Assembly: GCF_001945395.1 (NCBI RefSeq)
Contig: NZ_MSXV01000023.1
Location: forward strand, 1 to 64,000
Direction: 5' to 3'
From: Pseudomonas sp. PA15(2017)
Lineage (GTDB): Bacteria; Pseudomonadota; Gammaproteobacteria; Pseudomonadales; Pseudomonadaceae
DNA length: 64,000 nt
The notes below the pieces were generated by a model. It saw nothing but the letters and a program-made list of their open reading frames with translations, searched no databases and was not told the DNA's origin. Positions 1 to 64,000 of this stretch are shown piece by piece. The number at the start of each line of letters is the position of its first letter. Positions within the stretch are counted from its first letter, which is position 1. A program made the translations under genes and the position numbers.

Positions 1-43
1 ACTGCTTTGCCCGCGACCTTCGCCCTGGATATAACCCATAAAC

Positions 44-77
44 GACAATGCCCCTATCAACCGATAGAGGCATTGTC
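44..77. terminator. hairpin downstream of the toxin gene
   Basis: Inverted repeat with 9-bp outer arms (GACAATGCC / GGCATTGTC) and 5-bp inner arms (CTATC / GATAG). It lies 54 bp past the stop of the minus-strand toxin gene. The T tract is weak on both strands, so intrinsic termination is plausible but not certain. Confidence 0.5.
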
Positions 78-130
78 TTCAACTCACCCTCGGACTGCTA
101 GGTTTTCACACAGTCTGAACTGCGGGGCTT

Positions 131-568
131 TTAATTTAGGTCTCTGAACTCCTTCGCCAAGCGAGCAAGGTAGCGCATGACCTTTTCCTCTCTGGCTCTA
201 CTGTGTGCGTCGGGATACAGGACACCCAAAAGGCAATATTTGTCTTCATCCAACTCGCCGCCCACATAGACCAGGGCCGCATCCTTATTAGGCGCACCCT
301 TCCTACATTTGCGATCAAACTGCGGCAGGTTCGGCGGAAAGAAGTCAGGAGGTAGGCAGAGGTGTATGTGCATCAACCTTGCGTTGTAGGCCAACTGTGG
401 CTGGGTGTACGGCACGTCGCAGCCAAAATAGCTTGGCAACACACCGTCGCCTTTGTAACGAAGGAAGTCGCCTAACAGGTCTTGCGCGAGGGTCGGAAAA
501 AGCGTCAACGGCTTCGCGAAGAATTCGTCATACGTGGCAATGTGGAAGCCAACGGTGACGTTACCCAC
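131..568 (-). CDS. YafO-family type II toxin (probable mRNA interferase)
   Basis: 145 aa. The segment with DGVLPSYFG, then MHIHL, FPPNLPQFDRK and a C-terminal AKEFRDLN follows the layout of E. coli YafO (DGVLPDIFG, AHIHL, FPPQLRQFSR, AEAFR), a ribosome-dependent mRNA interferase. The start is GTG, directly abutting the TAA stop of the upstream gene, and no clear Shine-Dalgarno is seen, so translational coupling is likely. The upstream partner is a 184-aa protein that does not look like the usual YafN/Phd antitoxin. The position after the tail-tube gene is typical of phage cargo (moron) genes. The family call comes from remembered sequence similarity, not a search. Confidence 0.75.
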   Translation of the reverse strand: MGNVTVGFHIATYDEFFAKPLTLFPTLAQDLLGDFLRYKGDGVLPSYFGCDVPYTQPQLAYNARLMHIHLCLPPDFFPPNLPQFDRKCRKGAPNKDAALVYVGGELDEDKYCLLGVLYPDAHSRAREEKVMRYLARLAKEFRDLN

Positions 569-1123
569 TTAAGCTTTCGCCAACCCAACAACTGCAGCCG
601 TCGTATGCTCGGCAAGCATTTTCAGTCCGTCAGCGCTGGCATGGCCCGGAATGATGCTAGGAACATTCACTGCCTGCAGGATGATCATGTGCAGCATCGC
701 AGCACTTGAGCGAAACTTCGCCATAGCTCGGCGAGCATCCATGTGCTGAGCCGCGAACTGCTCTGGAACCTCATAGCCCTTCATTATCACTTCTAGGCTA
801 CGAATTTTGTGCAGATATTCAGTAAAGTCCACAACCTGATCTGGCTGCACCCTTTCTTGAATTTCAGAGGCTGACAGACCTGCAGCCACTTTGACTGCCG
901 AAAGAAACTCTTGCTCCTCTGCCTTGCATTTTTTGATCAGAGCGTGAATAGCTTCAGAAACAGCAACGTCCTCTTGAGACTGCTGGTGCGGGACATTTGA
1001 AAGCAGACCCTCAACAGGCGAAACCGTGCTGTAGCTGGCCATAACCCCAACCGCAGCCGCCATGATGGCGTGGTTGAGATCTTTCATTAAGCTCATTGAG
1101 CTGCTCCGATCAGGTGTATTCAT
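569..1123 (-). CDS. hypothetical protein, candidate partner of the YafO-like toxin
   Basis: 184 aa from the ATG at 1123, which has a GGGG run about 6 nt upstream; a TTG 18 nt further up is also possible. Mostly helical by eye, with alanine-rich segments near the N-terminus and at residues 110-180. No known domain recognised, and no YefM/Phd or HTH motif seen. Its stop abuts the GTG of the toxin gene, so the two are surely co-transcribed. By position it could be an antitoxin or an unrelated co-cargo gene. Confidence 0.65.
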   Translation of the reverse strand: MNTPDRSSSMSLMKDLNHAIMAAAVGVMASYSTVSPVEGLLSNVPHQQSQEDVAVSEAIHALIKKCKAEEQEFLSAVKVAAGLSASEIQERVQPDQVVDFTEYLHKIRSLEVIMKGYEVPEQFAAQHMDARRAMAKFRSSAAMLHMIILQAVNVPSIIPGHASADGLKMLAEHTTAAVVGLAKA

Positions 1124-1279
1124 GGTGACCCCGCGCTGCAAAACCGACAGCCGTGAATCCGAACGGCGCTATAGCATTCGCTACCGTTGACCCATTTTTG
1201 ATCAAATTCGTTCGTTTCGTCAATGAAACATGGCATTCAACCATCATCGAAACGGACAGAAACCTCGGCCAAATGTCCG

Positions 1280-1299
1280 TTTTGCAATTGATTGCAAAA
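1280..1299. promoter_or_regulatory. perfect 20-bp palindrome between divergent genes
   Basis: Arms TTTTGCAAT / ATTGCAAAA with a 2-bp centre. It lies in the 250-bp gap between the toxin-side operon (minus) and the membrane-protein gene (plus), a natural place for an operator controlling one or both. Confidence 0.45.
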
Positions 1300-1373
1300 T
1301 CGCCCGGCGACCACACCCTAGCAATTTTCGCGAAATTCGTTGAAGCTCCGGCCCTCAAAATCATGGAGGGATT

Positions 1374-1955
1374 ATGGAGTTCCTGTCATCGCCAAGCGCC
1401 TTCTGGGCCTGGCTAGTAGGCATCGGGGCGGCGGAGGTCGCAAAGGTATTTCTGTATGTGCTCGCATATGGAGCGCTGCGCAATTGGCGAGTCATCCGCC
1501 AAAAAGTTGCTACCTACCTTCAGAAGTGGCGCCAGCGGTCATCAGCAAATGCAAAGGCTGCCGCGCCGACCAAGAAAACCCTGACAGCCGCTCAGCGCCT
1601 CAAGCGGCGGGATGAACGTGGCCCGATCCGACGTGCACTCCGTCGATACAAGCTTCGCGATTGCGGATGGATACGACGGTATCGCTTTGATGAAACCTGG
1701 ATAAACCGCGAGGCCAACCGTGGTCACACGTGCTTCCTGATCATGCTGATGTGGTTCGGCTTCTGGGTTACGGCCATCGGCCTGAAGGAGGTGTTTCTTC
1801 TCAAAGAAGGGCCTCTAGCTTCAGCACCGAGCACTGCATTCATGGCTGCAATGCCCATGTATCTGTTCGAGCTCGCGTGGCTGCGATTCTCCGGACGAGC
1901 CGGACGGCTGATCACCTATCGAAACAAGGTGCGGATCTGGCGGTGGTGGCACTGA
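1374..1955 (+). CDS. hypothetical membrane protein
   Basis: 193 aa. A GGAGGG Shine-Dalgarno ends 3 nt before the ATG. Hydrophobic segments at about residues 9-32, 119-140 and 150-172 suggest three membrane helices. A long, very basic central loop (about 36-115, rich in Arg and Lys) lies between the first and second. No family recognised. It faces away from the toxin operon and ends 6 bp before the stop of a convergent 41-aa membrane-protein gene, so it looks like phage cargo between tail genes. Confidence 0.65.
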   Translation: MEFLSSPSAFWAWLVGIGAAEVAKVFLYVLAYGALRNWRVIRQKVATYLQKWRQRSSANAKAAAPTKKTLTAAQRLKRRDERGPIRRALRRYKLRDCGWIRRYRFDETWINREANRGHTCFLIMLMWFGFWVTAIGLKEVFLLKEGPLASAPSTAFMAAMPMYLFELAWLRFSGRAGRLITYRNKVRIWRWWH

Positions 1956-1961
1956 CTTCTT

Positions 1962-2087
1962 TCACCAACCCCTGAACGCGTTGATGAAGTCAGCCACAAA
2001 ACTGAGGCTGAAACAGAAAGCCACGAAGATCACCGCCCAGAGCATTTTCTTGAGCGGCTTCGATTGCTCAATGACTTTGAGGCACAT
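1962..2087 (-). CDS. 41-aa single-pass membrane protein
   Basis: Begins MCLKVIEQSKPLKKMLWAVI and ends FINAFRGW. A basic N-terminus is followed by one hydrophobic helix (about residues 15-34). An AGGA lies 8 nt before the ATG. It is convergent with the larger membrane protein at 1374-1955. Too short for a family assignment; could be a small phage inner-membrane effector. Confidence 0.5.
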   Translation of the reverse strand: MCLKVIEQSKPLKKMLWAVIFVAFCFSLSFVADFINAFRGW

Positions 2088-2145
2088 AGGGATTGTCCTA
2101 TAATCCAAACACGTTCTCCTCATGCTTGCTCATGGGGTTGAATAA

Positions 2146-2180
2146 AAAACCCCCGAAGGTGCCAGCCTGTCGGGGGTTTT
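2146..2180. terminator. bidirectional terminator after the tail-tube gene
   Basis: Stem AAAACCCCCGA / TCGGGGGTTTT, A/T-flanked on both sides so it can act on both strands. A second hairpin (CTGGCTGAA / TTCAGCCAG) follows at 2191-2212. Together they separate the structural operon from the cargo genes. Confidence 0.75.
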
Positions 2181-2355
2181 GCTTTTTGGGCTGGCTGAAA
2201 TCATTCAGCCAGAGATCGCGGGGCGATTCACTTCAACTCGTGCGCTTTACTCAACGCGCGGTCGAGGGCCTACCAGTGAGGGGTTTTGTTTTCCTCCTGT
2301 AGATAGGTCAATTGCTCTCTCCACGATATGTGACTTTAAACGCGAGCTGCTTTGC

Positions 2356-3144
2356 TCACGCCGCCTCGTCGGTGTTCTGCACTTCCATTTCCCAGATCGC
2401 GGCCTCGCCGGCGTCGAAGATGTTCGGATCGGCCAGCAGGCGGATGGACACGGGAATCACGCCGAACTCGGCGGCCTGGTTCAGGGGCATGCCGCCGTTG
2501 AGGCTGATGCGCGCGTAGAAGCAGGTGATGCGGCGTTTCTCGCCGTCGCCGGCTTCGTTGATCTGCTCGAACATCACGCGGAAGAACTTGCGGCCCTGGG
2601 TGAACGGCTTGATCACGTCCACGGTCGGGTAGCTGTAGTTCACCTCGATCGGCAGGCGCTTGAGGCCGCCGTCCGCCGGGGCGACGGTGGCGTTGATGGC
2701 GTCGGCCAGGGCGCCGCCGATCAACACGCGGATACCGCCCGGGGTGACGGAGTAGTCCACGCCGCGCACATACGGCGTCCCGCCGCCGACGGGCGTCACA
2801 CTGGTGACCACCAGCGGGATGTTGGCCAGGCGGATGGTGCGGTCGACGTAGGCGTCGTGCTGCTCTTCTTCAGCGGTGCCAGCCGGCACGCGCTCGACGG
2901 AGCCGTACAGGGCCACGGCGGCTGCGGCCGGGCTGAAGCTCACGGCCTCGCCGGTGATGTTGATCGCGGTCACGGAGTTGACGCCGTCCAGCTCGGGCAG
3001 GCCGATACGGGTCGGGTCCTGGATGACGATTTCGGTCTGCTCAGGCTCGGCGGTCACGTTCTGCAGCTTGAACAGCTCTTCGAACACGAACGACGGGTAC
3101 GGCGCGACGCCGCATGGGCCGCGGAAAAGTTGGGTGTAAAGCAT
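2356..3144 (-). CDS. major tail tube protein (probable)
   Basis: 262 aa, start ATG with a GGAG about 8 nt upstream. Predicted mainly beta. It is the first gene after the tail-terminator-like gene and a small linker gene, which is the tail-tube position in HK97/lambda-type siphophages. Assignment rests on position, size and a general resemblance to siphophage tail-tube proteins (FFRVMFEQINEAGDGEK region, residues 186-202). The next expected genes, the frameshifted tail chaperones and tape measure, are absent downstream. Confidence 0.65.
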   Translation of the reverse strand: MLYTQLFRGPCGVAPYPSFVFEELFKLQNVTAEPEQTEIVIQDPTRIGLPELDGVNSVTAINITGEAVSFSPAAAAVALYGSVERVPAGTAEEEQHDAYVDRTIRLANIPLVVTSVTPVGGGTPYVRGVDYSVTPGGIRVLIGGALADAINATVAPADGGLKRLPIEVNYSYPTVDVIKPFTQGRKFFRVMFEQINEAGDGEKRRITCFYARISLNGGMPLNQAAEFGVIPVSIRLLADPNIFDAGEAAIWEMEVQNTDEAA

Positions 3145-3156
3145 GCTGGCGGCTCC

Positions 3157-3336
3157 TTACTGGGCGGCTTCTGCCGAGGCCTTGGCTTTGGTGGTCTTGG
3201 TAGTAGTGGGGGTTTCTGGCTTGGTGCCGCCCTCCTCGATTCGCCGGGCGCCGTCGGCGTCAGTGGTCTCGAACTGTTTACCGGGCGGCACCAGGCGGCC
3301 CTCGACGTACTGGGGCGTGATCGCCTTCAGTTTCAT
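3157..3336 (-). CDS. small phage linker protein
   Basis: 59 aa. Start ATG chosen because it gives a compact protein beginning MKLKAITPQYVEGRLVPPG in the gap between the tail-terminator and tail-tube genes. The N-terminal 35 residues look like the small beta domain found in many short siphophage proteins near connector genes, and resemble the C-terminus of the Ala-rich protein at 5270-5671. The tail is Thr/Lys/Ala-rich and probably disordered. Confidence 0.6.
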   Translation of the reverse strand: MKLKAITPQYVEGRLVPPGKQFETTDADGARRIEEGGTKPETPTTTKTTKAKASAEAAQ

Positions 3337-3359
3337 GTGCTTCTCCTGGCCTGGGGCCG

Positions 3360-3794
3360 TCAGTTGTAGGTCTGCGCGTACTGCACGCCGACGGTGATGG
3401 TGATGCTGTGGGTGGTTTCGCCGTTGCTGGCCCAGCGCGGAATGGCTTCGTCTTCGCCTTCCAAGAGGCCCGGGAACTTGCGGTCGGGCTGGTCTTGGCC
3501 GATGCCCAGGCAACGCAGGATGTCGACGTGCACGGCGTCGAGCTCTTCCTCGTCGCAGGCCTTGCTGAAGAACACCTCGATCTCGAAGCTGCGCGCGCGC
3601 AGCGCCTGGGTCACTGCCAGGTCGGTGCGTACGTCGCTGGCCCAGCGCACCAGGGCGTAGGGCAGCGGCGGTTTTTCGCTGGGCTTGTCTTGGGGGCCGT
3701 ACACGGCCTTGAGGTCGGTGTGATAGCCGTTGGCCGGGCGTATCAGCTCGAGCTGATCGCGCAGCGCCTTGGTAACCTGGGCGGCCTTGTTCAT
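3360..3794 (-). CDS. tail terminator-like protein (lambda gpU position)
   Basis: 144 aa. Starts MNKAAQVTKALRDQL and overlaps the upstream GpZ-like gene by 4 bp. The order GpZ-like, this gene, tail tube mirrors lambda Z-U-V. The small alpha/beta composition with a C-terminal strand-rich ITITVGVQYAQTY fits a terminator or completion protein that caps the tail tube. Function is mainly from order. Confidence 0.6.
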   Translation of the reverse strand: MNKAAQVTKALRDQLELIRPANGYHTDLKAVYGPQDKPSEKPPLPYALVRWASDVRTDLAVTQALRARSFEIEVFFSKACDEEELDAVHVDILRCLGIGQDQPDRKFPGLLEGEDEAIPRWASNGETTHSITITVGVQYAQTYN

Positions 3795-4405
3795 GAGCCA
3801 GTGCCTCCGCCGTATCGGGCGATCTCTCGCCGCACGCGGCGTTCGAATTCTTGCCGCAGGAAGGTGTTCGTCCAGCGGATGGTTTCAGCGCCCGTCAGCT
3901 GCTGGAACCAGTAGGCCATTGAAGGGCCCATGGCGGTCTGCAGCTTGAGGTTGCGCCGGTAGTTCTTATTGGCGGTGCGCTTGTCACCGCGCGTGGCCAG
4001 GGGCTTCTGCCCGACGCTGGCCGGGTTGACGAAGCCGGCGGCGAGCTTCTTCCCGCGCAGGCCCATCACGTACACCCGGGCACGAGTCGGGCTTACCCAC
4101 TCGAAGAGCCAGCGCCGGTAATCATCGACCCGCACGCCGGAGCTGGACGGGATGATGCGGCTGTTCATCCGCCCCTTGCGGGCGCGCTTGATGGTCAGTT
4201 TGCCGCGCACATCCGAACCGCCCAGGCGGGCGCCGAGAATGGATGACTTGAACACGCCGCCCATGCGCTTCACGTAGCGCTCGGTGCGCGTCTTCGTGGC
4301 CGTGGTGTTCAGTGCACCGCGCAGCACCGGGTCGATGCTGCGGTTGATCTGGGCCAGCCTGGCCCGGGCAAGCTCCTTGCCGACGAGCCGAACGCCCATA
4401 TCCAT
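3791..4405 (-). CDS. minor tail protein Z-like neck protein
   Basis: 204 aa, very basic. It has lambda GpZ layout: an N-terminal helix with ALNTTATKTRTERY, an Arg/Lys-rich centre (KRARKGRMNSRIIPSSS), a strand pair around RRWLFEWVSPTRARVYVMG, and a basic C-terminal helix. Role: tail completion before head joining. It overlaps both neighbours by 1-4 bp, so it is translationally coupled within the neck cluster. Confidence 0.65.
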   Translation of the reverse strand: MDMGVRLVGKELARARLAQINRSIDPVLRGALNTTATKTRTERYVKRMGGVFKSSILGARLGGSDVRGKLTIKRARKGRMNSRIIPSSSGVRVDDYRRWLFEWVSPTRARVYVMGLRGKKLAAGFVNPASVGQKPLATRGDKRTANKNYRRNLKLQTAMGPSMAYWFQQLTGAETIRWTNTFLRQEFERRVRREIARYGGGTGS

Positions 4406-4953
4406 CAGAGCGGCTCCAGCCAGATGTTGCGGACGATGCCGTCGTCCATGTCGTTGGGCAGCGCGGTAACCAGGTAGGTGACGCCGCGGGCGGTAAGCCT
4501 GTCGTCGGTGTGCACCCTGCCCGCCTCGATCAGCGCCACTTCGGCGCGGGTGCGGTAGTCGATCACCTGCCCGTTCTCGTCACGCCAGGGGCTTTGCATG
4601 TCGAGGAAAACCCGAACGCAGCGTGGTGGTCGACCGTCCCGCACCAGCTGGGCTGGCTCACCGATGAACTCGGTGGCGGTGATGGCCAGCTCGGCGCGGT
4701 CGCCGCGGTAGTCGCGGGCGCTGTCGATGTGGAACAGGCGGTGCTCGGTTCGCAGGTATCGGCCCTGGCGCAGGCGCTCATCCCACCAGGCGCGAATGGC
4801 GACCTTGGCGGGGTTGCGCAGGCCGGTGGGGTACGGCGGCTCGGCGCTTTCCTTGGTATCGATGCCGCACCACATCCAGTCGAGCTCACAGGCCTGGATG
4901 TCGGCGTTAAGCTCCAGCAGCGTGGCCGGTGTGTTGAGGCGCCCTGCTCTCAT
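4405..4953 (-). CDS. head-tail adaptor / head closure protein
   Basis: 182 aa. Begins MRAGRLNTPATLLEL. The stretch RQGRYLRTEHRLFHIDSARD followed by a run of strands matches the phage head-tail joining family. A second, similar strand-rich half (about residues 130-182) suggests a duplicated or extended domain compared with the usual 100-110 aa. It overlaps the gp6-like connector by 4 bp. Confidence 0.65.
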   Translation of the reverse strand: MRAGRLNTPATLLELNADIQACELDWMWCGIDTKESAEPPYPTGLRNPAKVAIRAWWDERLRQGRYLRTEHRLFHIDSARDYRGDRAELAITATEFIGEPAQLVRDGRPPRCVRVFLDMQSPWRDENGQVIDYRTRAEVALIEAGRVHTDDRLTARGVTYLVTALPNDMDDGIVRNIWLEPL

Positions 4954-5258
4954 ATGCCCAGCCCCACTCGGTAAAAGTGCAGCATGTTCTCGGCCTTGGG
5001 GATGGACGTGTAGCTGGTGCCCACCACGGACTGTTCGCGGTTGGTGTACAGCTCGGCGGCGATGATGAGGATGCCCAGGCGGACACTGTTGGGAACGTCC
5101 ACGGGCTCGCCGGCTTCGTCCGCCCAGGGGATCGGGCGGTTGATGAACTGGCTGGCGTTATCGATGGCCGCGTCCAGTTTCATCTGCAAATCGGCATCCT
5201 CATGCCCGTGCCGGATCCGCAGGTGGGTTTTGAGGTCCGCGAGGGTCGGCATGGGCAT
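4950..5258 (-). CDS. HK97 gp6-like head-tail connector
   Basis: 102 aa, helical. Starts MPMPTLADLKTHLRIRHGHE, with a later IIAAELYTNREQ helix that is characteristic of the gp6-like connector family, which forms the ring under the portal. It lies 3' of the capsid and Ala-rich genes, as expected. Confidence 0.8.
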   Translation of the reverse strand: MPMPTLADLKTHLRIRHGHEDADLQMKLDAAIDNASQFINRPIPWADEAGEPVDVPNSVRLGILIIAAELYTNREQSVVGTSYTSIPKAENMLHFYRVGLGI

Positions 5259-5269
5259 GGGATGGTTCC

Positions 5270-5671
5270 TTACTCGGTGCTGTCGGTTTTGGCCTTGGCA
5301 GGCTGCTCGTCAGTGGCCAGGCCACGGGCGATCAGTGCATCGGCGTGGCGCTTGGGCACGCTGTAGCTTTTGCCGCCCCGGCGCTTGATCTCGCCGGCGT
5401 CCTGGTAGGAGCGCAGCGGCCAGACTTCGATGGTTTGCGGGTTGGCGTTGGCCTTGCCTGCTGCGCCTGTATCGGCTTGCTCAGCGGTGCCAGCGTTCTT
5501 TTTGCCCTGCTTGCCGGCAGCCTTGCCGACAGCCGGCTTGGCCGGAGCTGCAGCTGCGGCTGGGGCGGTGGCTGGGGGGGTGGCTTGGCCAGTGGCTGCA
5601 GGCGCTGCGCCATTGGCGCCATCACCAGCGCCGGCGGCGGCCTGGGTGTTGCTGTTCTCGGTACCTTCCAC
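5270..5671 (-). CDS. Ala/Pro-rich protein with small C-terminal phage domain
   Basis: 133 aa. Residues 1-80 are low-complexity Ala, Pro, Lys and Gln and probably unstructured. Residues 85-122 (IEVWPLRSYQDAGEIKR to KRHADALIARGLA) form a short domain like that seen in small siphophage proteins found between capsid and connector genes. Possibly a capsid accessory or an internal linker protein. No catalytic motif. Confidence 0.55.
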   Translation of the reverse strand: MEGTENSNTQAAAGAGDGANGAAPAATGQATPPATAPAAAAAPAKPAVGKAAGKQGKKNAGTAEQADTGAAGKANANPQTIEVWPLRSYQDAGEIKRRGGKSYSVPKRHADALIARGLATDEQPAKAKTDSTE

Positions 5672-5689
5672 GGGAATGCCCTCGTGTTC

Positions 5690-5708
5690 GGCGCCCGACT
5701 CGGGCGCC
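5690..5708. terminator. hairpin after the capsid gene
   Basis: Stem GGCGCCCG / CGGGCGCC with a 3-nt loop, just past the capsid stop. There is no T run, so it is more likely an mRNA processing or attenuation hairpin that keeps capsid mRNA in excess. Confidence 0.4.
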
Positions 5709-5731
5709 TTGGGTTATCGACGGGGTGAGGA

Positions 5732-6928
5732 TCAGCCGCCGGCGGCGCCGGTCAGCGGGCCGGTGACGAAGGCTTCGTCGCGGTACACGGCGAAGGCCAG
5801 GCGCTCTTCGGCGCGGATGGTCACCATGTTGTTCTCGAAGTCCTTGTCGTTCTCGGTGGAGACCAGGATCTCAATATCCATGCGGTCGAAGATCTGCGCA
5901 CCGAGGCGGAACGCACCGGTGAGGAACTCGTCTTGCTGCATGGCTTGTGTGGAAACCACAGGGCGGTTCCACAGGCGTGCCGCGGTGCCTTCCTGCGGCT
6001 GGCCGACGATGTAACGGCCTTCGCCATCCTTGGTCAGCTCGATGGCGGCCCAGTCGATCGGGTTGAGCACGATGCCGTCCGCCGGGAACTCGGACAGCTC
6101 AGCCTGCAGCAACGCCAGGCGCAGGCGATCGATGCGCTGCTCGCCGGTGACGTCAATGCCACCCGGCGCGGCGTAAGCCTGGGCCAGGGTCATCAGGCCC
6201 TGCAGGTTGGCACCGGTGCCGTTACCGTAGAGGAGCTGGGATTCTTCCACCATCAGCAGGCCGTAACGAGCGCGGGCATCGATGTAGCTCTGCAGCGCGG
6301 CGGCATCGTCGAGGATCTGGCGGCTTGCTTTGAACAGGTGAGCCAGCGTGCGGACCGGCGCATTCTCCAGCGCGAAGGTGATGTCCGAGTACGGCTTGGC
6401 GCCGCCCTCGGCTACCGCTGCCGCATTGTTGATGAAGCCGGTTTCACGCACATACTCAATGGAGTTGCTGGTGGTGGTGCCCGGGGCGATCAAGTCACGG
6501 ATGGTCAGGCGCCGCTCCGGCGGCATGATGATTTCCTGGCGGCGATCAGCCGGCACCAGGGAGCCGCCAGAGCTGCCAACCGAGGTGATCGCCGCACGCG
6601 GCACCGAGACGCGGCGCGAGCCACGGAACGACGAGTTAACGCCTTGCATCGCTTCGGCGCTGGTGACCAGCTCGCCGGCGGACTGCTGACGCTCGCCCTG
6701 GCCGCGATCGCTGTTGGCATTCACCAGCTTCTGCTCGGCCTCCAGCAGGCGGGCCTGCAGCTCGCCCTGTTTGCACAGCATCTCGTCGACCTTGGCGCGG
6801 GTTTCGGCCAGCATCTCGCCGCTCTTGGCGATTTCCTTCTGGCTGTTTTCGGCCTGGGCTTTGATCTGATCGCCGATCTGCTTCAGGCTGGCGCTCAGCT
6901 CGTTGTATTGCTTTTCGAAGTCGCTCAT
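5732..6928 (-). CDS. HK97-family major capsid protein
   Basis: 398 aa. Residues 1-75 are a charged coiled coil (delta domain, acts as scaffold). The HK97 fold begins about residue 105-115, where a protease cleavage would be expected. Typical capsid segments include a GGSLVPADRRQEII region, then MPPERRLTIRDLIAPGTTTS and VVSTQAMQQDEFLTG near the C-terminus. It follows the ClpP-type prohead protease with a 4-bp overlap, the standard HK97 order. Confidence 0.9.
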   Translation of the reverse strand: MSDFEKQYNELSASLKQIGDQIKAQAENSQKEIAKSGEMLAETRAKVDEMLCKQGELQARLLEAEQKLVNANSDRGQGERQQSAGELVTSAEAMQGVNSSFRGSRRVSVPRAAITSVGSSGGSLVPADRRQEIIMPPERRLTIRDLIAPGTTTSNSIEYVRETGFINNAAAVAEGGAKPYSDITFALENAPVRTLAHLFKASRQILDDAAALQSYIDARARYGLLMVEESQLLYGNGTGANLQGLMTLAQAYAAPGGIDVTGEQRIDRLRLALLQAELSEFPADGIVLNPIDWAAIELTKDGEGRYIVGQPQEGTAARLWNRPVVSTQAMQQDEFLTGAFRLGAQIFDRMDIEILVSTENDKDFENNMVTIRAEERLAFAVYRDEAFVTGPLTGAAGG

Positions 6929-7788
6929 CGCGATTCTCCTTTGAGGGAATTGAGGATTGCGGACGCCTCTGACAGGGAGGCGGAAAGGTCAGGGGCGACA
7001 GCGCTTCGCTTATCGGTCGAGACAGCGCGCAGCGTGTCCCCGCCGGCAGCGCGAGGCGTGCCGGACTTGATATTGGCGAACAGTTCGCGGCGCTCGGAGC
7101 GCGGCATCCCCGTTTTGGCCAGGGCGATGTCCATGGCCTTGAGGGCATTGTTCTGCTGGGTTTCGGTGGTGGTGCGCTCGGTCACCTCGTCGGCGGCCAG
7201 CAAGCCCGTGGCCAGGCCCAGCTCGACGGCTCGCTTGCCGCGGATGAACGTTTCGTCGTCCATCATCTCGGCCATGCTCTCGACGGTCTGGCCGCTGGTT
7301 TCGGCGTAGAGGTCGGCCATGGCGGCGTCGAACTCCTGCATGTCGTCGGCAACGTCGCGCAGGTAGTGGCGGTTGCCCGCGAGGATGGTCCAGCAATTGT
7401 GGATCATCAGGAACGCGCTGCTGGCCACCTGGCGCTCTTCGCCGGCCAGGTAGATCACCGAGGCGGCACTGGCGGCCATGCCGAGCACCTTGGTGCTGAC
7501 CTTGTGGCTGTGCTCGCGCAGGCGGTTGTAGATGGCGATGCCTTCGAACATGTCGCCGCCCGGCGAGTTGATGTAGACGGTCACATCCCGCTCGCCGATG
7601 GCTCGCAGCGCGGCGTCGATGCGCTTGAGCGTCACGCCTTCGCCGTACCAGTCTTCACCGATCACGCCGTAGATGGTGATGGTGTCGGAGGTGCTTTCCA
7701 CCGCCGCCTGGATCGCGGGGTTCCATTTCTCGAGCGCGCGCGGGCTCAGCTCGCTGCGCAGGCCGCGAGACTGGATCTTCAGCTTCAT
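6925..7788 (-). CDS. ClpP-like (S14) prohead protease
   Basis: 287 aa. Residues 30-200 carry the Clp fold: VTVYINSPGGDMFEGIAIYN, then GMAASAASVIYLAG with the nucleophilic Ser, and MIHNCW with the catalytic His. The remaining 90 residues are linker and a C-terminal tail, perhaps involved in scaffold contact. Function: cleaves the capsid delta domain during prohead maturation. It sits between portal and capsid genes, ending in a 4-bp overlap with capsid. Confidence 0.9.
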   Translation of the reverse strand: MKLKIQSRGLRSELSPRALEKWNPAIQAAVESTSDTITIYGVIGEDWYGEGVTLKRIDAALRAIGERDVTVYINSPGGDMFEGIAIYNRLREHSHKVSTKVLGMAASAASVIYLAGEERQVASSAFLMIHNCWTILAGNRHYLRDVADDMQEFDAAMADLYAETSGQTVESMAEMMDDETFIRGKRAVELGLATGLLAADEVTERTTTETQQNNALKAMDIALAKTGMPRSERRELFANIKSGTPRAAGGDTLRAVSTDKRSAVAPDLSASLSEASAILNSLKGESR

Positions 7789-7791
7789 GGG

Positions 7792-9093
7792 TTATTCCTT
7801 TGGCGGTTCGGCGTTGAGCCAGTTCTGCAGGGCGGCGCGGGCGGCCTGGCCGTCGCTGGTCTGCCCCAGGGCGTCGAGTGGTGCGAGGTTGGTTTGGGAG
7901 GTTAGTACATCTGCGTTACCGCCGCGGCGCGGCAGGTTCTCGCGGACACGGCAATCGTCACGGGTGTAGATGCCGTTCTGTACCATGGTCGAGTAAAACG
8001 AAGCGCGGGCCGCGCTATCGGCCCGCAGAAGGCCTTCCAGGGCAAACTCGGCGTAATGCGTCAATCGCTCTTCAGGTCGCAGCAGTTGCTTGAGCACTGC
8101 CTTCTCGATACGGCGCAGCCAGGTGCTGAGCGAGAACGTCAGGAAGCCGATCACTTGCTGCTCAAGGCCGGAGCCCCAACTGGTGTTTTTCTCGGTGTGG
8201 CCCACCATCCAGGGCGGCACCCGGAAGAATCGGCACACTTCCTCGACGCTCCAGCCGCGTGTTTCAAGCAGCTGGGCGTCGGCAGGGTTGATGCCGATCG
8301 CCTCCGGCGTGATGCCATCTTCCAGAACCGGCGACTCGCCGGCGTGCATCGCGCCGCTGACGGTTTTCACGTACTTGCGGAAATCCTCGCGCTGCTCTGG
8401 CTTGAGAACACGATTCACCTTGAATGCCACGGTCGGCATCATGCCGTTCTTGAAGGTGGCATTTGCTGCGTCGTCAGCGCTCATCGCGCCACCGATGATG
8501 TCGGCGCCGTAGCTGATCGGCGACAGGCCAATACGACCATCGAGCGAGAACGCCGGGATATGCAGCACTTCGCTGGCGTCGAGCTCACGCTCACCATCGT
8601 CGAAACGGTAGTAGTAGCGGATTCGACCGTCTTTGCAGACCAGGCGCATTCGGTGCGGCAGCAGGAAGGTCAACGCAATGATGCGGTTTCCGGCGCGATG
8701 AATCTGGGCGAAGGCGTTACCGCGCAGCAACATGGCCGCCAGCATTGCCTCCCAGAACTGGACCGGGCTCATGTGTTCGTTGGGCGAAATCGCCAGCACC
8801 GAGTACAGCGGGTGGCTGGTGTCTATCTGTCGGCTTCCATCCGGAAGGCGCCGGTAAAGACCGAGCGGCAGCGTGGCGATCGTCTCAGCGATCAACCGAA
8901 TACAGGCCCATACAGCTGAAACGCGCATGGCACGGTCTACACTTACAGTACGACCGGAGCTGGCCTGCGCGCCGTTGAACGCGCCCCAGAAGCCACCATC
9001 GGTGAGCCGGATGGTTTTGCCGAGCCAGTCGCTGAGCCCGGCCGATGGCTTGGTTGCGGAGCTAGCTAGCGCCTGCAGCAGGCTTTTACTCAT
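7792..9093 (-). CDS. HK97-family portal protein
   Basis: 433 aa. Phage portal family features: the RVSAVWACIRLIAETIATLP helix near residue 58, and PWMVGHTEKNTSWGSGLEQQ near residue 310, which is strongly conserved in HK97-type portals. Forms the dodecameric ring at the packaging vertex. It overlaps a 53-aa membrane protein by 8 bp. Confidence 0.93.
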   Translation of the reverse strand: MSKSLLQALASSATKPSAGLSDWLGKTIRLTDGGFWGAFNGAQASSGRTVSVDRAMRVSAVWACIRLIAETIATLPLGLYRRLPDGSRQIDTSHPLYSVLAISPNEHMSPVQFWEAMLAAMLLRGNAFAQIHRAGNRIIALTFLLPHRMRLVCKDGRIRYYYRFDDGERELDASEVLHIPAFSLDGRIGLSPISYGADIIGGAMSADDAANATFKNGMMPTVAFKVNRVLKPEQREDFRKYVKTVSGAMHAGESPVLEDGITPEAIGINPADAQLLETRGWSVEEVCRFFRVPPWMVGHTEKNTSWGSGLEQQVIGFLTFSLSTWLRRIEKAVLKQLLRPEERLTHYAEFALEGLLRADSAARASFYSTMVQNGIYTRDDCRVRENLPRRGGNADVLTSQTNLAPLDALGQTSDGQAARAALQNWLNAEPPKE

Positions 9094-9247
9094 CGCTCAG
9101 CCCTCTGCGGATGAACCACGCGATGCTGAACATCGACGCAGCACCAGCAATCAGCGCCCAGCCGGTGCCCGCCAATAGCCAAACGCCCGCACACAACAAG
9201 CCGAAACCGGCGGCGCTGACCAGCAGGAAGACAATGAAGGCGTTCAT
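9086..9247 (-). CDS. 53-aa two-helix membrane protein between terL and portal
   Basis: Starts [18 protein letters not shown]; two hydrophobic segments (about residues 3-25 and 27-45), ending FIRRGLSDE. The ATG overlaps the terL stop (ATGA) and its TAA lies inside the portal start, so it is tightly coupled. Similar tiny membrane proteins sit at this place in other siphophages; role unknown. Confidence 0.7.
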
Positions 9248-10971
9248 GCGATGATGGGTTTCCGTATGGCGTCGAACCAGTCGTCGTCGCTGTTATCGGT
9301 GGTGGCCTGGGCCATGACGCGCCCTACTGCCATGATCAGCGCCACGGCGCCGTCGATCTTGTTGTCGTTGCCCTGCTTGATCGGCCGCACGACGTCGTCG
9401 TTGCCGGGCAGGTTCTTGCCGATCACGTTGCCCATGCACCAGGTCATGATGGGGTTTCCGTCATGGTGGAAGCGGCCACTCAGAATGGCGGCCTCCAGCT
9501 CCTTCATGGGCGTGGACATGTTGGTGTAGTTCTGGGTGATGACGACGGGTGTCAGCCCTTCGTCCTCGAGCTCATGCGACAGGCCCGTGGCGCCGTGGGG
9601 GTCGATGGGGCATTCCTTCACTGCGCTCAGGCGGCCTGCGTCCTTGGCCTCTTCAAGAATCTCGCGGTAGTCCACCTCGGCGCCGGCCGTCTCGATCAGG
9701 TCACCGGTGTTGACCCAGGCCTGGTAGCGCTCGGACATGCGCTGGTTTTCCACGCTGCGCACGGTGTCTTCCGGTACCCAGAAGCGCGGCGCCACGCAGT
9801 AGTAGTGGATTCGGTCATCGATCACGCGCCAGAACAGGCGCGCCATGCTGTTCATGTCGAGCTTGCGGGCAAGGTCGAAGCCCAGCACGCAGTCCTGACC
9901 CTCGAACTGCTCCAGGGTCAGGCTGGCATCGGCGCTGTTGCGCCAGGCTTCCATGTTGTAGAAGCCGGCCTTTGCCGACACCCAGATGTTGAGGTGCTTG
10001 GTCTTGAAGGTGTTGGTGAACCGCGCGGTGCGGATGGCCCGCTGCTGCTGGCTCTCCAGGTACTCGCGGAACACCGAAATGCCGAAATTGGGGTTGGCCT
10101 TGGCCAGCACCTTGGGGTCGGTCCAGTCGTCGCCTTCGTCGATAGTCCAGATCCAGCCGAACAGCTCGTCGTCCGGCACGTCGCCGGCGAGCATCTCGAT
10201 CACCTGGCGGCGCAGGTCGTAGCACGGGCCTTCGATGTCAGAACCGGCGGTGGTGATCACGAACATCAGCGGCTGGCGACGGGCGCCCATGCCGGTGAGC
10301 ATGGTCTCGTACAGCGCGGCGCTCTGGTGCTCGTGGTATTCGTCGACGATCGCGCAGCTCGGCGAGGCGCCGTCGCCCGGGTTGCCGATCAGCGGCTCGA
10401 ACCGGCTGCCGTCCAGCGGGCGGTTCATGTTCGAGGCGTTGACCTCGATGCCGGCCGCCTCCATCAGCATGGGCGAGCGCTTGACCATCAGCCGCGCCGG
10501 GCGAAACACCTCCCAGGCCTGTTTCTCTGTCGTGGCGCCGGCGTAGACCTCGGCACCGAACTCGTCGTCAGAGGTGAACATGCCAATGCCCACGCCGGCG
10601 GCGACCACGCTCTTGCCGTTCTTCCTGGGCACTTCCCAGTAGCTGACGCGGAACCGGCGAAAGCCGGTGTGCTTGCGCACCCAGCCAAACGTCATGGCGA
10701 AGCCGAAAAGCTGCCAGGGCTCGAGCGTCACCAGCTGCCGCTTGAATGCCCACTCACCCTTGGTGTGCGGGAGCATCTGCATCAGCCGCAGCTTCTTCTC
10801 GGCCTTGGCCGGGTCGAAGCGGTACGGGAACCGGGCGCCCCGGCTCTTGGCCAGGTCGCAGAAGTGCCGCTCAACCGCTTCGTGCACGTACTTGCAGCAC
10901 GGCACCTTGCCGGCAATGACACGCTTCCCCCACCGAATCGCGGATTCGACGTTGGGGTACTTCGTTGCCAT
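9244..10971 (-). CDS. terL: terminase large subunit
   Basis: 575 aa. ATPase domain first: Walker A-like [14 protein letters not shown] (about residue 112) and Walker [13 protein letters not shown] (about 207). Then the RNase H-like nuclease with [14 protein letters not shown] (about 368) and a later acidic residue cluster. Belongs to the P27-associated terminase group. Packages DNA into proheads and cuts the concatemer. It follows terS with a 12-bp gap. Confidence 0.95.
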
Positions 10972-10983
10972 GTGAGCCTGCGG

Positions 10984-11457
10984 TCAGACGAGATCTGCGA
11001 ATGGGTTTGCGGCTTTCGCCTTCTTGCCGCCGATCAGGCGTGACCGGCTCGACGGGTCGAGGCCCAGCATCGCGCCGAAGGTGACCATCTGGGACATGGC
11101 CTCCTTGGCAGCAGTGAGAGCCGGATTCTTCATCGGGCTGCCCATCGCCGACTCAACAATCGGGCCGTGCTGAACGACCAGTTCTTGAGCGGAACGCCAG
11201 TTGGCGTATGCGGTACAGAACGCCTCGACGTTGTGTAGATCGGTAATGCACACGATGTGCTGCGCGAGCAGCTCGGGCACGACGGTCTGCCACATCTGGA
11301 TGGCCAGCGGCTGCATCCAATCGGGCGGGTCTACGTGCGTTATCTCGGTGAACTTGGGTTCAGCTCTATTGAGCGCCCGCTTACCAGGATTGCCCGCCAG
11401 AGCCTTCTTGGCCGTGGGTTTCGGGCGCCGGCCGGATCGCCCTGCAACACCAGGCAT
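10984..11457 (-). CDS. terS: terminase small subunit, P27 family
   Basis: 157 aa. Starts MPGVAGRSGRRPKPTAKK, followed by AGNPGKRALN, the typical P27-family opening, then a helical HTH-like DNA-binding part. Recognises the packaging site, which in HK97-like phages is next to this gene. Confidence 0.93.
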   Translation of the reverse strand: MPGVAGRSGRRPKPTAKKALAGNPGKRALNRAEPKFTEITHVDPPDWMQPLAIQMWQTVVPELLAQHIVCITDLHNVEAFCTAYANWRSAQELVVQHGPIVESAMGSPMKNPALTAAKEAMSQMVTFGAMLGLDPSSRSRLIGGKKAKAANPFADLV

Positions 11458-11567
11458 GGGCCGAACTCCTGAATTTCATTTTTCGCGGGTATGAAAATTT
11501 GGTTCCCCCCGTCGTTCGGGCGGTCTGCAGCTCCAGACTTTTGACCCACCCCCACCCTGCTGACCGC
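11458..11567. other. candidate cos region
   Basis: 110-bp non-coding gap between terS and the HNH gene. In HK97-like phages cos lies here and the HNH protein assists terminase cutting. The stretch contains a C-rich run at about 11504-11509 (CCCCCCGTCGTTCGGG context). No experimental or terminal-sequence support is available from the window. Confidence 0.3.
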
Positions 11568-11969
11568 TCAGCCCGCTGCTCGGGCCGCGCTTTCACCCAC
11601 CAGGCCGATACGCTCGCCAATGCTGTTGTGGCATTCCCGACACAGCGCACGCAGGTTGTCCCAGTCCAGGCCGAGCTCGGGGTGTGTCTTGTATGGTTTG
11701 ATGTGGTCGGTGATGTCGCTTGCGGCGTTGTCGCAGTGCTCGCACACCGGATGTTTCTTTCGGTAGTAGGCGCTCAGCTTCTTCCAGCGCTCAGTCTTGT
11801 AGAACGCGTCCGATTCATCACGCCGCTCGTTGTAGCGCTTGTGCACCGTGCGCTTGGCTGTCTGCCGCTTCTCGGCAGCCAGAGGAGCGTGCCGCGCGCA
11901 GTAGTAGTCACCGCGCACCAGCGTGCTGCAGCCTGGCCAGGCGCAGGGCTTTAGGGGGCGGACTGGCAT
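11568..11969 (-). CDS. HNH endonuclease
   Basis: 133 aa. Zinc ligands CEHC near residue 80 and CREC near 109, with the HNH core built from DHIKPYKTHPELG and LDWDNLRALCRECHN. An extra N-terminal CAWPGCSTLV..YYCARH zinc motif is also present. Like HK97 gp74, it lies directly upstream of terS and probably helps terminase make cohesive ends. Confidence 0.93.
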   Translation of the reverse strand: MPVRPLKPCAWPGCSTLVRGDYYCARHAPLAAEKRQTAKRTVHKRYNERRDESDAFYKTERWKKLSAYYRKKHPVCEHCDNAASDITDHIKPYKTHPELGLDWDNLRALCRECHNSIGERIGLVGESAARAAG

Positions 11970-11972
11970 GCC

Positions 11973-12323
11973 TCAGCGCTCCGTTGGAGGCTGTGAAGCT
12001 TCAGCTGCCTTCTCTACGGCCTGCTCGGCCTTCACAGCGGCGCGCTCAGCAGTCTTGGCAGCACGCTCAACCTTAGGGCCAAGCTGATCGGTCAGCAGCT
12101 TGTTTTCCGCCAGGAGCTCTCGTATACGCTTCACCCGATCAGCATCTTGCCGCTCGTGCGATTCGATGATCGCTTTGAGCGTCTTCTCATCGCTGTAGGC
12201 CTGGAACTGGCCGCCAGCCATAAAGCAGCTGATACCGATCACTACCAGCAGCAACCAGCTGCCGTGGTGATCCCACAAGCGCCGGCCTTTACCCATCCGG
12301 CGCTTCAGTTCTTCGTCACTCAT
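11973..12323 (-). CDS. membrane-anchored coiled-coil protein A
   Basis: 116 aa. One transmembrane helix at about residues 22-42 (WLLLVVIGISCFMAGG), then a helical coiled coil with Lys/Ala/Glu heptads to the end (AAKTAERAAVKAEQAVEK). It overlaps gene B upstream by 4 bp. Could be an i-spanin-like or holin-associated protein given its place at the start of the late operon, but no family is recognised. Confidence 0.6.
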   Translation of the reverse strand: MSDEELKRRMGKGRRLWDHHGSWLLLVVIGISCFMAGGQFQAYSDEKTLKAIIESHERQDADRVKRIRELLAENKLLTDQLGPKVERAAKTAERAAVKAEQAVEKAAEASQPPTER

Positions 12324-12652
12324 GATTGGTCACTCCGCTGCAGCTGCTGCCGCAGGGCCTCGATCTCTCTGGTGAGGTAACTGATCTTCAGCTCCATCTG
12401 GGCATTGGCTGCTTTGATGTCACTGAACTCCCGGATCAGGGCGTAGATTTGCTGATTGGCTTGCTCGAGCTGAGACTCGGCTTCCTTTCGAAGGGCTCGC
12501 TCTTCGGCAAGCGCATTCATCAGCCGGTCGTTCTCCCGGCTCTCGCCGCGGCGCTCGGCCCAGGCTTTCGGGAAGTAGACGACGGCAGTTACCAAGGCCA
12601 TGGCGACCCACCCAAGCCAGCCCGAAATAGTGGTGGGCAAGGCTTCGAACAT
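12320..12652 (-). CDS. membrane-anchored coiled-coil protein B
   Basis: 110 aa. N-terminal helix GWLGWVAMALVTAVVYFP spans the membrane (about residues 11-29), followed by a long coiled coil (about 40-105, LRKEAESQLEQANQQIYAL). First gene after the presumed late promoter and terminator. Together with protein A it occupies the slot where many Pseudomonas phages keep lysis genes, but no endolysin is present. Confidence 0.6.
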   Translation of the reverse strand: MFEALPTTISGWLGWVAMALVTAVVYFPKAWAERRGESRENDRLMNALAEERALRKEAESQLEQANQQIYALIREFSDIKAANAQMELKISYLTREIEALRQQLQRSDQS

Positions 12653-12683
12653 GGGCTTGTCCCGGGCTGGGTGCAGAAACGAA

Positions 12684-12707
12684 AAGCCCCGCTCATTGGC
12701 GGGGCTT
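12684..12707 (-). terminator. tR'-like terminator before the late genes
   Basis: GC-rich stem read on the minus strand as AAGCCCCGC / GCGGGGCTT followed by TTTTCGTTTC. It lies between the late promoter and the first late gene, where lambda has tR', the target of Q-type antitermination. Confidence 0.65.
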
Positions 12708-12751
12708 CTGTGTGACGATCCTTCATACGTAAGATCGGCAGGATGTGAAAA

Positions 12752-12780
12752 ATAGTGATGGAGCGCTGGCGTTGTGTCAA
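12752..12780 (-). promoter_or_regulatory. candidate late promoter pR'
   Basis: On the minus strand, a perfect -35 TTGACA (12780-12775), a 17-bp spacer and a CACTAT -10 (12757-12752). It overlaps or abuts the end of the Q-position gene and precedes the tR'-like terminator. The layout matches lambda pR'. Confidence 0.6.
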
Positions 12781-12787
12781 CAGGTAT

Positions 12788-13342
12788 TTATGCGGCCTGC
12801 TGGTGCAGCACTCCCTCGGCCAGCAGGATCTCTTCGGCAGCCTTCAGAGCCTCGCCAACCATCTCCTCCAGCACCTTGTGGATGTTGCGCCGCCACTCGC
12901 GCCGGGTCGACTCCGGGCGGCCGTCCAGGTCCCATGTGTTCATGTCGTAGAACTCGGCGGGCAGGACGATGATGTCGGCAGAGCGCTTGCCCTCCACGCC
13001 GCGAAGCTTGGGGATAGCCCATACCGTCACGGCCTTCGCCTTGAACAGCTGCTTGGATGGAGACGCCACCACCGGTACCAACGCACTGATCGCCTGCACC
13101 TTCCGCCCCTTGTGCGTGCTGAACTTCGCCACCAGCGCGTTCCAGTGGCGCGGGATCAGCTGGCTGTGCAGCCGGGCGAACACCCAGCAGTCGGCCTGCA
13201 TGCGATTCGACCCGGACACGCCCGAACCCACGCGCACTGTGTCCAGGTCAATCAGCTTCTGCCAGGCCTGCTTACTCGTGTTGTCGATGCACTCGGCCGC
13301 CAACGCCGACACCACCGCGCTCTGTACGCTTGGATAGATCAT
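12788..13342 (-). CDS. hypothetical, Q-like antiterminator candidate by position
   Basis: 184 aa. Starts MIYPSVQSAVVSALAAEC; mixed charge, helical, no cysteine cluster. It is the last gene of the early operon and is followed at once by a promoter, a terminator and the late genes, exactly the place of lambda Q. No sequence motif of known Q families was recognised, so the name rests on context. Confidence 0.5.
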   Translation of the reverse strand: MIYPSVQSAVVSALAAECIDNTSKQAWQKLIDLDTVRVGSGVSGSNRMQADCWVFARLHSQLIPRHWNALVAKFSTHKGRKVQAISALVPVVASPSKQLFKAKAVTVWAIPKLRGVEGKRSADIIVLPAEFYDMNTWDLDGRPESTRREWRRNIHKVLEEMVGEALKAAEEILLAEGVLHQQAA

Positions 13343-13788
13343 CGCCCTTCCCCCTCAACCATCACCACTGTCGGCGCGCTCGCCAGATACGCCTTGATCA
13401 CCTTCATTGCCTCGCCCATACCCCGGCACACCACGCCCTTGTAGCCCTGCTGCTGGACGTCTTGCAGGAAGTCCCGCTGCGACTGGCTAACCACGGCGCT
13501 GTGCGGCGCCGCGGCCTTGAACTCGATGTACAGACCGAAGAACCCGCCCCGAGCCATTGGCAGCACGATGTCGCTCACGCCCGCCTTCACGCCTTGGGCC
13601 TTCAGCTTGGCGGCCACGGCCTTAACCCGATGCCCGCCGTTCGGCACGTGGTACGCCAGCGCGGCGGCGACAGGGTGGCGAAGCTGCAGCCAGCGGAACA
13701 GGGCGGCCTGCTCCATGCCCTCGTAGTCCACCGATGGCCGCCGGGCGGCTGGCTTGGTGAGCTGCCAATTCTTGATCGGTGCGGCCAT
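13339..13788 (-). CDS. VRR-NUC domain nuclease
   Basis: 149 aa from ATG 13788. VRR-NUC signature: HVPNGGHR, then GVKAGVSDIVLPMARGG and FGLYIEFKA, giving the E/D-x(n)-D-x(n)-ExK nuclease core (SD at about 72, EFK at about 89-91). Such phage nucleases process branched DNA and are common in the NinG/Rus position. It overlaps the Q-position gene by 4 bp. Confidence 0.85.
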   Translation of the reverse strand: MAAPIKNWQLTKPAARRPSVDYEGMEQAALFRWLQLRHPVAAALAYHVPNGGHRVKAVAAKLKAQGVKAGVSDIVLPMARGGFFGLYIEFKAAAPHSAVVSQSQRDFLQDVQQQGYKGVVCRGMGEAMKVIKAYLASAPTVVMVEGEGR

Positions 13789-13790
13789 GT

Positions 13791-14081
13791 TCAATCTCCC
13801 GAGTAGTGCGAGCCACCCAGGCCGCGCGTGTTGGCTTGCTGGTAGTGCTCGGCATCGCCGGCAATGGTCTTTCGCGCTGGTCGTGGCGCACCGTGCTCGG
13901 CGGCGGTCAGGGCCTGGCGCAGGTAGGCGATCGCCTGCTCTGGGCTCATCGCCTCGCCGCCGGTCAGCACCACGCCGGCGCCGTTGCATGCCACGCAGCA
14001 GTTCCGATGGAACACGCCGCGGTACTCGCCGGAGCCCTGGCATATCTCGCAGCGCTGGTGGTGCTGCACAACGGATCTCAT
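13791..14081 (-). CDS. DnaJ-type zinc-finger small protein
   Basis: 96 aa from the ATG at 14081, which overlaps the TGA of the upstream gene (TGATG) with a GAGG in front. It has two CxxCxGxG repeats, CEICQGSG and CVACNGAG, as in the DnaJ cysteine-rich domain. There is no J domain. Proteins of this kind are frequent in phage early operons; function unknown. Confidence 0.75.
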   Translation of the reverse strand: MRSVVQHHQRCEICQGSGEYRGVFHRNCCVACNGAGVVLTGGEAMSPEQAIAYLRQALTAAEHGAPRPARKTIAGDAEHYQQANTRGLGGSHYSGD

Positions 14082-14500
14082 CAAGCCGCCCTCGATGACA
14101 CGAAATTCAGATGCTTGATGGCCTCAGCCATGGATTCACCGAATCGCTGAATGCGGATATAGGTGTGCACATTCGGATATTTCTTGTTGGCCGGGTCGTG
14201 CCAGAACTTGTACGGCGCCTCTCGATCCATGTTCGCCAGATCTGCGTCGTAGTAACGCTTGAGCTTCGCGTTCACCCCATAGCAGTTCGGGCGCACGTCG
14301 ACCGGGTAGCCAACACCATCCCACGGATGCACCTCGACAACAGCGCAGCCGCCAATGAAGCCACCAGGGTGATGGCCTATGTAGCCCACTATCTCACCCT
14401 TCACCACGTACGGATCGCGACCCAACTGGAGCGCCGGCACAACCGCGCTGGCGGCAGCAGCAATACCGATCAGCTTGAGAAATGAACGTCTGGTAAGCAT
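14081..14500 (-). CDS. small protein with Tat signal peptide
   Basis: 139 aa. N-terminus has a twin-arginine signal, TRRSFLKLIGIAAAASA, matching the S-R-R-x-F-L-K pattern with an AxA-like cleavage site near residue 21. The remaining 115 residues (WDGVGYPVDVRPNCYG, then YKFWHDPANKKYPNVH) match no family I know. An exported folded protein inside a replication operon is unusual. It is followed by the zinc-finger gene with a 1-bp overlap. Confidence 0.7.
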   Translation of the reverse strand: MLTRRSFLKLIGIAAAASAVVPALQLGRDPYVVKGEIVGYIGHHPGGFIGGCAVVEVHPWDGVGYPVDVRPNCYGVNAKLKRYYDADLANMDREAPYKFWHDPANKKYPNVHTYIRIQRFGESMAEAIKHLNFVSSRAA

Positions 14501-14503
14501 TTT

Positions 14504-15535
14504 TCACCCTCCCCACGTAGAAATACCGGAAACGACGCTATCGCCCGCCGCTTCTGGCTTGCAGTCATTTTTAAGAAGTGCAGGAACGGCCACTTTTTGG
14601 CCGTGCGCATCGGCAAATCCGCACTCATCGAGGCGGGCATGCCAGCGTTCCAAGGCCTCGCGACGGCGGTCCATTGCGTCGCGGGTCAGGTAGGTCTCGG
14701 TGGTCACGCCCAGGGCATGGTTGATCAGCAACTCACCCACCATGTGATCGACGCCGATGTCCGCCAGGCTGGAGCGCATCAGCTTGCGCAGGTCATGGCT
14801 CGTCCACTGCCGGCCGCTCACCTCACGCATCAGGGCATGGCCGCTGGTCAGCGCCATGCCGGCGCCACCGCGCACCGGGAACATCCATCCCATCTTCAAG
14901 CGTGCAGCAGGCACCGCCTCGCGATACCGGCGAAGCAGGCCGACCACCTGGCTGGTCAGCGGCAGTACATGCTCGCGGCGGCTCTTCGTGTTCGCCTCCG
15001 GGATCACCCACACCCGTTCATCCAGCGACACATGGCCCCAGCGCGCGGCCAGCGTCTCGGCGATGCGCGTGCCGTGGGCCAACATCATCAGCGGCAGCAT
15101 GCCCTTGGCCGGGTCCGCGTTGAACACGCCCACCAGGTGCTGCACCAGCTCGGCCAGGTCGACCCGCGACAACGCTGCCGGCTTCGGCCGCAGCTTGCCC
15201 TTGTAGAAATCACGGAAGGTCGTGCCGGCCAGCGGGTTGTTGTCTATGCGCTTCTGCGTCTCGGCCATAGCGAACGCCTGGCGCAGCCCCTGCAGCGCCT
15301 TCTGCACCGTGCGCGGCGCCAGCTCCTGGTGCATCGGGAAAACCAGCTGGTCGTCCAGCGTCACCCGGTCCACCTTACGCAGCGCCACCTTGCCCACGCG
15401 CGGCAGCACGTGTTTTCGCATCAGGCAGGCCATGCTTGCCCGGTATTTCTCGCTGCGCGTGCGGTCACCCTCGATGCGCGACAGCCACCACTCGACCACA
15501 TCGCCGAGGGTGCGGAAGCCAGCTTTCTTGGCCAT
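14504..15535 (-). CDS. tyrosine recombinase, second of two in the prophage
   Basis: 343 aa. Catalytic residues visible: Arg in HGTRIAETLAARWG, His/Arg in SHDLRKLM, His in INHALG and Tyr in TETYLTRD. The N-terminal SAM-like core-binding domain covers about residues 8-110. It lies in the early minus-strand operon between small genes and the Tat protein, far from either phage end. It overlaps the small membrane-protein gene by 1 bp. Possible roles are dimer resolution or an alternative integrase. Confidence 0.88.
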   Translation of the reverse strand: MAKKAGFRTLGDVVEWWLSRIEGDRTRSEKYRASMACLMRKHVLPRVGKVALRKVDRVTLDDQLVFPMHQELAPRTVQKALQGLRQAFAMAETQKRIDNNPLAGTTFRDFYKGKLRPKPAALSRVDLAELVQHLVGVFNADPAKGMLPLMMLAHGTRIAETLAARWGHVSLDERVWVIPEANTKSRREHVLPLTSQVVGLLRRYREAVPAARLKMGWMFPVRGGAGMALTSGHALMREVSGRQWTSHDLRKLMRSSLADIGVDHMVGELLINHALGVTTETYLTRDAMDRRREALERWHARLDECGFADAHGQKVAVPALLKNDCKPEAAGDSVVSGISTWGG

Positions 15536-15732
15536 TAGCCGCGCCCCTTAAAACGCCGATCAGCCCAAGACATCGCTGCAGCGGCCGAAAATGCGACTGG
15601 CAACATCGCCAGCACGAACTCAACAATTACTGGCAGTCCCAGGCGATTGATCAGCATCCACCATTCAACTATGGCGGCACCACACGCCATCGGCACGAAG
15701 GAGATCATCACCAGCAACAGATACTTCCTCAT
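15535..15732 (-). CDS. 65-aa membrane protein
   Basis: Two hydrophobic helices (about residues 4-27 and 31-54), opening MRKYLLLVMISFVPM, with a basic C-terminus RRFKGRG. Overlaps neighbours by 1 and 4 bp. No family recognised. Confidence 0.6.
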   Translation of the reverse strand: MRKYLLLVMISFVPMACGAAIVEWWMLINRLGLPVIVEFVLAMLPVAFSAAAAMSWADRRFKGRG

Positions 15733-15938
15733 GGCTTCACCCGCGCGGCACGATCCGTCTCGATGGCCTCGGTTGCGCCGAATGCGGTCAGGCAGTACAC
15801 GAAAGGCACACTCTGGCCCGGGCGAATCACCGCCACCCGGGCATGCTGGTAGCGGCAGCTGAACAGCACGTAGCCATCGGGCGTGCGGTAGCAGTGCTGG
15901 CGGTGAGGGACGATGCGGATGCGCAGGAGTTCAGCCAT
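15729..15938 (-). CDS. 69-aa hypothetical protein
   Basis: Begins MAELLRIRIVPHRQHCYRTP; basic, probably a small beta-rich protein. Overlaps the next gene upstream by 8 bp and the next downstream by 4 bp, so part of a coupled block of small early genes. Confidence 0.6.
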   Translation of the reverse strand: MAELLRIRIVPHRQHCYRTPDGYVLFSCRYQHARVAVIRPGQSVPFVYCLTAFGATEAIETDRAARVKP

Positions 15939-16122
15939 TGATCACCTCGTCACACTTGCGTAGCGCCCTGTCATGGAAAACCAGCCCCATGCATTTGCTT
16001 TTCAACGCCAGCCGCCGCGAATTGCCGTATCTGCTACCTCGGAACTGTTCCCAGGTTACGTACCATTGCTTCAGCATCGAGATGCTCACCTCTACTGCGT
16101 ATTGCATTCGCTGATCACTCAT
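15931..16122 (-). CDS. 63-aa hypothetical protein
   Basis: Begins MSDQRMQYAVEVSISMLKQW; basic, helical. Similar small proteins occur beside DnaC-like genes in Pseudomonas phages. Overlaps its upstream neighbour by 4 bp. Confidence 0.55.
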   Translation of the reverse strand: MSDQRMQYAVEVSISMLKQWYVTWEQFRGSRYGNSRRLALKSKCMGLVFHDRALRKCDEVING

Positions 16123-16277
16123 CGCCTAGCCCCCAAAGCCCGCTTCAACCCACCGTCCTGCCGCACCAGCCGGTAATCATTCCCGCGCTGCACCCTGATC
16201 ACCCGCTTACCCATCTGCTCCACCCGAAAGCCCACCAGCAGCAACTGCTGCAGGGCCTGGGCCTCCGCGGCGGTCAT
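16119..16277 (-). CDS. 52-aa hypothetical protein
   Basis: Start ATG at 16277 chosen because it overlaps the stop of the helicase-loader gene as ATGA; a longer version would run 27 nt into that gene. Sequence MTAAEAQALQQLLLVGFRVE, then a basic strand-rich tail. Confidence 0.55.
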   Translation of the reverse strand: MTAAEAQALQQLLLVGFRVEQMGKRVIRVQRGNDYRLVRQDGGLKRALGARR

Positions 16278-17089
16278 GCCCCACCCCCGCGGGCGCTCGG
16301 CCACTTGAACAGCGCCAGGCGGCCGTCGCCCTCACGCAGCCGGTCGACGCAACGGTCGCCCAGGGCACGGTGCAGGCCGTCCAGGTCTAGGTTGGAAATC
16401 ACCAGGGTGGGTTTCTGCTGCTCGTACCGGCCGTTGATCACCGTGAACAACGTGGCCAGCTCAAACTCGGTCGCCTTCGTCGCCCCGGCCTCGTCGATCA
16501 CCAGCAGGTGCGGCGCCACCAGTGCCTGGAAGGCATCGGCCTCGCTGTAAGAGGCCGCGTGGTCGTAGCTGCCCTTCACATACTGCAGAATCCCGGTCAC
16601 CGTGCGGTACACGCCTAGCATCCCGTGGCGGGTCACCACCTCGTGCAAGATGGCGTTCGCCAGGTGCGTCTTGCCCGTGCCCACCGTGCCGAGAAGCATC
16701 AGGCAGCGGCCATCTTCGTAGTGCTTCGGGAAGTGGTGCGCATAGCCCCTGCAAATTCGCAACGCGTCCTTCTGCTCAGGCGTCTCCGCGCGGTAAGCAT
16801 CAAACCGCTTGCCCTGGAAGCGCTTGGGAATCATCGCCTCACCCAGCCGGCGCTCCATCCGCTCACGCACAGCACGGGCGCGCTGCTCGCCCTGCTCCGC
16901 TTCGTCGGCCACGCGCCGCGCCTCCTCGGCACAAACCGGGCAACCGCTCGGCGCCGACGACTTGCTGCTGGTGATCGAGGCGTACGCCCCATGGCCCGGC
17001 TTGTCACAGCGCGCCAGCTCCTTCGCCACCACACCCAGGGTGCGCTCGAGCGGCGCGATTTCGAGGTTCACAGGCTGGTCAGAACGCAT
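16274..17089 (-). CDS. DnaC-like helicase loader / AAA+ ATPase
   Basis: 271 aa. ATG 17089 has GGAGG 9 nt upstream; an ATG 9 nt earlier is less well spaced. Walker A GTVGTGKTHLA (about residue 130), Walker B LLVIDEAG (about 195), sensor SNLDLDGL. A CPVC pair near residue 50 may form a zinc site. Loads the host replicative helicase at the phage origin. It overlaps the O-like gene by 11 bp. Confidence 0.9.
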   Translation of the reverse strand: MRSDQPVNLEIAPLERTLGVVAKELARCDKPGHGAYASITSSKSSAPSGCPVCAEEARRVADEAEQGEQRARAVRERMERRLGEAMIPKRFQGKRFDAYRAETPEQKDALRICRGYAHHFPKHYEDGRCLMLLGTVGTGKTHLANAILHEVVTRHGMLGVYRTVTGILQYVKGSYDHAASYSEADAFQALVAPHLLVIDEAGATKATEFELATLFTVINGRYEQQKPTLVISNLDLDGLHRALGDRCVDRLREGDGRLALFKWPSARGGGA

Positions 17090-17843
17090 AGCTACCATCC
17101 TCCCGCCGGCTAGCGCCCGCGGTGTAATCGAGATCATCGAAATTGGTGTGCTTGCTGGCCGGGTGCTGGTGCACGCTGGCACTGGTCACCTTGTCCGGGA
17201 ACAGGCCCTGCCAGCCGCCGGCGATCGAGCGGCGAATCACCTCGTCAGGGTTCGGGTGACCAGCGAGCTGCTCAGCCTGGGCCGTGCAGGTGGTCACCTT
17301 CAGCGGCTTGCCCTGCTCCTTGCGGCAGGCCACCCACTGCGCCCATACCGCTGGCGTCACGTTCGCCGGGCATGCGCTGAGCGGGTCGAACTTCGCTGGC
17401 TTTGTTTCCGGCTTCGGCGCTTCAGGGGGTAAGGGGGTATTGCTTTTAACTCTTCTCTTCTCTTCTCTAGTCGGCTTTTTGTCCGCATCGGAAGCGGACG
17501 CAGTGCGGACTTCGCGCTTACGGTCAGCGTCCTGTGCCCGGCGCTTGGCAGACGCCCCGTTATGGGCCTCAAAGCGCGGCAGATCTAGGCTGGAGTCGGC
17601 TTGCACCAGCCATCCAACGGCCAGCATCGCTGCCGAAAAGCCAGGCCAGGCGGCCAAGTCATCGAGAGAATCGAGCGAGTAGCCTTCGAGCGATCCGTCC
17701 GCCGAGTGCGCATCGAACAGACTCCAAACGGACAGTAATCCGCCTACGATCCGAAACCTGTCCGCATTCAAAGCGGACGCCATGCGGACAACCTTAGGGC
17801 TCGTCAGCAGGTCGGTGCGCATCTTGATCCAGTCACCGGCCAT
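17079..17843 (-). CDS. replication initiator, O-like
   Basis: 254 aa from ATG 17843. Opens MAGDWIKMRTDLLTSPKVVR, a helix pattern common in Pseudomonas phage O-like proteins, followed by a winged-helix region to about residue 100, a charged linker (about 100-160, KREVRTASASDADKKPTREE) and a DnaT-like C-terminal part. In lambdoid phages the origin often lies inside this gene; the AT-richer linker around 17440-17480 is a candidate. Confidence 0.75.
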   Translation of the reverse strand: MAGDWIKMRTDLLTSPKVVRMASALNADRFRIVGGLLSVWSLFDAHSADGSLEGYSLDSLDDLAAWPGFSAAMLAVGWLVQADSSLDLPRFEAHNGASAKRRAQDADRKREVRTASASDADKKPTREEKRRVKSNTPLPPEAPKPETKPAKFDPLSACPANVTPAVWAQWVACRKEQGKPLKVTTCTAQAEQLAGHPNPDEVIRRSIAGGWQGLFPDKVTSASVHQHPASKHTNFDDLDYTAGASRREDGSYAF

Positions 17844-17902
17844 GGCTATCACCACGCGCCACGAAACACGCAACGCCAAAACGTGGCGCGCCACGCCCTG
17901 TG

Positions 17903-17931
17903 TTGCGGTAGAAAAGGGAAATGCCCATAAT
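17903..17931 (+). promoter_or_regulatory. promoter for an oop-like RNA
   Basis: TTGCGG (17903-17908), 17-bp spacer, CATAAT (17926-17931). It points against the early minus-strand operon and is followed 26 bp later by an intrinsic terminator. Confidence 0.5.
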
Positions 17932-17937
17932 CAGGCC

Positions 17938-17983
17938 TCTGTTGTTGTGTTGCATGGAGCCCGGTCTAGCCACCGGGCTTTTT
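17938..17983 (+). ncRNA. putative oop-like antisense RNA
   Basis: About 46 nt from the predicted start of the promoter above to a terminator with stem AGCCCGGT / ACCGGGCT and a TTTTT tract (17958-17983). No reading frame fits. It lies antisense to the leader of the O-like gene between cro and O, the same place as lambda oop. The transcript is inferred from sequence only. Confidence 0.5.
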
Positions 17984-18072
17984 ATTGCCCGCGATCCGGG
18001 CACTGTATAAATCCCCATCCCTTCCAGCCGTCTGCCGCCCTGGGCGGTGCGGCGGTAGGATGCGAATCGTGG

Positions 18073-18312
18073 TCAGGCGGCCCGCGGCTTAGGCCGAGCG
18101 TTATCACGCAGCCATTCAACGGCGAAGCCCTCGCCGCGCTGCGCAGCGGCATTCGCCAGCACCTGGGCGTAGTTCGTTTCACCGGTGTAATCAGTGCGCG
18201 GCAGGAACTCATTGGCCAGCCACTTATCAACAGCCTGCCGGCTGATGCCGCAGGCTTTCGCAGCACTCACTGGGCCGCCGGCAGCCGCAACCGCATCAGC
18301 AATGGCACTCAT
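18073..18312 (-). CDS. Cro/YdaS-like transcriptional regulator
   Basis: 79 aa. HTH in GGPVSAAKACGISRQAVDKW (about residues 12-31), the Cro/YdaS style. GAGGG lies 7 nt before the ATG. First gene of the minus-strand early operon; its promoter overlaps operator O1. Expected to repress the repressor gene and commit the phage to lysis. Confidence 0.88.
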   Translation of the reverse strand: MSAIADAVAAAGGPVSAAKACGISRQAVDKWLANEFLPRTDYTGETNYAQVLANAAAQRGEGFAVEWLRDNARPKPRAA

Positions 18313-18327
18313 AACAACGCCCTCAAT

Positions 18328-18400
18328 ATCAACTTGCGGTTGATCTTAACATCAAATGACTGTTTATCAACTCACGTGTCACCATCAACCTATGGTTGAT
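18328..18400. promoter_or_regulatory. three-operator switch region between cro and cI
   Basis: 17-bp operators with the pattern ATCAAC-N5-GTTGAT. O1 is at 18328-18344 (ATCAACTTGCGGTTGAT), O2 at 18351-18367 (ATCAAATGACTGTTTAT, the weakest) and O3 at 18384-18400 (ATCAACCTATGGTTGAT). Centres are 23 and 33 bp apart. A minus-strand -35 TTGATG and -10 TGATAT flank O1 (PR). A plus-strand TTGATC and TTTATC with a 17-bp spacer may be PRM. O3 covers the repressor start codon. Confidence 0.8.
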
Positions 18401-19162
18401 ATCGAAAACATCCGCGAACAATTCGCCGCGCGCCTCAATGAGGCCCTGAATGACCACCCCGACCTGACGCGGGAGTCGCACGGGCGAAATATTGATTTGA
18501 AGAAAGGTCTCGAAGGCGTTGGCCTGGTAACCACCACACAAGCCACCAGTAAGTGGCTGCGTGGCGAATCCATGCCCAAGAAAGACAACATGCTCACGCT
18601 CGCCGAGTGGCTTGGCGTGCGGGCTGAGTGGCTCGAATACGGCGTGCTGCCCAAACGCCAGCAAGACGCTTGGGTATTGCGCGAGCAGGCGCACACCTAT
18701 GGCTCAGCAACGGCAATGGATAGCAATATTCAGGGCGAGCGCATCGAGGTCAGGACAAGGAGTGTCCCAGTGGTAGGCAAGGCAATGCTTGGAGTTGAGG
18801 GCTACTTCGAAGCGCTCGACTACCCGACCGGCCACGGTGAGGGCGTGCTGAACGTCACCAGCCGCGACGAAAACGCATACGGCTTGCGGGTTGTGGGCCA
18901 CAGCATGGCGCCGCGCATCAAGCATAACGAGTTCGTATTGATCGAGCCCAATCACTCCTTCGGCCCTGGTGATGAGGTGCTGGTTAAGACAGTGGCTGGC
19001 CAATCCATGATCAAGGCGTATGCCTATCTCAAGGATGGCCAGTATCGCTTCGAAAGCATCAATGCCGAGTACGCACCTGTGATCCTGGATGAACAGCAGG
19101 TGGAATCAATCCAGTACGTAGGCGCGATCGTCAAGGGCTCGATGTTTCAGATGAGCGAATAA
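18392..19162 (+). CDS. CI-type repressor with LexA/S24 peptidase domain
   Basis: 256 aa from ATG 18392. N-terminal DNA-binding region (about 1-75, with TTQATSKWLRGESMPKKDN as the HTH) and a C-terminal S24 domain with catalytic Ser in RVVGHSMAPRI and Lys in SMIKAYAY. The linker cleavage site is not a plain Ala-Gly; AMLGVEG is a guess. No Shine-Dalgarno precedes the ATG, which lies inside O3, so the PRM message may be nearly leaderless. An in-frame ATG 36 nt upstream also lacks a ribosome site. SOS cleavage would induce the prophage. Confidence 0.92.
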   Translation: MVDIENIREQFAARLNEALNDHPDLTRESHGRNIDLKKGLEGVGLVTTTQATSKWLRGESMPKKDNMLTLAEWLGVRAEWLEYGVLPKRQQDAWVLREQAHTYGSATAMDSNIQGERIEVRTRSVPVVGKAMLGVEGYFEALDYPTGHGEGVLNVTSRDENAYGLRVVGHSMAPRIKHNEFVLIEPNHSFGPGDEVLVKTVAGQSMIKAYAYLKDGQYRFESINAEYAPVILDEQQVESIQYVGAIVKGSMFQMSE

Positions 19163-19165
19163 CGC

Positions 19166-19654
19166 TCATCCACCGTAGCTGCCTTCCATCTGCCACACGC
19201 AGCCGCCGATGAAGTACACGTAGGCCACATTCGAGCGCCATCGGTATACCCATTGGATCGGGTCACCGGAGCCGTTTACTCGCGTTGGGGCGCCCCATGA
19301 CCGCTGGACATCACCCATCGTCATGCCTGGCTCAACACCACGAGCAATCGTAATGCTCCGCATTGTCGTGCTGCTGTAGCTCTTGCAGTAGCTCGGCTCG
19401 CGATACGCAGGCATAGCAGGCACCTGTGCGGCTCGGCTCTGCTCTTGCTGTTGCCAGATACGCTGCTGCTCCTTCGAGACACCGAGCGTCCCGCCGATCT
19501 TGTTGGGCTTGATTTCGACCTTATCCGCCTCGTTGGCGAGCGCGCCGCCGCACGGAACCTTTGAGAACGAGACCCGGCCCGTCGAATCGGTGCATTTGTA
19601 AACGTCCGCCATCGCGCTCCCACTGAGCGCCAGCAGCACCAGAATCCATCGCAT
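19166..19654 (-). CDS. exported DUF4124 protein, lysogenic cargo candidate
   Basis: 162 aa. AGGGAGGG lies upstream of ATG 19654. Signal peptide MRWILVLLALSGSAMA, then the DUF4124 start DVYKCTDSTGRVSFSKVPC. A later helix-rich part includes a small outer-membrane-like fold with PGMTMGDVQRSWGAP, which resembles the SmpA/OmlA type region. It sits between cI and PL, convergent with cI, where lambdoid phages often keep genes expressed in lysogens. Confidence 0.75.
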   Translation of the reverse strand: MRWILVLLALSGSAMADVYKCTDSTGRVSFSKVPCGGALANEADKVEIKPNKIGGTLGVSKEQQRIWQQQEQSRAAQVPAMPAYREPSYCKSYSSTTMRSITIARGVEPGMTMGDVQRSWGAPTRVNGSGDPIQWVYRWRSNVAYVYFIGGCVWQMEGSYGG

Positions 19655-19712
19655 CGCAAACCCTCCCTGTGAACCGCCAAGGCTATATGCCTGTACGGCC
19701 ACAATCAAAAAC

Positions 19713-19752
19713 ATCAACTATCGGTTGACATAACTCAACCTGTAGTTGATAT
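19713..19752 (+). promoter_or_regulatory. PL promoter with operators OL1 and OL2
   Basis: OL1 19713-19729 (ATCAACTATCGGTTGAC) and OL2 19734-19750 (CTCAACCTGTAGTTGAT) share the switch operator pattern. A -35 TTGACA (19725-19730), 16-bp spacer and TGATAT (19747-19752) overlap both. Drives the plus-strand early operon that includes the retroelement. Confidence 0.8.
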
Positions 19753-19784
19753 TTGAGCCATCGAAGCAGCACACCGCTCCGAAC

Positions 19785-19830
19785 CGCTCTTTAACAACCA
19801 GCGCCATGAACAGCTAGCCGGGCAACCGGC
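19785..19830 (+). promoter_or_regulatory. nut-like site: boxA plus boxB hairpin
   Basis: CGCTCTTTAACA (19785-19796) is nearly the ribosomal boxA. Twenty bases later comes a hairpin GCCGG-GCAA-CCGGC (19817-19830) with a GNRA tetraloop, boxB-like. It lies 33 bp past the PL -10. Suggests N-type or NusB/E-assisted antitermination of the leftward operon. Confidence 0.6.
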
Positions 19831-19972
19831 GAGGCAGCCCCGGCCATCACCTGTGGGGCGACAGAAAGTCAGGTGAGCAACACACCGCAGCGCGCGCCAG
19901 CGACCGGCGTATTGCAGCAGAGCCAACAGAGGGGCCGAGCCGCAAACGAGGTGCAGACCGAACCGCGCGAAT

Positions 19973-20052
19973 GACCTGGCAGCGCTGCGCAGCAACACCC
20001 GATTTCACTGGCTGGCCTTGGCGACAGGGCCAGACGGGAAATCAACCAGGAG
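19973..20052 (+). repeat. 80-bp leader repeat, copy 1
   Basis: Nearly identical to 20328-20407 (355 bp apart). Contains a stem CTGGCC / GGCCAG and ends in the ribosome site AGGAG of the following gene. A duplicated structured leader. Confidence 0.85.
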
Positions 20053-20060
20053 TAAGAGAA

Positions 20061-20300
20061 ATGAAATGCCCGATATGCAATGGCGAGAAGCTGAACAATG
20101 AGCGCTGCTGGTGTGTTGACGAGCATCACCAGGAAGGATCGAAAGTTGACGTGCAGTTCCCTGATGGATGGCACTCAGGGTTTGTCGTAGACGGCCCGGT
20201 TGCAGCCAATGATCGTCAGTATCGCGTCCATGTTATTGCGCCAAATGGCGAGCGCATGCTTGACCTTGCGCCTGAATACGTCAGGCCTACTCAACGGTGA
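20061..20300 (+). CDS. zinc-ribbon-like small early protein
   Basis: 79 aa. MKCPICNGEKLNNERCWC holds a CxxC and a CxC pair, likely one zinc site, followed by a small beta domain (SKVDVQFPDGWHSGFVV). AGGAG 8 nt before the ATG comes from leader repeat copy 1. Early left gene; role unknown, could include the N function, but it lacks an Arg-rich motif. Confidence 0.65.
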   Translation: MKCPICNGEKLNNERCWCVDEHHQEGSKVDVQFPDGWHSGFVVDGPVAANDRQYRVHVIAPNGERMLDLAPEYVRPTQR

Positions 20301-20327
20301 GTAGGTCGCAGGCCGACCTGCCCGAAC

Positions 20328-20407
20328 GACCTGACAGCGCTGCGCAGCAACACCCGATTTCACTTTCTGGCCTTGGCGACAGGGCCAGACGGGAAGTCAA
20401 CAAGGAG
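20328..20407 (+). repeat. 80-bp leader repeat, copy 2
   Basis: Second copy of the structured leader, again ending at the AGGAG of a start site. Differences from copy 1 are a handful of substitutions, with the stem kept. Confidence 0.85.
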
Positions 20408-20414
20408 AACCGAA

Positions 20415-20762
20415 ATGGCACTCGATCACGGAGTTTTGAATATTCCGCTGAGCAAGCGCGGCAACATCGACGCAGAGATTGACCGTTACAAGGCCACTGA
20501 GGCGGCCAACAAGAAGAAGGCGCACAAGGCATTCAAGGTTGAGCGTGACGAGCTTCGCGCCGCTGCAAAAGCTGCCGTTTCTGAGCTGCCAGACGACTGG
20601 TTTGCGTGGCACGCCAAACGCCTGGGAGTCACCAAGGCAAAACTGCGCAGCCACGTAAAGAGCGAGGCTCACTGGAACTCAGGCAACGCCCTCAAAATGA
20701 TCCGCGGCGCCAGTGATCTCTATCGCGCTCACCTCGCCAAGGCCGACAAACCGGAAGCCTGA
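20415..20762 (+). CDS. hypothetical early protein, Lys/Ala-rich
   Basis: 115 aa from ATG 20415 with AGGAG 8 nt upstream. Strongly helical, charged (NKKKAHKAFKVERDELRAAA). C-terminal part includes a helix KLRSHVKSEAHWNS. No family recognised. It shares its leader with the gene at 20061. Confidence 0.6.
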   Translation: MALDHGVLNIPLSKRGNIDAEIDRYKATEAANKKKAHKAFKVERDELRAAAKAAVSELPDDWFAWHAKRLGVTKAKLRSHVKSEAHWNSGNALKMIRGASDLYRAHLAKADKPEA

Positions 20763-20867
20763 ACCAACCGCAACCGCATAGGCCAGCCCCCAGGCCTGCG
20801 CTATTCAAGCAGGGTTTGGTCACCCGCGCTTGGCGCCTGGGCCAATGTGGTTACCCAAGGAAGAACC

Positions 20868-21242
20868 ATGGAAAACACCATCACCGTACCGGGCTGGCGT
20901 GGCCGCCTGAATGCAGGCCTGCCACCGCGCCAGCTCGAAGCCGTGCTGCTGGCCGCCACGGACAAAACCGCCAAGGAAATCGCCCGCGCCATGACCATCA
21001 GCCCCGACGGCGCGCGCCAGCTGCTCGACGCCGCCCGCTTCAAGCTCGGCATGCAGCGCACCACCCGCGGCACGGTGCTCGAAGCCTGGAAGCGCGGAAT
21101 CATCGCCCCGCTCGCCATCGCCCTGCTGCTGGGCAGCGGCCACCATCAACCCACCAACCCCATCCGCCGCCCCACCGCGCCGCGCAGCACCTACCAGGTG
21201 CGCGTGGCCCGCAAAGTGGACGAGCTGGCGTTCGTTTCCTGA
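20868..21242 (+). CDS. LuxR-type HTH protein
   Basis: 124 aa; AAGGAAG before ATG 20868. A LuxR C-terminal-like HTH spans about residues 20-75: LPPRQLEAVLLAATDKTAKE, then ISPDGARQLLDAARFKLG. There is no sensor domain. A hydrophobic stretch (IIAPLAIALLLGSG, about 82-95) follows and may pass the membrane. Early regulator of unknown targets. Confidence 0.7.
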   Translation: MENTITVPGWRGRLNAGLPPRQLEAVLLAATDKTAKEIARAMTISPDGARQLLDAARFKLGMQRTTRGTVLEAWKRGIIAPLAIALLLGSGHHQPTNPIRRPTAPRSTYQVRVARKVDELAFVS

Positions 21243-21257
21243 GGCAAGGAGATGGTC

Positions 21258-21617
21258 ATGAACCTGACCCCGAAACAGCAAGCGGTTATCGATGAGCTCC
21301 GCAAGATCGGGCGACACAACGCGCTCATGTACCGAGATAGTTGCCCGCACCTCTATCAGGAGAACCTGGCGTATCTGGCGAAAGGCGATCCGGCATGTGT
21401 GTTCCGCATGGGCGGCCTCACGTTCCAGATAGCAGTTCGTCTGAAAACGACCGCTGGCAGCGTGCTCGCCGTGTTCAAGTCCCTGGAGAAAAAGGGGCTA
21501 GTCATTCGAGAGACGCGTGATCCTTGGTACAAGCGGCCTCTGTACTGGTGGCCGGTCGGCTTCGCTGAACAACTTCACTCCGAGCTGAACGATCAAGACG
21601 GTGGAGAGCAACCATGA
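21258..21617 (+). CDS. winged-helix-like early protein
   Basis: 119 aa. ATG 21258 has AAGGAG 6 nt upstream, better spaced than the ATG 6 nt earlier. LTPKQQAVIDELRKIG and VLAVFKSLEKKGLVIRET suggest a MarR-like winged helix. Overlaps the exonuclease gene by 4 bp. Confidence 0.6.
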   Translation: MNLTPKQQAVIDELRKIGRHNALMYRDSCPHLYQENLAYLAKGDPACVFRMGGLTFQIAVRLKTTAGSVLAVFKSLEKKGLVIRETRDPWYKRPLYWWPVGFAEQLHSELNDQDGGEQP

Positions 21618-22225
21618 CCCCAACCCTGCACCCCATCGCCCAAGCCCTCGAATCCCTCCACCCCCTCCTACGCGCCACCCACTACGTCCTCGACCTCGAA
21701 ACCCTCGGCAAAGGCCCCAACGCCGCCATCGCCACCATCGGCTGCGTGCGCATCGAGAACGGCGTGATCGGCGACGACCTCTACATCCGCGTCGACGTAG
21801 ACAGCGCCATCGGCTTCGGCGGCGAAACCGACGCCAGCACCATCGACTTCTGGCTCAGGCAGAGCGAAGAAGCGCAGCGCGAGATCAACCACGGCTTCAA
21901 CCGCGTAAAGATCAACAACGCGCTCATCCAGCTGGCCGACTTCATCGACAGGCCCGCCGCCATCTACGGCGAATCCTACGTGTGGGGCAACGGCGCCACC
22001 TTCGACAACGTCATCATCAGCACCGCATTCCGGCGCGCCCACGTGCGGCGCCCTTGGCAGAACCGGAACGACCGCGACCTGCGCACCATCACCGACCTCT
22101 ACCCCGAGGCCAAGAAAAGCGTGCCGTTCGTGGGCCTCAAGCACCACGCCCTCGACGACGCCCTGCACGAAGCCCGCATCCTCGTCGCCGCCCTCAAGCT
22201 GCACATCGCAAGGAGCCCAGAATGA
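21614..22225 (+). CDS. 3'-5' exonuclease, DEDD / Rv2179c-like
   Basis: 203 aa. Motifs: HYVLDLETLG (Exo I, DxE, about residues 23-32), WGNGATFDN (Exo II, about 124-132) and LKHHALDDALHEA (Exo III, HxxxxD, about 174-186). Matches the phage/bacterial exoribonuclease group related to Rv2179c. Likely trims nucleic acid during early infection. Overlaps neighbours at both ends by 4 bp. Confidence 0.88.
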   Translation: MTPTLHPIAQALESLHPLLRATHYVLDLETLGKGPNAAIATIGCVRIENGVIGDDLYIRVDVDSAIGFGGETDASTIDFWLRQSEEAQREINHGFNRVKINNALIQLADFIDRPAAIYGESYVWGNGATFDNVIISTAFRRAHVRRPWQNRNDRDLRTITDLYPEAKKSVPFVGLKHHALDDALHEARILVAALKLHIARSPE

Positions 22226-22476
22226 ACGCATTCGAACGCGCCCGCGCCACCCTCGACGCCATCCCCGCTCTCCTGCGCCGCAGCGCCGAGGCCCGCAAGC
22301 AGACGCAGCAGCGCATCGCTATCAAGCCCCGCGCCACCCAGCTGATCGCCACCGGCAGCGGCATGGTGCGCGTCGTCGACGCCGACACCGGCCGCGTGCT
22401 CGGCTTCCGCGAAACCATCAAGGAAGCCCGCTGGCTGCAGCAGCAGCTCGAAGGCTCCCAACCCCTGGAGGCCTGA
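22222..22476 (+). CDS. 84-aa hypothetical protein
   Basis: Start ATG overlaps the exonuclease stop (ATGA). Begins MNAFERARATLDAIPALLRR; a later segment MVRVVDADTGRVLGFRETIK is strand-turn-strand. No family recognised. Confidence 0.65.
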   Translation: MNAFERARATLDAIPALLRRSAEARKQTQQRIAIKPRATQLIATGSGMVRVVDADTGRVLGFRETIKEARWLQQQLEGSQPLEA

Positions 22477-22478
22477 CC

Positions 22479-22871
22479 ATGATCGACGCACCCAACCTGC
22501 AGCCCCGCTCCCAACAAAGCGCCGAGCTCGCCGCCCTCATGGCCACCTACGAGCGCCAGCACGGCCCCGTGCAAACGCTGCCCATCGTCACCGCCGGCAA
22601 CAAGCAACTGCCCTTCGTCATCACCAGCCCCGGCAAGCCCAAGGCCAAACCCAGCCGCGCCCTGCGCCAGCGGGATCACAAGCACGCCGAGCTCAACACC
22701 GCCAAGAAGCGCAAGGCCGCCGAACGGCTGGAAATCCTGCACCGCATGGCACCCGCCGGCGCCAGCATCAACGAGATGTGCGACGCCACCGGCCTGAGCG
22801 CCAAGACCGTGATGGACCGCCTGCGCGACCACCGCATCAAGCGCGGGCCGAAGATGGACCTGAGCGCGTAG
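22479..22871 (+). CDS. HTH-containing early protein
   Basis: 130 aa. The C-terminus MAPAGASINEMCDATGLSAK followed by TVMDRLRDHRIKRGP looks like a DNA-binding HTH. The N-terminal half is low in structure. Follows the 84-aa gene after 2 bp. Confidence 0.55.
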   Translation: MIDAPNLQPRSQQSAELAALMATYERQHGPVQTLPIVTAGNKQLPFVITSPGKPKAKPSRALRQRDHKHAELNTAKKRKAAERLEILHRMAPAGASINEMCDATGLSAKTVMDRLRDHRIKRGPKMDLSA

Positions 22872-22905
22872 CCCACTCCCACGCCCCGCCGGCAAGGAAA
22901 TCGCC

Positions 22906-23484
22906 ATGATTGAACCAACCGAGAAACAGCTGTGGCTGCTTTGGCACACCCTGGGCCTGAGCCCGAACTGCCGAACCAGCAACCGCAACTACTTCGTCAC
23001 CAGCCCAGGCTACGACGACGCCGATAACTTCGACCTTCTGGTTGATGCCGGCTTCGCCACTCGCTCCAAGGCGCCGGCCTTCTGTGACGCGAACGACGTG
23101 GTTTACCGCGCCACGGCCGAAGGCAAACAGCTCGCCCTGGCCAAGCTTCCGGCTCCGCCGCCACCGGCAAAGCGCACCAACTTCGATGCCTATCTTGATG
23201 AGTGCGAGTGCTATGAAGGCTTCGCCCACTTCCTGGGCATCAACATGCCGCGGTACCAGCAGCGCGGAGATTGGGGTGCACGGGAATACCGCATGGTTCG
23301 ATACCCGCGCGGCAGCTCGTACCGCGGGTACAGCCGCGACTACAACTTCGCGCAGTGGTCGCCATATGAAACGCTTGAAGTCGCCGGCGAATGGGCGCCG
23401 ACCATGAAGGAAGCCAAGGCCAGCTACAAGCAGGCGCTGGCCGAGTATCGCGCCAGAGGCCGAGAGAACCGGGAGGCAGCGTAA
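22906..23484 (+). CDS. hypothetical phage protein
   Basis: 192 aa. Begins MIEPTEKQLWLLWHTLGLSP. Proline-rich hinge PAPPPPAK near residue 84, then a Tyr/Arg-rich domain. Residues 1-80 resemble small phage proteins with a winged-helix-like fold. No function assigned. Confidence 0.6.
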   Translation: MIEPTEKQLWLLWHTLGLSPNCRTSNRNYFVTSPGYDDADNFDLLVDAGFATRSKAPAFCDANDVVYRATAEGKQLALAKLPAPPPPAKRTNFDAYLDECECYEGFAHFLGINMPRYQQRGDWGAREYRMVRYPRGSSYRGYSRDYNFAQWSPYETLEVAGEWAPTMKEAKASYKQALAEYRARGRENREAA

Positions 23485-23822
23485 TGCCCCAATCACAACA
23501 GGAACGAGACGCCAAGGCCGAAGCCAAGCGCAAAAAGTGGGACGAGAAAGAGCTGCGCCACCGCGTGCGCGCCGGCCTCAACGCCAAGCTCGCCGAGCTC
23601 ATGGCCTGGCACGGCATCACCGAACAGGCCGAAGCCGTGCAACTGCTCATCCTCAACGCCCACGCCCTGGGCCCGGAAGCATCCGCCACCGCCATCGCCC
23701 TGCCGCGCCACGAAGTCCACATTACGGAAAACGTGGCGCGCAACTTCCACCAGAAGTCCATCGCCCAGATCCAGCGCCAGCCCATCGAGGAAGGCGACCA
23801 GATCATCGCGCCAACCCACTGA
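23484..23822 (+). CDS. 112-aa hypothetical protein
   Basis: ATG at 23484 overlaps the upstream stop (TAATG). N-terminus is Lys/Glu-rich and helical (ERDAKAEAKRKKWDEK), then a helix-turn-helix-like region KLAELMAWHGITEQAEAV. Possible ribbon-helix-helix or similar DNA-binding role. Confidence 0.6.
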   Translation: MPQSQQERDAKAEAKRKKWDEKELRHRVRAGLNAKLAELMAWHGITEQAEAVQLLILNAHALGPEASATAIALPRHEVHITENVARNFHQKSIAQIQRQPIEEGDQIIAPTH

Positions 23823-23918
23823 TCACCTGCAGGCGAATCCGGGGCCAGGAATGGCCAGGCCAGATGCGTGCTGGGAAGCGCCAGCCGCCTGCACCCTAAT
23901 CACCACCGAGGAAACAGC

Positions 23919-24518
23919 ATGAAACCTGAAATGGTCACCGTGAAGGTCGGCGAGATCACCCTCAGCGCGCCCTCACAGCTTGTCATCGCCGCCCTGATGG
24001 CCGCAGCCATGGGCAATGTCGAAGCCCCAACCGTCAGCCCGCCGCAGGTAACCGCGAAAGTGCCGGCAATCGGCGAATACTGGCCTGACCAGGGCGGCTA
24101 CAACGCCGGGCTGATCGCAGCCACCAACGAAGTGCCAGCGCACTACCTAATCGTCGCCACCAAGGATATCGGCGACCACGCCTGGGGCGGCCGCGGCAAA
24201 GAGTCAGCCGCCACCAGCAAGCTGGACGGCCTGGCGAACACCGAGGCGCTGGTGAAGGCTGGCGAGCATGATGCGGCCAGCGCCGCAGCGAGTCATGAGG
24301 CCGACGGCTTCAGCGACTTCTACCTGCCAGCCGCCGGCGAGCTTTACCACTGCTGGCTGCACGTGGCCGAGCTGTTCAACAAGGACTGCGCCTACTGGTC
24401 AAGCACGCAGCGCTCCGCCATCAACGCGTTCTACATGGGCTTCGGTGCTGGCGATCAGAGCTTCACCGGCAAGGACAACCAGCTCCGCGTCCGCCCCGTC
24501 CGCAGATTCTTCATTTAA
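23919..24518 (+). CDS. DGR target protein 1, C-type-lectin-like (DUF1566-like)
   Basis: 199 aa; GAGG upstream of ATG 23919. The C-terminal half has the CLec/DUF1566 pattern: FYLPAAGELYHCW, then AYWSSTQRSA, the variable segment and the closing LRVRPVRR. Residues 164-196 are encoded by VR1. No signal peptide or membrane helix is clear apart from a hydrophobic stretch at about 18-31. The fold tolerates massive side-chain change and usually binds ligands. Ligand unknown. Located in the early operon, not among tail genes, which is unusual for phage DGR targets. Confidence 0.9.
   Translation: MKPEMVTVKVGEITLSAPSQLVIAALMAAAMGNVEAPTVSPPQVTAKVPAIGEYWPDQGGYNAGLIAATNEVPAHYLIVATKDIGDHAWGGRGKESAATSKLDGLANTEALVKAGEHDAASAAASHEADGFSDFYLPAAGELYHCWLHVAELFNKDCAYWSSTQRSAINAFYMGFGAGDQSFTGKDNQLRVRPVRRFFI
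24407..24505 (+). repeat. DGR variable repeat VR1
   Basis: 99 bp, same length as TR (25771-25869). It differs at 14 sites, all at TR adenines; none of the 68 non-A bases differ. Changes include AAC to ATC, TAC, GGC, TTC, ACC and GAC. Identity with TR continues a further 4 bases past the 3' end. Confidence 0.97.
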
Positions 24519-24537
24519 TCCTTCATTCATTCGACCC

Positions 24538-24560
24538 AAGGGCGCGTCAGCGCCTTTTTT
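24538..24560 (+). terminator. hairpin with T tract downstream of VR1
   Basis: Stem AAGGGCGC / GCGCCTT with TTTTTT. A normal intrinsic terminator by sequence. It begins 33 bp after VR1, so it may also serve as the 3' hairpin used in retrohoming of other DGRs. Confidence 0.65.
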
Positions 24561-24584
24561 GTTGCCTTCAGAAAGGAGCAGCAC

Positions 24585-25196
24585 ATGAACGCAGTTCAGA
24601 ACGTGGCAACCCTCCCGGCAATCGGCCAGCCATACGGCGGCGGCTTCGTTACCGGCATCACTCGTGACCCGGAGACCGGCAAGCGCTACCTCAACATCAC
24701 CGCCGGCGCCGAGCATGAGTTGGTCGGAGCCTGGGGCGAATACGGCCAGAAGGTCGAAGGCGCCAGCAGCTTCACCAACAGCCGCGCCAACACCGAAGCG
24801 ATGGCAGCCGCAGGCAGCGACCTGGCGCAACGTGTGCTGGCACTGAGCATCGGCGGCTTCAATGGCTGGGCGATCCCGGCGCGCGATGTGCAGGAGCTGC
24901 AGTACCGCCACTTCAAGCCGACCACCGAAGAGAACTGGCAGTACAACCGATCAGGCGACAACCCCAACAGCGAGCCAGTCGGCCAGCTGTACAGCGAAGA
25001 AGATCCAGCGCAGACCGTGCACCAGGATTTCCGCGAAGGTGAGGCCGAGGCCTTTCAAGACCGGGCGTACTGGTCCAGCACGCAGCGCTCCGCCTACCTC
25101 GCATTCTTCATGGGCTTCGATGATGGCATTCAGCTCGACCTCGTCAAGTACATCCAGCTCCGCGTCCGCCCCGTCCGCAGCGAATTAATTGATTAA
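24585..25196 (+). CDS. DGR target protein 2, C-type-lectin-like (DUF1566-like)
   Basis: 203 aa; AAGGAG 7 nt before the ATG. Shares with target 1 an opening LPAIG (VPAIG there), a GGFNGWAIPARDVQELQ segment (DGFSDFYLPAAGELYHCW there), AYWSSTQRSA and LRVRPVR. The rest is diverged, so it is an old paralogue, not a recent copy. Residues 167-198 come from VR2, and the ending SELID replaces RRFFI. Probably a second display protein fed by the same template. Confidence 0.9.
   Translation: MNAVQNVATLPAIGQPYGGGFVTGITRDPETGKRYLNITAGAEHELVGAWGEYGQKVEGASSFTNSRANTEAMAAAGSDLAQRVLALSIGGFNGWAIPARDVQELQYRHFKPTTEENWQYNRSGDNPNSEPVGQLYSEEDPAQTVHQDFREGEAEAFQDRAYWSSTQRSAYLAFFMGFDDGIQLDLVKYIQLRVRPVRSELID
25082..25180 (+). 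repeat. DGR variable repeat VR2
   Basis: 99 bp, aligned to TR without gaps. 16 differences, all at TR adenines, such as AAC to CTC (three codons), TTC, GGC, TAC and ATC. TR identity stops exactly at the final GCAG. Confidence 0.97.
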
Positions 25197-25211
25197 TTCG
25201 TTTATTTAATT

Positions 25212-25229
25212 CCGGCCGCTTGCGGCCGG
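25212..25229 (+). repeat. GC-rich hairpin downstream of VR2
   Basis: Stem CCGGCCGC / GCGGCCGG with a 2-nt loop (or 7 bp with 4 nt), 31 bp after VR2. There is no T tract, so it is less like a terminator than the VR1 hairpin. Could form a cruciform like the one needed for retrohoming in the Bordetella phage DGR. Confidence 0.6.
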
Positions 25230-25248
25230 CGCCTCAAGGAAGAAGCCG

Positions 25249-25605
25249 ATGGCAATGCACACCGCCCTACCCATCCACAAAGTGGCCTTTGATCTGCTGA
25301 GCCTGTCGACGGACATCACGCGCAACATCCCGCGTGACCTGAAGGCAGGGCTCGGCGCCAAGGTTCGAGACGAATGCATCGAAGTCATGGTGCTGATCGC
25401 CCGGGCCAACGCAGCCCGGGAAAAACGTCAGCACCTGGGCGAGATGGTCGAGCGTGTGCAGGTGATCGAGTTCCTGCTCCGGCTCTTCAAGGAGAAGCGC
25501 TTCATCAGCGTGCCACAGCACGCGGCCGCCATCGAGCTGACAGCCTCCATTGGCAAACAGGCCAACGCCTGGAAACGCAGCACAGCATCCGCGCCCGCTT
25601 CCTGA
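25249..25605 (+). CDS. avd: accessory variability determinant Avd
   Basis: 118 aa; AAGGAAG before the ATG. Four-helix-bundle pattern of the Avd / 23S-IVS-like family: LPIHKVAFDLLSLSTDITRN, then a basic IPRDLKAGLGAKVRDE helix, IARANAAREKRQHLGEMVER and a C-terminal IELTASIGKQANAWKRS. Avd forms a pentamer that binds the reverse transcriptase and template RNA. It lies directly between target 2 and TR, the order seen in the Bordetella phage DGR. Confidence 0.9.
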   Translation: MAMHTALPIHKVAFDLLSLSTDITRNIPRDLKAGLGAKVRDECIEVMVLIARANAAREKRQHLGEMVERVQVIEFLLRLFKEKRFISVPQHAAAIELTASIGKQANAWKRSTASAPAS

Positions 25606-25770
25606 AGGCTATGGCCCTCAGGACTGTGCGACTTGAATCTGGTCGTGCCGCTGGCCAGCTGGCCACCGCCATGCGCAGCAGAGATACCGCCGGTCTAAAG
25701 CGTCCGCGTAGGTCTCGCGCAGTTACCAGGCTGAGCAATCGGCCTGGCGACGTATATAGCACGATTGGTC

Positions 25771-25869
25771 GCAGCGCTCCGCCAACAACGCATTCAACAT
25801 GAACTTCGATGATGGCAATCAGAACAACAACGACAAGAACAACCAGCTCCGCGTCCGCCCCGTCCGCAG
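25771..25869 (+). repeat. DGR template repeat TR
   Basis: 99 bp with 31 adenines, concentrated in AAC/AAT codons in the frame of the VRs (QRSANNAFNMNF, then GNQNNNDKNNQ). 22 of the 31 adenines are changed in at least one VR. The last 26 bp are GC-rich and unchanged in both VRs apart from no A edits, the expected initiation-of-homology end. It begins 166 bp after avd and overlaps the first codons of the RT frame. Confidence 0.97.
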
Positions 25870-27845
25870 ATTCGAATGGTGCTCCCTACCCCTTCAGCGC
25901 CCTGGTACAGGCCTACTACGATTGCCGGCGCTCCAAGCGCAACAGCGCCAGCGCGCTGGCATTCGAGCAGAACCTGGAACGGAACCTGATGCAACTCCAC
26001 CGCGACCTGCTCACTGGCCGATACCAGCCAGGCCGCTCCATCTGCTTCGTCGTCACCCGGCCCAAGCACCGCGAGGTGTGGGCCGCCGAGTTTCGCGACC
26101 GCATCGTGCACCACCTGCTCTACAACCACATCGGCCCAAGCATAGAGCGCAGCTTCATCGCCGACAGCTGCGCCTGCATCCCCGGTCGCGGAACGCTGTA
26201 CGCAGGCCGGCGGCTCGAGGCGAAGGTGCGCAGCGCCAGCCAGAACTGGGCGAAGCCCTGCTGGTACCTCAAATGCGACCTGGCCAACTTCTTCGTCGCC
26301 ATCGACAAGCACGTGCTGTGGCAGCAACTGGCACCGCGCATCACCGAACCCTGGTGGCGAGCACTCGCCCACCAGGTGCTGATGCACGACCCGCGCGAGA
26401 ACTACGAAACACGCAGCCCGGCGCACCTCTTCAACAAGGTGCCCCAGTACAAGCGGCTGGCGGTGCAGCCAGCCCGCAAAGGCCTGCCGATCGGCAATCT
26501 GTCGTCGCAGTTCTTCGCCAATGTCTACCTGGATGCGCTCGACCAGTTCTGCAAGCACACGTTGGGCGTCAAGCACTACATCCGTTACGTCGACGACTTC
26601 GTGCTGCTTCACGAGTCACCGCAACAGCTCAACGAATGGCTGGAGCAGATCAACGCCTTCCTGCCCGCACTGGGCGCAAGGTTGAACCCCAATAAGACGA
26701 TCCTGCAGCCAGTAGACCGGGGTATCGACTTCGTCGGCCACGTCATCAAGCCCTGGCGTCGCACCACCCGCAAGCGCTCCGTCGCCCAGGCCCTTAAGCG
26801 CACCGCACAGGCGCCCGGCGAACAACTGCGCGAAACCGCCAACAGCTACTTCGGCCTGCTCACCCAGGCCAGCCATAGCCACAAAGATCGGGCAGCGCTC
26901 GCCAACCTAATTCTCAAGCGCGGCCATGCCGTCAACGGCGCGCTGACAAAGAGCTATCCGAAGAAGTATACCGACCAATGCAGGGAGCACCCCATGCCCA
27001 TCACCGCACCCGTGATCCGTTACCACGGCTCCAAATTTCGCTTGGCGCCCTGGGTAATCGAACACCTGCCGCAACACACCTGCTACGTCGAGCCATTCGG
27101 CGGCGCTGGTGGCGTGCTCATGCAGAAGTCCCGCGCATACGCCGAGGTGTACAATGACCTCGACGGGGACATCGTCAACCTCTTCCGCGTGCTGCAGGGC
27201 GAAGCAACGCGAGCGGCATTGTTCCAAGCGCTAACGCTGACACCCTACGCCCGCGCGGAATTCGAGCTCGCATGGGAAGCAGTTGAAGAGCCAGTCGAAC
27301 GTGCACGCCGCACGATCATCCGAGCGCAGATGGGCTTCGGCTCCGCCGGCGCCACCAAGGGCAAGACCGGTTTCCGCATCGACACCAAGCGTGAATACGG
27401 AACAGCCCAAGCGCTATGGGCGGATTACCCCGATTCGATCGCCGAGATTGGCCAGAGGCTCAGTGGCGTGCTGATCGAGAACAGGCCCGCGATCGAAGTG
27501 ATTCGCGCCCACGATGCCCGGAACACGCTTCACTACGTCGACCCACCCTACATGCACGACACGCGATACCTGGGTGCTAAGCACGGCCGCTATTACCGGC
27601 ACGAGATGACAGACGCGCAGCACGCCGAGCTGCTTGCCGCGCTGCTCGAGCTGGAAGGAATGGTGGTCATATCCGGCTACCCGTGCGAGCTGTACGACAG
27701 CATGCTGGCGGGCTGGGACCGGCGCGAAACATCGGCCCGCATCTCTGCCGGCCGAGGAACCGCGACTCGCACCGAATGCATCTGGCTGAGCCCCGCATGC
27801 CAACTCCGTAGCAGCCAGCTTGGCCTGTTCAGCGCCAGCGCCTGA
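25809..27845 (+). CDS. DGR reverse transcriptase fused to Dam/D12 adenine methyltransferase
   Basis: 678 aa. RT part about residues 25-385: KHREVWAAEFRDRIVHHLL, catalytic CDLANFF, DGR hallmark IGNLSSQ (228-234) and YVDD (260-263). Methyltransferase part 396-678: RYHGSKFRLAPWV, EPFGGAGG (from 428), NDLDGDIVNLF and DPPY (578-581), full Dam length. No stop codon separates the parts. The frame is closed by a TGA at 25800, so the RT start (ATG 25809 or 25812) lies inside TR. ATG 26994 could start a separate methyltransferase. Copies TR RNA into A-mutagenised cDNA; the methylase site is probably GATC, unproven. Confidence 0.92.
   Translation: MMAIRTTTTRTTSSASAPSADSNGAPYPFSALVQAYYDCRRSKRNSASALAFEQNLERNLMQLHRDLLTGRYQPGRSICFVVTRPKHREVWAAEFRDRIVHHLLYNHIGPSIERSFIADSCACIPGRGTLYAGRRLEAKVRSASQNWAKPCWYLKCDLANFFVAIDKHVLWQQLAPRITEPWWRALAHQVLMHDPRENYETRSPAHLFNKVPQYKRLAVQPARKGLPIGNLSSQFFANVYLDALDQFCKHTLGVKHYIRYVDDFVLLHESPQQLNEWLEQINAFLPALGARLNPNKTILQPVDRGIDFVGHVIKPWRRTTRKRSVAQALKRTAQAPGEQLRETANSYFGLLTQASHSHKDRAALANLILKRGHAVNGALTKSYPKKYTDQCREHPMPITAPVIRYHGSKFRLAPWVIEHLPQHTCYVEPFGGAGGVLMQKSRAYAEVYNDLDGDIVNLFRVLQGEATRAALFQALTLTPYARAEFELAWEAVEEPVERARRTIIRAQMGFGSAGATKGKTGFRIDTKREYGTAQALWADYPDSIAEIGQRLSGVLIENRPAIEVIRAHDARNTLHYVDPPYMHDTRYLGAKHGRYYRHEMTDAQHAELLAALLELEGMVVISGYPCELYDSMLAGWDRRETSARISAGRGTATRTECIWLSPACQLRSSQLGLFSASA
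26982..26996 (+). promoter_or_regulatory. internal ribosome binding site for the methyltransferase
   Basis: AGGGAG (26982-26987), 6-nt spacer, ATG (26994-26996), exactly where the methyltransferase domain starts. Suggests that both a fusion and a free methylase are made. Confidence 0.6.
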
Positions 27846-27862
27846 CAAATGGAGGACACCCC

Positions 27863-28315
27863 ATGAAACGCAAACCCAACAACCCGCGCGCCCGGGTTGA
27901 GCGCGCCATGCGCGGCCTGCTGCGCATGCACCGGGCCTGCATCGTCGACGCCAGCGTGCCCGAGGTGCAGGTCATGCTGCATTACAAGACCTGCCGCCAG
28001 ATCATCAGCAAGCCGGTGGCCGATGCCCTCTGCGACATCGCTCACCACTGGACGGTGTACATGTCCGCCATCTGCCAGGACGGCGGCCGGCAGTGGGCCA
28101 AGTCGGTCGAGTACGAGCTCGACGGCATCCACATCATCACCCGGCTGACCGACCTGTTCGAGCAGCCCATCGCCGACCTCATCGCTTCCTGCAACCCAAA
28201 GCACGTCATCGGCCACGCATGGATAGCCATACCTGACAGCGTGGCGTTGACCGAGGAGCAGGCCGACCGAATATATGAGTCCGGCGGCGCGTGGCGCCAG
28301 CAGGCGGCGGCGTAA
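27863..28315 (+). CDS. hypothetical phage protein
   Basis: 150 aa. Begins MKRKPNNPRARVERAMRGLL, basic at the N-terminus. Centre VYMSAICQDGGRQWAKSVEY. No motif assigned. 17 bp after the RT-methylase stop, so in the same operon. Confidence 0.6.
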   Translation: MKRKPNNPRARVERAMRGLLRMHRACIVDASVPEVQVMLHYKTCRQIISKPVADALCDIAHHWTVYMSAICQDGGRQWAKSVEYELDGIHIITRLTDLFEQPIADLIASCNPKHVIGHAWIAIPDSVALTEEQADRIYESGGAWRQQAAA

Positions 28316-28400
28316 CCGCGAACTGTGATACCGCTCAGCGCCTGCGCCGAACGAAAGCTACAGAATGTGTCAGATAGCTGTCACCCTAAGGAAAGCCACC

Positions 28401-28685
28401 ATGTCGAACCCCGGATTCAACTCACGCACCGCCGACAAATTCGTCGTCCGCCTGCCCGACGGCATGCGCAAGGCCATCGAAGACCTGGCCGGCCGTAACT
28501 TCAGCAGCATGAACACCGAAATCATCCGCGCCATCGAGTCCCACCTCGAAGGCCAGGCCCGCCAGAAGATCCTGCTCGACGCCCTGCAGGCCCAGCTGCC
28601 TGCCGGCCAGGTGCCAGCCCGACAGCAGCCCCAGCAGCAGTCCGAGGTCGACTACCTCGACGGCCTGAAAACCGGCACCCGCTGA
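28401..28685 (+). CDS. Arc-family ribbon-helix-helix protein
   Basis: 94 aa; AAGGAAA 10 nt before ATG 28401. TADKFVVRLPDGMRKAIED followed by SSMNTEIIRAIESHLEG is the Arc/MetJ ribbon-helix-helix fold. The Gln-rich tail (QQPQQQSE) is unstructured. Probably represses phage genes nearby. Confidence 0.85.
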   Translation: MSNPGFNSRTADKFVVRLPDGMRKAIEDLAGRNFSSMNTEIIRAIESHLEGQARQKILLDALQAQLPAGQVPARQQPQQQSEVDYLDGLKTGTR

Positions 28686-28734
28686 GCGCCAGACGAACAG
28701 CCCTCGACGCCCTGCCGAAACCGAACCTAGAATA

Positions 28735-28750
28735 CTGTTCATCCATACAG
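28735..28750 (+). promoter_or_regulatory. LexA (SOS) box
   Basis: CTGTTCATCCATACAG fits CTGT-N8-ACAG exactly. It lies 18 bp before the next start codon. Confidence 0.8.
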
Positions 28751-28767
28751 TTATTTATGGTTCGGCC

Positions 28768-29118
28768 ATGCAATACGAAGTGCTCCCCCTCTTCGAGCGC
28801 GGTAAGCGCAAACCCAAGAAGGCTTTCAGCAGCGAGCCGCGCATCAGCGCCTGCGTGCAGATGAACAAATCGCTGCAAACGCCTCTGGGCCGGGAATCCA
28901 GAGTTGCCCACGCCTACACAGGCCCGGGCGTCTCCGAACTGCCAGAACTCTACGAAGCGCACGTCGACGGCATCGCCGTGCTCGCCTTCACCATCGAAGG
29001 CGTCGAGTTCATAGACGGCCAGATGTACCAGCAGGCCTGGCACTGCCGCCTGCCGGAACACAAGATCCAGGTGCCCTGGCATCTCTGCCCCCGCGGCCCG
29101 CTGGACGAGTTGCTGTAA
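28768..29118 (+). CDS. SOS-controlled hypothetical protein
   Basis: 116 aa. Begins MQYEVLPLFERGKRKPKKAF. Acidic C-terminal half; no catalytic motif recognised. The perfect LexA box directly in front implies induction on DNA damage, together with prophage excision. Shine-Dalgarno is weak. Confidence 0.7.
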   Translation: MQYEVLPLFERGKRKPKKAFSSEPRISACVQMNKSLQTPLGRESRVAHAYTGPGVSELPELYEAHVDGIAVLAFTIEGVEFIDGQMYQQAWHCRLPEHKIQVPWHLCPRGPLDELL

Positions 29119-29181
29119 CCGCTAACGCCCCTCCCAAACCATTCCACCCAATCACTGCCGCACCGGCGGCGAGGTGAACCT

Positions 29182-29697
29182 ATGCCTGCAAAAAACCCGA
29201 GCCACCTGGCGCAGCTGATCGCCAACGACGGCCACGCCGCCAGCTTCCAGAGCCTGGGGCAGTATCGATCGGCGCTGCTGAAGGAGATCTCCCAGGCCAG
29301 CGCCGCGCCTGAGCAGGATGCAGTGGCGTGGGCTATCTGCCACCGCCCTGGCAAGGTAGATGAACTGAGCGCCACCTATGCAAACAGGCGCGCAGCGCAG
29401 GCGCATGTGGATGGGTATCGGGGCGATGGTTCGCCTGAGCTTCACATCACGGATTTGTATACGCACCCCAGCGCCGAGATTGAGCAGCTGCGGGCTGAAA
29501 ATTCCAGGCTTCGCGACGCTTTGAAGTTCTATGCCGACAGCGAGCACTACCACTTCGAAAGTGACAACTGGGATTCGGTGAGCGGAGAGCCATCGAACAT
29601 CCTTTGGCACAGCGAAGACCCTGACTTCGTCGAAGACGGTGAGGTTGCACGCGCCGCACTATCCGCCCAGCCTTCCGAGGATCAGAGCGGTGAGTAA
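29182..29697 (+). CDS. coiled-coil phage protein (Ea22-like style)
   Basis: 171 aa. C-terminal EIEQLRAENSRLRDALKFYA coiled coil, a common phage module. N-terminal half begins MPAKNPSHLAQLIANDGHAA and has no known domain. Confidence 0.6.
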   Translation: MPAKNPSHLAQLIANDGHAASFQSLGQYRSALLKEISQASAAPEQDAVAWAICHRPGKVDELSATYANRRAAQAHVDGYRGDGSPELHITDLYTHPSAEIEQLRAENSRLRDALKFYADSEHYHFESDNWDSVSGEPSNILWHSEDPDFVEDGEVARAALSAQPSEDQSGE

Positions 29698-29860
29698 GTA
29701 CCGGATAATCCACATAAAGACGGATGGTATCGATCCCTGCTGCTGGCAGGCCCAAGAACGTATTTGGCTGTTCTTCTGGCGGAATATGTGTGGGGCAACC
29801 GCAAGCGCGACTACGCAGGGAGACCACATCCTGTTGCACATCATGAAGAGAGCGAGATGA
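29690..29860 (+). CDS. 56-aa hypothetical protein
   Basis: GTG start at 29690 overlaps the previous gene by 8 bp, with GAGGATCAGAG upstream. Sequence SKYRIIHIKTDGIDPCCW, then a Trp/Phe-rich segment. Coding status uncertain. Confidence 0.4.
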   Translation: MSKYRIIHIKTDGIDPCCWQAQERIWLFFWRNMCGATASATTQGDHILLHIMKRAR

Positions 29861-29943
29861 CCCGCCCCACCTACTGCCGCGGCACCGGCCTCAAAGTTGC
29901 CGAGTTCCCCTGCCTACGCTGCACCCCTCCCGCCAAGCCCTGA
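29857..29943 (+). CDS. 28-aa Cys-containing peptide
   Basis: ATG overlaps the previous stop (ATGA). Contains YCRGTG and CLRC, a possible tiny zinc knuckle. Tentative because it is so short. Confidence 0.35.
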   Translation: MTRPTYCRGTGLKVAEFPCLRCTPPAKP

Positions 29944-29993
29944 CCCAATGCCAACCAACCGACTGCCGGCAACGCCGGCGGTGAGGATTCGTC

Positions 29994-30386
29994 ATGCCTA
30001 TGCACCTGATCTACATCGCCGGACCGTACCGCGGGCCGGACCGGGTAGCCATTACCAGCAACATCGCCAACGCCCGGGCCGTCGCCGTTCAGGCCGCAGC
30101 CCAAGGCTGGTTCCCGGTGTGCCCGCACCTCAACACCGCCCACATGGAAGAACAGCTCGACCACGCCGACGACTTCTGGCTGGCCGGCACCATGCTCCTC
30201 ATGGAGAAATGCGCCGCCGTCGTCCTGGTGCCCGGCTGGCAGAACAGCACAGGCACCCTCGCCGAAGTCGCCCGCGCCAAGCAACTCGGCATCCCCGTCT
30301 TCACCAACCACAAATTCCTGCCCGACGCGGACGAGTTCCGCGCGCCAGCAGCCACCAACCAACCAGCCATGGCAGCCCAGGCCTGA
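29994..30386 (+). CDS. DUF4406-like (nucleoside deoxyribosyltransferase-like) protein
   Basis: 130 aa. IYIAGPYRGPDRVAITSNIA and FPVCPHLNTAHME, then LAEVARAKQLGIPV, match the Rossmann-like family related to nucleoside 2-deoxyribosyltransferases. A phage version may alter nucleotide pools. No direct evidence of activity. Confidence 0.8.
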   Translation: MPMHLIYIAGPYRGPDRVAITSNIANARAVAVQAAAQGWFPVCPHLNTAHMEEQLDHADDFWLAGTMLLMEKCAAVVLVPGWQNSTGTLAEVARAKQLGIPVFTNHKFLPDADEFRAPAATNQPAMAAQA

Positions 30387-30395
30387 GGAGTCGCT

Positions 30396-31145
30396 ATGTC
30401 AGCAATCAAGGAAAGACCCATCCTGTTCAGCGGCCCCATGGTTCGCGCCATCCTCGATGGCCGGAAGACGGTCACGCGGCGAGCGGTGAAGGGCCTGCAG
30501 ATACCGAAGGAAGATCCTTCAATGGGCGAGACCCGGCACCGCTGGAGCGCTGTAGGTCAACGTGACCCGCGCTATGGATTCTGCGTATTTGGCGAGACCG
30601 AAGAGGCTTGCGCAATGGAGCTCGGCGAGTTCGGTGCTTGCCCATATGGGCATCGCGGCGACCGGCTGTGGGTGCGGGAGGCTTGGTCAGACGTGAACAT
30701 GTGTGGTGCGCCTGCTCTGGCCTATCGCGCTGATGAAGATGTCCGTGACCTCATGGGGGAAGAGCTCTTTCTCGATGATGATGGTGCTTTCAACTACCAG
30801 GATAAGCGCTGGAACAAGTACCCCTTCTGCGACTGGTATGCCGACCTACATTTGGTTCGCTGGCGCCCCAGCATCCACATGCCTCGCTGGGCCTGCCGCA
30901 TCCTGCTGGAGATTACCAGCGTCCGCGTCGAGCGCCTGCAGGACATCAGCGGCGACCAAGCCGAAGCCGAGGGCGTTGATTCGGCCATGTGCAGGCAGTT
31001 CCTCGAAACCTCGCCCAGCAGGCATGAATGCAAGGAGGCCGTAATCCACGGCTTCGCCGGGCTATGGGCGTCCCTCAACGGCGATGACTCGTGGCACGCA
31101 AACCCATGGGTCTGGGTCGTCGAGTTCAAACGCATCGAACAATAA
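30396..31145 (+). CDS. ASCH/PUA-like phage protein
   Basis: 249 aa. Opening RPILFSGPMVRAILDGRKTV followed by TRR is the ASCH-like phage protein signature. GDRLWVREAW and a C-terminal NPWVWVVEFKRI complete the domain. Likely binds RNA or modified nucleotides. Same operon, about 10 bp after the previous gene. Confidence 0.8.
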   Translation: MSAIKERPILFSGPMVRAILDGRKTVTRRAVKGLQIPKEDPSMGETRHRWSAVGQRDPRYGFCVFGETEEACAMELGEFGACPYGHRGDRLWVREAWSDVNMCGAPALAYRADEDVRDLMGEELFLDDDGAFNYQDKRWNKYPFCDWYADLHLVRWRPSIHMPRWACRILLEITSVRVERLQDISGDQAEAEGVDSAMCRQFLETSPSRHECKEAVIHGFAGLWASLNGDDSWHANPWVWVVEFKRIEQ

Positions 31146-31181
31146 CCCCACTCCCCGGCAACGGCCGGGATCGAGGTGAAC

Positions 31182-31517
31182 ATGTCCGCCGTCCAGATAT
31201 CGGAGCCGCTCGACAAGCTCTCCGAAAAGCAAATGGCCGAGTACCTCGGCACCACCCCGCGCGCGCTCGAGGCGAAGCGCGCCCGCAAGCAGATCCCGGA
31301 GGGGGTCTGGAAGAAGATCGGCAGCCGTATTTTCTACAGCATCAGGAGGTACAACGAATGGCAAGAAAGCCTGTGGCACTGCCCGCCGGAGTTGAAATTA
31401 GGAGCGGCGCCATCCGCATCCGCTTCAGCTGGAACGGTAAGCGCTGCTCAGAAACCCTCACGTACCCCGCCACGCAAACGGGCGTCAGCGCTGCATCCCG
31501 TCTTCGCGATCAAGTAA
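31182..31517 (+). CDS. xis: excisionase-like HTH protein
   Basis: 111 aa; GAGGTGAAC before ATG 31182. EKQMAEYLGTTPRALEAKRA is a MerR/Xis-type winged HTH, with wing IGSRIFYSIRRYNEW. Its 3' end overlaps the integrase by 160 bp in another frame, a common xis-int layout. Directs excision. Confidence 0.75.
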   Translation: MSAVQISEPLDKLSEKQMAEYLGTTPRALEAKRARKQIPEGVWKKIGSRIFYSIRRYNEWQESLWHCPPELKLGAAPSASASAGTVSAAQKPSRTPPRKRASALHPVFAIK

Positions 31518-32539
31518 TCCAGCTGATCAAGCTCGGCATGTTCGACGAACTGAAATACGCCGAGCTCTTCCCCAACTCCGCAAACGCAATCGCCAGCGTA
31601 AGCCGCGGATTCGGCCAGTACGCGCAGATCTGGCTCGACAGCCGCACCCTCGCTGAAGGAACCCGAGACAACTACAAGTCGATACTCAACGTGTGGTGGA
31701 TGCCCTACCTCGCCACCACGCCGCTGGCCAGCCTGACGCCAGCGCTCATGCGCGAACTGCTGGTACAGATGCCATGGACCAGCAACGGTGTCAAAGCCAA
31801 CGCCATGACCAAGATCAGCACGATACTCGACGCGGCGGTCGCCGACAGGCTGATCAGCATCAATCCGATGCTCGAGCTGGAAAAGCCTGAGCGTGAAAGC
31901 AAGAAGATCGATCCTTTCTCCCAGGCAGAAGCAGACCAGATCATCGCCGCCCTCTACGCGGTCGAGCACTGGCCGTCGAGGATATTCGGCGCTTTCTTCG
32001 AGTTCGCGTATTACACCGGCATGCGGCTTGGTGAGATCGCCGCGCTACGCTGGAGTGAGGTCGACATGCAGAAGCGTGTCGCGCTGGTCTGCCGGGTGGT
32101 GGCCAAGAAGAAGATCGTCGAGCGAACCAAGACCAAGAACGATCGCTATGTGCTTCTCAACGACCGAGCCATCCATGCGCTCGAGTACGCCCAGGGCTAC
32201 ATCGAGCGCCGGCTTCAGGGCGATGGGCGGATCGAGGAATTCCCGTTCTGCTTCCCGCCCAGCAAGGGCCAGGTGTACATCCATCAGACGAGTGACCTGC
32301 ATCATCAGTGGCGGCCCACCTTGAAAGCGCTGGGTATTCGCTACCGTCCTCCGTACAATGCGCGCCACACGTACGCAACCATGTGCCTGATGGCGGGAAT
32401 GGCCCCGGCCTTCATATCCAAGCAATTGGGCAACTCGGTGCAGATTCTGCTTTCTCGCTATGCTAGATGGATCGATGGCGAAGGTGATTGGGCAGAGATG
32501 AGCAAACTAAAGCTTGCCCCAAATCTGCCCCAATCCTAA
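31358..32539 (+). CDS. int: prophage integrase (DUF3596 tyrosine recombinase)
   Basis: 393 aa. ATG 31358 has an excellent AGGAGG 8 nt upstream. DUF3596 arm-binding domain GVEIRSGAIRIRFSWNGKR at the N-terminus, then SAM-like domain to about residue 170. Catalytic residues: Arg in TGMRLGEIAALRW, HxxR-like RHTYATM, Tyr in LSRYARW. Last gene of the leftward operon and 35 bp from the host gene, as expected for the chromosomal integrase. Confidence 0.95.
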   Translation: MARKPVALPAGVEIRSGAIRIRFSWNGKRCSETLTYPATQTGVSAASRLRDQVIQLIKLGMFDELKYAELFPNSANAIASVSRGFGQYAQIWLDSRTLAEGTRDNYKSILNVWWMPYLATTPLASLTPALMRELLVQMPWTSNGVKANAMTKISTILDAAVADRLISINPMLELEKPERESKKIDPFSQAEADQIIAALYAVEHWPSRIFGAFFEFAYYTGMRLGEIAALRWSEVDMQKRVALVCRVVAKKKIVERTKTKNDRYVLLNDRAIHALEYAQGYIERRLQGDGRIEEFPFCFPPSKGQVYIHQTSDLHHQWRPTLKALGIRYRPPYNARHTYATMCLMAGMAPAFISKQLGNSVQILLSRYARWIDGEGDWAEMSKLKLAPNLPQS

Positions 32540-32573
32540 ATCCACACCTTTGAAATACGCGAGATAGAGCACT
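32540..32573. other. presumed attR interval
   Basis: Gap between the integrase stop and the host TTG start. The attachment core should be here or just inside int. No matching direct repeat was found in the left 2.3 kb, which agrees with attL being outside the window. No tRNA gene is involved. Confidence 0.45.
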
Positions 32574-34160
32574 TTGATTTCCACCGCTAACATCACCATG
32601 CAGTTCGGCGCCAAACCGCTGTTCGAGAACGTTTCCGTCAAGTTCAACAACGGCAACCGCTATGGCCTGATCGGCGCCAACGGCTGCGGCAAGTCGACCT
32701 TCATGAAGATTCTCGGTGGCGACCTCGAGCCATCCGGCGGCCAGGTGATGCTCGAGCCGAACGTGCGCCTGGGCAAGCTGCGCCAGGATCAGTTCGCCTA
32801 CGAAGAATTCAACGTGATCGACACGGTCATCATGGGCCACGAGGAGCTGTGGAAGGTCAAGGCCGAGCGCGACCGCATCTACTCGCTGCCGGAAATGAGC
32901 GAAGAAGACGGCATGAAAGTCGGCGAGCTCGAGGGCGAGTTCGCCGAGATGGACGGCTACACCGCCGAATCCCGTGCTGGCGAGCTGTTGCTCGGCCTGG
33001 GTATTCCGCTGGAACAACATTTCGGCCCGATGAGCGAAGTCTCACCCGGCTGGAAGCTGCGCGTATTGCTGGCCCAGGCGCTGTTCTCCGATCCGGACGT
33101 ATTACTGCTCGACGAGCCGACCAACCACCTCGACATCAATACCATCCGCTGGCTGGAAACGATCCTCACGGCGCGTAACAGCACCATGATCATCATTTCC
33201 CACGACCGTCACTTCCTGAACTCGGTCTGCACCCACATGGCCGACCTGGATTACGGTGAGCTGCGTCTGTTCCCGGGCAACTACGACGAGTACATGACCG
33301 CCGCGACCCAGTCGCGCGAGCAACTGCTGGCCGACAACGCCAAGAAGAAGGCGCAGATCTCCGAGCTGCAGAGCTTCGTCAGCCGCTTCTCGGCGAACGC
33401 CTCGAAAGCCAAGCAGGCGACCAGCCGCGCCAAGCAGATCGACAAGATCCAGCTGGCCGAGGTCAAGCCGTCGAGCCGCGTCAGCCCGTTCATTCGCTTC
33501 GAGCAGACCAAGAAGCTGCACCGCCAGGCCGTGACCATCGAGAAGCTCAGCAAGGCATTCGATGACAAGGTGCTGTTCAAGAACTTCAGTTTCACCGTCG
33601 AAGCTGGCGAGCGCGTGGCGATCATCGGCCCCAACGGGATCGGCAAGACCACCCTGCTGCGCACCCTGGTTGGCGAGATGAAACCGGATGCCGGTGCGGT
33701 GAAATGGACCGAGAGCGCCGAGGTCGGCTACTACGCCCAGGATCACGCCCACGACTTCGAGGACGACGTGAGCCTGTTCGACTGGATGGGCCAATGGACC
33801 ACCGGTGAGCAGGTCATCCGTGGCACCCTGGGCCGCATGCTGTTCTCCAACGACGAGATTCTCAAGTCGGTGAAGGTCATCTCCGGGGGTGAACAGGGGC
33901 GCATGCTGTTCGGCAAGCTGATCCTGCAGAAACCCAATGTACTGGTGATGGACGAACCAACCAACCACCTGGACATGGAATCCATCGAAGCGCTCAACCT
34001 GGCGCTGGAAAACTACCCGGGCACGTTGATCTTCGTCAGCCACGACCGCGAGTTCGTCGGTTCCCTGGCCACGCGCATCATCGAACTGTCGGACAACGGT
34101 GTGACTGACTTCAGCGGCACCTACGACGACTACCTGCGCAGCCAGGGCATCATCGTCTGA
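32574..34160 (+). CDS. ybiT: ABC-F family ATPase, YbiT-like
   Basis: 528 aa, close to YbiT length. Two ABC domains: Walker [10 protein letters not shown] (about residue 37) and GPNGIGKTT (about 350); Walker [12 protein letters not shown] and [10 protein letters not shown]; the second signature is SGGEQGRM, the first (SPGWKLR) is degenerate. Linker is rich in Lys/Gln ([14 protein letters not shown]). Soluble, acts on the ribosome. The start is TTG with [12 protein letters not shown]; the prophage now supplies the DNA directly upstream, so its native promoter may have been displaced. Confidence 0.93.
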
Positions 34161-34181
34161 TCGGCTGAGCCGGCATCACCC

Positions 34182-34214
34182 AAAGCCCCGCCATCCACTG
34201 GATGGCGGGGCTTT
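34182..34214 (+). terminator. terminator of ybiT
   Basis: 15-bp stem AAAGCCCCGCCATCC / GGATGGCGGGGCTTT with a 3-nt loop and a T tract to 34216. Confidence 0.92.
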
Positions 34215-34568
34215 TTGTATGGGCTGGTATCAGCTTCGTAGGTTGCAGCCTGCGGATCCGCTAGTGATAGCCGATATCAGGTGTCCGCCCGTGATTTTTC
34301 GCGCGCATGGCGCGCTCCCACATTCGTAATCTTTCATTGGCTTCGCGAAGCCGTGCGCTTTTAGAGGGCTGACCGCGAATTGTAGTGGACCGGCTGACTG
34401 CTCGCGGGCGCTCGTTCCGGTCCGCCCTACGGGAAGCTAGGGTACGTGAGAGCGGCTTCAGCCGCGATGCTATCGGCGGTCGCAAACTGATCGGAAGCCG
34501 CTCGCACATGTTTGCATCGTGCCTCACGGCATGTCCTGCGCACTCATATGGCATCGCGCCTGACGGCA

Positions 34569-34634
34569 TAGCCTGGGTTGAGCATCGTGATACCCAGGGA
34601 TCTTCCCGGATGTCGCTGCGTTCGACCCAGGCTA
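34569..34634. repeat. TAGCCTGGGT palindromic element
   Basis: TAGCCTGGGTT and GACCCAGGCTA as inverted ends (10 of 11 match) with GAGC / TCGAC type flanks. Same family as the element at 58140-58267. The whole 34217-34660 gap holds no convincing gene; scattered short frames there look like repeat noise. Confidence 0.6.
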
Positions 34635-34664
34635 CCGAATCGAAAGAACCGGACTGCAGATACA

Positions 34665-34692
34665 AGAACGCCGCTCAATAGAGCGGCGTTCT
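34665..34692 (-). terminator. terminator of htpG
   Basis: 12-bp stem AGAACGCCGCTC / GAGCGGCGTTCT with AATA loop, 18 bp past the htpG stop. Confidence 0.8.
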
Positions 34693-34709
34693 GCGTAGCA
34701 GCTAGCGGA

Positions 34710-36614
34710 TCAAGCAGAGAGCTCGACCAGCAGCTTGTTCAGGCGCTGCACATAGGCGGCCGGATCTTTCAGGCTGTCGCCTGCCGCCAGGGCGGCCTGG
34801 TCGAAGAGGATGTGCGACAAGTCGCCAAAACGATCCTCATCCGGCTCGGCGTCCAGCTTCTCGATCAGCGGATGGCCCGGGTTGAATTCGAAGATCGGCT
34901 TCGAATCCGGCACCTTCTGCCCGCTGGCTTCGAGGATCTGGCGCATCTGCAGGCCCAGGTCCTGTTCGCCGATGGCCAGGATGGCCGGCGAATCGGTCAG
35001 GCGATGGGAGACGCGAACCTCGGCGACCTGCTCGCCCAGGGCGGCTTTCAGGCGCTCGACCAGGCCTTCCTTGCTCTTGGCGACTTCTTCCTGGGCCTTC
35101 TTGTCCTCTTCCGAGTCCAGCGAGCCCAGGTCCAGGTCACCGCGCGCGACGTCGATGAACGACTTGCCGTCGAACTCGGTGAGGTAGCTCATCAGCCACT
35201 CGTCGATGCGATCGGTGAGTAGCAGCACTTCGATGCCTTTCTTGCGGAAGACCTCCAGGTGCGGGCTATTCTTGACCTGCGCATAGGATTCGCCAGTGAG
35301 GAAGTAGATCTTGTCCTGGCCTTCTTTCAGGCGGCTGACGTAGTCGCCCAGGGAAACCACCTGCTCGCCCTCGCCTTCGCCGGTCGAGGCGAAACGCAGC
35401 AGGCCAGCGATCTTTTCCTTGTTGGCGAAATCTTCCGCCGGGCCTTCCTTGAGCACCTGACCGAAGTTCTTCCAGAAGGTCTTGTACTGCTCGGGCTCGC
35501 TCTTGGCGAGTTTCTCCAGCATGTCGAGCACACGCTTGGTCAGCGCCGACTTCATGGAGTCGATCACCGGATCCTTTTGCAGGATTTCGCGCGAAACGTT
35601 CAGCGACAGATCGTTGGAATCGACCACGCCCTTGATGAAGCGCAGGTAGAGCGGCAGGAACTCGTCGGCCTGGTCCATGATGAACACGCGCTGCACGTAC
35701 AGCTTCAGGCCGCGCGGCGCTTCACGCTGGTACAGGTCGAACGGTGCACGGCCCGGCACGTACAGCAGCGAGGTGTACTCCAACTTGCCTTCGACCTTGT
35801 TGTGGCTCCAGCTCAGCGGGTTGTCATAGTCATGGGAGACGTGCTTGTAGAACTCCTGGTACTGCTCGTCGGTGACCTCGGTACGCGGGCGCGTCCACAG
35901 CGCACTGGCGCGGTTGACCACTTCCCACTCCGGCTCGGCGGGCTTGTCCTTTTCTTCGCCGTGGAACTCCTTCGGCAGCTCGATCGGCAAGCCGATGTGG
36001 TCGGAGTATTTCTTGATGACGTTGCGCAGACGCCAGCCATCGGCGAACTCTTCTTCACCGCTCTTCAGGTGCAGAACGATACGGGTGCCGCGCTCGGCTT
36101 TCTCGACGGTGGCGATCTCGAAGTCGCCTTCGCCTTTCGAAGCCCAGTGCACGCCTTCGCCGGCGGCCAGGCCTGCGCGACGGGTGAACACTTCGACCTT
36201 GTCAGCAACGATGAAGGCCGAATAGAAGCCCACGCCAAACTGGCCGATCAGGCTCGAATCCTTCTTCTGATCACCGGAGAGGTTCTTCAGAAAATCGGCG
36301 GTGCCGGACTTGGCAATGGTGCCCAGGTGCGCGATGGCCTCTTCGCGGCTCATGCCGATGCCGTTGTCTTCGAGGGTGACGGTCTTGGCGTCCTTGTCGA
36401 AGCTCACACGGATTTTCAGCTCCGAACCGCCCTCGAGCAGCTCGGGCTTGGCCAGCGCTTCGAAACGCAGCTTGTCGACGGCGTCCGATGCGTTGGAGAT
36501 CAACTCGCGCAGGAAAATTTCCTTGTTGGAATACAGCGAGTGAATCATGAGGTGCAGCAGCTGCTTCACCTCTGTCTGGAAGCCCAGGGTTTCTTTTTGA
36601 GTTTCCACACTCAT
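34710..36614 (-). CDS. htpG: chaperone protein HtpG (Hsp90)
   Basis: 634 aa from [14 protein letters not shown]; an ATG 6 nt earlier is possible but Pseudomonas HtpG usually starts here. GHKL ATPase motifs: [24 protein letters not shown] and [11 protein letters not shown]. Middle and C-terminal dimerisation domains follow. Cytoplasmic ATP-dependent chaperone. Single gene with its own terminator. Confidence 0.97.
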
Positions 36615-36694
36615 GGTCATCTAACTCCACATTGATGGCTAAGCCGCGATACGGCGGATGACCATCAGGTGGGGGCGGCGTGGAAAATTTCAAG

Positions 36695-37936
36695 TCACTC
36701 GTCGACGCGCTCCACGTGTACCACATCGGTCGGCAACAGGGTGAAACGTGCTTCGCCCGATCCATTCAGGCGTTGGCGCAGCACCAGCTGGCCCTGTTCG
36801 TCGATGCCAGCGAACTGACCCTGCACCGCCGTACCCTTCTCGCTGAACAGGCGCATCGGCTGGTTGACGTAGTGCTGCGGCTCGGCGAGCAGCCGCGCCA
36901 GCGTCAGCTCCTGGCGAGAGTCCGGCGGCGCCGATGGTGCGCTAACCGCAGGCTTGGACGCGACGGCGGGCGGCGCGGGCTCGGAAACCTCTGGCAATTC
37001 CGGGAAGCGGTCATCGTCGATTCGCCAGCCAAGCTGCGGATGCTTGCTCAAGCGCACCGGAACGCGCTGTTCCTGGCCACCCACGCGCGCCGGTACGTCG
37101 AGCGCCAGATTGCCGGTAGTCACATCCTGCAGCGGCAACGGCGCGAGCTGTACGTCGCGGGTGGCGAAGCGCCGCTGCAGGTAATCGGTTATCAGGTAAA
37201 CCAGAGTGTCGCGTGAGTCCACCGTGCGATCGACCTTGCCCTGCTGGTAGCGCAAGCCGTTGCGAAACAGCTCGACCTTGCCGGTCAGGGTGGTCTGGAA
37301 GTGCGCCGGCAGTACCAGATGAAATTCACCTGCCAGGCGGTTCGGTTCCTCGGGGTGCAGGTTCAGATGCAGCGTGTAGCCGCCCTTGAGTTGACGAGCC
37401 TCGGGCAGGTCCTGATCGGGCAACAACCAGCTCAACTCGATTTCCGGCAGTTGCCCGGGATCATCGGGCAGCACATCCAGGCGCAAACCATCGACGCCGA
37501 CCGGCAGGCCGCGAATGCTCAACTCGCGACGCGCGAAGAAATCCTGGCCTTCACGCAGGCTGAGCACGCCGTCGACGAGTTCGCCTTCCTGGGGCGCAAA
37601 AGGCTCGCCATTGAGCTGACCGTGCAGTTGTATGTTCAATTCACCGGCTGCCGGCTGCTCGGGCTTGAGCCACTGCAGGCCAATGATCGCTTCCAGACGT
37701 TGCGGATCCTGCCCAGCCATCACCGCCAGCCCGACGACCAGCGGAATCATGCCCAAAGCGCAGCAACCCAGTGCGTGCTTGGCGCGACGCCAGTGCCGCA
37801 CGATGAACAGCAGTGTCAACGGCGGCAACAGGCAGGCCCACCCCCACAACAGGCTAGTGGCGAAACCGCGCATCACCAACAGCACCAGGCCGATGAGGAT
37901 CAGCAGCAGGCCGCCCAGGATCAACAACGCATCCAT
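36695..37936 (-). CDS. conserved hypothetical membrane protein
   Basis: 413 aa. Three N-terminal hydrophobic helices (about residues 4-22, 27-46 and 56-74) followed by a large extracytoplasmic part with repeated strands (LNIQLHGQLNGEPFAPQEGE, LSIRGLPVGVDGLRLDVLP). Pro/Ala-rich hinge near 325-345. In P. aeruginosa an uncharacterised gene occupies this place beside htpG. Function not known. Confidence 0.8.
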   Translation of the reverse strand: MDALLILGGLLLILIGLVLLVMRGFATSLLWGWACLLPPLTLLFIVRHWRRAKHALGCCALGMIPLVVGLAVMAGQDPQRLEAIIGLQWLKPEQPAAGELNIQLHGQLNGEPFAPQEGELVDGVLSLREGQDFFARRELSIRGLPVGVDGLRLDVLPDDPGQLPEIELSWLLPDQDLPEARQLKGGYTLHLNLHPEEPNRLAGEFHLVLPAHFQTTLTGKVELFRNGLRYQQGKVDRTVDSRDTLVYLITDYLQRRFATRDVQLAPLPLQDVTTGNLALDVPARVGGQEQRVPVRLSKHPQLGWRIDDDRFPELPEVSEPAPPAVASKPAVSAPSAPPDSRQELTLARLLAEPQHYVNQPMRLFSEKGTAVQGQFAGIDEQGQLVLRQRLNGSGEARFTLLPTDVVHVERVDE

Positions 37937-38179
37937 TCGAATTCCTTAGATCAGTAACCGACGTCGATCGACCGCGCGAAGAGCGCAACGATAATGATCG
38001 CCGCACTTGGGTTCCACCGACGCGTCGAGCCTTTTCACTTTTTGTGACGAGCCATGAATTGGTTCCTTCACTGGAATGGGTGAAGCAAAAAGGCGCATCG
38101 ACGCAAAGTCAGTGAACTTATCGCGCCCTCGACGCCTCGAAAAACGGTAATGGTCTTTACCCAAAGGAGAAACACCACC

Positions 38180-38473
38180 ATGCAAAAATCAGTCGCTTAC
38201 GCCTTCATGCTGGCTGCCACGCTGGGCCTTGCGGCCTGTGACAAGCCGTCCGAAAACAAAGCTCAAGATGCTCAGGAAGCCCGTACCGAAGCTCAAGAGT
38301 CGATGAACGACGCTGCTAAAGAAAGCAACGAAGCTGCACAGAAAGAAGCAGAGGCCGCTCAAGAAGCCGCCAAAGAGCAACAGGAAGAAGCTCAGACTCC
38401 ACCAGCCACTACCCCGGCCGAGCCCGCAGCACCTGCAGAGCCAGCCGCGACTGACGCACCAAAGCAGCAGTAA
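38180..38473 (+). CDS. small lipoprotein
   Basis: 97 aa; AAAGGAG before ATG 38180. Lipobox LGLAAC gives a lipidated Cys near residue 20. The mature chain is a charged Ala/Glu/Gln helix, then a Pro/Ala tail (PATTPAEPAAPAEPAA). It lacks the canonical Lpp sequence but has its general style. Confidence 0.85.
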   Translation: MQKSVAYAFMLAATLGLAACDKPSENKAQDAQEARTEAQESMNDAAKESNEAAQKEAEAAQEAAKEQQEEAQTPPATTPAEPAAPAEPAATDAPKQQ

Positions 38474-38487
38474 GCTGACAGTTCTAC

Positions 38488-38513
38488 GTTACCCGCAGTG
38501 CGCTGCGGGTAAC
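38488..38513. terminator. hairpin between convergent genes
   Basis: 11-bp stem GTTACCCGCAG / CTGCGGGTAAC, loop TGCG. It separates the lipoprotein gene from the MAPEG gene; T tract weak. Confidence 0.7.
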
Positions 38514-38545
38514 GCCCCTCTCCTCTCCCTCCATTCCCTCCCGGT

Positions 38546-38938
38546 TCAACGCATCGCTGGTGTCAGCATCAGCAACAGCGTACATCCCATGCCTATCGCC
38601 CATACCAGGCTGCGCTGCCAGTGCAGGTCGGCCCAGTAGAAAATCAGATACAGCATCCGTGCGACCACGAAGATCACCGCCAGCCAGTCGACCAGCCAGC
38701 CACTGCTCTGGGTGACGTGCGCCATCAGCACGCCCACTGCGAACAGCGGAAAGGCTTCGAAGCTGTTCTGATGCGCCGCCAATGCCCGCGCACCGAAGCC
38801 GGTCAAACGCGCCTGCTGAGCCCGCGGATGATGATTGTCGTAGGTGCCGCCTTCCTGCTTCATCGCCCTGGCTAACGGCGCCTTGGCGATGAAAATCAGC
38901 AAGGCGCTGATGAAGATGCACCAGAATGGAATGCTCAC
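38546..38938 (-). CDS. MAPEG family membrane protein
   Basis: 130 aa. GTG start overlaps the DUF599 stop (GTGA). Four hydrophobic helices, with NHHPRAQQARLTGFGARALA then HQNSFEAFPLFAVGV, the bacterial MAPEG pattern of the E-x-x-x-N-x-x-E type with glutathione-related relatives. Inner membrane; substrate unknown. Confidence 0.88.
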   Translation of the reverse strand: MSIPFWCIFISALLIFIAKAPLARAMKQEGGTYDNHHPRAQQARLTGFGARALAAHQNSFEAFPLFAVGVLMAHVTQSSGWLVDWLAVIFVVARMLYLIFYWADLHWQRSLVWAIGMGCTLLLMLTPAMR

Positions 38939-39669
38939 TCGCTCTTCTCCTTGGCCGGCTCGAAGGTCGGCGTTTGTGTGTACACCATGACTTCCAGTAC
39001 ATCCGAATGAAATTCGCGGCGGTACAGCACCACCACGACCCCTGCGCTCACCATCATGAAGAACCAGGGGTTGATGAACCACGCCAGCGTGGCCATGCCG
39101 AAATAATAGGCGCGCAGGCCATAGTTGAACTGGTTGGCCGCCATCGAGATGACGCGCGCGGTGCGTTCGGCGAACGCCTTGCGCTCCTGCTCGGTGACGT
39201 GGCGCTCACCGATCATCGGTGCCGAGCCGACCAGCACCGCGGCAAAGTTGTACTGGCGCATGCACCAGCTGAACGTGAAGAAGGCGTACACGAACACCAC
39301 ACCCAGGCACAGCAGCTTGACCTCGGAGATGCCGCGGCTGGCCGACTGTACGAATGGCAGGTCGGCGAGCAGCGATACCGCGCGATCCGAGGCGCCGAGT
39401 ACGGTGAGGATACCGGCCAGAATAATGAGCGTACTGGATGCGAAGAACGAGGCGTTGCGTTCCAGGTTGCCAATCACGTTGGCATCAGCGATGCGGTTCT
39501 CGCGCAGCAGCATGCGGCGCATCCAGTCTTCACGATACAGGTGCAGCACGCTGGCCAGGCACGGCGTGGTACGACCCTTGGCATGGGCGTAACGGGTGTA
39601 GCCCGCCCAGCACAGAACGAACCAGCAGGCGGCAATCAAGTGGTGGAGATAGTCTTCGCTGATGGACAT
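38935..39669 (-). CDS. DUF599 family membrane protein
   Basis: 244 aa from MSISEDYLHHLI (AAGGA upstream). Four to five helices; FTFSWCMRQYNFAAVLVGSA and MAANQFNYGLRAYYFG are DUF599 hallmarks. Inner membrane, function unknown. Co-transcribed with the MAPEG gene. Confidence 0.88.
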   Translation of the reverse strand: MSISEDYLHHLIAACWFVLCWAGYTRYAHAKGRTTPCLASVLHLYREDWMRRMLLRENRIADANVIGNLERNASFFASSTLIILAGILTVLGASDRAVSLLADLPFVQSASRGISEVKLLCLGVVFVYAFFTFSWCMRQYNFAAVLVGSAPMIGERHVTEQERKAFAERTARVISMAANQFNYGLRAYYFGMATLAWFINPWFFMMVSAGVVVVLYRREFHSDVLEVMVYTQTPTFEPAKEKSE

Positions 39670-39773
39670 GCAAATTCCTTGTAGGGCGAGGGCCTGCCGG
39701 TGATCGCGCCCTCCTCTTCGAGCGACAAGGAGACGGCGGCAGACCCGCGAATTATAGCCACGCAAGACAGCAA

Positions 39774-39797
39774 AAAGCCGCTCCAGAGAGCGGCTTT
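39774..39797 (-). terminator. terminator of the branched-chain carrier gene
   Basis: 10-bp stem AAAGCCGCTC / GAGCGGCTTT; TTTTTG follows on the minus strand. Confidence 0.85.
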
Positions 39798-39814
39798 CGT
39801 TCACACCTTACGGC

Positions 39815-41128
39815 CTAAGCCACGACTTGCTGGGGCTTGCCGCGTAACCAGTCGTAGGCGCTGGCGAGCGCGAGCATCAGCGCAGACGGCAACAGCCACG
39901 CCAGGCCCTGTTCGGCCAATGGCAGGCTGGTCAGCCAAGCTGGCAGCCAGCCGTCCAGGCCCGCCGCTTTCAAGCCATCGACGATGCCGAACAACGTCGC
40001 TACCAGCATCACCGGGCCGACCACCCGCGCGGCCGCGTTCCACAGCGCCCAGCAGAAGCTCAGCGCGATCAGCACGATGCACGGCGGGTAGATCGCCGTG
40101 AGCACCGGCACGGAAATCTGGATCAGCTTGGTCAGCCCCAGGTTCGATACCAGCAGCGAGAACGCTGCCAGGATGATCACCAGGCTGCGATAGGACAGCG
40201 GCACCAGACGGCTGAAATACTCTGCACAGGCGCAGGTCAGGCCGACCGCGGTGACCAGGCATGCCAGCGATATCAGCACTGCCAGGAAGCCGCTGCCCAG
40301 GCTGCCGAACGTGTGCTGCACATAGGCATGCAGCACCGCCGCACCGTTGGTAGCGCCTTCGGCAATGGCATGGCTGCCGGCACCGAGACGGAACAGGCTG
40401 ATGTACACCAGCGCCAGACCGACACCGGCAATCAGCCCGGCGATGATCGCGTAACGGGTGATCAGTTGCGGCGACTCGACACCGCGCGAGCGGATGGCGT
40501 TGACGATCACGATGCCGAACACCAACGCGCCCAGCGTATCCATGGTCAGGTAACCATTGATGAAACCCTGGGAGAACGGCGCGGCCTGGTAGGCCGCCGT
40601 CGCCGAACCCACGCCATCAGGCGTCAGCACGAACGCCGTGCCGCCAAGGATCAACAGCGCGAGAATCTTCATCGGCCCAAGCACGCGGCCGACCGTATCC
40701 AGCAGCCGACCGGGATAGAGCGACACACCCAACACGATGGCGAAGTACACCAGGCTGTAGATCAACAGGGCCAGCGGGCTCTCACCGGTCAGCGGCGCCA
40801 GGCCTACTTCGAACGACACCGTGGCGGTGCGCGGTGTGGCGAACAGCGGGCCAACCGCCAGGTAGCAGACCACGCCGAGCAGTACGCCAGCAGTACGCCC
40901 GATGGGCGTGCTGAGGGCATCCATGGCGCCGCCGACCTTGGCCAACGCGACCAGGGTAATGACCGGCAGTCCCACGGCGGTGATCAGGAAGCCCAGCGCA
41001 GCCAGCCAGACATGCGACCCGGCCTGCAGGCCGACGATAGGCGGAAAAATGATGTTGCCGGCCCCGACAAACAGGGCGAACGTCATGAACCCCAGGGCGA
41101 GCACATCCTGGCTTTTCAAGGAAGTCAT
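39815..41128 (-). CDS. braB: branched-chain amino acid transport carrier, LIVCS family
   Basis: 437 aa, twelve hydrophobic helices. Opens with [20 protein letters not shown], the LIVCS/BrnQ hallmark, with a later [18 protein letters not shown]. Sodium-coupled uptake of Leu, Ile and Val in the inner membrane. P. aeruginosa has braB next to sucD, as here. Confidence 0.92.
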
Positions 41129-41360
41129 CTAAGGAAATACCACATCACTGAAACGGAGTTGAGAGAGGGAGTCCCGATGGATAGAGGGAAACGTCGTTCG
41201 CCCTTGTGGCGCGAACCTTGTTGCAGGCTCATTTCGGATAGAAACAAAACCCATTAGTTGCAAGGCTAACGATTTTGCCGCAAACGCCCCACCCATTCCA
41301 GCCCGGCTGACGGCTGGCTGTAATGTGCTGTCGCCTGGACAACAATTTCCGGGCATAAAA

Positions 41361-41382
41361 AAGGCCACCCGGGGGTGGCCTT
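41361..41382 (-). terminator. terminator of the sdh-suc operon
   Basis: Stem AAGGCCACC / GGTGGCCTT and TTTTTT on the minus strand, about 20 bp past sucD. Confidence 0.92.
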
Positions 41383-41402
41383 CTTCGTCAGGTCAGAATA
41401 GC

Positions 41403-42289
41403 TTACGCCTTCTTCACTTCCCAACCGGTCAGCTCGGCGAGGGCCTTGCCGATGTCAGCCAGGGAACGCACGGTTTTCACACCGGCGTCCTGCAGCGCAG
41501 CGAATTTCTCGTCTGCAGTGCCTTTGCCGCCGGAGATGATGGCGCCAGCGTGGCCCATGCGCTTGCCGGGCGGAGCGGTCACACCTGCGATGTAGGAAAC
41601 GACAGGCTTGGTGACGTTGGCCTTGATGTAGGCAGCCGCTTCTTCTTCAGCCGAACCGCCGATCTCGCCGATCATGACGATCGCTTCGGTCTTCGGGTCT
41701 TCCTGGAACAGCTTCAGGATGTCGATGAAGTTGGAGCCCGGGATGGGGTCGCCACCGATGCCCACGCAGGTGGACTGGCCGAAACCGGCGTCGGTGGTCT
41801 GCTTGACGGCTTCATAGGTCAGGGTGCCGGAACGCGACACGATGCCTACCTTGCCTGGCAGATGGATGTGACCCGGCATGATGCCGATCTTGCACTCACC
41901 GGGCGTGATCACGCCCGGGCAGTTCGGGCCGATCAGGCGAACGCCCAGCTCGTCACACTTGACCTTGGCGTCGAGCATGTCGAGGGTCGGGATGCCTTCG
42001 GTGATGCAGACGATCAGCTTGATACCGCCGAAAGCCGCCTCCAGGATCGAGTCCTTGCAGAAAGGAGCCGGAACGTAGATGACCGAAGCGTCGGCGCCAG
42101 TGGCTTCAACGGCTTCTTTCACGGTGTTGAACACCGGCAGGCCCAGGTGAGTGGTGCCGCCCTTGCCCGGCGTCACGCCGCCAACCATCTGGGTGCCGTA
42201 GGCGATGGCTTGTTCAGAGTGGAAGGTACCTTGCGAGCCAGTGAAACCCTGGCAGATGACCTTGGTGTCTTTATTGATCAGGACGCTCA

Positions 42290-42290
<1 letters not shown>
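41403..42290 (-). CDS. sucD: succinyl-CoA ligase alpha subunit
   Basis: 295 aa. CoA-binding Rossmann part [18 protein letters not shown], and the phosphorylated His in [15 protein letters not shown]. Converts succinyl-CoA to succinate with ATP formation, together with SucC. Overlaps the sucC stop by 1 bp. Confidence 0.98.
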
Positions 42291-43456
<1,166 letters not shown>

Positions 43457-43616
43457 GCTTGTCTACCGTCTTCGTTTAGGTATTGCGCATCGGCGCCGCA
43501 CTCACGTGCCGCACCACCTGTGACCGCCATTGGGCAGTCCGGCGCGCATTCCGTGTCGAGCTGAGCCCGACCCGGGCAACGCGCCGTGGTTCTATGCCAG
43601 AGAACGCCTGAAAAAC

Positions 43617-43634
43617 GCCGGCCCGAAGGCCGGC
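43617..43634 (-). terminator. terminator after lpd
   Basis: GCCGGCC / GGCCGGC with TTCG loop and GTTTTT on the minus strand. It lies between lpd and sucC, so sucCD may be partly independent. Confidence 0.8.
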
Positions 43635-43644
43635 ATGCGACGTC

Positions 43645-45093
<1,449 letters not shown>

Positions 45094-45167
45094 TTAGCGT
45101 AAAGCTTCGAGCTCGAGCCGCGGACGAAGGCCCTGTAGGGCGCAGCATCCACGACCCGCAGCTGCGT

Positions 45168-46394
45168 TTAGATGTCCAGCAGCAGACGCGCTGGGTCTTC
45201 CAGCAGGTTCTTGATGGTCACCAGGAAGGTCACGGCTTCTTTGCCATCGATCAAGCGATGATCATAGGACAGCGCCAGGTACATCATCGGGCGAATGACC
45301 ACTTGGCCGTTCACGGCAACCGGACGCTGGATGATGTTGTGCATGCCCAGGATCGCGGCCTGCGGCGGGTTGACGATCGGCGTCGACATCATCGAACCGA
45401 AGGTACCACCGTTGGTGATGGTGAAGGTACCACCGGTCATTTCCTCGATGGACAGCTTACCGTCGCGGGCTTTCTTGCCGTAGGCAGCGATGCCGGCTTC
45501 GATGTCGGCTAGGCCCATCAGTTCGGCGTTACGCAGAACCGGAACCACCAGGCCACGGTCGCTGGAAACGGCCACGCCGATGTCCTGATAACCGTGGTAG
45601 ACGATGTCGTTGCCATCGATCGAGGCATTGACCGCCGGCAGGCGCTTCAGCGCCTCGGTGGCAGCCTTGACGAAGAAGGACATGAAGCCCAGGCGAGTGC
45701 CGTTATGGGCTTTCTCGAACTGATCCTTGTACTTCGAACGCAGCGCCATGATCTCGGACATGTCGACTTCGTTGAAGGTGGTCAGCATCGCCATGTTCGA
45801 CTGGGCTTCGACCAGGCGACGGGCAACGGTGGCGCGAACGCGAGTCATCGGCACGCGCTTCTCGGTACGGTCGCCAGCACCGCTTACCACCGGAGCAGAA
45901 GCAGCGGCGGCTGCAGCAGGCTTGGCAGCCGGAGCGTTCTTCTTGGCTTCAGCGGCGGCAACCACGTCTTCCTTGGTCACACGGCCGCCCTTGCCCGAAC
46001 CGCTGATGCTGTTCGGGTCGATGCCATTCTCTTCGGCCAGCTTGCGAGCGGCTGGCGAGAGGATCTGGTCATCACCGCCAGCAGCGGCCGGTGCAGCGGC
46101 AGCCTGGGCAGGCGCAGCAGCGGCTTGAGCAGGCGCAGCGGCCGGAGCGGCAGCGCCACCTTCGGTCAGCTTGCCCAGTACCTCGTTGGAGAGGACGGTG
46201 TCGCCTTCGTTCTTGACGATCTCGGCAACCACGCCATCGGCCTCGGCCAGCACTTCGATCACGACCTTGTCGGTTTCGATGTCGACGATCAGCTCATCGC
46301 GCTTTACCGCTTCGCCCGGCTTCTTGTGCCAGGTAGCCACGGTGCCGTCAGCGACCGATTCGGGGAATGTAGGGGCTTTGATCTCGATAGCCAT
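45168..46394 (-). CDS. sucB: 2-oxoglutarate dehydrogenase E2 (succinyltransferase)
   Basis: 408 aa. Lipoyl domain with [14 protein letters not shown] (lipoylated Lys near 43), Ala-rich linker (about 78-108), E3-binding domain [15 protein letters not shown] and catalytic domain with [13 protein letters not shown]. Forms the 24-mer core. Confidence 0.98.
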
Positions 46395-46464
46395 TGTGTT
46401 CTTTTCCTTAAATTCGGTGGTTTCGAGGAAGCGGCCTCAACGGGCCGCCTCCTTCGCGATGGCA

Positions 46465-49296
46465 TTAAACGGTGAAGGCATCCTGCAGCAGTTTTTCCTG
46501 CTGTTCGGCGTGCATGGACGCATAACCACAGGCCGGAGCGGCCGAGGCATCACGCCCCGCGTACTCGAGCACCAGCGACTTCTTGTGCGCCAGAGCGGCA
46601 CGACGCATGTGGTGCTGGCTGCAGTACCAGGCGCCCTGGTTCATCGGCTCTTCCTGACACCAGACGATGTGCTTGAGGTTCTTGTACGGAGCGAGAACTT
46701 CGGCCAAGTCGTCTTCCGGGAACGGATACAGCTGCTCGATACGCACGATGGCGATATCCTCGCGGCCTTCGGCGCGGCGTTTTTCCAGCAGGTCGTAGTA
46801 GACCTTGCCGCTGCACAGCACCAGACGCTCGACCTTTTTCGGCTCGATGGCGTCGATTTCCGGGATGACGGTCTGGAACGAACCTTCGGCCAGATCTTCC
46901 AGAGTCGATACGGCCAGCTTGTGGCGCAGCAGCGACTTGGGCGTCAGCACCACCAGCGGCTTGCGCAGCGGGCGAATGACCTGACGACGCAGCAGATGGT
47001 AGATCTGCGCTGGCGTGGTCGGTACCGCGACCTGGATGTTCTGCTCGGCGCACAGTTGCAGGTATCGCTCCAGGCGTGCCGAGGAGTGCTCCGGGCCCTG
47101 CCCTTCATAACCGTGCGGCAGCAGCATGGTCAGGCCGCACAGACGACCCCACTTGGTTTCGCCGCTGGAGATGAACTGGTCGAACACCACCTGGGCACCG
47201 TTGGCGAAGTCGCCGAACTGGGCTTCCCAGATCACCAGCGCATTCGGCGTGGTGGTGGCGTAACCGTATTCGAATGCCAGCACCGCTTCTTCCGACAGGA
47301 AGGAATCGTAGAGGTCGAAGCGCGGCTGACCTTCATACAGGTTTTGCAGTGGCAGGTAGGCCGAGCCGTCCTTCTGGTTGTGCAGTTGTGCATGGCGGTG
47401 CGAGAAGGTACCGCGCCCCACGTCCTGACCGGTGATACGGATCGGATGACCTTCGACCAGCAGGGTCGCGTAGGCCATGGTCTCGGCGTAGCCCCAGTTC
47501 AGCGGCAGGCCGCCGGCGCCCATCTTGCCGCGGTCCTCGTAGATCTTGCCGACCTGGCGCTGAACCACGAAACCGTCAGGCGTTTCCAGCAGCTTGCTGG
47601 ACAGCTCCTGCAGGGTCTTGAGGTCGAAGCGGGTGTCGTGACGCGCGGTCCAGGCGTGGCCCAGGTACGGACGCCAGTCGACGAACAGCTCCTTGTTCGG
47701 CTCCTTGACCAGGCTCTTGACCACGTGCTGACCGTTGTCGAGCGCCGTGCGGTACTCGTCGACCGGAGCCTGCACCGCTTCGGCGGTCAGGCGGCCACCG
47801 CCGGTCAGGGCGTCGGCGTATAGCTCGCGGGTGGTGCGCTGCTTGGCGATCTGCTGGTACATCAGCGGCTGGGTGCCGCTCGGCTCGTCGGCCTCGTTGT
47901 GGCCGCGACGACGGTAGCAGACCAGGTCGATGACCACGTCACGCTTGTACTGCATGCGGTAATCGACGGCCAGTTGGGTGACGAACAGCACGGCTTCCGG
48001 ATCATCGCCATTCACATGGAAGATCGGCGCCTGAATCATCTTGGCGACGTCGGTGGCGTACTCGGTGGAGCGCGCATCGTCGGCTCGGTTGGTGGTGAAG
48101 CCAACCTGGTTGTTGATCACGATGTGGATGGTACCACCCGTCTTGTAGGCACGGGTCTGCGACATCTGGAAGGTTTCCATGACCACGCCCTGACCGGCGA
48201 ATGCCGCGTCACCGTGGATGGAGATCGGCACAACCTTGTCCCCGGTCGCATCGGTACGACGATCCTGGCGAGCACGTACCGAACCCTCGACCACCGGAGA
48301 CACGATCTCCAGGTGCGACGGGTTGAACGCCAGCGCCAGGTGCACTTCGCCACCCGAGGTCATCACGTTCGAGGAGAAGCCCTGGTGGTACTTCACGTCA
48401 CCGGAGCTCAGGCCTTCGACCTTCTTGCCTTCGAACTCGTCGAACAGGTCGCGCGGGTTCTTGCCGAAGGTGTTGACCAGCACGTTCAGACGGCCACGGT
48501 GGGCCATGCCGATGACGATTTCCTTGGTGCCGTAGGAGCCGGAGCGCTGGATGATCTCGTCCAGCATCGGAATCAGGCTCTCGCCACCTTCCAGACCGAA
48601 GCGCTTGGTGCCCGGGTACTTGGTGCCCAGGTACTTTTCCAGGCCTTCCGCAGCGGTCAGGCGCTCGAGCAGGTGGCTCTGCGCCTCGGCGGAGATCTGC
48701 GGGCGACCACGAACGCTTTCCAGACGCTGCTGGAACCAGCTGCGCTGGTCGGAATCGACGATGTGGGTGAACTCGGAGCCGATGGTGCGACAATATGTCT
48801 GATGCAAAGCGTCGCGGATTTCCCGCAAAGTTGCTTCTTCTTTGCCGATTGCCAGACCACCCGTGCGGAAGGTGGTATCCAGATCCGCGTCGGTAAGGCT
48901 GTAATGGCTGATCGACAGATCAGCAGGAACAGGACGCTGCCACAGCCCAAGCGGATCGAGCTGAGCCGCCTGGTGGCCACGCATGCGGAATGCCTGAATC
49001 AACCGCAACACTTCGACCTGCTTCTTCTCGTGTTCGCTGCTCACGGTCCCGGCAGAAGCCGGCTGAGCGCGACGCTGGTTCTTGGCCAGCAACACGAAAT
49101 GATCACGAATCGTCGAGTGCGATACGTCATTGGCGGTACTGCCTTCGGACGGCAACTTATCGAAATAAGTGCGCCATTCTTCCGGCACGGCGTTGGGATC
49201 GTGCAGGTAGAGCTCATAGAGCTCCTCCACGTAGGCAGCGTTACCACCGGATAGGTGGGCACTGTCCCACATGCGCTGCATCACGCTTTCTTGCAT
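46465..49296 (-). CDS. sucA: 2-oxoglutarate dehydrogenase E1
   Basis: 943 aa, the usual size. Opens with MQESVMQRMWDSAHLSGGNA. Thiamine diphosphate site with GDAAFAGQGVVMETFQMSQ and later LLPHGYEGQGPEHSSARLER. Decarboxylates 2-oxoglutarate. Confidence 0.98.
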   Translation of the reverse strand: MQESVMQRMWDSAHLSGGNAAYVEELYELYLHDPNAVPEEWRTYFDKLPSEGSTANDVSHSTIRDHFVLLAKNQRRAQPASAGTVSSEHEKKQVEVLRLIQAFRMRGHQAAQLDPLGLWQRPVPADLSISHYSLTDADLDTTFRTGGLAIGKEEATLREIRDALHQTYCRTIGSEFTHIVDSDQRSWFQQRLESVRGRPQISAEAQSHLLERLTAAEGLEKYLGTKYPGTKRFGLEGGESLIPMLDEIIQRSGSYGTKEIVIGMAHRGRLNVLVNTFGKNPRDLFDEFEGKKVEGLSSGDVKYHQGFSSNVMTSGGEVHLALAFNPSHLEIVSPVVEGSVRARQDRRTDATGDKVVPISIHGDAAFAGQGVVMETFQMSQTRAYKTGGTIHIVINNQVGFTTNRADDARSTEYATDVAKMIQAPIFHVNGDDPEAVLFVTQLAVDYRMQYKRDVVIDLVCYRRRGHNEADEPSGTQPLMYQQIAKQRTTRELYADALTGGGRLTAEAVQAPVDEYRTALDNGQHVVKSLVKEPNKELFVDWRPYLGHAWTARHDTRFDLKTLQELSSKLLETPDGFVVQRQVGKIYEDRGKMGAGGLPLNWGYAETMAYATLLVEGHPIRITGQDVGRGTFSHRHAQLHNQKDGSAYLPLQNLYEGQPRFDLYDSFLSEEAVLAFEYGYATTTPNALVIWEAQFGDFANGAQVVFDQFISSGETKWGRLCGLTMLLPHGYEGQGPEHSSARLERYLQLCAEQNIQVAVPTTPAQIYHLLRRQVIRPLRKPLVVLTPKSLLRHKLAVSTLEDLAEGSFQTVIPEIDAIEPKKVERLVLCSGKVYYDLLEKRRAEGREDIAIVRIEQLYPFPEDDLAEVLAPYKNLKHIVWCQEEPMNQGAWYCSQHHMRRAALAHKKSLVLEYAGRDASAAPACGYASMHAEQQEKLLQDAFTV

Positions 49297-49450
49297 GCTT
49301 GGTCACCCTCGGTAAGGGGACACCACCGGCGAGGACACCGACTGGCTCTCGAAGTCATGTTGCAGCGACTTCAACAAGCCACCAAGAATCCCGCAGATAG
49401 TCCGGGCACCAGCCCGAATGCCCCTGCTGGTCGTCATATTTTTCGTATGA

Positions 49451-49476
49451 GGGCGTCGGCGGCTAGGCCGACGCCC
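49451..49476 (-). terminator. hairpin between sdhB and sucA
   Basis: GGGCGTCGGC / GCCGACGCCC, 6-nt loop. Probably a partial terminator or mRNA-stability element; the T tract is interrupted. Confidence 0.6.
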
Positions 49477-49544
49477 TGGCGATACTGCAACACCGACATT
49501 ACGTCGGTGCGGCAGGTGTTACGGTAAAGCTAAAGAACGGTGAA

Positions 49545-50264
49545 TCAGGTACCGCTTTGCAGCAGCATGTTGCGTACGTGACCGATGGCCTTGGTCGGGT
49601 TAAGACCCTTGGGGCACACATTCACGCAGTTCATGATCCCGCGGCAGCGGAACACACTGAATGGATCATCGAGCGATGCCAATCGTTCCGCGGTCTTGGT
49701 ATCACGGCTGTCGGCCAGGAAGCGATAGGCCTGCAGCAGTGCAGCCGGGCCCAGGAACTTGTCCGGGTTCCACCAGAACGACGGGCAGCTGGTCGAGCAG
49801 CACGCACACAGGATGCACTCGTACAGACCGTCGAGCTTCTCGCGCTCTTCCGGCGACTGCAGGCGCTCGATGGCCGGAGCCGGTGTCTCGTTCTGCAGGA
49901 ACGGCTGCACCTTCTCGTACTGCTTGTAGAAGATGCTCATATCGACGACCAGGTCACGAATGACCGGCAGGCCAGGCAGCGGGCGGATCACCAGCTTGTT
50001 GCCCTTGACCACGCTGGAGATCGGCGTGATACAGGCCAGGCCGTTCTTGCCGCTGATGTTCATGCCGTCGGAGCCGCAAACGCCTTCACGGCAGGAGCGG
50101 CGGTAGGAGAAACCCTCGTCCTGCTCTTTGATGAGCGCCAGGATGTCCAGCACCATCAGGTCTTTGCCGTCGATGGTGATGTCGAAATCCTGCATGAACG
50201 GCGCTTTGTCGGCTTCCGGGTTGTAGCGATAAACGCTGACTTTCAAGCTTTTGCCAAGAGACAT
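49545..50264 (-). CDS. sdhB: succinate dehydrogenase iron-sulfur subunit
   Basis: 239 aa from ATG 50264 with AAGGG upstream; a GTG 9 nt earlier is an alternative. [2Fe-2S] CREGVCGSDG, [4Fe-4S] CILCACCSTSCP and [3Fe-4S] CRGIMNCVNVCPKG are all present. Confidence 0.98.
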   Translation of the reverse strand: MSLGKSLKVSVYRYNPEADKAPFMQDFDITIDGKDLMVLDILALIKEQDEGFSYRRSCREGVCGSDGMNISGKNGLACITPISSVVKGNKLVIRPLPGLPVIRDLVVDMSIFYKQYEKVQPFLQNETPAPAIERLQSPEEREKLDGLYECILCACCSTSCPSFWWNPDKFLGPAALLQAYRFLADSRDTKTAERLASLDDPFSVFRCRGIMNCVNVCPKGLNPTKAIGHVRNMLLQSGT

Positions 50265-50275
50265 GGTAGCCACCC

Positions 50276-52048
50276 TTAATAAGTACGAACTTTGGGTTCA
50301 AACGCCGGTACGGTCTTCGGCGAGAAGTTGACATCGCGTTTGGCGACACGTTTCTCACCCGGGAAGTACAGGCTGTGGCACAACCAGTTGGTGTCGTCAC
50401 GGTCTTCGAAATCTTCACGGGCGTGAGCGCCGCGGGACTCGGTACGGGTGTCAGCTGCGATGGCAGTGGCTTCGGCGACTTCCAGCAGGTTCTGCAGCTC
50501 CAGCGCTTCGATACGCGCGGTGTTGAAGGCCTGGCTCTTGTCGTTGATCTTGACCTTGGCGATGCGCTCGCGCAGGTCGGACAACTGAGCGATGCCCTTC
50601 TTCATGTATTCGCCGGTACGGAATACGCCAAAGTAGTTCTGCATGCACGACTGCAGTTCGCGCTTGAGCGTGGCAACATCTTCGCCGCTGCTACGCTCGT
50701 TGACGCCAGCCAGACGACCCAGCGACAGCTCGATGTCGGTTTCGCTGGCACCACGGACTTCCACGCCTTCTTTCAGCGCTTTTTCCAGGTGCAGGCCAGC
50801 GGCACGGCCGAACACCACCAGGTCGAGCAGCGAGTTGCCGCCCAGACGGTTGGCACCGTGAACCGATACGCAAGCCACTTCGCCCACGGCGAACAGACCT
50901 TCGATGATCCTGTCGTTGCCGTTGGCATCCTGGGTGATGGCCTGGCCATGAATGTTGGTGGCAACGCCGCCCATCATGTAGTGGCAGGTCGGGATGACCG
51001 GAACGGGCGCGACGACCGGGTCGACATGGGCAAAAGTCTTCGACAGTTCGCAAATGCCTGGCAGGCGGCTGTGCAGCACTTCCTCGCCGAGGTGATCGAG
51101 CTTGAGCAGTACGTGGTCCTTGTTGGGGCCACAGCCGTTGCCGGCGATGACTTCCTTGACCATGGAACGGGCCACCACGTCACGACCGGCGAGGTCCTTG
51201 GCGTTGGGCGCATAACGCTCCATGAAGCGCTCACCATGGGCGTTGATCAGGTAACCACCCTCACCGCGGCAGCCTTCGGTAACCAGTACACCGGCGCCGG
51301 CGATACCGGTTGGGTGGAACTGCCACATTTCGATGTCCTGCACCGGCACGCCGGCACGCAGGGCCATGCCCACACCGTCACCGGTGTTGATCAGGGCGTT
51401 GGTGGTGGAGGCGTAGATACGGCCAGCACCGCCGGTGGCCAGAACCACGGCCTTGGAACGGATGTACACGGTTTCGCCGGTCTCGATGCAGATGGCGATG
51501 ACGCCGACGATGGCACCGTCCTGGTTCTTCACCAGATCGACCGCATACCATTCGTTGAGGAACGAGGTGCCAGCCTTCAGGTTGGCCTGGTACAGGGTGT
51601 GCAGCAGCGCGTGACCGGTACGGTCGGCAGCGGCACAGGTACGAGCGGCCTGAGTCGGATTGTCCGGCCCCTTGGACTGACCACCGAACGGACGCTGATA
51701 GATGCGGCCCTGCTCGGTACGGGAGAACGGCAGCCCCATGTGCTCGAGCTCGAACACGGCTTCCGGACCGACGGAACACATGTATTCGATCGCGTCCTGG
51801 TCACCGATGTAGTCGGAACCCTTGACGGTGTCGTACATGTGCCAGCGCCAGTCATCGTTCGGATCGTTCGAGGCGATGGCGCAGGTGATGCCGCCCTGGG
51901 CAGAAACGGTGTGAGAACGGGTCGGGAAGACCTTGGTGACCACTGCTGTCTTGTGACCGCCTTGCGCCAACTGCAGAGCAGCGCGCATACCGGCACCGCC
52001 ACCACCGACGATGATGGCGTCATAGGAAAGAGTACGAATGCTAGTCAT
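50276..52048 (-). CDS. sdhA: succinate dehydrogenase flavoprotein subunit
   Basis: 590 aa. FAD-binding [17 protein letters not shown], covalent FAD His in [10 protein letters not shown], active-site [20 protein letters not shown] and [11 protein letters not shown]. Oxidises succinate to fumarate. Confidence 0.98.
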
Positions 52049-52051
52049 GAA

Positions 52052-52420
52052 TCAGAAACCCCAAAGAATCTGCACGCCCCAGACGAAGAACACGAACATG
52101 GCGATGCCACACGCGGCCTGGAACAGAAAACGCACAACGGTTGCCCACTTGCCCAGCGCGGTCGGCGTCAGGTAGTCGGTGGAGATGGTCCACATGCCGA
52201 CCCAGGCGTGAACGCCGAGCGCCACGAGAGTCAGCAGGCTGAAGATGCGCATTGCATTATTGGAGAACAGACCATGCCATTCGGCGTAGCCCATGCCTGG
52301 ATTCAGGACGATGTAGCCCAGCAGAAACAGGACATAAGCCGCGAGCACGCCCGCAGAAACGCGTTGAGCCATCCAGTCGTAGAGGCCCGAACGCGAGAAA
52401 TTCGTGACGTTAGTTACCAT
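52052..52420 (-). CDS. sdhD: succinate dehydrogenase membrane anchor subunit
   Basis: 122 aa from MVTNVTNFSRSG; an ATG 6 nt upstream would lie inside sdhC. Three helices; DWMAQRVSAGVLAAYV is the anchor signature and the haem/quinone region includes ALGVHAWVG. Confidence 0.96.
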   Translation of the reverse strand: MVTNVTNFSRSGLYDWMAQRVSAGVLAAYVLFLLGYIVLNPGMGYAEWHGLFSNNAMRIFSLLTLVALGVHAWVGMWTISTDYLTPTALGKWATVVRFLFQAACGIAMFVFFVWGVQILWGF

Positions 52421-52788
52421 ATCCATACCCCCAGCAGCACGATCAGGATCGCCGATACGACGAGAACGATTTTGGAACCCAGTTTGCCGCCTTCCAGCGT
52501 CTCACCGACTCCAGCATCCATGATCAGGTGGCGCACACCGGCCACCAGGTGGTACAGCAGAGCGGACAACAGTCCCCAGATCACGAACTTGGCCAGCGGA
52601 CTGGTCAAGCATTCTTTCACCTGCGCGAAGCCCTCTTCCGAAGACAGCGACTTGTCGAGCCCGAACAGCAGCACGGCAATGCCGAGGAAAAGGATCACGC
52701 CAGATATACGGTGAAGAATGGACGTGTAAGCAGTGACTGGGAGTTTTATCGTCCGAAGGTCTAAGTTTACAGGTCGTTGGCTATTCAC
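52414..52788 (-). CDS. sdhC: succinate dehydrogenase cytochrome b556 subunit
   Basis: 124 aa. RPVNLDLRTIKLPVTAYTSI then LHRISGVILFLG, and the haem ligand region LLYHLVAGVRHLIMD. Three helices. First gene of the sdh-suc operon. Confidence 0.97.
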   Translation of the reverse strand: MNSQRPVNLDLRTIKLPVTAYTSILHRISGVILFLGIAVLLFGLDKSLSSEEGFAQVKECLTSPLAKFVIWGLLSALLYHLVAGVRHLIMDAGVGETLEGGKLGSKIVLVVSAILIVLLGVWIW

Positions 52789-52920
52789 GGCTTTATTATC
52801 ACACTGAGAGCCCCAGCTATCAGGGCTGAGTTGTCGGGAAGCGCACTGGTCAGGTACCCATCACCCAAGAAGTGACAACCACCAGAAACCGGGCTCAAGG
52901 CCCTTGGCAGTCGGGCGCAG

Positions 52921-52949
52921 AGTATAGACAGTTAGGTCGCTAATGACAA
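52921..52949 (-). promoter_or_regulatory. promoter of sdhC
   Basis: Minus strand: TTGTCA (52949-52944), 17-bp spacer, TATACT (52926-52921). About 130 bp upstream of sdhC. The 52789-53151 gap holds only the divergent control region. Confidence 0.75.
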
Positions 52950-53064
52950 CGCGGATACCTCGACCTAATAGCGATTGCGTCAAGCCCGGAAATGGCGTAA
53001 TAGGGCGCGCCCTTTTGTCGCAGGCAGGGCACTCAAGCCCTTCTATTGCCTGGGTTTTCGCAAA

Positions 53065-53092
53065 TTGACTTTCAGATTCATAACACTATAGT
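53065..53092 (+). promoter_or_regulatory. promoter of gltA
   Basis: TTGACT (53065-53070), 16-bp spacer, TATAGT (53087-53092), 60 bp before the start codon. Confidence 0.75.
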
Positions 53093-53151
53093 GATGCGGG
53101 CCCTGCGTGGGGGGCCGACTGATGATTCCAAGCATAACTAGGAGGCCACAC

Positions 53152-54423
53152 ATGGCTGACAAAAAAGCGCAGTTGATCATCGAGGGCGCAGCCCCCGTCG
53201 AGCTGCCCGTTTTATCCGGCACCGTTGGCCCAGATGTGATCGACGTGCGGAGCCTGACTGCCACGGGCAACTTCACCTTCGACCCCGGCTTCATGTCGAC
53301 CGCCTCATGCGAGTCGAAGATCACCTACATTGATGGTGACAAGGGCGTACTGCTGCACCGCGGCTACCCCATCGAGCAACTGGCCGAGAAAGCCGACTAC
53401 CTGGAGACCTGCTACCTGCTGCTCAACGGCGAACTGCCGGACGAAGAGCAGAAGGCCCAGTTCGTCAGCACCATCAAGAACCACACCATGGTTCACGAAC
53501 AACTGAAGACCTTCTTCAACGGTTTTCGTCGTGACGCCCACCCGATGGCCATCATGTGTGGCGTGGTCGGCGCCCTCTCCGCCTTCTACCACGATTCCCT
53601 GGACATCAAGAACCCACAGCACCGCGACATTTCCGCGATGCGCCTGGTCGCCAAGATGCCGACCATCGCTGCCATGGTGTACAAGTACTCCAAGGGCGAG
53701 CCGATGATGTACCCGCGTAACGACCTGAACTACGCGGAAAACTTCCTACACATGATGTTCAACACCCCGTGCGAGACCAAGCCGATCAGCCCCGTGCTGG
53801 CCAAGGCCATGGACCGCATCTTCATCCTGCACGCCGACCACGAGCAGAACGCCTCCACTTCCACGGTGCGCCTGGCGGGCTCCTCGGGCGCCAACCCGTT
53901 CGCCTGTATCGCTGCCGGTATCGCCGCACTCTGGGGCCCGGCCCACGGCGGTGCGAACGAAGCCGTACTGGCCATGCTGGACGAAATCGGCGACGTGTCG
54001 AACATCGACACCTTCATCGCCAAGGCCAAGGACAAGGACGATCCGTTCAAGCTCATGGGCTTCGGTCACCGCGTCTACAAGAACTTCGATCCACGCGCCC
54101 AGGTCATGAAGCAGACCTGCGACGAAGTGCTGGCCGAGCTGGGCATCAACGACCCGCAGCTGGAACTGGCCATGAAGCTCGACGAGATCGCCCGTAACGA
54201 TCCGTACTTCAAAGAGCGCAACCTGTATCCGAACGTCGACTTCTACTCGGGGATCATCCTCAAGGCGATCGGCATTCCAACCAGCATGTTCACCGTGATC
54301 TTCGCCCTGGCGCGTACCGTCGGTTGGATCTCGCATTGGAAGGAAATGCTCTCCGGCCCGTACAAGATCGGCCGCCCGCGTCAGCTGTACACCGGCCCGA
54401 CCCAGCGCGACATCAAGAAGTAA
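53152..54423 (+). CDS. gltA: citrate synthase (type II)
   Basis: 423 aa; AGGAGG 7 nt before ATG 53152. Catalytic His in [13 protein letters not shown] and oxaloacetate-binding [11 protein letters not shown]-terminal domain of the NADH-sensitive Gram-negative type. Diverges from the sdh operon. Confidence 0.98.
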
Positions 54424-54452
54424 GCTTCTTGCCCTGAGCCCGCTGTGACAAG

Positions 54453-54480
54453 AAAGCCCATATCCACGGATATGGGCTTT
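54453..54480 (+). terminator. terminator of gltA
   Basis: 13-bp stem AAAGCCCATATCC / GGATATGGGCTTT and TTTTT. Confidence 0.93.
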
Positions 54481-54543
54481 TTCGTTTCTGTCCCTGCCGC
54501 TCAGGCTTTATCATGGCGCCCTGTATCCACAGCCGGGCCGTTC

Positions 54544-54936
54544 ATGAAATTCGCCATCGCCCTGTTTTCACCGCCTTCGGCGCCCTCTTCCCGCCGTGCC
54601 CTGCGCTTTGCAGAAGCGGCGCTGAACGGTGGCCACCAGATCGTGCGCCTGTTCTTCTACGCCGATGGCGTGCACAGCGCCTCGGGCACTGTCGTCAGCC
54701 CTCAGGATGAAACCGACGTCGCCCGTCAGTGGCGCGAATTCGTTGTCAGCAACGGGCTCGACGGCGTGGTGTGCATCGCCGCCGCCCTGCGTCGTGGCGT
54801 GCTCGACGCCCAGGAAGCGCGCCGCTACGAGCGCGAGGCGGCCAACCTGCCCGCACCCTGGGTACTGTCCGGTTTGGGCCAGCTGCACGAAGCGGCTCAA
54901 GAAGCTGACCGGCTGATCTACTTTGGAGGTGACTGA
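54544..54936 (+). CDS. tusD: sulfur relay protein TusD
   Basis: 130 aa from MKFAIALFSPPSAPS. DsrE-family fold; RLFFYADGVHSAS and the presumed active Cys in GLDGVVCIAAALRRGV. Part of the TusBCD complex passing sulfur to TusE for tRNA 2-thiouridine. Confidence 0.93.
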   Translation: MKFAIALFSPPSAPSSRRALRFAEAALNGGHQIVRLFFYADGVHSASGTVVSPQDETDVARQWREFVVSNGLDGVVCIAAALRRGVLDAQEARRYEREAANLPAPWVLSGLGQLHEAAQEADRLIYFGGD

Positions 54937-54937
54937 G

Positions 54938-55291
54938 ATGAGTCAATCCCTGCTGATCATCAGCCGCCAGGCGCCCTGGAACGGCACTGGCGCCCGCGAA
55001 GCCCTGGATATCGCCCTGGCCGGTGGCGCCTTCGACCTGCCCATCGGCCTGCTGTTTCTCGATGACGGCGTGCTGCAGCTGGCCACCAGGCAAGCGCCCC
55101 AGGCCGTACAGCAGAAAGACCTCACCGCCAACCTGCAGGCCCTGCCGATGTTCGGCGTCGAAGCACTGTATGCCTGCGCCCACAGCCTGGCACAGCGCGG
55201 CCTGAGCGACACCTCGCTGGCCGTCGAACGCCTGGACACCGACGGCCTGCGTGCCCTTATCGACCGCTACGACCAGGTGATCACGCTGTGA
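54938..55291 (+). CDS. tusC: sulfur relay protein TusC
   Basis: 117 aa, start ATG 54938 with GGAGGT upstream. DsrF-type; REALDIALAGGAFDLPIGLL. Structural partner in TusBCD. Overlaps tusB by 4 bp. Confidence 0.92.
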   Translation: MSQSLLIISRQAPWNGTGAREALDIALAGGAFDLPIGLLFLDDGVLQLATRQAPQAVQQKDLTANLQALPMFGVEALYACAHSLAQRGLSDTSLAVERLDTDGLRALIDRYDQVITL

Positions 55292-55587
55292 CGAAGACCC
55301 TGCACGTACTCTCCAGCTCGCCGTTCAGCAATGACCGGCTGAGCAGCTGCCTGCGCCTGCTCGGTAGCGGTGACGGCCTGTTGCTGTGTGGCGACGCCAC
55401 TTACGCGGCACAGCCCGGCACCCCGCACGGCGAAGCGCTGGTAGCGCTGCAAGGCGTCGCGCTGTATGCCCTGGCCGAAGACATCCAGGCCCGCGGCCTG
55501 CAGCCTGGTGCCGGCATCGAACAGATCGACTATCCGGGTTTCGTCGCTCTCGCCTGCCGTTTCAGCAAGGTGAACACCTGGTTATGA
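55288..55587 (+). CDS. tusB: sulfur relay protein TusB
   Basis: 99 aa, GTG start in the tusC stop. DsrH-type; LHVLSSSPFSNDRLSSCLRL. Overlaps tusE by 4 bp. Confidence 0.92.
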   Translation: MTKTLHVLSSSPFSNDRLSSCLRLLGSGDGLLLCGDATYAAQPGTPHGEALVALQGVALYALAEDIQARGLQPGAGIEQIDYPGFVALACRFSKVNTWL

Positions 55588-55919
55588 GCAATCTGATCAT
55601 CAGCGAGCACGCCATCGCACTGGACAAGGACGGCTACCTGCTCGATCTGCAGGACTGGTCCGCCGAGGTCGCCGCCGCGCTGGCCATGCGTGAGGGCCTG
55701 GCGTTGAGCGCCGAGCACTGGGAAATCCTCCACCTGCTGCGCGCCTTCCATGACGAATTCCAGCTGTCGCCGGCCAACCGCCCGCTGATCAAGTACGTCG
55801 CCCTCAAGCTGGGGCCGGACAAGGGCAACAGCCTGCACCTCAATCGCCTGTTCAATGGCGCACCCGCCAAACTCGCCGCCAAGCTGGCGGGCCTGCCCAA
55901 GCCGACCAATTGCCTATGA
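55584..55919 (+). CDS. tusE: sulfur carrier TusE (DsrC-like)
   Basis: 111 aa. DsrC fold with DGYLLDLQDWSAEVAAALA and the C-terminal functional Cys in KPTNCL, penultimate residue. Takes sulfur from TusD and hands it to MnmA. Confidence 0.95.
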   Translation: MSNLIISEHAIALDKDGYLLDLQDWSAEVAAALAMREGLALSAEHWEILHLLRAFHDEFQLSPANRPLIKYVALKLGPDKGNSLHLNRLFNGAPAKLAAKLAGLPKPTNCL

Positions 55920-56911
55920 ACCTGATCACCCCCGAAGAACACCCGTTCGCCGCCTTCGTGCGCATGCTCGGCAAGGGCAAGCGCGGTGCGCGCAACCTGA
56001 CCCGCGAAGAAGCCCGCGATGCCATGGGCATGATCCTCGACGGCAAGGTCGAGGACGCCCAGCTCGGCGCCTTTCTGATGCTGCTGCGCCACAAGGAAGA
56101 AAGCGCCGAGGAAATGGCCGGTTTCACCGAAGCGGTGCGTGCCCGCCTGGCTGCACCCGCCATCCAGGTCGACTTCGACTGGCCGACCTACGCCGGCAAG
56201 AAGCGTCACCTGCCCTGGTTCCTGCTCGCGGCAAAGGCGCTGGCGAGTAGCGGTCTGCGCATCTTCATGCACGGCGGCGGTGCGCACACCGCCGGGCGCC
56301 TGTACAGCGAGCAATTGCTCGGTGACCTGGATGTTGCGCTGTGCCGCAATTGGGACGAGGTTTCGCGCAATCTGGACAACAGTAATCTAGCCTTCATGCC
56401 GCTGGGCGACTGGATGCCCGCCCTGCAACGCATGATCGACCTGCGTAACGTGCTGGGCCTGCGCTCACCGATCCACTCGCTGGCGCGCATTCTCAACCCG
56501 CTGGCGGCGCGTTGCGGCCTGCAGAGCATCTTCCACCCCGGTTATCAGGCCGTGCACCGCGAGGCCAGCCAGTTGCTCGGCGACCACGCCATCGTGGTCA
56601 AGGGTGACGGCGGCGAGATCGAGTTGAACCCGGATGCCGTCTGCCATCTGTATGGCACCGAGCACGGCGAGAACTGGGATGAAGACTGGCCGATGCTTTC
56701 CGAGCGCCGCCACGTCAAACCCGAGCGTCTCGACCCGGCTCACCTGCAAGCCGTGTGGCGCGGCGAAGCCGCAGATGCCTACGGCCAGTTGGCGATCATC
56801 GCCACCATGGCGCTGGCCCTGCGCGGACTGGGCCTGAGCCGAGAAGCCGCGTTCGCCGAGGCGGAAAAACGCTGGCAGGCGCGTCATCTATCGAAACAGC
56901 CGATTCGTTGA
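55916..56911 (+). CDS. ybiB: YbiB/TrpD2-like glycosyl-transferase-fold protein
   Basis: 331 aa from ATG 55916, overlapping tusE as ATGA. Homologous to anthranilate phosphoribosyltransferase by fold: LGKGKRGARNLTREEARDAM and HGGGAHTAGRL replace the usual PRPP site. YbiB binds nucleic acid and is not a tryptophan enzyme. Genetic link with tusDCBE is common in Pseudomonas. Confidence 0.9.
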   Translation: MNLITPEEHPFAAFVRMLGKGKRGARNLTREEARDAMGMILDGKVEDAQLGAFLMLLRHKEESAEEMAGFTEAVRARLAAPAIQVDFDWPTYAGKKRHLPWFLLAAKALASSGLRIFMHGGGAHTAGRLYSEQLLGDLDVALCRNWDEVSRNLDNSNLAFMPLGDWMPALQRMIDLRNVLGLRSPIHSLARILNPLAARCGLQSIFHPGYQAVHREASQLLGDHAIVVKGDGGEIELNPDAVCHLYGTEHGENWDEDWPMLSERRHVKPERLDPAHLQAVWRGEAADAYGQLAIIATMALALRGLGLSREAAFAEAEKRWQARHLSKQPIR

Positions 56912-56966
56912 ACCCGGTTTTTACGGCCTGGGTCGATAGCTGACTGGGTAGACTCCAGGCATCGGA

Positions 56967-57105
56967 CAGACCGTTGAAAGACGTAGCCGAGGCAGCCGAT
57001 GCGAGGCGAAAACAGGCGAAAAAGCGGAGCTTACTGCTGTAAATGAGCATTTTTAGCCTGTTTTCAACGAAGCAGCGGCAACGCAGGTAGTTTTTCAACA
57101 GTCTG
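56967..57105. repeat. 139-bp palindromic (MITE-like) element
   Basis: Ends CAGACCGTTGAAAGAC and the complement of CAGACTGTTGAAAAAC. Internal arms GAAAACAGGC / GCCTGTTTTC fold on each other, so the whole element is one long hairpin. A repeat of this look is frequent in Pseudomonas intergenic DNA. Confidence 0.8.
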
Positions 57106-57129
57106 TTAGCTGACAAGGGAGTAAAGAAC

Positions 57130-58131
57130 ATGGGCTTGTTGATCGAAGGCCAATGGCACGACCAGTGGTACGACACCGGCGCGGGCGGGCGCTTCAAGCG
57201 CGAGAATGCCCAGCGCCGCAACTGGATTACCGCAGACGGCGCGGCCGGACCATCCGGCGAAGGTGGCTTTGCCGCCGACGCCGGCCGCTATCATCTCTAT
57301 GTATCGCTGGCCTGCCCCTGGGCGCACCGCACCCTGATTCTGCGTACCCTCAAGGGCCTCGAGCCGCTGATCGAGGTTTCGGTGGTCAGTTGGCTGATGC
57401 GCGAGAACGGCTGGACCTTCGACCCGGAACACGGCTCCAGCGGCGACGCCCTGGACGGTTTCGCCTTCCTGCACCAGCGCTACACGGAGGACGATGCGCA
57501 ATACACCGGTCGGGTCACCGTGCCGCTGCTGTGGGACAAGCAACAGCGGCGCATCGTCAGCAACGAGTCGGCGGAAATCATCCGTATGTTCAACTCGGCG
57601 TTCGACGGCATCACCGGCAACCGCCTGGACTTCTACCCCGAGCCTCTGCGCGGCGAAATCGATGCGCTCAATGGGCGTATCTACCCGGCAGTGAACAATG
57701 GCGTTTATCGCGCCGGTTTCGCCACCACCCAGGCGGCTTACGAAGAAGCCTTCGACGAACTGTTCGCGGAGCTGTCGGTGCTGGAAACCCGCCTGGGGCA
57801 ATCGCGCTATCTGACTGGCGAGTACCTGACCGAAGCCGACTGGCGACTGTTCACCACCCTGGTGCGCTTCGACGCTGTCTATCACGGCCACTTCAAGTGC
57901 AACCTGCGGCGCATCGCCGATTACCCGAACCTCAGCAACTGGCTGCGCGAGCTCTATCAGTGGCCGGGCGTGGCGGCGACCGTTGACATGTGGCACATCC
58001 AGCACCACTACTACGCCAGTCACCAGACCATCAACCCTACCGGCATCGTGCCCAAGGGCCCGGCGCTGGACTTCGACACGGCCCACGATCGTCAGCGCCT
58101 AGCGGGCAAAGGCGTGTATCGTCACACTTGA
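57130..58131 (+). CDS. yqjG: glutathionyl-hydroquinone reductase
   Basis: 333 aa. Active Cys in SLACPWAHRTLIL, thioredoxin-like N-terminal domain with VPLLWDKQQRRIVSNESAEI, then helical C-terminal domain ending MWHIQHHYYASHQTINP. Xi-class glutathione transferase. Reading frame starts 24 bp after the palindromic element. Confidence 0.96.
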   Translation: MGLLIEGQWHDQWYDTGAGGRFKRENAQRRNWITADGAAGPSGEGGFAADAGRYHLYVSLACPWAHRTLILRTLKGLEPLIEVSVVSWLMRENGWTFDPEHGSSGDALDGFAFLHQRYTEDDAQYTGRVTVPLLWDKQQRRIVSNESAEIIRMFNSAFDGITGNRLDFYPEPLRGEIDALNGRIYPAVNNGVYRAGFATTQAAYEEAFDELFAELSVLETRLGQSRYLTGEYLTEADWRLFTTLVRFDAVYHGHFKCNLRRIADYPNLSNWLRELYQWPGVAATVDMWHIQHHYYASHQTINPTGIVPKGPALDFDTAHDRQRLAGKGVYRHT

Positions 58132-58139
58132 GCGAAGAC

Positions 58140-58267
58140 GTAGCCCGGGTCGAGCGAAGCAACACCCGGGAGCGGTGGACCCAAAAAACGTCGGCTACGC
58201 GCCCCGTTCCACCCTACGAGTTACGCACCAATGATCCCGGGTTACGCGTGCGGCTAACCCGGGCTAC
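58140..58267. repeat. 128-bp GTAGCCCGGGT inverted-repeat element
   Basis: Perfect 11-bp inverted ends GTAGCCCGGGT / ACCCGGGCTAC, with further internal ACCCGGG / CCCGGGT copies. Lies between convergent yqjG and opmB genes and may terminate both. Confidence 0.8.
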
Positions 58268-58276
58268 GAATCGTGG

Positions 58277-59740
58277 TTATTCGTCGCCGTCTTCAAGCTG
58301 CTGCACATCCCAACCACCGCCCAGAGCGGCGATCAGCTGCACGCTGGCGGTCAGGCGACTGCCCAGCAGCGTCAGGGCGCTACGCTCGTTGCTCAGGGCG
58401 GTGGCCTGTACGTTGACCACGCTGTTGTAGTCCACGGTGCCGGCACGGTACTGGTTCTCGATCAAACGCAGCGACTCGCGCGCCGCCTCCAGCGCCTGAT
58501 CCTGCACCTCGGCCTCGCGGCCCAGCTCACGTTGCTGGACCAGGTAATCCTCGACCTCGCGGAAGCTGTCCAACACCGCCTGGCGGTACTGGGCGACGGT
58601 CTGGTCATAGGCCGCCTCGACTCGCTCGCTTTCAGCGCTGCGCCGGCCACCGTCGAACAGGGTCAGGGCCAGTTGCGGGCCCACCGACCAGAAGCGATTG
58701 GGCAGGTTGATCCAGTCTGCGAAGCTGCTACCGCGATAGCCGCCGGTAGCGGACAGGGTCAGGTCAGGAAACCAGGCGGCCTTGGCCACGCCGATTTCGG
58801 CGTTGGCGGCGATCACCCGGCGCTCGGCAGCCGCGACATCAGGGCGGCGCTCGAGCAACTGCGAGGGCACGCTGGCCGGCACGTCAGGCAGGCCTGGCAG
58901 GGTTTCACGGCGGGCGATGCTGACCTCGCTGGGCGGCACACCGATCAGTACGGCGATGGCGTGTTCGAGTTGCGCGCGCTGCCACTGCAGGTCGATGGCC
59001 TGGGCTTCGGTACTACGCAGCTGAGTCAGCGCCTGGGCGACGTCGGAACGCGGCACGATGCCGGCGCGGTATTGGTTCTCGGTCAGGCGCAACGAACGTT
59101 GATAGGCCGTCACGGTGGCGTCGAGCAGGCGCTGCTGCTCATCCAGCACGCGCAATTGCAGATAGCTCTGCACCAGTTCGGACTGCAGGCTCAGGCGTAC
59201 GGCGGCCAGGTCGGCGGCGCTGGCTTCGAACGCCGCGCGACTGGACTCCAGGCTGCGGCGCAGCTTGCCCCACACATCCAGCTCCCAGCTGGCGTTGAGG
59301 CTCAGGTCATAACTCTTGCTGATGCTCGACGAGTTGCCACCGCCAATGGCGATGCCATCGGCCGTGCGCAATGTGCTGTCGCCACCGCCCTGCCCGGCGC
59401 GGGTCATGCCGGCACTGCTCGACAGGGTCGGAAAGAATGCCGCACGGCCGCTGCGCAGCAAGGCGCGGGCCTGCCGGTACTGGGCCTCCGAGGCGGCCAG
59501 GTTCTGGTTGGAAACGTTGAGGCGACCGACCAGGGCATTGAGCTCGCCGTCGCTGTACAGCTCCCACCAGGCACCGCGTGCCAGGGCGTCGGCCGGCACG
59601 GCGGCCTTCCAACCTTCGGCCTGCTTGAAGGCCACTGGCGTGTTGGTCTCCGGGCGCTGGTAATCAGGGCCGATGGCACAACCGGCCAGGGCGATGCTGA
59701 GCGCCAGCAGACAGAGGGTTCGACGGGGAGCGACAGTCAT
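58277..59740 (-). CDS. opmB: outer-membrane efflux lipoprotein, OpmB-like
   Basis: 487 aa. Lipobox LALAGCAIGPDY gives an N-terminal acylated Cys. NodT-family motifs: NQNLAASEAQYRQARALLRS, SYDLSLNASWELDVWGKLR and the second repeat VLDSFREVEDYLVQQ. Forms the trimeric exit duct. Overlaps the upstream pump gene by 4 bp. Confidence 0.93.
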   Translation of the reverse strand: MTVAPRRTLCLLALSIALAGCAIGPDYQRPETNTPVAFKQAEGWKAAVPADALARGAWWELYSDGELNALVGRLNVSNQNLAASEAQYRQARALLRSGRAAFFPTLSSSAGMTRAGQGGGDSTLRTADGIAIGGGNSSSISKSYDLSLNASWELDVWGKLRRSLESSRAAFEASAADLAAVRLSLQSELVQSYLQLRVLDEQQRLLDATVTAYQRSLRLTENQYRAGIVPRSDVAQALTQLRSTEAQAIDLQWQRAQLEHAIAVLIGVPPSEVSIARRETLPGLPDVPASVPSQLLERRPDVAAAERRVIAANAEIGVAKAAWFPDLTLSATGGYRGSSFADWINLPNRFWSVGPQLALTLFDGGRRSAESERVEAAYDQTVAQYRQAVLDSFREVEDYLVQQRELGREAEVQDQALEAARESLRLIENQYRAGTVDYNSVVNVQATALSNERSALTLLGSRLTASVQLIAALGGGWDVQQLEDGDE

Positions 59741-62700
59741 AGAGGCGTTTCCAGAGCGGCATCGGTACGCACGCCACGCCAGCGGTTGACCCGGTGGCGC
59801 AGGCGGTCGAGATAGAGGTAGACCACCGGAGTGGTGTAAAGCGTGAGGATCTGGCTGAGAATCAGCCCGCCGACGATGGTGATACCCAGCGGCTGGCGCA
59901 TCTCCGAGCCTTCGGCACTACCGAGCATCAGCGGCAAGGCGCCGAGCAGCGCCGCCAGAGTGGTCATCATGATCGGCCGGAAGCGCAGCAGGCAGGCGCG
60001 ACGAATCGACTCGGCCGGGCTCAGGTGCTCGTTGCGCTCGAGCTGCAGGGCCAGGTCGATCATCAGAATGGCGTTTTTCTTCACCACCCCGATCAACAGG
60101 AACAGCCCCAACAGCGAAATCAGGCTGAACTCGGTGTTGAGCAGTTGCAGTGCCAGCAGCGCGCCAACACCCGCCGACGGCAGCGTGGAGAGGATGGTCA
60201 GCGGGTGCACGTAGCTCTCGTAGAGCACGCCGAGCACGATATACACCACCACCAGCGACATCAGGATCATCCACGGCTGGTTGTCCTGGGTCTTCTGGAA
60301 CGCTGCGCCAGTACCGCCCAGGGTACCCTGCACCTCGGTGGGCAGCGCGATGCGCGCCACGGCCAGGTTGATGGCCCGGGTCGCCTGGTCGAGGCTGACG
60401 CCTTCGGCCAGGGAGAAGCCAATGTTCTCCACGGCGAATTGGCCCTGGTGGCTGATGCGGTCATCCTCCAGGCTGTTCTCCCAATGGGCAATGGCCGATA
60501 GCGGCACCCGCGCGCCATCGGCGGTGATCAGCTGGATTTGCCGCAGCGCTTCGGGGCTCTGGGCATAGCGCGGGTTGATTTCCATGACCACGCTGTACTG
60601 GTTGAGGCTGTCGTAGATGGTGGAGATCTGCCGCTGGCTGAACGCGTTGTTGAGCACGCCGGTCACCAGGCTCATGTCCACGCCGAGGCGCTTGGCCTCG
60701 TCACGGTCGACCACCAGGCGAATCTGCGGTGCGCCGCCGTCTTCGGTGGCGTCGATATCAGTCAGTTCGGGGAGCGCGCGCAGCGCTTCACGCACCTTAG
60801 GTAGCCATTCGCGCAGGGCGTCCAGGTCACCGGACATCAGCATGTACTCGTTTTCCGAGCTGCGCCCCTGGCGGCCGCCGACCTGCAGATCCTGGTCAGG
60901 CATCAGGAACATCCGCCCACCGGGAATCTTCGGCACGTCCTTGCGCAGGCGGTCGATCACCTGCTGGGCCGACATGTCACGCTCGGCGATGGGCTTGAGA
61001 CGCACGATGACGATGGCGTTGTTGATGCCACTGCTGCCGCCAATGAAGCCCGCCACGCTCTCCACCGCCGGGTCGGCGAGGATCGCCCGCCGGTAGGCTT
61101 CCATCTTCGGCTGCATGACCTGGAACGACAGACCGTTGTCACCGCGAATGAAGCCCATCAATTGGCCGGTGTCCTGCTGGGGCATGAAGGTCTTGGGAAC
61201 GATGACGAACAGGAACACGTTCAGGGCGATGGTGGCGAACAGGCTGATCAGCATCAGCAGCGAGTGGCGCAGTGCCCAGTCCAGGCTACGTTCATAGCCG
61301 CGCACGATGTGTGCGCCAATACGCTCCAGGCGTCCTGGCTCGCGGTCCTGCTCCTTGGGCTCGGGTTTGAGCCAGCGGGCGCAGAGCATCGGCGTGAGGG
61401 TCAGCGATACCAGCAGGGAAATGACGATGGCCACCGCCAGGGTGATGGAGAACTCGCGGAACAAGCGCTCCACCAGCCCGCCCATGAACAAGATGGAAAG
61501 AAACACCGCCACCAGCGAGACGTTCATCGACAGCAGCGTGAAGCCCACCTCGCGGGCGCCCTTGAAGGCGGCAGCCATCGGCGTTTCACCGGCCTCGATA
61601 TGCCGGGAAATGTTCTCCAGCACCACGATGGCGTCGTCCACCACCAGGCCGGTGGCGATGATCAGCGCCATCAGTGACAGGTTGTTCAGCGAAAAGCCCA
61701 GCAGGTACATGGCGGCGAACGAACCGACCAGCGATACCGGCACCGCCAGGGCGGGAATCAGCGCCGCGCGCCAGCGACGCAGAAAGGCGAACACCACCAG
61801 AATCACCAGGCCCACGGCGATCAGCAGGGTGTGCTCGGCCTCCTTGAGGGTGGCGCGAATCACCGGCGAGCGGTCCATGGCCACTTCCAGGTTGGCACTG
61901 GCCGGGATCACCCCACGCAGCTCGGGCAGCAACGCGCGGATGCCGGCGACGGTCTCGATGATGTTCGCCCCGCTCTGCCGGTTAACCACCACCAGCACCG
62001 CCTGCCTGTCGTTGTAGAAGCCGCTGTTGTAGCGGTCCTGCACGCCATCGGTGACCTGGGCGACATCGCCCAGGCGAATCGCCGCGCCGTTCTGGTAGCG
62101 GATGATCATCGGCACGTAGTCGGCGGCGCGTTCCAGCTGATCGCTGGCCTGTACCTGCCAATGACGCTCGGCGTCCTCGACCGCGCCCTTGGGGCGCTTG
62201 GCGTTGGCGGCGGCGATGGTCGCACGCACGTCGTCCAGCGCCAGGCCGTACTGATCGAGCAGGCGCGGCTCCAGGGCCACGCGCACGGCCGGCAGCGAAC
62301 TGCCACCGATCTGCACTTCACCGACGCCGGTGACCTGGGACAGTTTCTGGCCGACGATGGTCGAGGCCACGTCGTACAGCTGGCCCTTGTCGAGCACGCT
62401 GGAGGTCAACGACAGCACCATGATCGGTGCCTGGGACGGGTTGATCTTGCGGTACGTCGGCATGCTGCGCATGCCACTGGGCAGCAGCTCGCGCGACGCG
62501 TTGATGGCCGCCTGCACCTCGCGCGCCGCGGCATTGATGTCACGGTCCAGATCGAACTCGATCATGATCCGCGTGCTGCCCTGGCTGCTGTTGCTGTTCA
62601 TCTGGCTGACGCCGGCGATGGCGCCCAGCGAGCGCTCCAGCGGCGTGGCCACGGTGGCGGCCATCACCTGGGGGCTGGCCCCGGGCAGGCTGGCCTGCAC

Positions 62701-62838
62701 GGTGATCACTGGGAAATCCATGTTCGGCAATGGCGCCACCGGCAGCAGGCCGAAGCTGACGCCACCGAGCAGCATGATCGCCAGGCTCAGCAGCAGCGTG
62801 GCGACCGGGCGCCGGATGAAGGGTGCCGAAAGGTTCAC
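59737..62838 (-). CDS. muxC: RND efflux permease, MuxC/MdtC-like
   Basis: 1033 aa, full length. First helix FIRRPVATLLLSLAIMLLGG, proton-relay motif in GLVVDDAIVVLENI (TM4), and a second helix bundle with [20 protein letters not shown]. One of two RND pumps in a hetero-trimer of the MdtBC/MuxBC kind. In P. aeruginosa MuxABC-OpmB exports novobiocin, aztreonam and macrolides. Confidence 0.93.
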   Translation of the reverse strand: MNLSAPFIRRPVATLLLSLAIMLLGGVSFGLLPVAPLPNMDFPVITVQASLPGASPQVMAATVATPLERSLGAIAGVSQMNSNSSQGSTRIMIEFDLDRDINAAAREVQAAINASRELLPSGMRSMPTYRKINPSQAPIMVLSLTSSVLDKGQLYDVASTIVGQKLSQVTGVGEVQIGGSSLPAVRVALEPRLLDQYGLALDDVRATIAAANAKRPKGAVEDAERHWQVQASDQLERAADYVPMIIRYQNGAAIRLGDVAQVTDGVQDRYNSGFYNDRQAVLVVVNRQSGANIIETVAGIRALLPELRGVIPASANLEVAMDRSPVIRATLKEAEHTLLIAVGLVILVVFAFLRRWRAALIPALAVPVSLVGSFAAMYLLGFSLNNLSLMALIIATGLVVDDAIVVLENISRHIEAGETPMAAAFKGAREVGFTLLSMNVSLVAVFLSILFMGGLVERLFREFSITLAVAIVISLLVSLTLTPMLCARWLKPEPKEQDREPGRLERIGAHIVRGYERSLDWALRHSLLMLISLFATIALNVFLFVIVPKTFMPQQDTGQLMGFIRGDNGLSFQVMQPKMEAYRRAILADPAVESVAGFIGGSSGINNAIVIVRLKPIAERDMSAQQVIDRLRKDVPKIPGGRMFLMPDQDLQVGGRQGRSSENEYMLMSGDLDALREWLPKVREALRALPELTDIDATEDGGAPQIRLVVDRDEAKRLGVDMSLVTGVLNNAFSQRQISTIYDSLNQYSVVMEINPRYAQSPEALRQIQLITADGARVPLSAIAHWENSLEDDRISHQGQFAVENIGFSLAEGVSLDQATRAINLAVARIALPTEVQGTLGGTGAAFQKTQDNQPWMILMSLVVVYIVLGVLYESYVHPLTILSTLPSAGVGALLALQLLNTEFSLISLLGLFLLIGVVKKNAILMIDLALQLERNEHLSPAESIRRACLLRFRPIMMTTLAALLGALPLMLGSAEGSEMRQPLGITIVGGLILSQILTLYTTPVVYLYLDRLRHRVNRWRGVRTDAALETPL

Positions 62839-62938
62839 GGCTGCGCTCCACGCAGTGGCTTCAGGCCCCAGGCCTCGAGCTGCAAGTTTGAGGCACCATC
62901 GCGTTTCGGCCTGCGGTCTACAGCCTGCAGTTTGCCGC

Positions 62939-64000
62939 TCATACAGCTACATCCGCCGCGCTGCGGCCACTGAAACGCCGCGCCAGGCGGTCGAAGTACA
63001 GGTAGATCACCGGCGTAGTGAACAGCGTGAGGATCTGGCTGAGCAGCAGCCCACCGACCATCACCAGGCCCAGGGGCTGACGCAGTTCGGCGCCGGAGCC
63101 CGAGGCGAGCATCAGCGGGATGGCGCCGAACAACGCCGCCAGGGTGGTCATCAGGATCGGCCGGAAGCGCAGCAGCGCCGCCTGGTAGATGGCGTCGTGG
63201 GGTGTCATGCCCTGGTGGCGCTCGGCGTCGAGGGCGAAGTCGATCATCATGATGGCGTTCTTCTTGACGATGCCGATCAACAGGATGATGCCGATGATCG
63301 CGATCAGCCCCAGGTCGTTGCCGGTCAGCAGCAGCGCCAGCAAGGCACCGACGCCGGCCGACGGCAGGGTCGAGAGGATGGTGATCGGGTGGATGTAGCT
63401 CTCGTAGAGCACACCGAGCACGATGTACATGGTCACGATGGCGGCCAGGATCAGCAGCAGCGTCGACGACAGCGAGGCGCGGAACGCCTCGGCGGCGCCC
63501 TGGAAATTGACCTGCACGCTGACCGGCATGTCGATTTCCTGCTGCACCCGCTCGATCACCGCCACCGCATCGCCCAGGGCTACGCCGGGGCTGAGGTTGA
63601 ACGACAGCGTGGCCGCCGGGAACTGGCCGATATGGTTGATCAACAGGCTCGCCGCGCGCTCCTCGACCTGGGCCAGGGACGACAGCGGCACCTGATCACC
63701 ATCAGCGGTGGCGACATGGATCTGGCGCAGCGCGGCCGGGCCGATGCTGCCGCCGTTGGCGCTCTCGAGCACCACGCGGTATTGGCTGGCCTGGGTGTAG
63801 ATGGTGGAAATCTGCCGCTGGCCAAAGGCGTCGTACAGCGCATCGTCGATGTTGGCCACGCTCACGCCCAGGCGCCCGGCCATGTCGCGGTCGATGTTCA
63901 GGTACACCTGCAGGCCGCGGCTTTGCAGATCGCTGGTCACGTCGCTGAGCTCGGGTTGCTGGCGCAGTGCATCGACCAGCTTGTTCGACCAGGTTTCCAG
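62939..64000 (-). CDS. muxB: RND efflux permease, MuxB/MdtB-like (partial)
   Basis: C-terminal 353 codons only; the gene continues past the window edge. Contains the second porter loop, [40 protein letters not shown] and ends [13 protein letters not shown]. About 100 bp separate it from muxC. Operon order muxB-muxC-opmB on the minus strand, muxA presumably upstream. Confidence 0.93.

What the first reader, a model, noticed from the sequence alone, without database searches (positions are those of the whole stretch)
23919..27845. Complete diversity-generating retroelement with strictly adenine-specific variable repeats
One 99-bp template (25771-25869) aligns without gaps to two variable repeats (24407-24505, 25082-25180). 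VR1 has 14 and VR2 has 16 differences. All 30 fall on template adenines; none of the 68 other template bases is altered. 22 of the 31 adenines are changed in at least one copy. The order is target, target, avd, TR, RT. The RT shows the DGR-type IGNLSSQ and YVDD motifs. This is the textbook DGR signature.
Basis: seen in the sequence. Interest (0 to 1): 0.95.

Follow-up and report, generated by a model that had tools for sequence, protein, structure and literature searches.

The report
Gene diversifier with mirrored RNA clamp
A Pseudomonas prophage carries a retroelement that is predicted to keep rewriting two small genes, whose repeats differ from one template only at adenines, and its template is preceded (not followed, as in the classic phage case) by a structured RNA that likely grips the far end of the template so that copying can start.

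Summary
It is a genuine diversity-generating retroelement (DGR) in the early region of a Pseudomonas prophage. Some relatives with identical reverse transcriptase (RT) and TR have VRs that differ at 13-18 template adenines and at most two other bases, so the family is or was recently active.

(1) The 165-nt gap between avd and TR is the Rfam RNA RT-15 (RF03018), found in 65 of 73 sources searched and ending where the TR begins. Prototype BPP-1 has its RNA (RF03022) on the other side, between TR and RT; here that 3' side shows no conserved structure. One unpaired RT-15 base forms a canonical pair with a base at the TR 3' boundary in 66 of 66 aligned loci; all 10 changes at each site fall on the same tree branches (P 4e-15). 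RT-15 therefore likely clamps the template's 3' end where copying starts. (2) The RT lacks its stop codon and runs in frame into an intact Dam-type DNA methylase, apparently after a methylase-cassette swap; no other fusion was found.

Known kind, new RNA architecture; the fusion is probably incidental.

The parts
23919..24518 (+). target gene 1 (199 aa, predicted C-type-lectin fold, Lcl_C-like)
   Evidence: ORF with VR1 at its 3' end; PF07603 below cut-off, phrog_4245; AlphaFold mean pLDDT 81.8, best PDB match Lcl C-terminal domain 8q4e, E 3.6e-5, TM 0.62 by target length
24407..24505 (+). variable repeat VR1
   Evidence: 14 differences to TR, all at TR adenines
24538..24557 (+). imperfect inverted repeat after VR1 (GTCA loop, then T-run); possible homing hairpin or terminator
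   Evidence: seen in the sequence; not a perfect stem, so one search scored none here
24585..25196 (+). target gene 2 (203 aa, predicted C-type-lectin fold)
   Evidence: ORF with VR2 at its 3' end; phrog_4245; AlphaFold mean pLDDT 95.7, best PDB match 8q4e, E 4e-4, TM 0.68 by target length
25082..25180 (+). variable repeat VR2
   Evidence: 16 differences to TR, all at TR adenines
25212..25229 (+). GC-rich inverted repeat after VR2 (8-bp stem), likely homing hairpin
   Evidence: an 8-bp stem at the same place in all 9 other Pseudomonas-type VR2s printed there; over all loci 47 of 161 VRs have such a stem against 2 in shuffles and 6 in upstream control stretches
25249..25605 (+). avd
   Evidence: PF22296, phrog_3206, NF033474 below cut-off; protein identical in closest relative L138 (12 synonymous, 0 non-synonymous changes)
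25589..25771 (+). RT-15 RNA (Rfam RF03018), 5' flank of the template RNA
   Evidence: 167.8 bits, E 1.3e-41; 29 of 50 predicted pairs with both-sided changes in 36 sequences; z -17.5 against column shuffles
25633..25641 (+). RT-15 segment complementary to 25867-25875 (unpaired in the Rfam consensus)
   Evidence: G25635 pairs with C25873: canonical in 66 of 66 aligned loci, 10 of 10 co-changes on the tree; 9-bp helix in the predicted fold of 25589-25893
25771..25869 (+). template repeat TR
25867..25875 (+). TR 3' boundary, partner of 25633-25641; TR/VR identity ends here
25809..26966 (+). DGR reverse transcriptase part of the fused ORF (starts inside the TR)
   Evidence: phrog_1423 E 8.7e-119; PF00078; BPP-1 bRT 8ub7 E 4.5e-34
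26967..26993 (+). 9-codon linker where the RT stop codon of relatives has been lost (TAT 26967-26969); SD-like AGGGAG at 26982-26987
   Evidence: comparison with L138 and other relatives
26994..27845 (+). Dam/D12-class DNA adenine methylase part of the fused ORF
   Evidence: PF02086, phrog_56 E 1.3e-68, Dam structures 4gbe/2ore E 8e-7 to 2e-6

Best explanation
This is a diversity-generating retroelement of a Pseudomonas prophage whose template is preceded by the structured RNA RT-15, which is predicted from a co-varying base pair to bind the template's 3' boundary and so likely acts as the scaffold and clamp from which mutagenic copying would start. Shown here: one TR, two VRs differing only at template adenines, Avd, a DGR-type RT, RT-15 directly 5' of the TR, strict co-variation between one RT-15 base and one base of the TR 3' boundary, no conserved structure 3' of the TR, and A-biased VR turnover between near-identical relatives. 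Inferred: the RT with Avd binds RT-15; copying begins at the clamped boundary (TR/VR identity ends there), runs back through the TR with random incorporation at adenines and stops near RT-15; the cDNA then replaces the VR of either target gene, helped by the inverted repeats after the VRs. The targets, small predicted lectin-fold proteins, are encoded among early genes on the repressor-exonuclease-integrase side and not beside the head and packaging genes. The RT is in this copy fused in frame to a Dam-type methylase, most simply because a methylase cassette was exchanged with its breakpoint in the RT stop codon; the methylase keeps its own start signal, so the fusion is likely incidental and tolerated.
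For: A-only TR/VR; Avd, RT and methylase assignment. Activity of the family: L028/L089 (RT, TR and 200 nt upstream identical) differ at 16 A sites in one VR and 17 A + 1 G + 1 T in the other; L038/L087 18 A, and 18 A + 1 T; L075/L025 13 A and 14 A; two prophages of one genome (L117/L094, 1 RT difference) 16 A, and 18 A + 1 G + 1 T. Copy direction: at 88 non-A TR site differences between 11 Pseudomonas loci, 352 of 352 VR letters match the TR of their own locus. RT-15: 65 of 73 sources, its end within -5 to +1 nt of the TR start in the 53 loci measured; 29 of 50 pairs with both-sided change; z -17.5, against z 0.3 and no pair at all for the 3' flank; no raised synonymous conservation 3' of the TR. 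Clamp: G25635-C25873 canonical in 66 of 66 loci (GC 25, TA 19, CG 11, AT 9, TG 2), rank 2 of 24090 column pairs, next RT-15 x boundary pair 0.30 against 0.84; 10 of 10 changes on the same branches, P 3.8e-15, best of 3220 pairs tested; the predicted fold of window 25589-25893 contains a 9-bp helix there, pair probability 0.98. TR/VR identity is 0.92-1.0 up to CAG and 0.18 five bases further (131 VRs). BPP-1 control: avd abuts the TR, 144 nt (2743-2886) lie between TR and brt, and RF03022 Phage_DGR covers 2750-2882 of them, with no RT-15 match. Fusion history: L138.
Against: No activity is shown for this very prophage; the one other copy (L041) is identical over 13122 nt and probably the same strain. 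Only one base pair of the clamp co-varies cleanly: positions 5 and 6 pair in 59 and 47 of 66 TRs (0.89 and 0.71 against 0.80 and 0.63 expected), and many clades have a mismatch inside the seven. In RT-15 of the window folded alone, four of the eight bases GAATCTGG (CTGG) are mostly paired (unpaired probability 0.01-0.16), and when 157 nt more of the RT gene are added the clamp is absent from the best fold and drops to probability 0.55. RT-15 is also complementary to the VR boundary in several clades (position 7: 58 of 133 VRs against 28% expected), so it might act on target DNA. That RT or Avd binds RT-15, and what primes the cDNA, is not shown. VR1 has only an imperfect hairpin. Most of the pairs with identical RT are plain duplicates without VR difference.
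Confidence: 0.8

Rival explanations
1. An ordinary BPP-1-type DGR: the RNA that recruits RT and Avd lies 3' of the TR, here hidden inside the RT coding sequence, and RT-15 only ends reverse transcription on the 5' side.
For: In BPP-1 the 3' spacer recruits bRT-Avd and a motif in the 3' end of avd stops copying (PMC12875486, passages read); RT must start 3' of the TR in any case.
Against: 34 relatives give no consensus pair in the 191 nt 3' of the TR, no raised synonymous conservation there, no RF03022 match at gathering score in any of the 73 sources, while a 183-nt, heavily co-varying structure sits 5' and co-varies with the TR 3' boundary.
Confidence: 0.12
2. RT-15 and its long-range pair are a translation switch: the loop closes over the TR, in which the RT start codons lie, and decides whether the transcript is read as RT message or used as template.
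For: The window's only RT starts, ATG 25809/25812, lie inside the TR; in 25 of 69 loci an in-frame ATG/GTG/TTG exists only inside the TR.
Against: In 37 of 69 loci there is a start after the TR and in 7 of 69 none in or after it, yet RT-15 and the pair are widely kept; the pair coincides with the end of TR/VR identity, which a translation switch does not explain. Both roles could coexist.
Confidence: 0.15
3. The RT-Dam fusion is functional: the methylase acts on DNA at the site of reverse transcription or retrohoming, for example marking or protecting the rewritten copy.
For: Both halves are full-length and match relatives at about 80% and 77%; dN/dS against L138 is 0.073 (RT) and 0.071 (Dam); methylase genes occur within 4 kb downstream of the RT in 15 of 78 loci, some directly adjacent.
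Against: Fusion only in the window's own copies (L001, L041) among 88 RT loci; no fused protein among the 120 listed of 1136 hits, judged by length, coverage and Pfam, six of them read; the neighbouring methylases are of different classes (9 C5, 5 N6/N4, 2 D12 among 111 ORFs); in L138 the same Dam sits upstream of the targets and a C5-type methylase behind the RT (class read from the sequence and from seed matches); Dam keeps an SD-like AGGGAG and its ATG. Conserved dN/dS mostly covers time before the fusion.
Confidence: 0.1
4. The fused ORF marks a decaying DGR: the extra 283 residues spoil the RT, and the VRs are fossils of earlier activity.
For: No second fusion was found and no post-fusion VR change can be dated.
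Against: All parts are open and intact; the TR keeps its 31 adenines; the own-TR marker base is present in both VRs.
Confidence: 0.2
5. A retron, group II intron or defence-type RT that only resembles a DGR.
For: Hits to group II, retron and DRT models.
Against: The NCBIfam hits are all below their cut-offs; best solved match is BPP-1 bRT; Avd and A-only repeats are present.
Confidence: 0.01

Closest known systems
Bordetella phage BPP-1 DGR (mtd-avd-TR-brt)
   Same: Target with C-terminal VR, avd, TR, RT in the same order and strand; A-only changes, lectin-fold target and hairpin after the VR (BPP-1 side from PMC3240598 passages, and recall).
   Different: BPP-1 has avd abutting the TR and a 144-nt spacer with RF03022 between TR and brt; here 165 nt with RT-15 precede the TR and no spacer follows it. 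BPP-1 has one larger tail-protein target (mtd); here two small targets among early genes. No methylase fusion in BPP-1's brt (annotated 1756-2742).
RT-15 RNA (Rfam RF03018)
   Same: Full-length match, 167.8 bits; the Cruim01 record already annotates RT-15 between the gene before it and the RT, without linking it to a DGR.
   Different: Rfam's output lists it as an sRNA gene with no DGR label; here it is tied to the TR by position and by a co-varying base pair.
DGRs of Pseudomonas and Burkholderia temperate phages (Cruim01, Haboob, Magia)
   Same: Same RT family (65-80% identity); small genes or lectin-fold genes before avd and RT; RT-15 in Cruim01 and Magia; surrounded by early genes. A P. fluorescens WH6 DGR with 2 VRs is listed in PMC3521204 (passage) but was not compared here.
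   Different: No fused methylase in Cruim01, Haboob or Magia.
G358 prophage (L138), closest relative
   Same: Cassette 91% identical over 3.5 kb, identical Avd protein, one TR difference.
   Different: RT ends in TAA; Dam lies upstream of the targets, a C5-type methylase behind the RT; a third target upstream.

Membership tests
Diversity-generating retroelement | TR and VR differing only or nearly only at TR adenines | tested here: met
   30 of 30 differences at A; over 112 RT loci scanned (near-copies included), 102 with repeats, two of them weak (L090, L115): A 2656 of 6254, C 12 of 6798, G 22 of 4579, T 22 of 2700 (the scan tolerates A mismatches, so segment ends lean to A)
Diversity-generating retroelement | RT of the DGR group | tested here: met
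   phrog_1423; best PDB sequence hit BPP-1 bRT 8ub7 E 4.5e-34, next a maturase 9e-9. IGNLSSQ and YVDD present; their meaning as DGR motifs is recalled. No RT tree against other classes was built
Diversity-generating retroelement | accessory Avd protein | tested here: met
   PF22296 above cut-off, phrog_3206; NF033474 below its cut-off
Diversity-generating retroelement | VR at the C-terminus of a lectin-fold target | tested here: met
   VRs end the ORFs; predicted folds match Lcl C-terminal domain best, TM 0.62 and 0.68 by target length; a prediction, not a solved structure
Diversity-generating retroelement | mutagenic retrohoming observed | not testable with these tools
   needs reads or culture; relatives show A-biased VR turnover
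BPP-1-type template RNA (RF03022 Phage_DGR, 3' spacer) | structured spacer between TR and RT | tested here: not met
   no RF03022 match at gathering score, no gap between TR and RT ORF, no conserved structure; a search of BPP-1 finds it
RT-15 RNA (RF03018) | covariance-model match above gathering score | tested here: met
   167.8 bits against 82
Dam/D12 DNA adenine methylase | profile match | tested here: met
   PF02086 56.4 bits against 22, phrog_56 E 1.3e-68; TIGR00571 below its cut-off; activity not tested

The most novel reading that the evidence does not exclude
A mirror-image class of DGR, spread over Pseudomonas, Burkholderia, Shewanella and betaproteobacterial phages: the orphan RNA RT-15 is the scaffold half of the template RNA, sits 5' instead of 3', and closes the template into a ring by pairing with its 3' boundary, which sets the start of mutagenic copying; in this member the copying enzyme is moreover one polypeptide with a DNA adenine methylase.
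Probability: 0.6. Interest if true: 0.78.

Novelty: new variant of a known kind. Interest (0 to 1): 0.62.

Why it matters
DGRs are textbook, but how the template RNA is held and where copying starts is, to my knowledge, known in detail only for BPP-1. A large family that puts its structured RNA on the other side, with a natural set of G-C, U-A, C-G and A-U clamp pairs, suggests that the architecture is modular and gives a ready comparative test. It assigns a likely role to an Rfam family for which the searched library holds no paper under four search names, and it gives a simple landmark for finding such DGRs. The RT-methylase read-through shows how cassette exchange in phages can create fusion proteins.

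Tried and rejected
A functional link between the RT and DNA methylases: methylases of different classes lie within 4 kb behind the RT in 15 of 78 loci (not every locus has 4 kb of DNA there) and make up 16 of 111 downstream ORFs of 200 aa or more (the window's own Dam included). I read this as an exchangeable cargo slot and no specific partnership. P0001, covering 68% of the junction region, turned out to be a methylase without RT. G136 and G186 rows that seemed to start before the methylase are methylase-only in the alignment; L113 (G054) carries a broken RT tail next to broken methylase pieces.

RT-15 as a guide for target DNA: it fits the VR boundary better than the TR in some clades (L025 group, L053, L082), but position 7 is kept with the TR (63 of 66 strict Watson-Crick; canonical in 66 of 66, a slightly different set) and in only 58 of 133 VRs, so I prefer the clamp in cis.

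Defence-system reading: PADLOC gives many RT and methylase family hits to the fused ORF and none to the other six proteins tested. No AlphaFold of the fusion was run: the mixed alignment A3 gave the methylase rows low identity, and both jobs went to the targets.

Rows dropped: L079, L081, L083, L107 and L095 were left out by name (no RT-15 or TR found, or segment misplaced by my pattern); L095 was read afterwards and has the G-C pair. Loci without TR or boundary anchor fell out. One search measured 53 of the 65 RT-15 hits. The 'int' row was out of frame and is not used. Paper searches; of these I saw listings with titles and starts of abstracts, none of which shows a DGR RT-methylase fusion or names RT-15 with a DGR. 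Papers looked into by passages only: PMC3521204 (plus its section 13), PMC6642488, PMC12875486, PMC8144416, PMC3091744, PMC3240598, PMC8143477. Weinberg et al. 2017, which I recall as the source of the RT-numbered RNAs, is not held, so prior mention there cannot be excluded.


Full report
What is there. The window is a Pseudomonas chromosome fragment with a prophage. The genus follows because a genome called 'same genus' by the tool holds a contig of 1995175 bases with the same kind of DGR, the length of the contig listed as Pseudomonas sp. 8Z. Terminase, portal, protease and major head protein lie on the minus strand (5.7-11 kb), a CI-like repressor at 18.4 kb, an exonuclease at 21.6 kb and an integrase at 31.1 kb on the plus strand. 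Between the last two lies the cassette: target 1, target 2, avd, RT-15, TR, RT, methylase.

The 30 TR/VR differences all fall on adenines; 22 of 31 adenines are hit. The two targets are short proteins (199 and 203 aa) whose C-termini are the VRs. AlphaFold models (mean pLDDT 81.8 and 95.7) match best the C-terminal domain of Legionella Lcl, with moderate scores (TM 0.62 and 0.68 by target length); further C-type lectins follow at E values that mean little. In annotated phages of the family the cassette also sits with early genes: in Magia between repressor and integrase, in Haboob after the CI repressor and before Bet and a nuclease, in Cruim01 after SSB and an endonuclease. Magia's depositors already marked two lectin-fold genes as possible DGR targets.

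The family is active or recently active. I collected 112 RT-bearing loci (counting the window, its copies and other near-copies); 102 have at least one A-biased repeat pair (two of them weak), 81 have two and 10 have three. The clearest are L028/L089, L038/L087 and L075/L025 (identical RT, TR and 200 nt upstream; 13-18 A-site differences per VR, at most one G and one T besides) and two prophages within one genome (L117/L094). TR base changes that are not at adenines are carried by the VRs of the same locus in 352 of 352 cases, and so is the single TR difference between the window and its closest relative in the ungapped VRs. That is the mark of TR-to-VR copying.

The RNA. In the window the gap between avd and TR is filled by a full match to Rfam RT-15. 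It was found in 65 of 73 sources: window, 10 of 11, 13 of 14, 14 of 14, 9 of 13, 18 of 20; some sources are near-copies of each other. The misses are divergent DGRs (L079, L081, L083, L090) or loci without detectable avd, repeats or a complete 5' end (L013, L049, L052, L107). Its end lies -5 to +1 nt from the TR start in the 53 loci measured. A MAFFT alignment of 36 sequences folds with 50 pairs, 29 with compensatory change, z -17.5 against column shuffles; the 191 nt 3' of the TR in 34 relatives give no pair and no excess synonymous conservation. In 69 loci the avd-TR gap is 130-180 nt and the gap from TR to RT core 7-62 nt. BPP-1 is the mirror image: avd abuts the TR, and of the 144 nt between TR and brt 133 match RF03022, the phage DGR RNA. 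I read passages of PMC12875486, which describe that spacer as the part that recruits bRT-Avd and primes cDNA.

The clamp. RT-15 has a conserved stretch, unpaired in the Rfam consensus and GAATCTGG in the window, complementary to CAGATTC at the TR 3' boundary. I first saw this by eye and then scanned all columns: among 24090 column pairs of RT-15 plus TR boundary, the pair 25635-25873 ranks second, after a pair inside an RT-15 hairpin; it is canonical in all 66 loci and uses all four Watson-Crick types plus two T-G. On an RT tree both sites change 10 times, always together, P 3.8e-15, the best of 3220 pairs. The predicted fold of 25589-25893 forms a 9-bp helix there with probability 0.98; with the RT gene up to 26050 included the helix leaves the best fold and has probability 0.55. 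Also against a simple helix: inner positions 5 and 6 are little better than expected in the TR, several clades carry mismatches there, and part of the stretch is paired when the window's RT-15 is folded alone. TR/VR identity is 0.92-1.0 up to the CAG and decays over the next five bases, so the copied part ends at the clamp. From this I infer that the clamp sets the start of cDNA synthesis. Which group primes it is open.

The RT start. In the window the only in-frame ATG/GTG/TTG before the RT core lie inside the TR, so the TR 3' half would also encode the RT N-terminus. TR overlapping the RT 5' end is known (group 3 of DiGReF, PMC3521204, section read). In 37 of 69 loci a start lies after the TR, in 25 only inside it, in 7 neither.

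The fusion. The ORF continues without a stop into a Dam-class methylase. Among 88 RT loci only the window's own copies (L001, L041) show this, and none of the 120 listed of 1136 database hits appears to span the junction (lengths 372-403 aa, RT or methylase domain only; six sequences read). The closest relative, L138, suggests the history: its RT ends AAG AAA TAA, followed by a C5-type methylase gene; its Dam (86% identical DNA) lies upstream of the targets. Homology to the L138 RT ends inside that stop codon, at 26968. The simplest history is exchange of the methylase cassette behind the RT with a breakpoint in the stop codon, leaving nine linker codons whose source I did not find. Methylase genes of other classes occupy the same neighbourhood in 15 of 78 loci. 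RT and Dam are both under purifying selection against L138 (dN/dS 0.073 and 0.071), which mostly covers time before the fusion.

Comparison and verdict. As a DGR it is a member of a known kind, by every defining feature that could be tested. It fails the test for BPP-1-type template RNA. The 5' RT-15 scaffold with a 3' clamp is a new variant; its statistics are strong, its biochemical role is inferred. The fusion is real in the sequence, the only one found so far and probably incidental.

Noticed in passing
L020 5902-6004: The TR has only 17 adenines against 34 in sister L017 and differs from one VR by a single base, at its TR-type 3' boundary: the template seems to have been overwritten by a VR, which would leave the DGR with little to mutate.
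   Followed up: partly
L138 7860-7990: VR1 of the closest relative carries a short insertion against its TR, and a third target with VR lies upstream at 3787-4308.
   Followed up: partly
L117 and L094 (genome G197): Two prophages in one genome have nearly the same RT (1 difference) and the same TR but different VRs, a natural within-cell comparison of DGR output.
   Followed up: yes
L013, L049, L052: RT relatives without detectable avd, RT-15 or repeats; probably DGRs that lost everything but the RT.
   Followed up: no
L036 4708-4896: RT-15 and avd lie about 1.1 kb upstream of the RT and no TR/VR pair was found, as if something was inserted between.
   Followed up: no
L051, L056, L057, L059, L064, L065, L069: No ATG, GTG or TTG in frame inside or after the TR before the RT core; how the RT starts there is unclear.
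   Followed up: no
window 14507-15535: A second integrase-family gene on the minus strand between the head genes and the repressor, besides the integrase at 31.1 kb.
   Followed up: no
L016 9213-9291, L021 8855-8935: Rfam Proteo-phage-1 RNA (RF03044) downstream of the DGR in two relatives.
   Followed up: no
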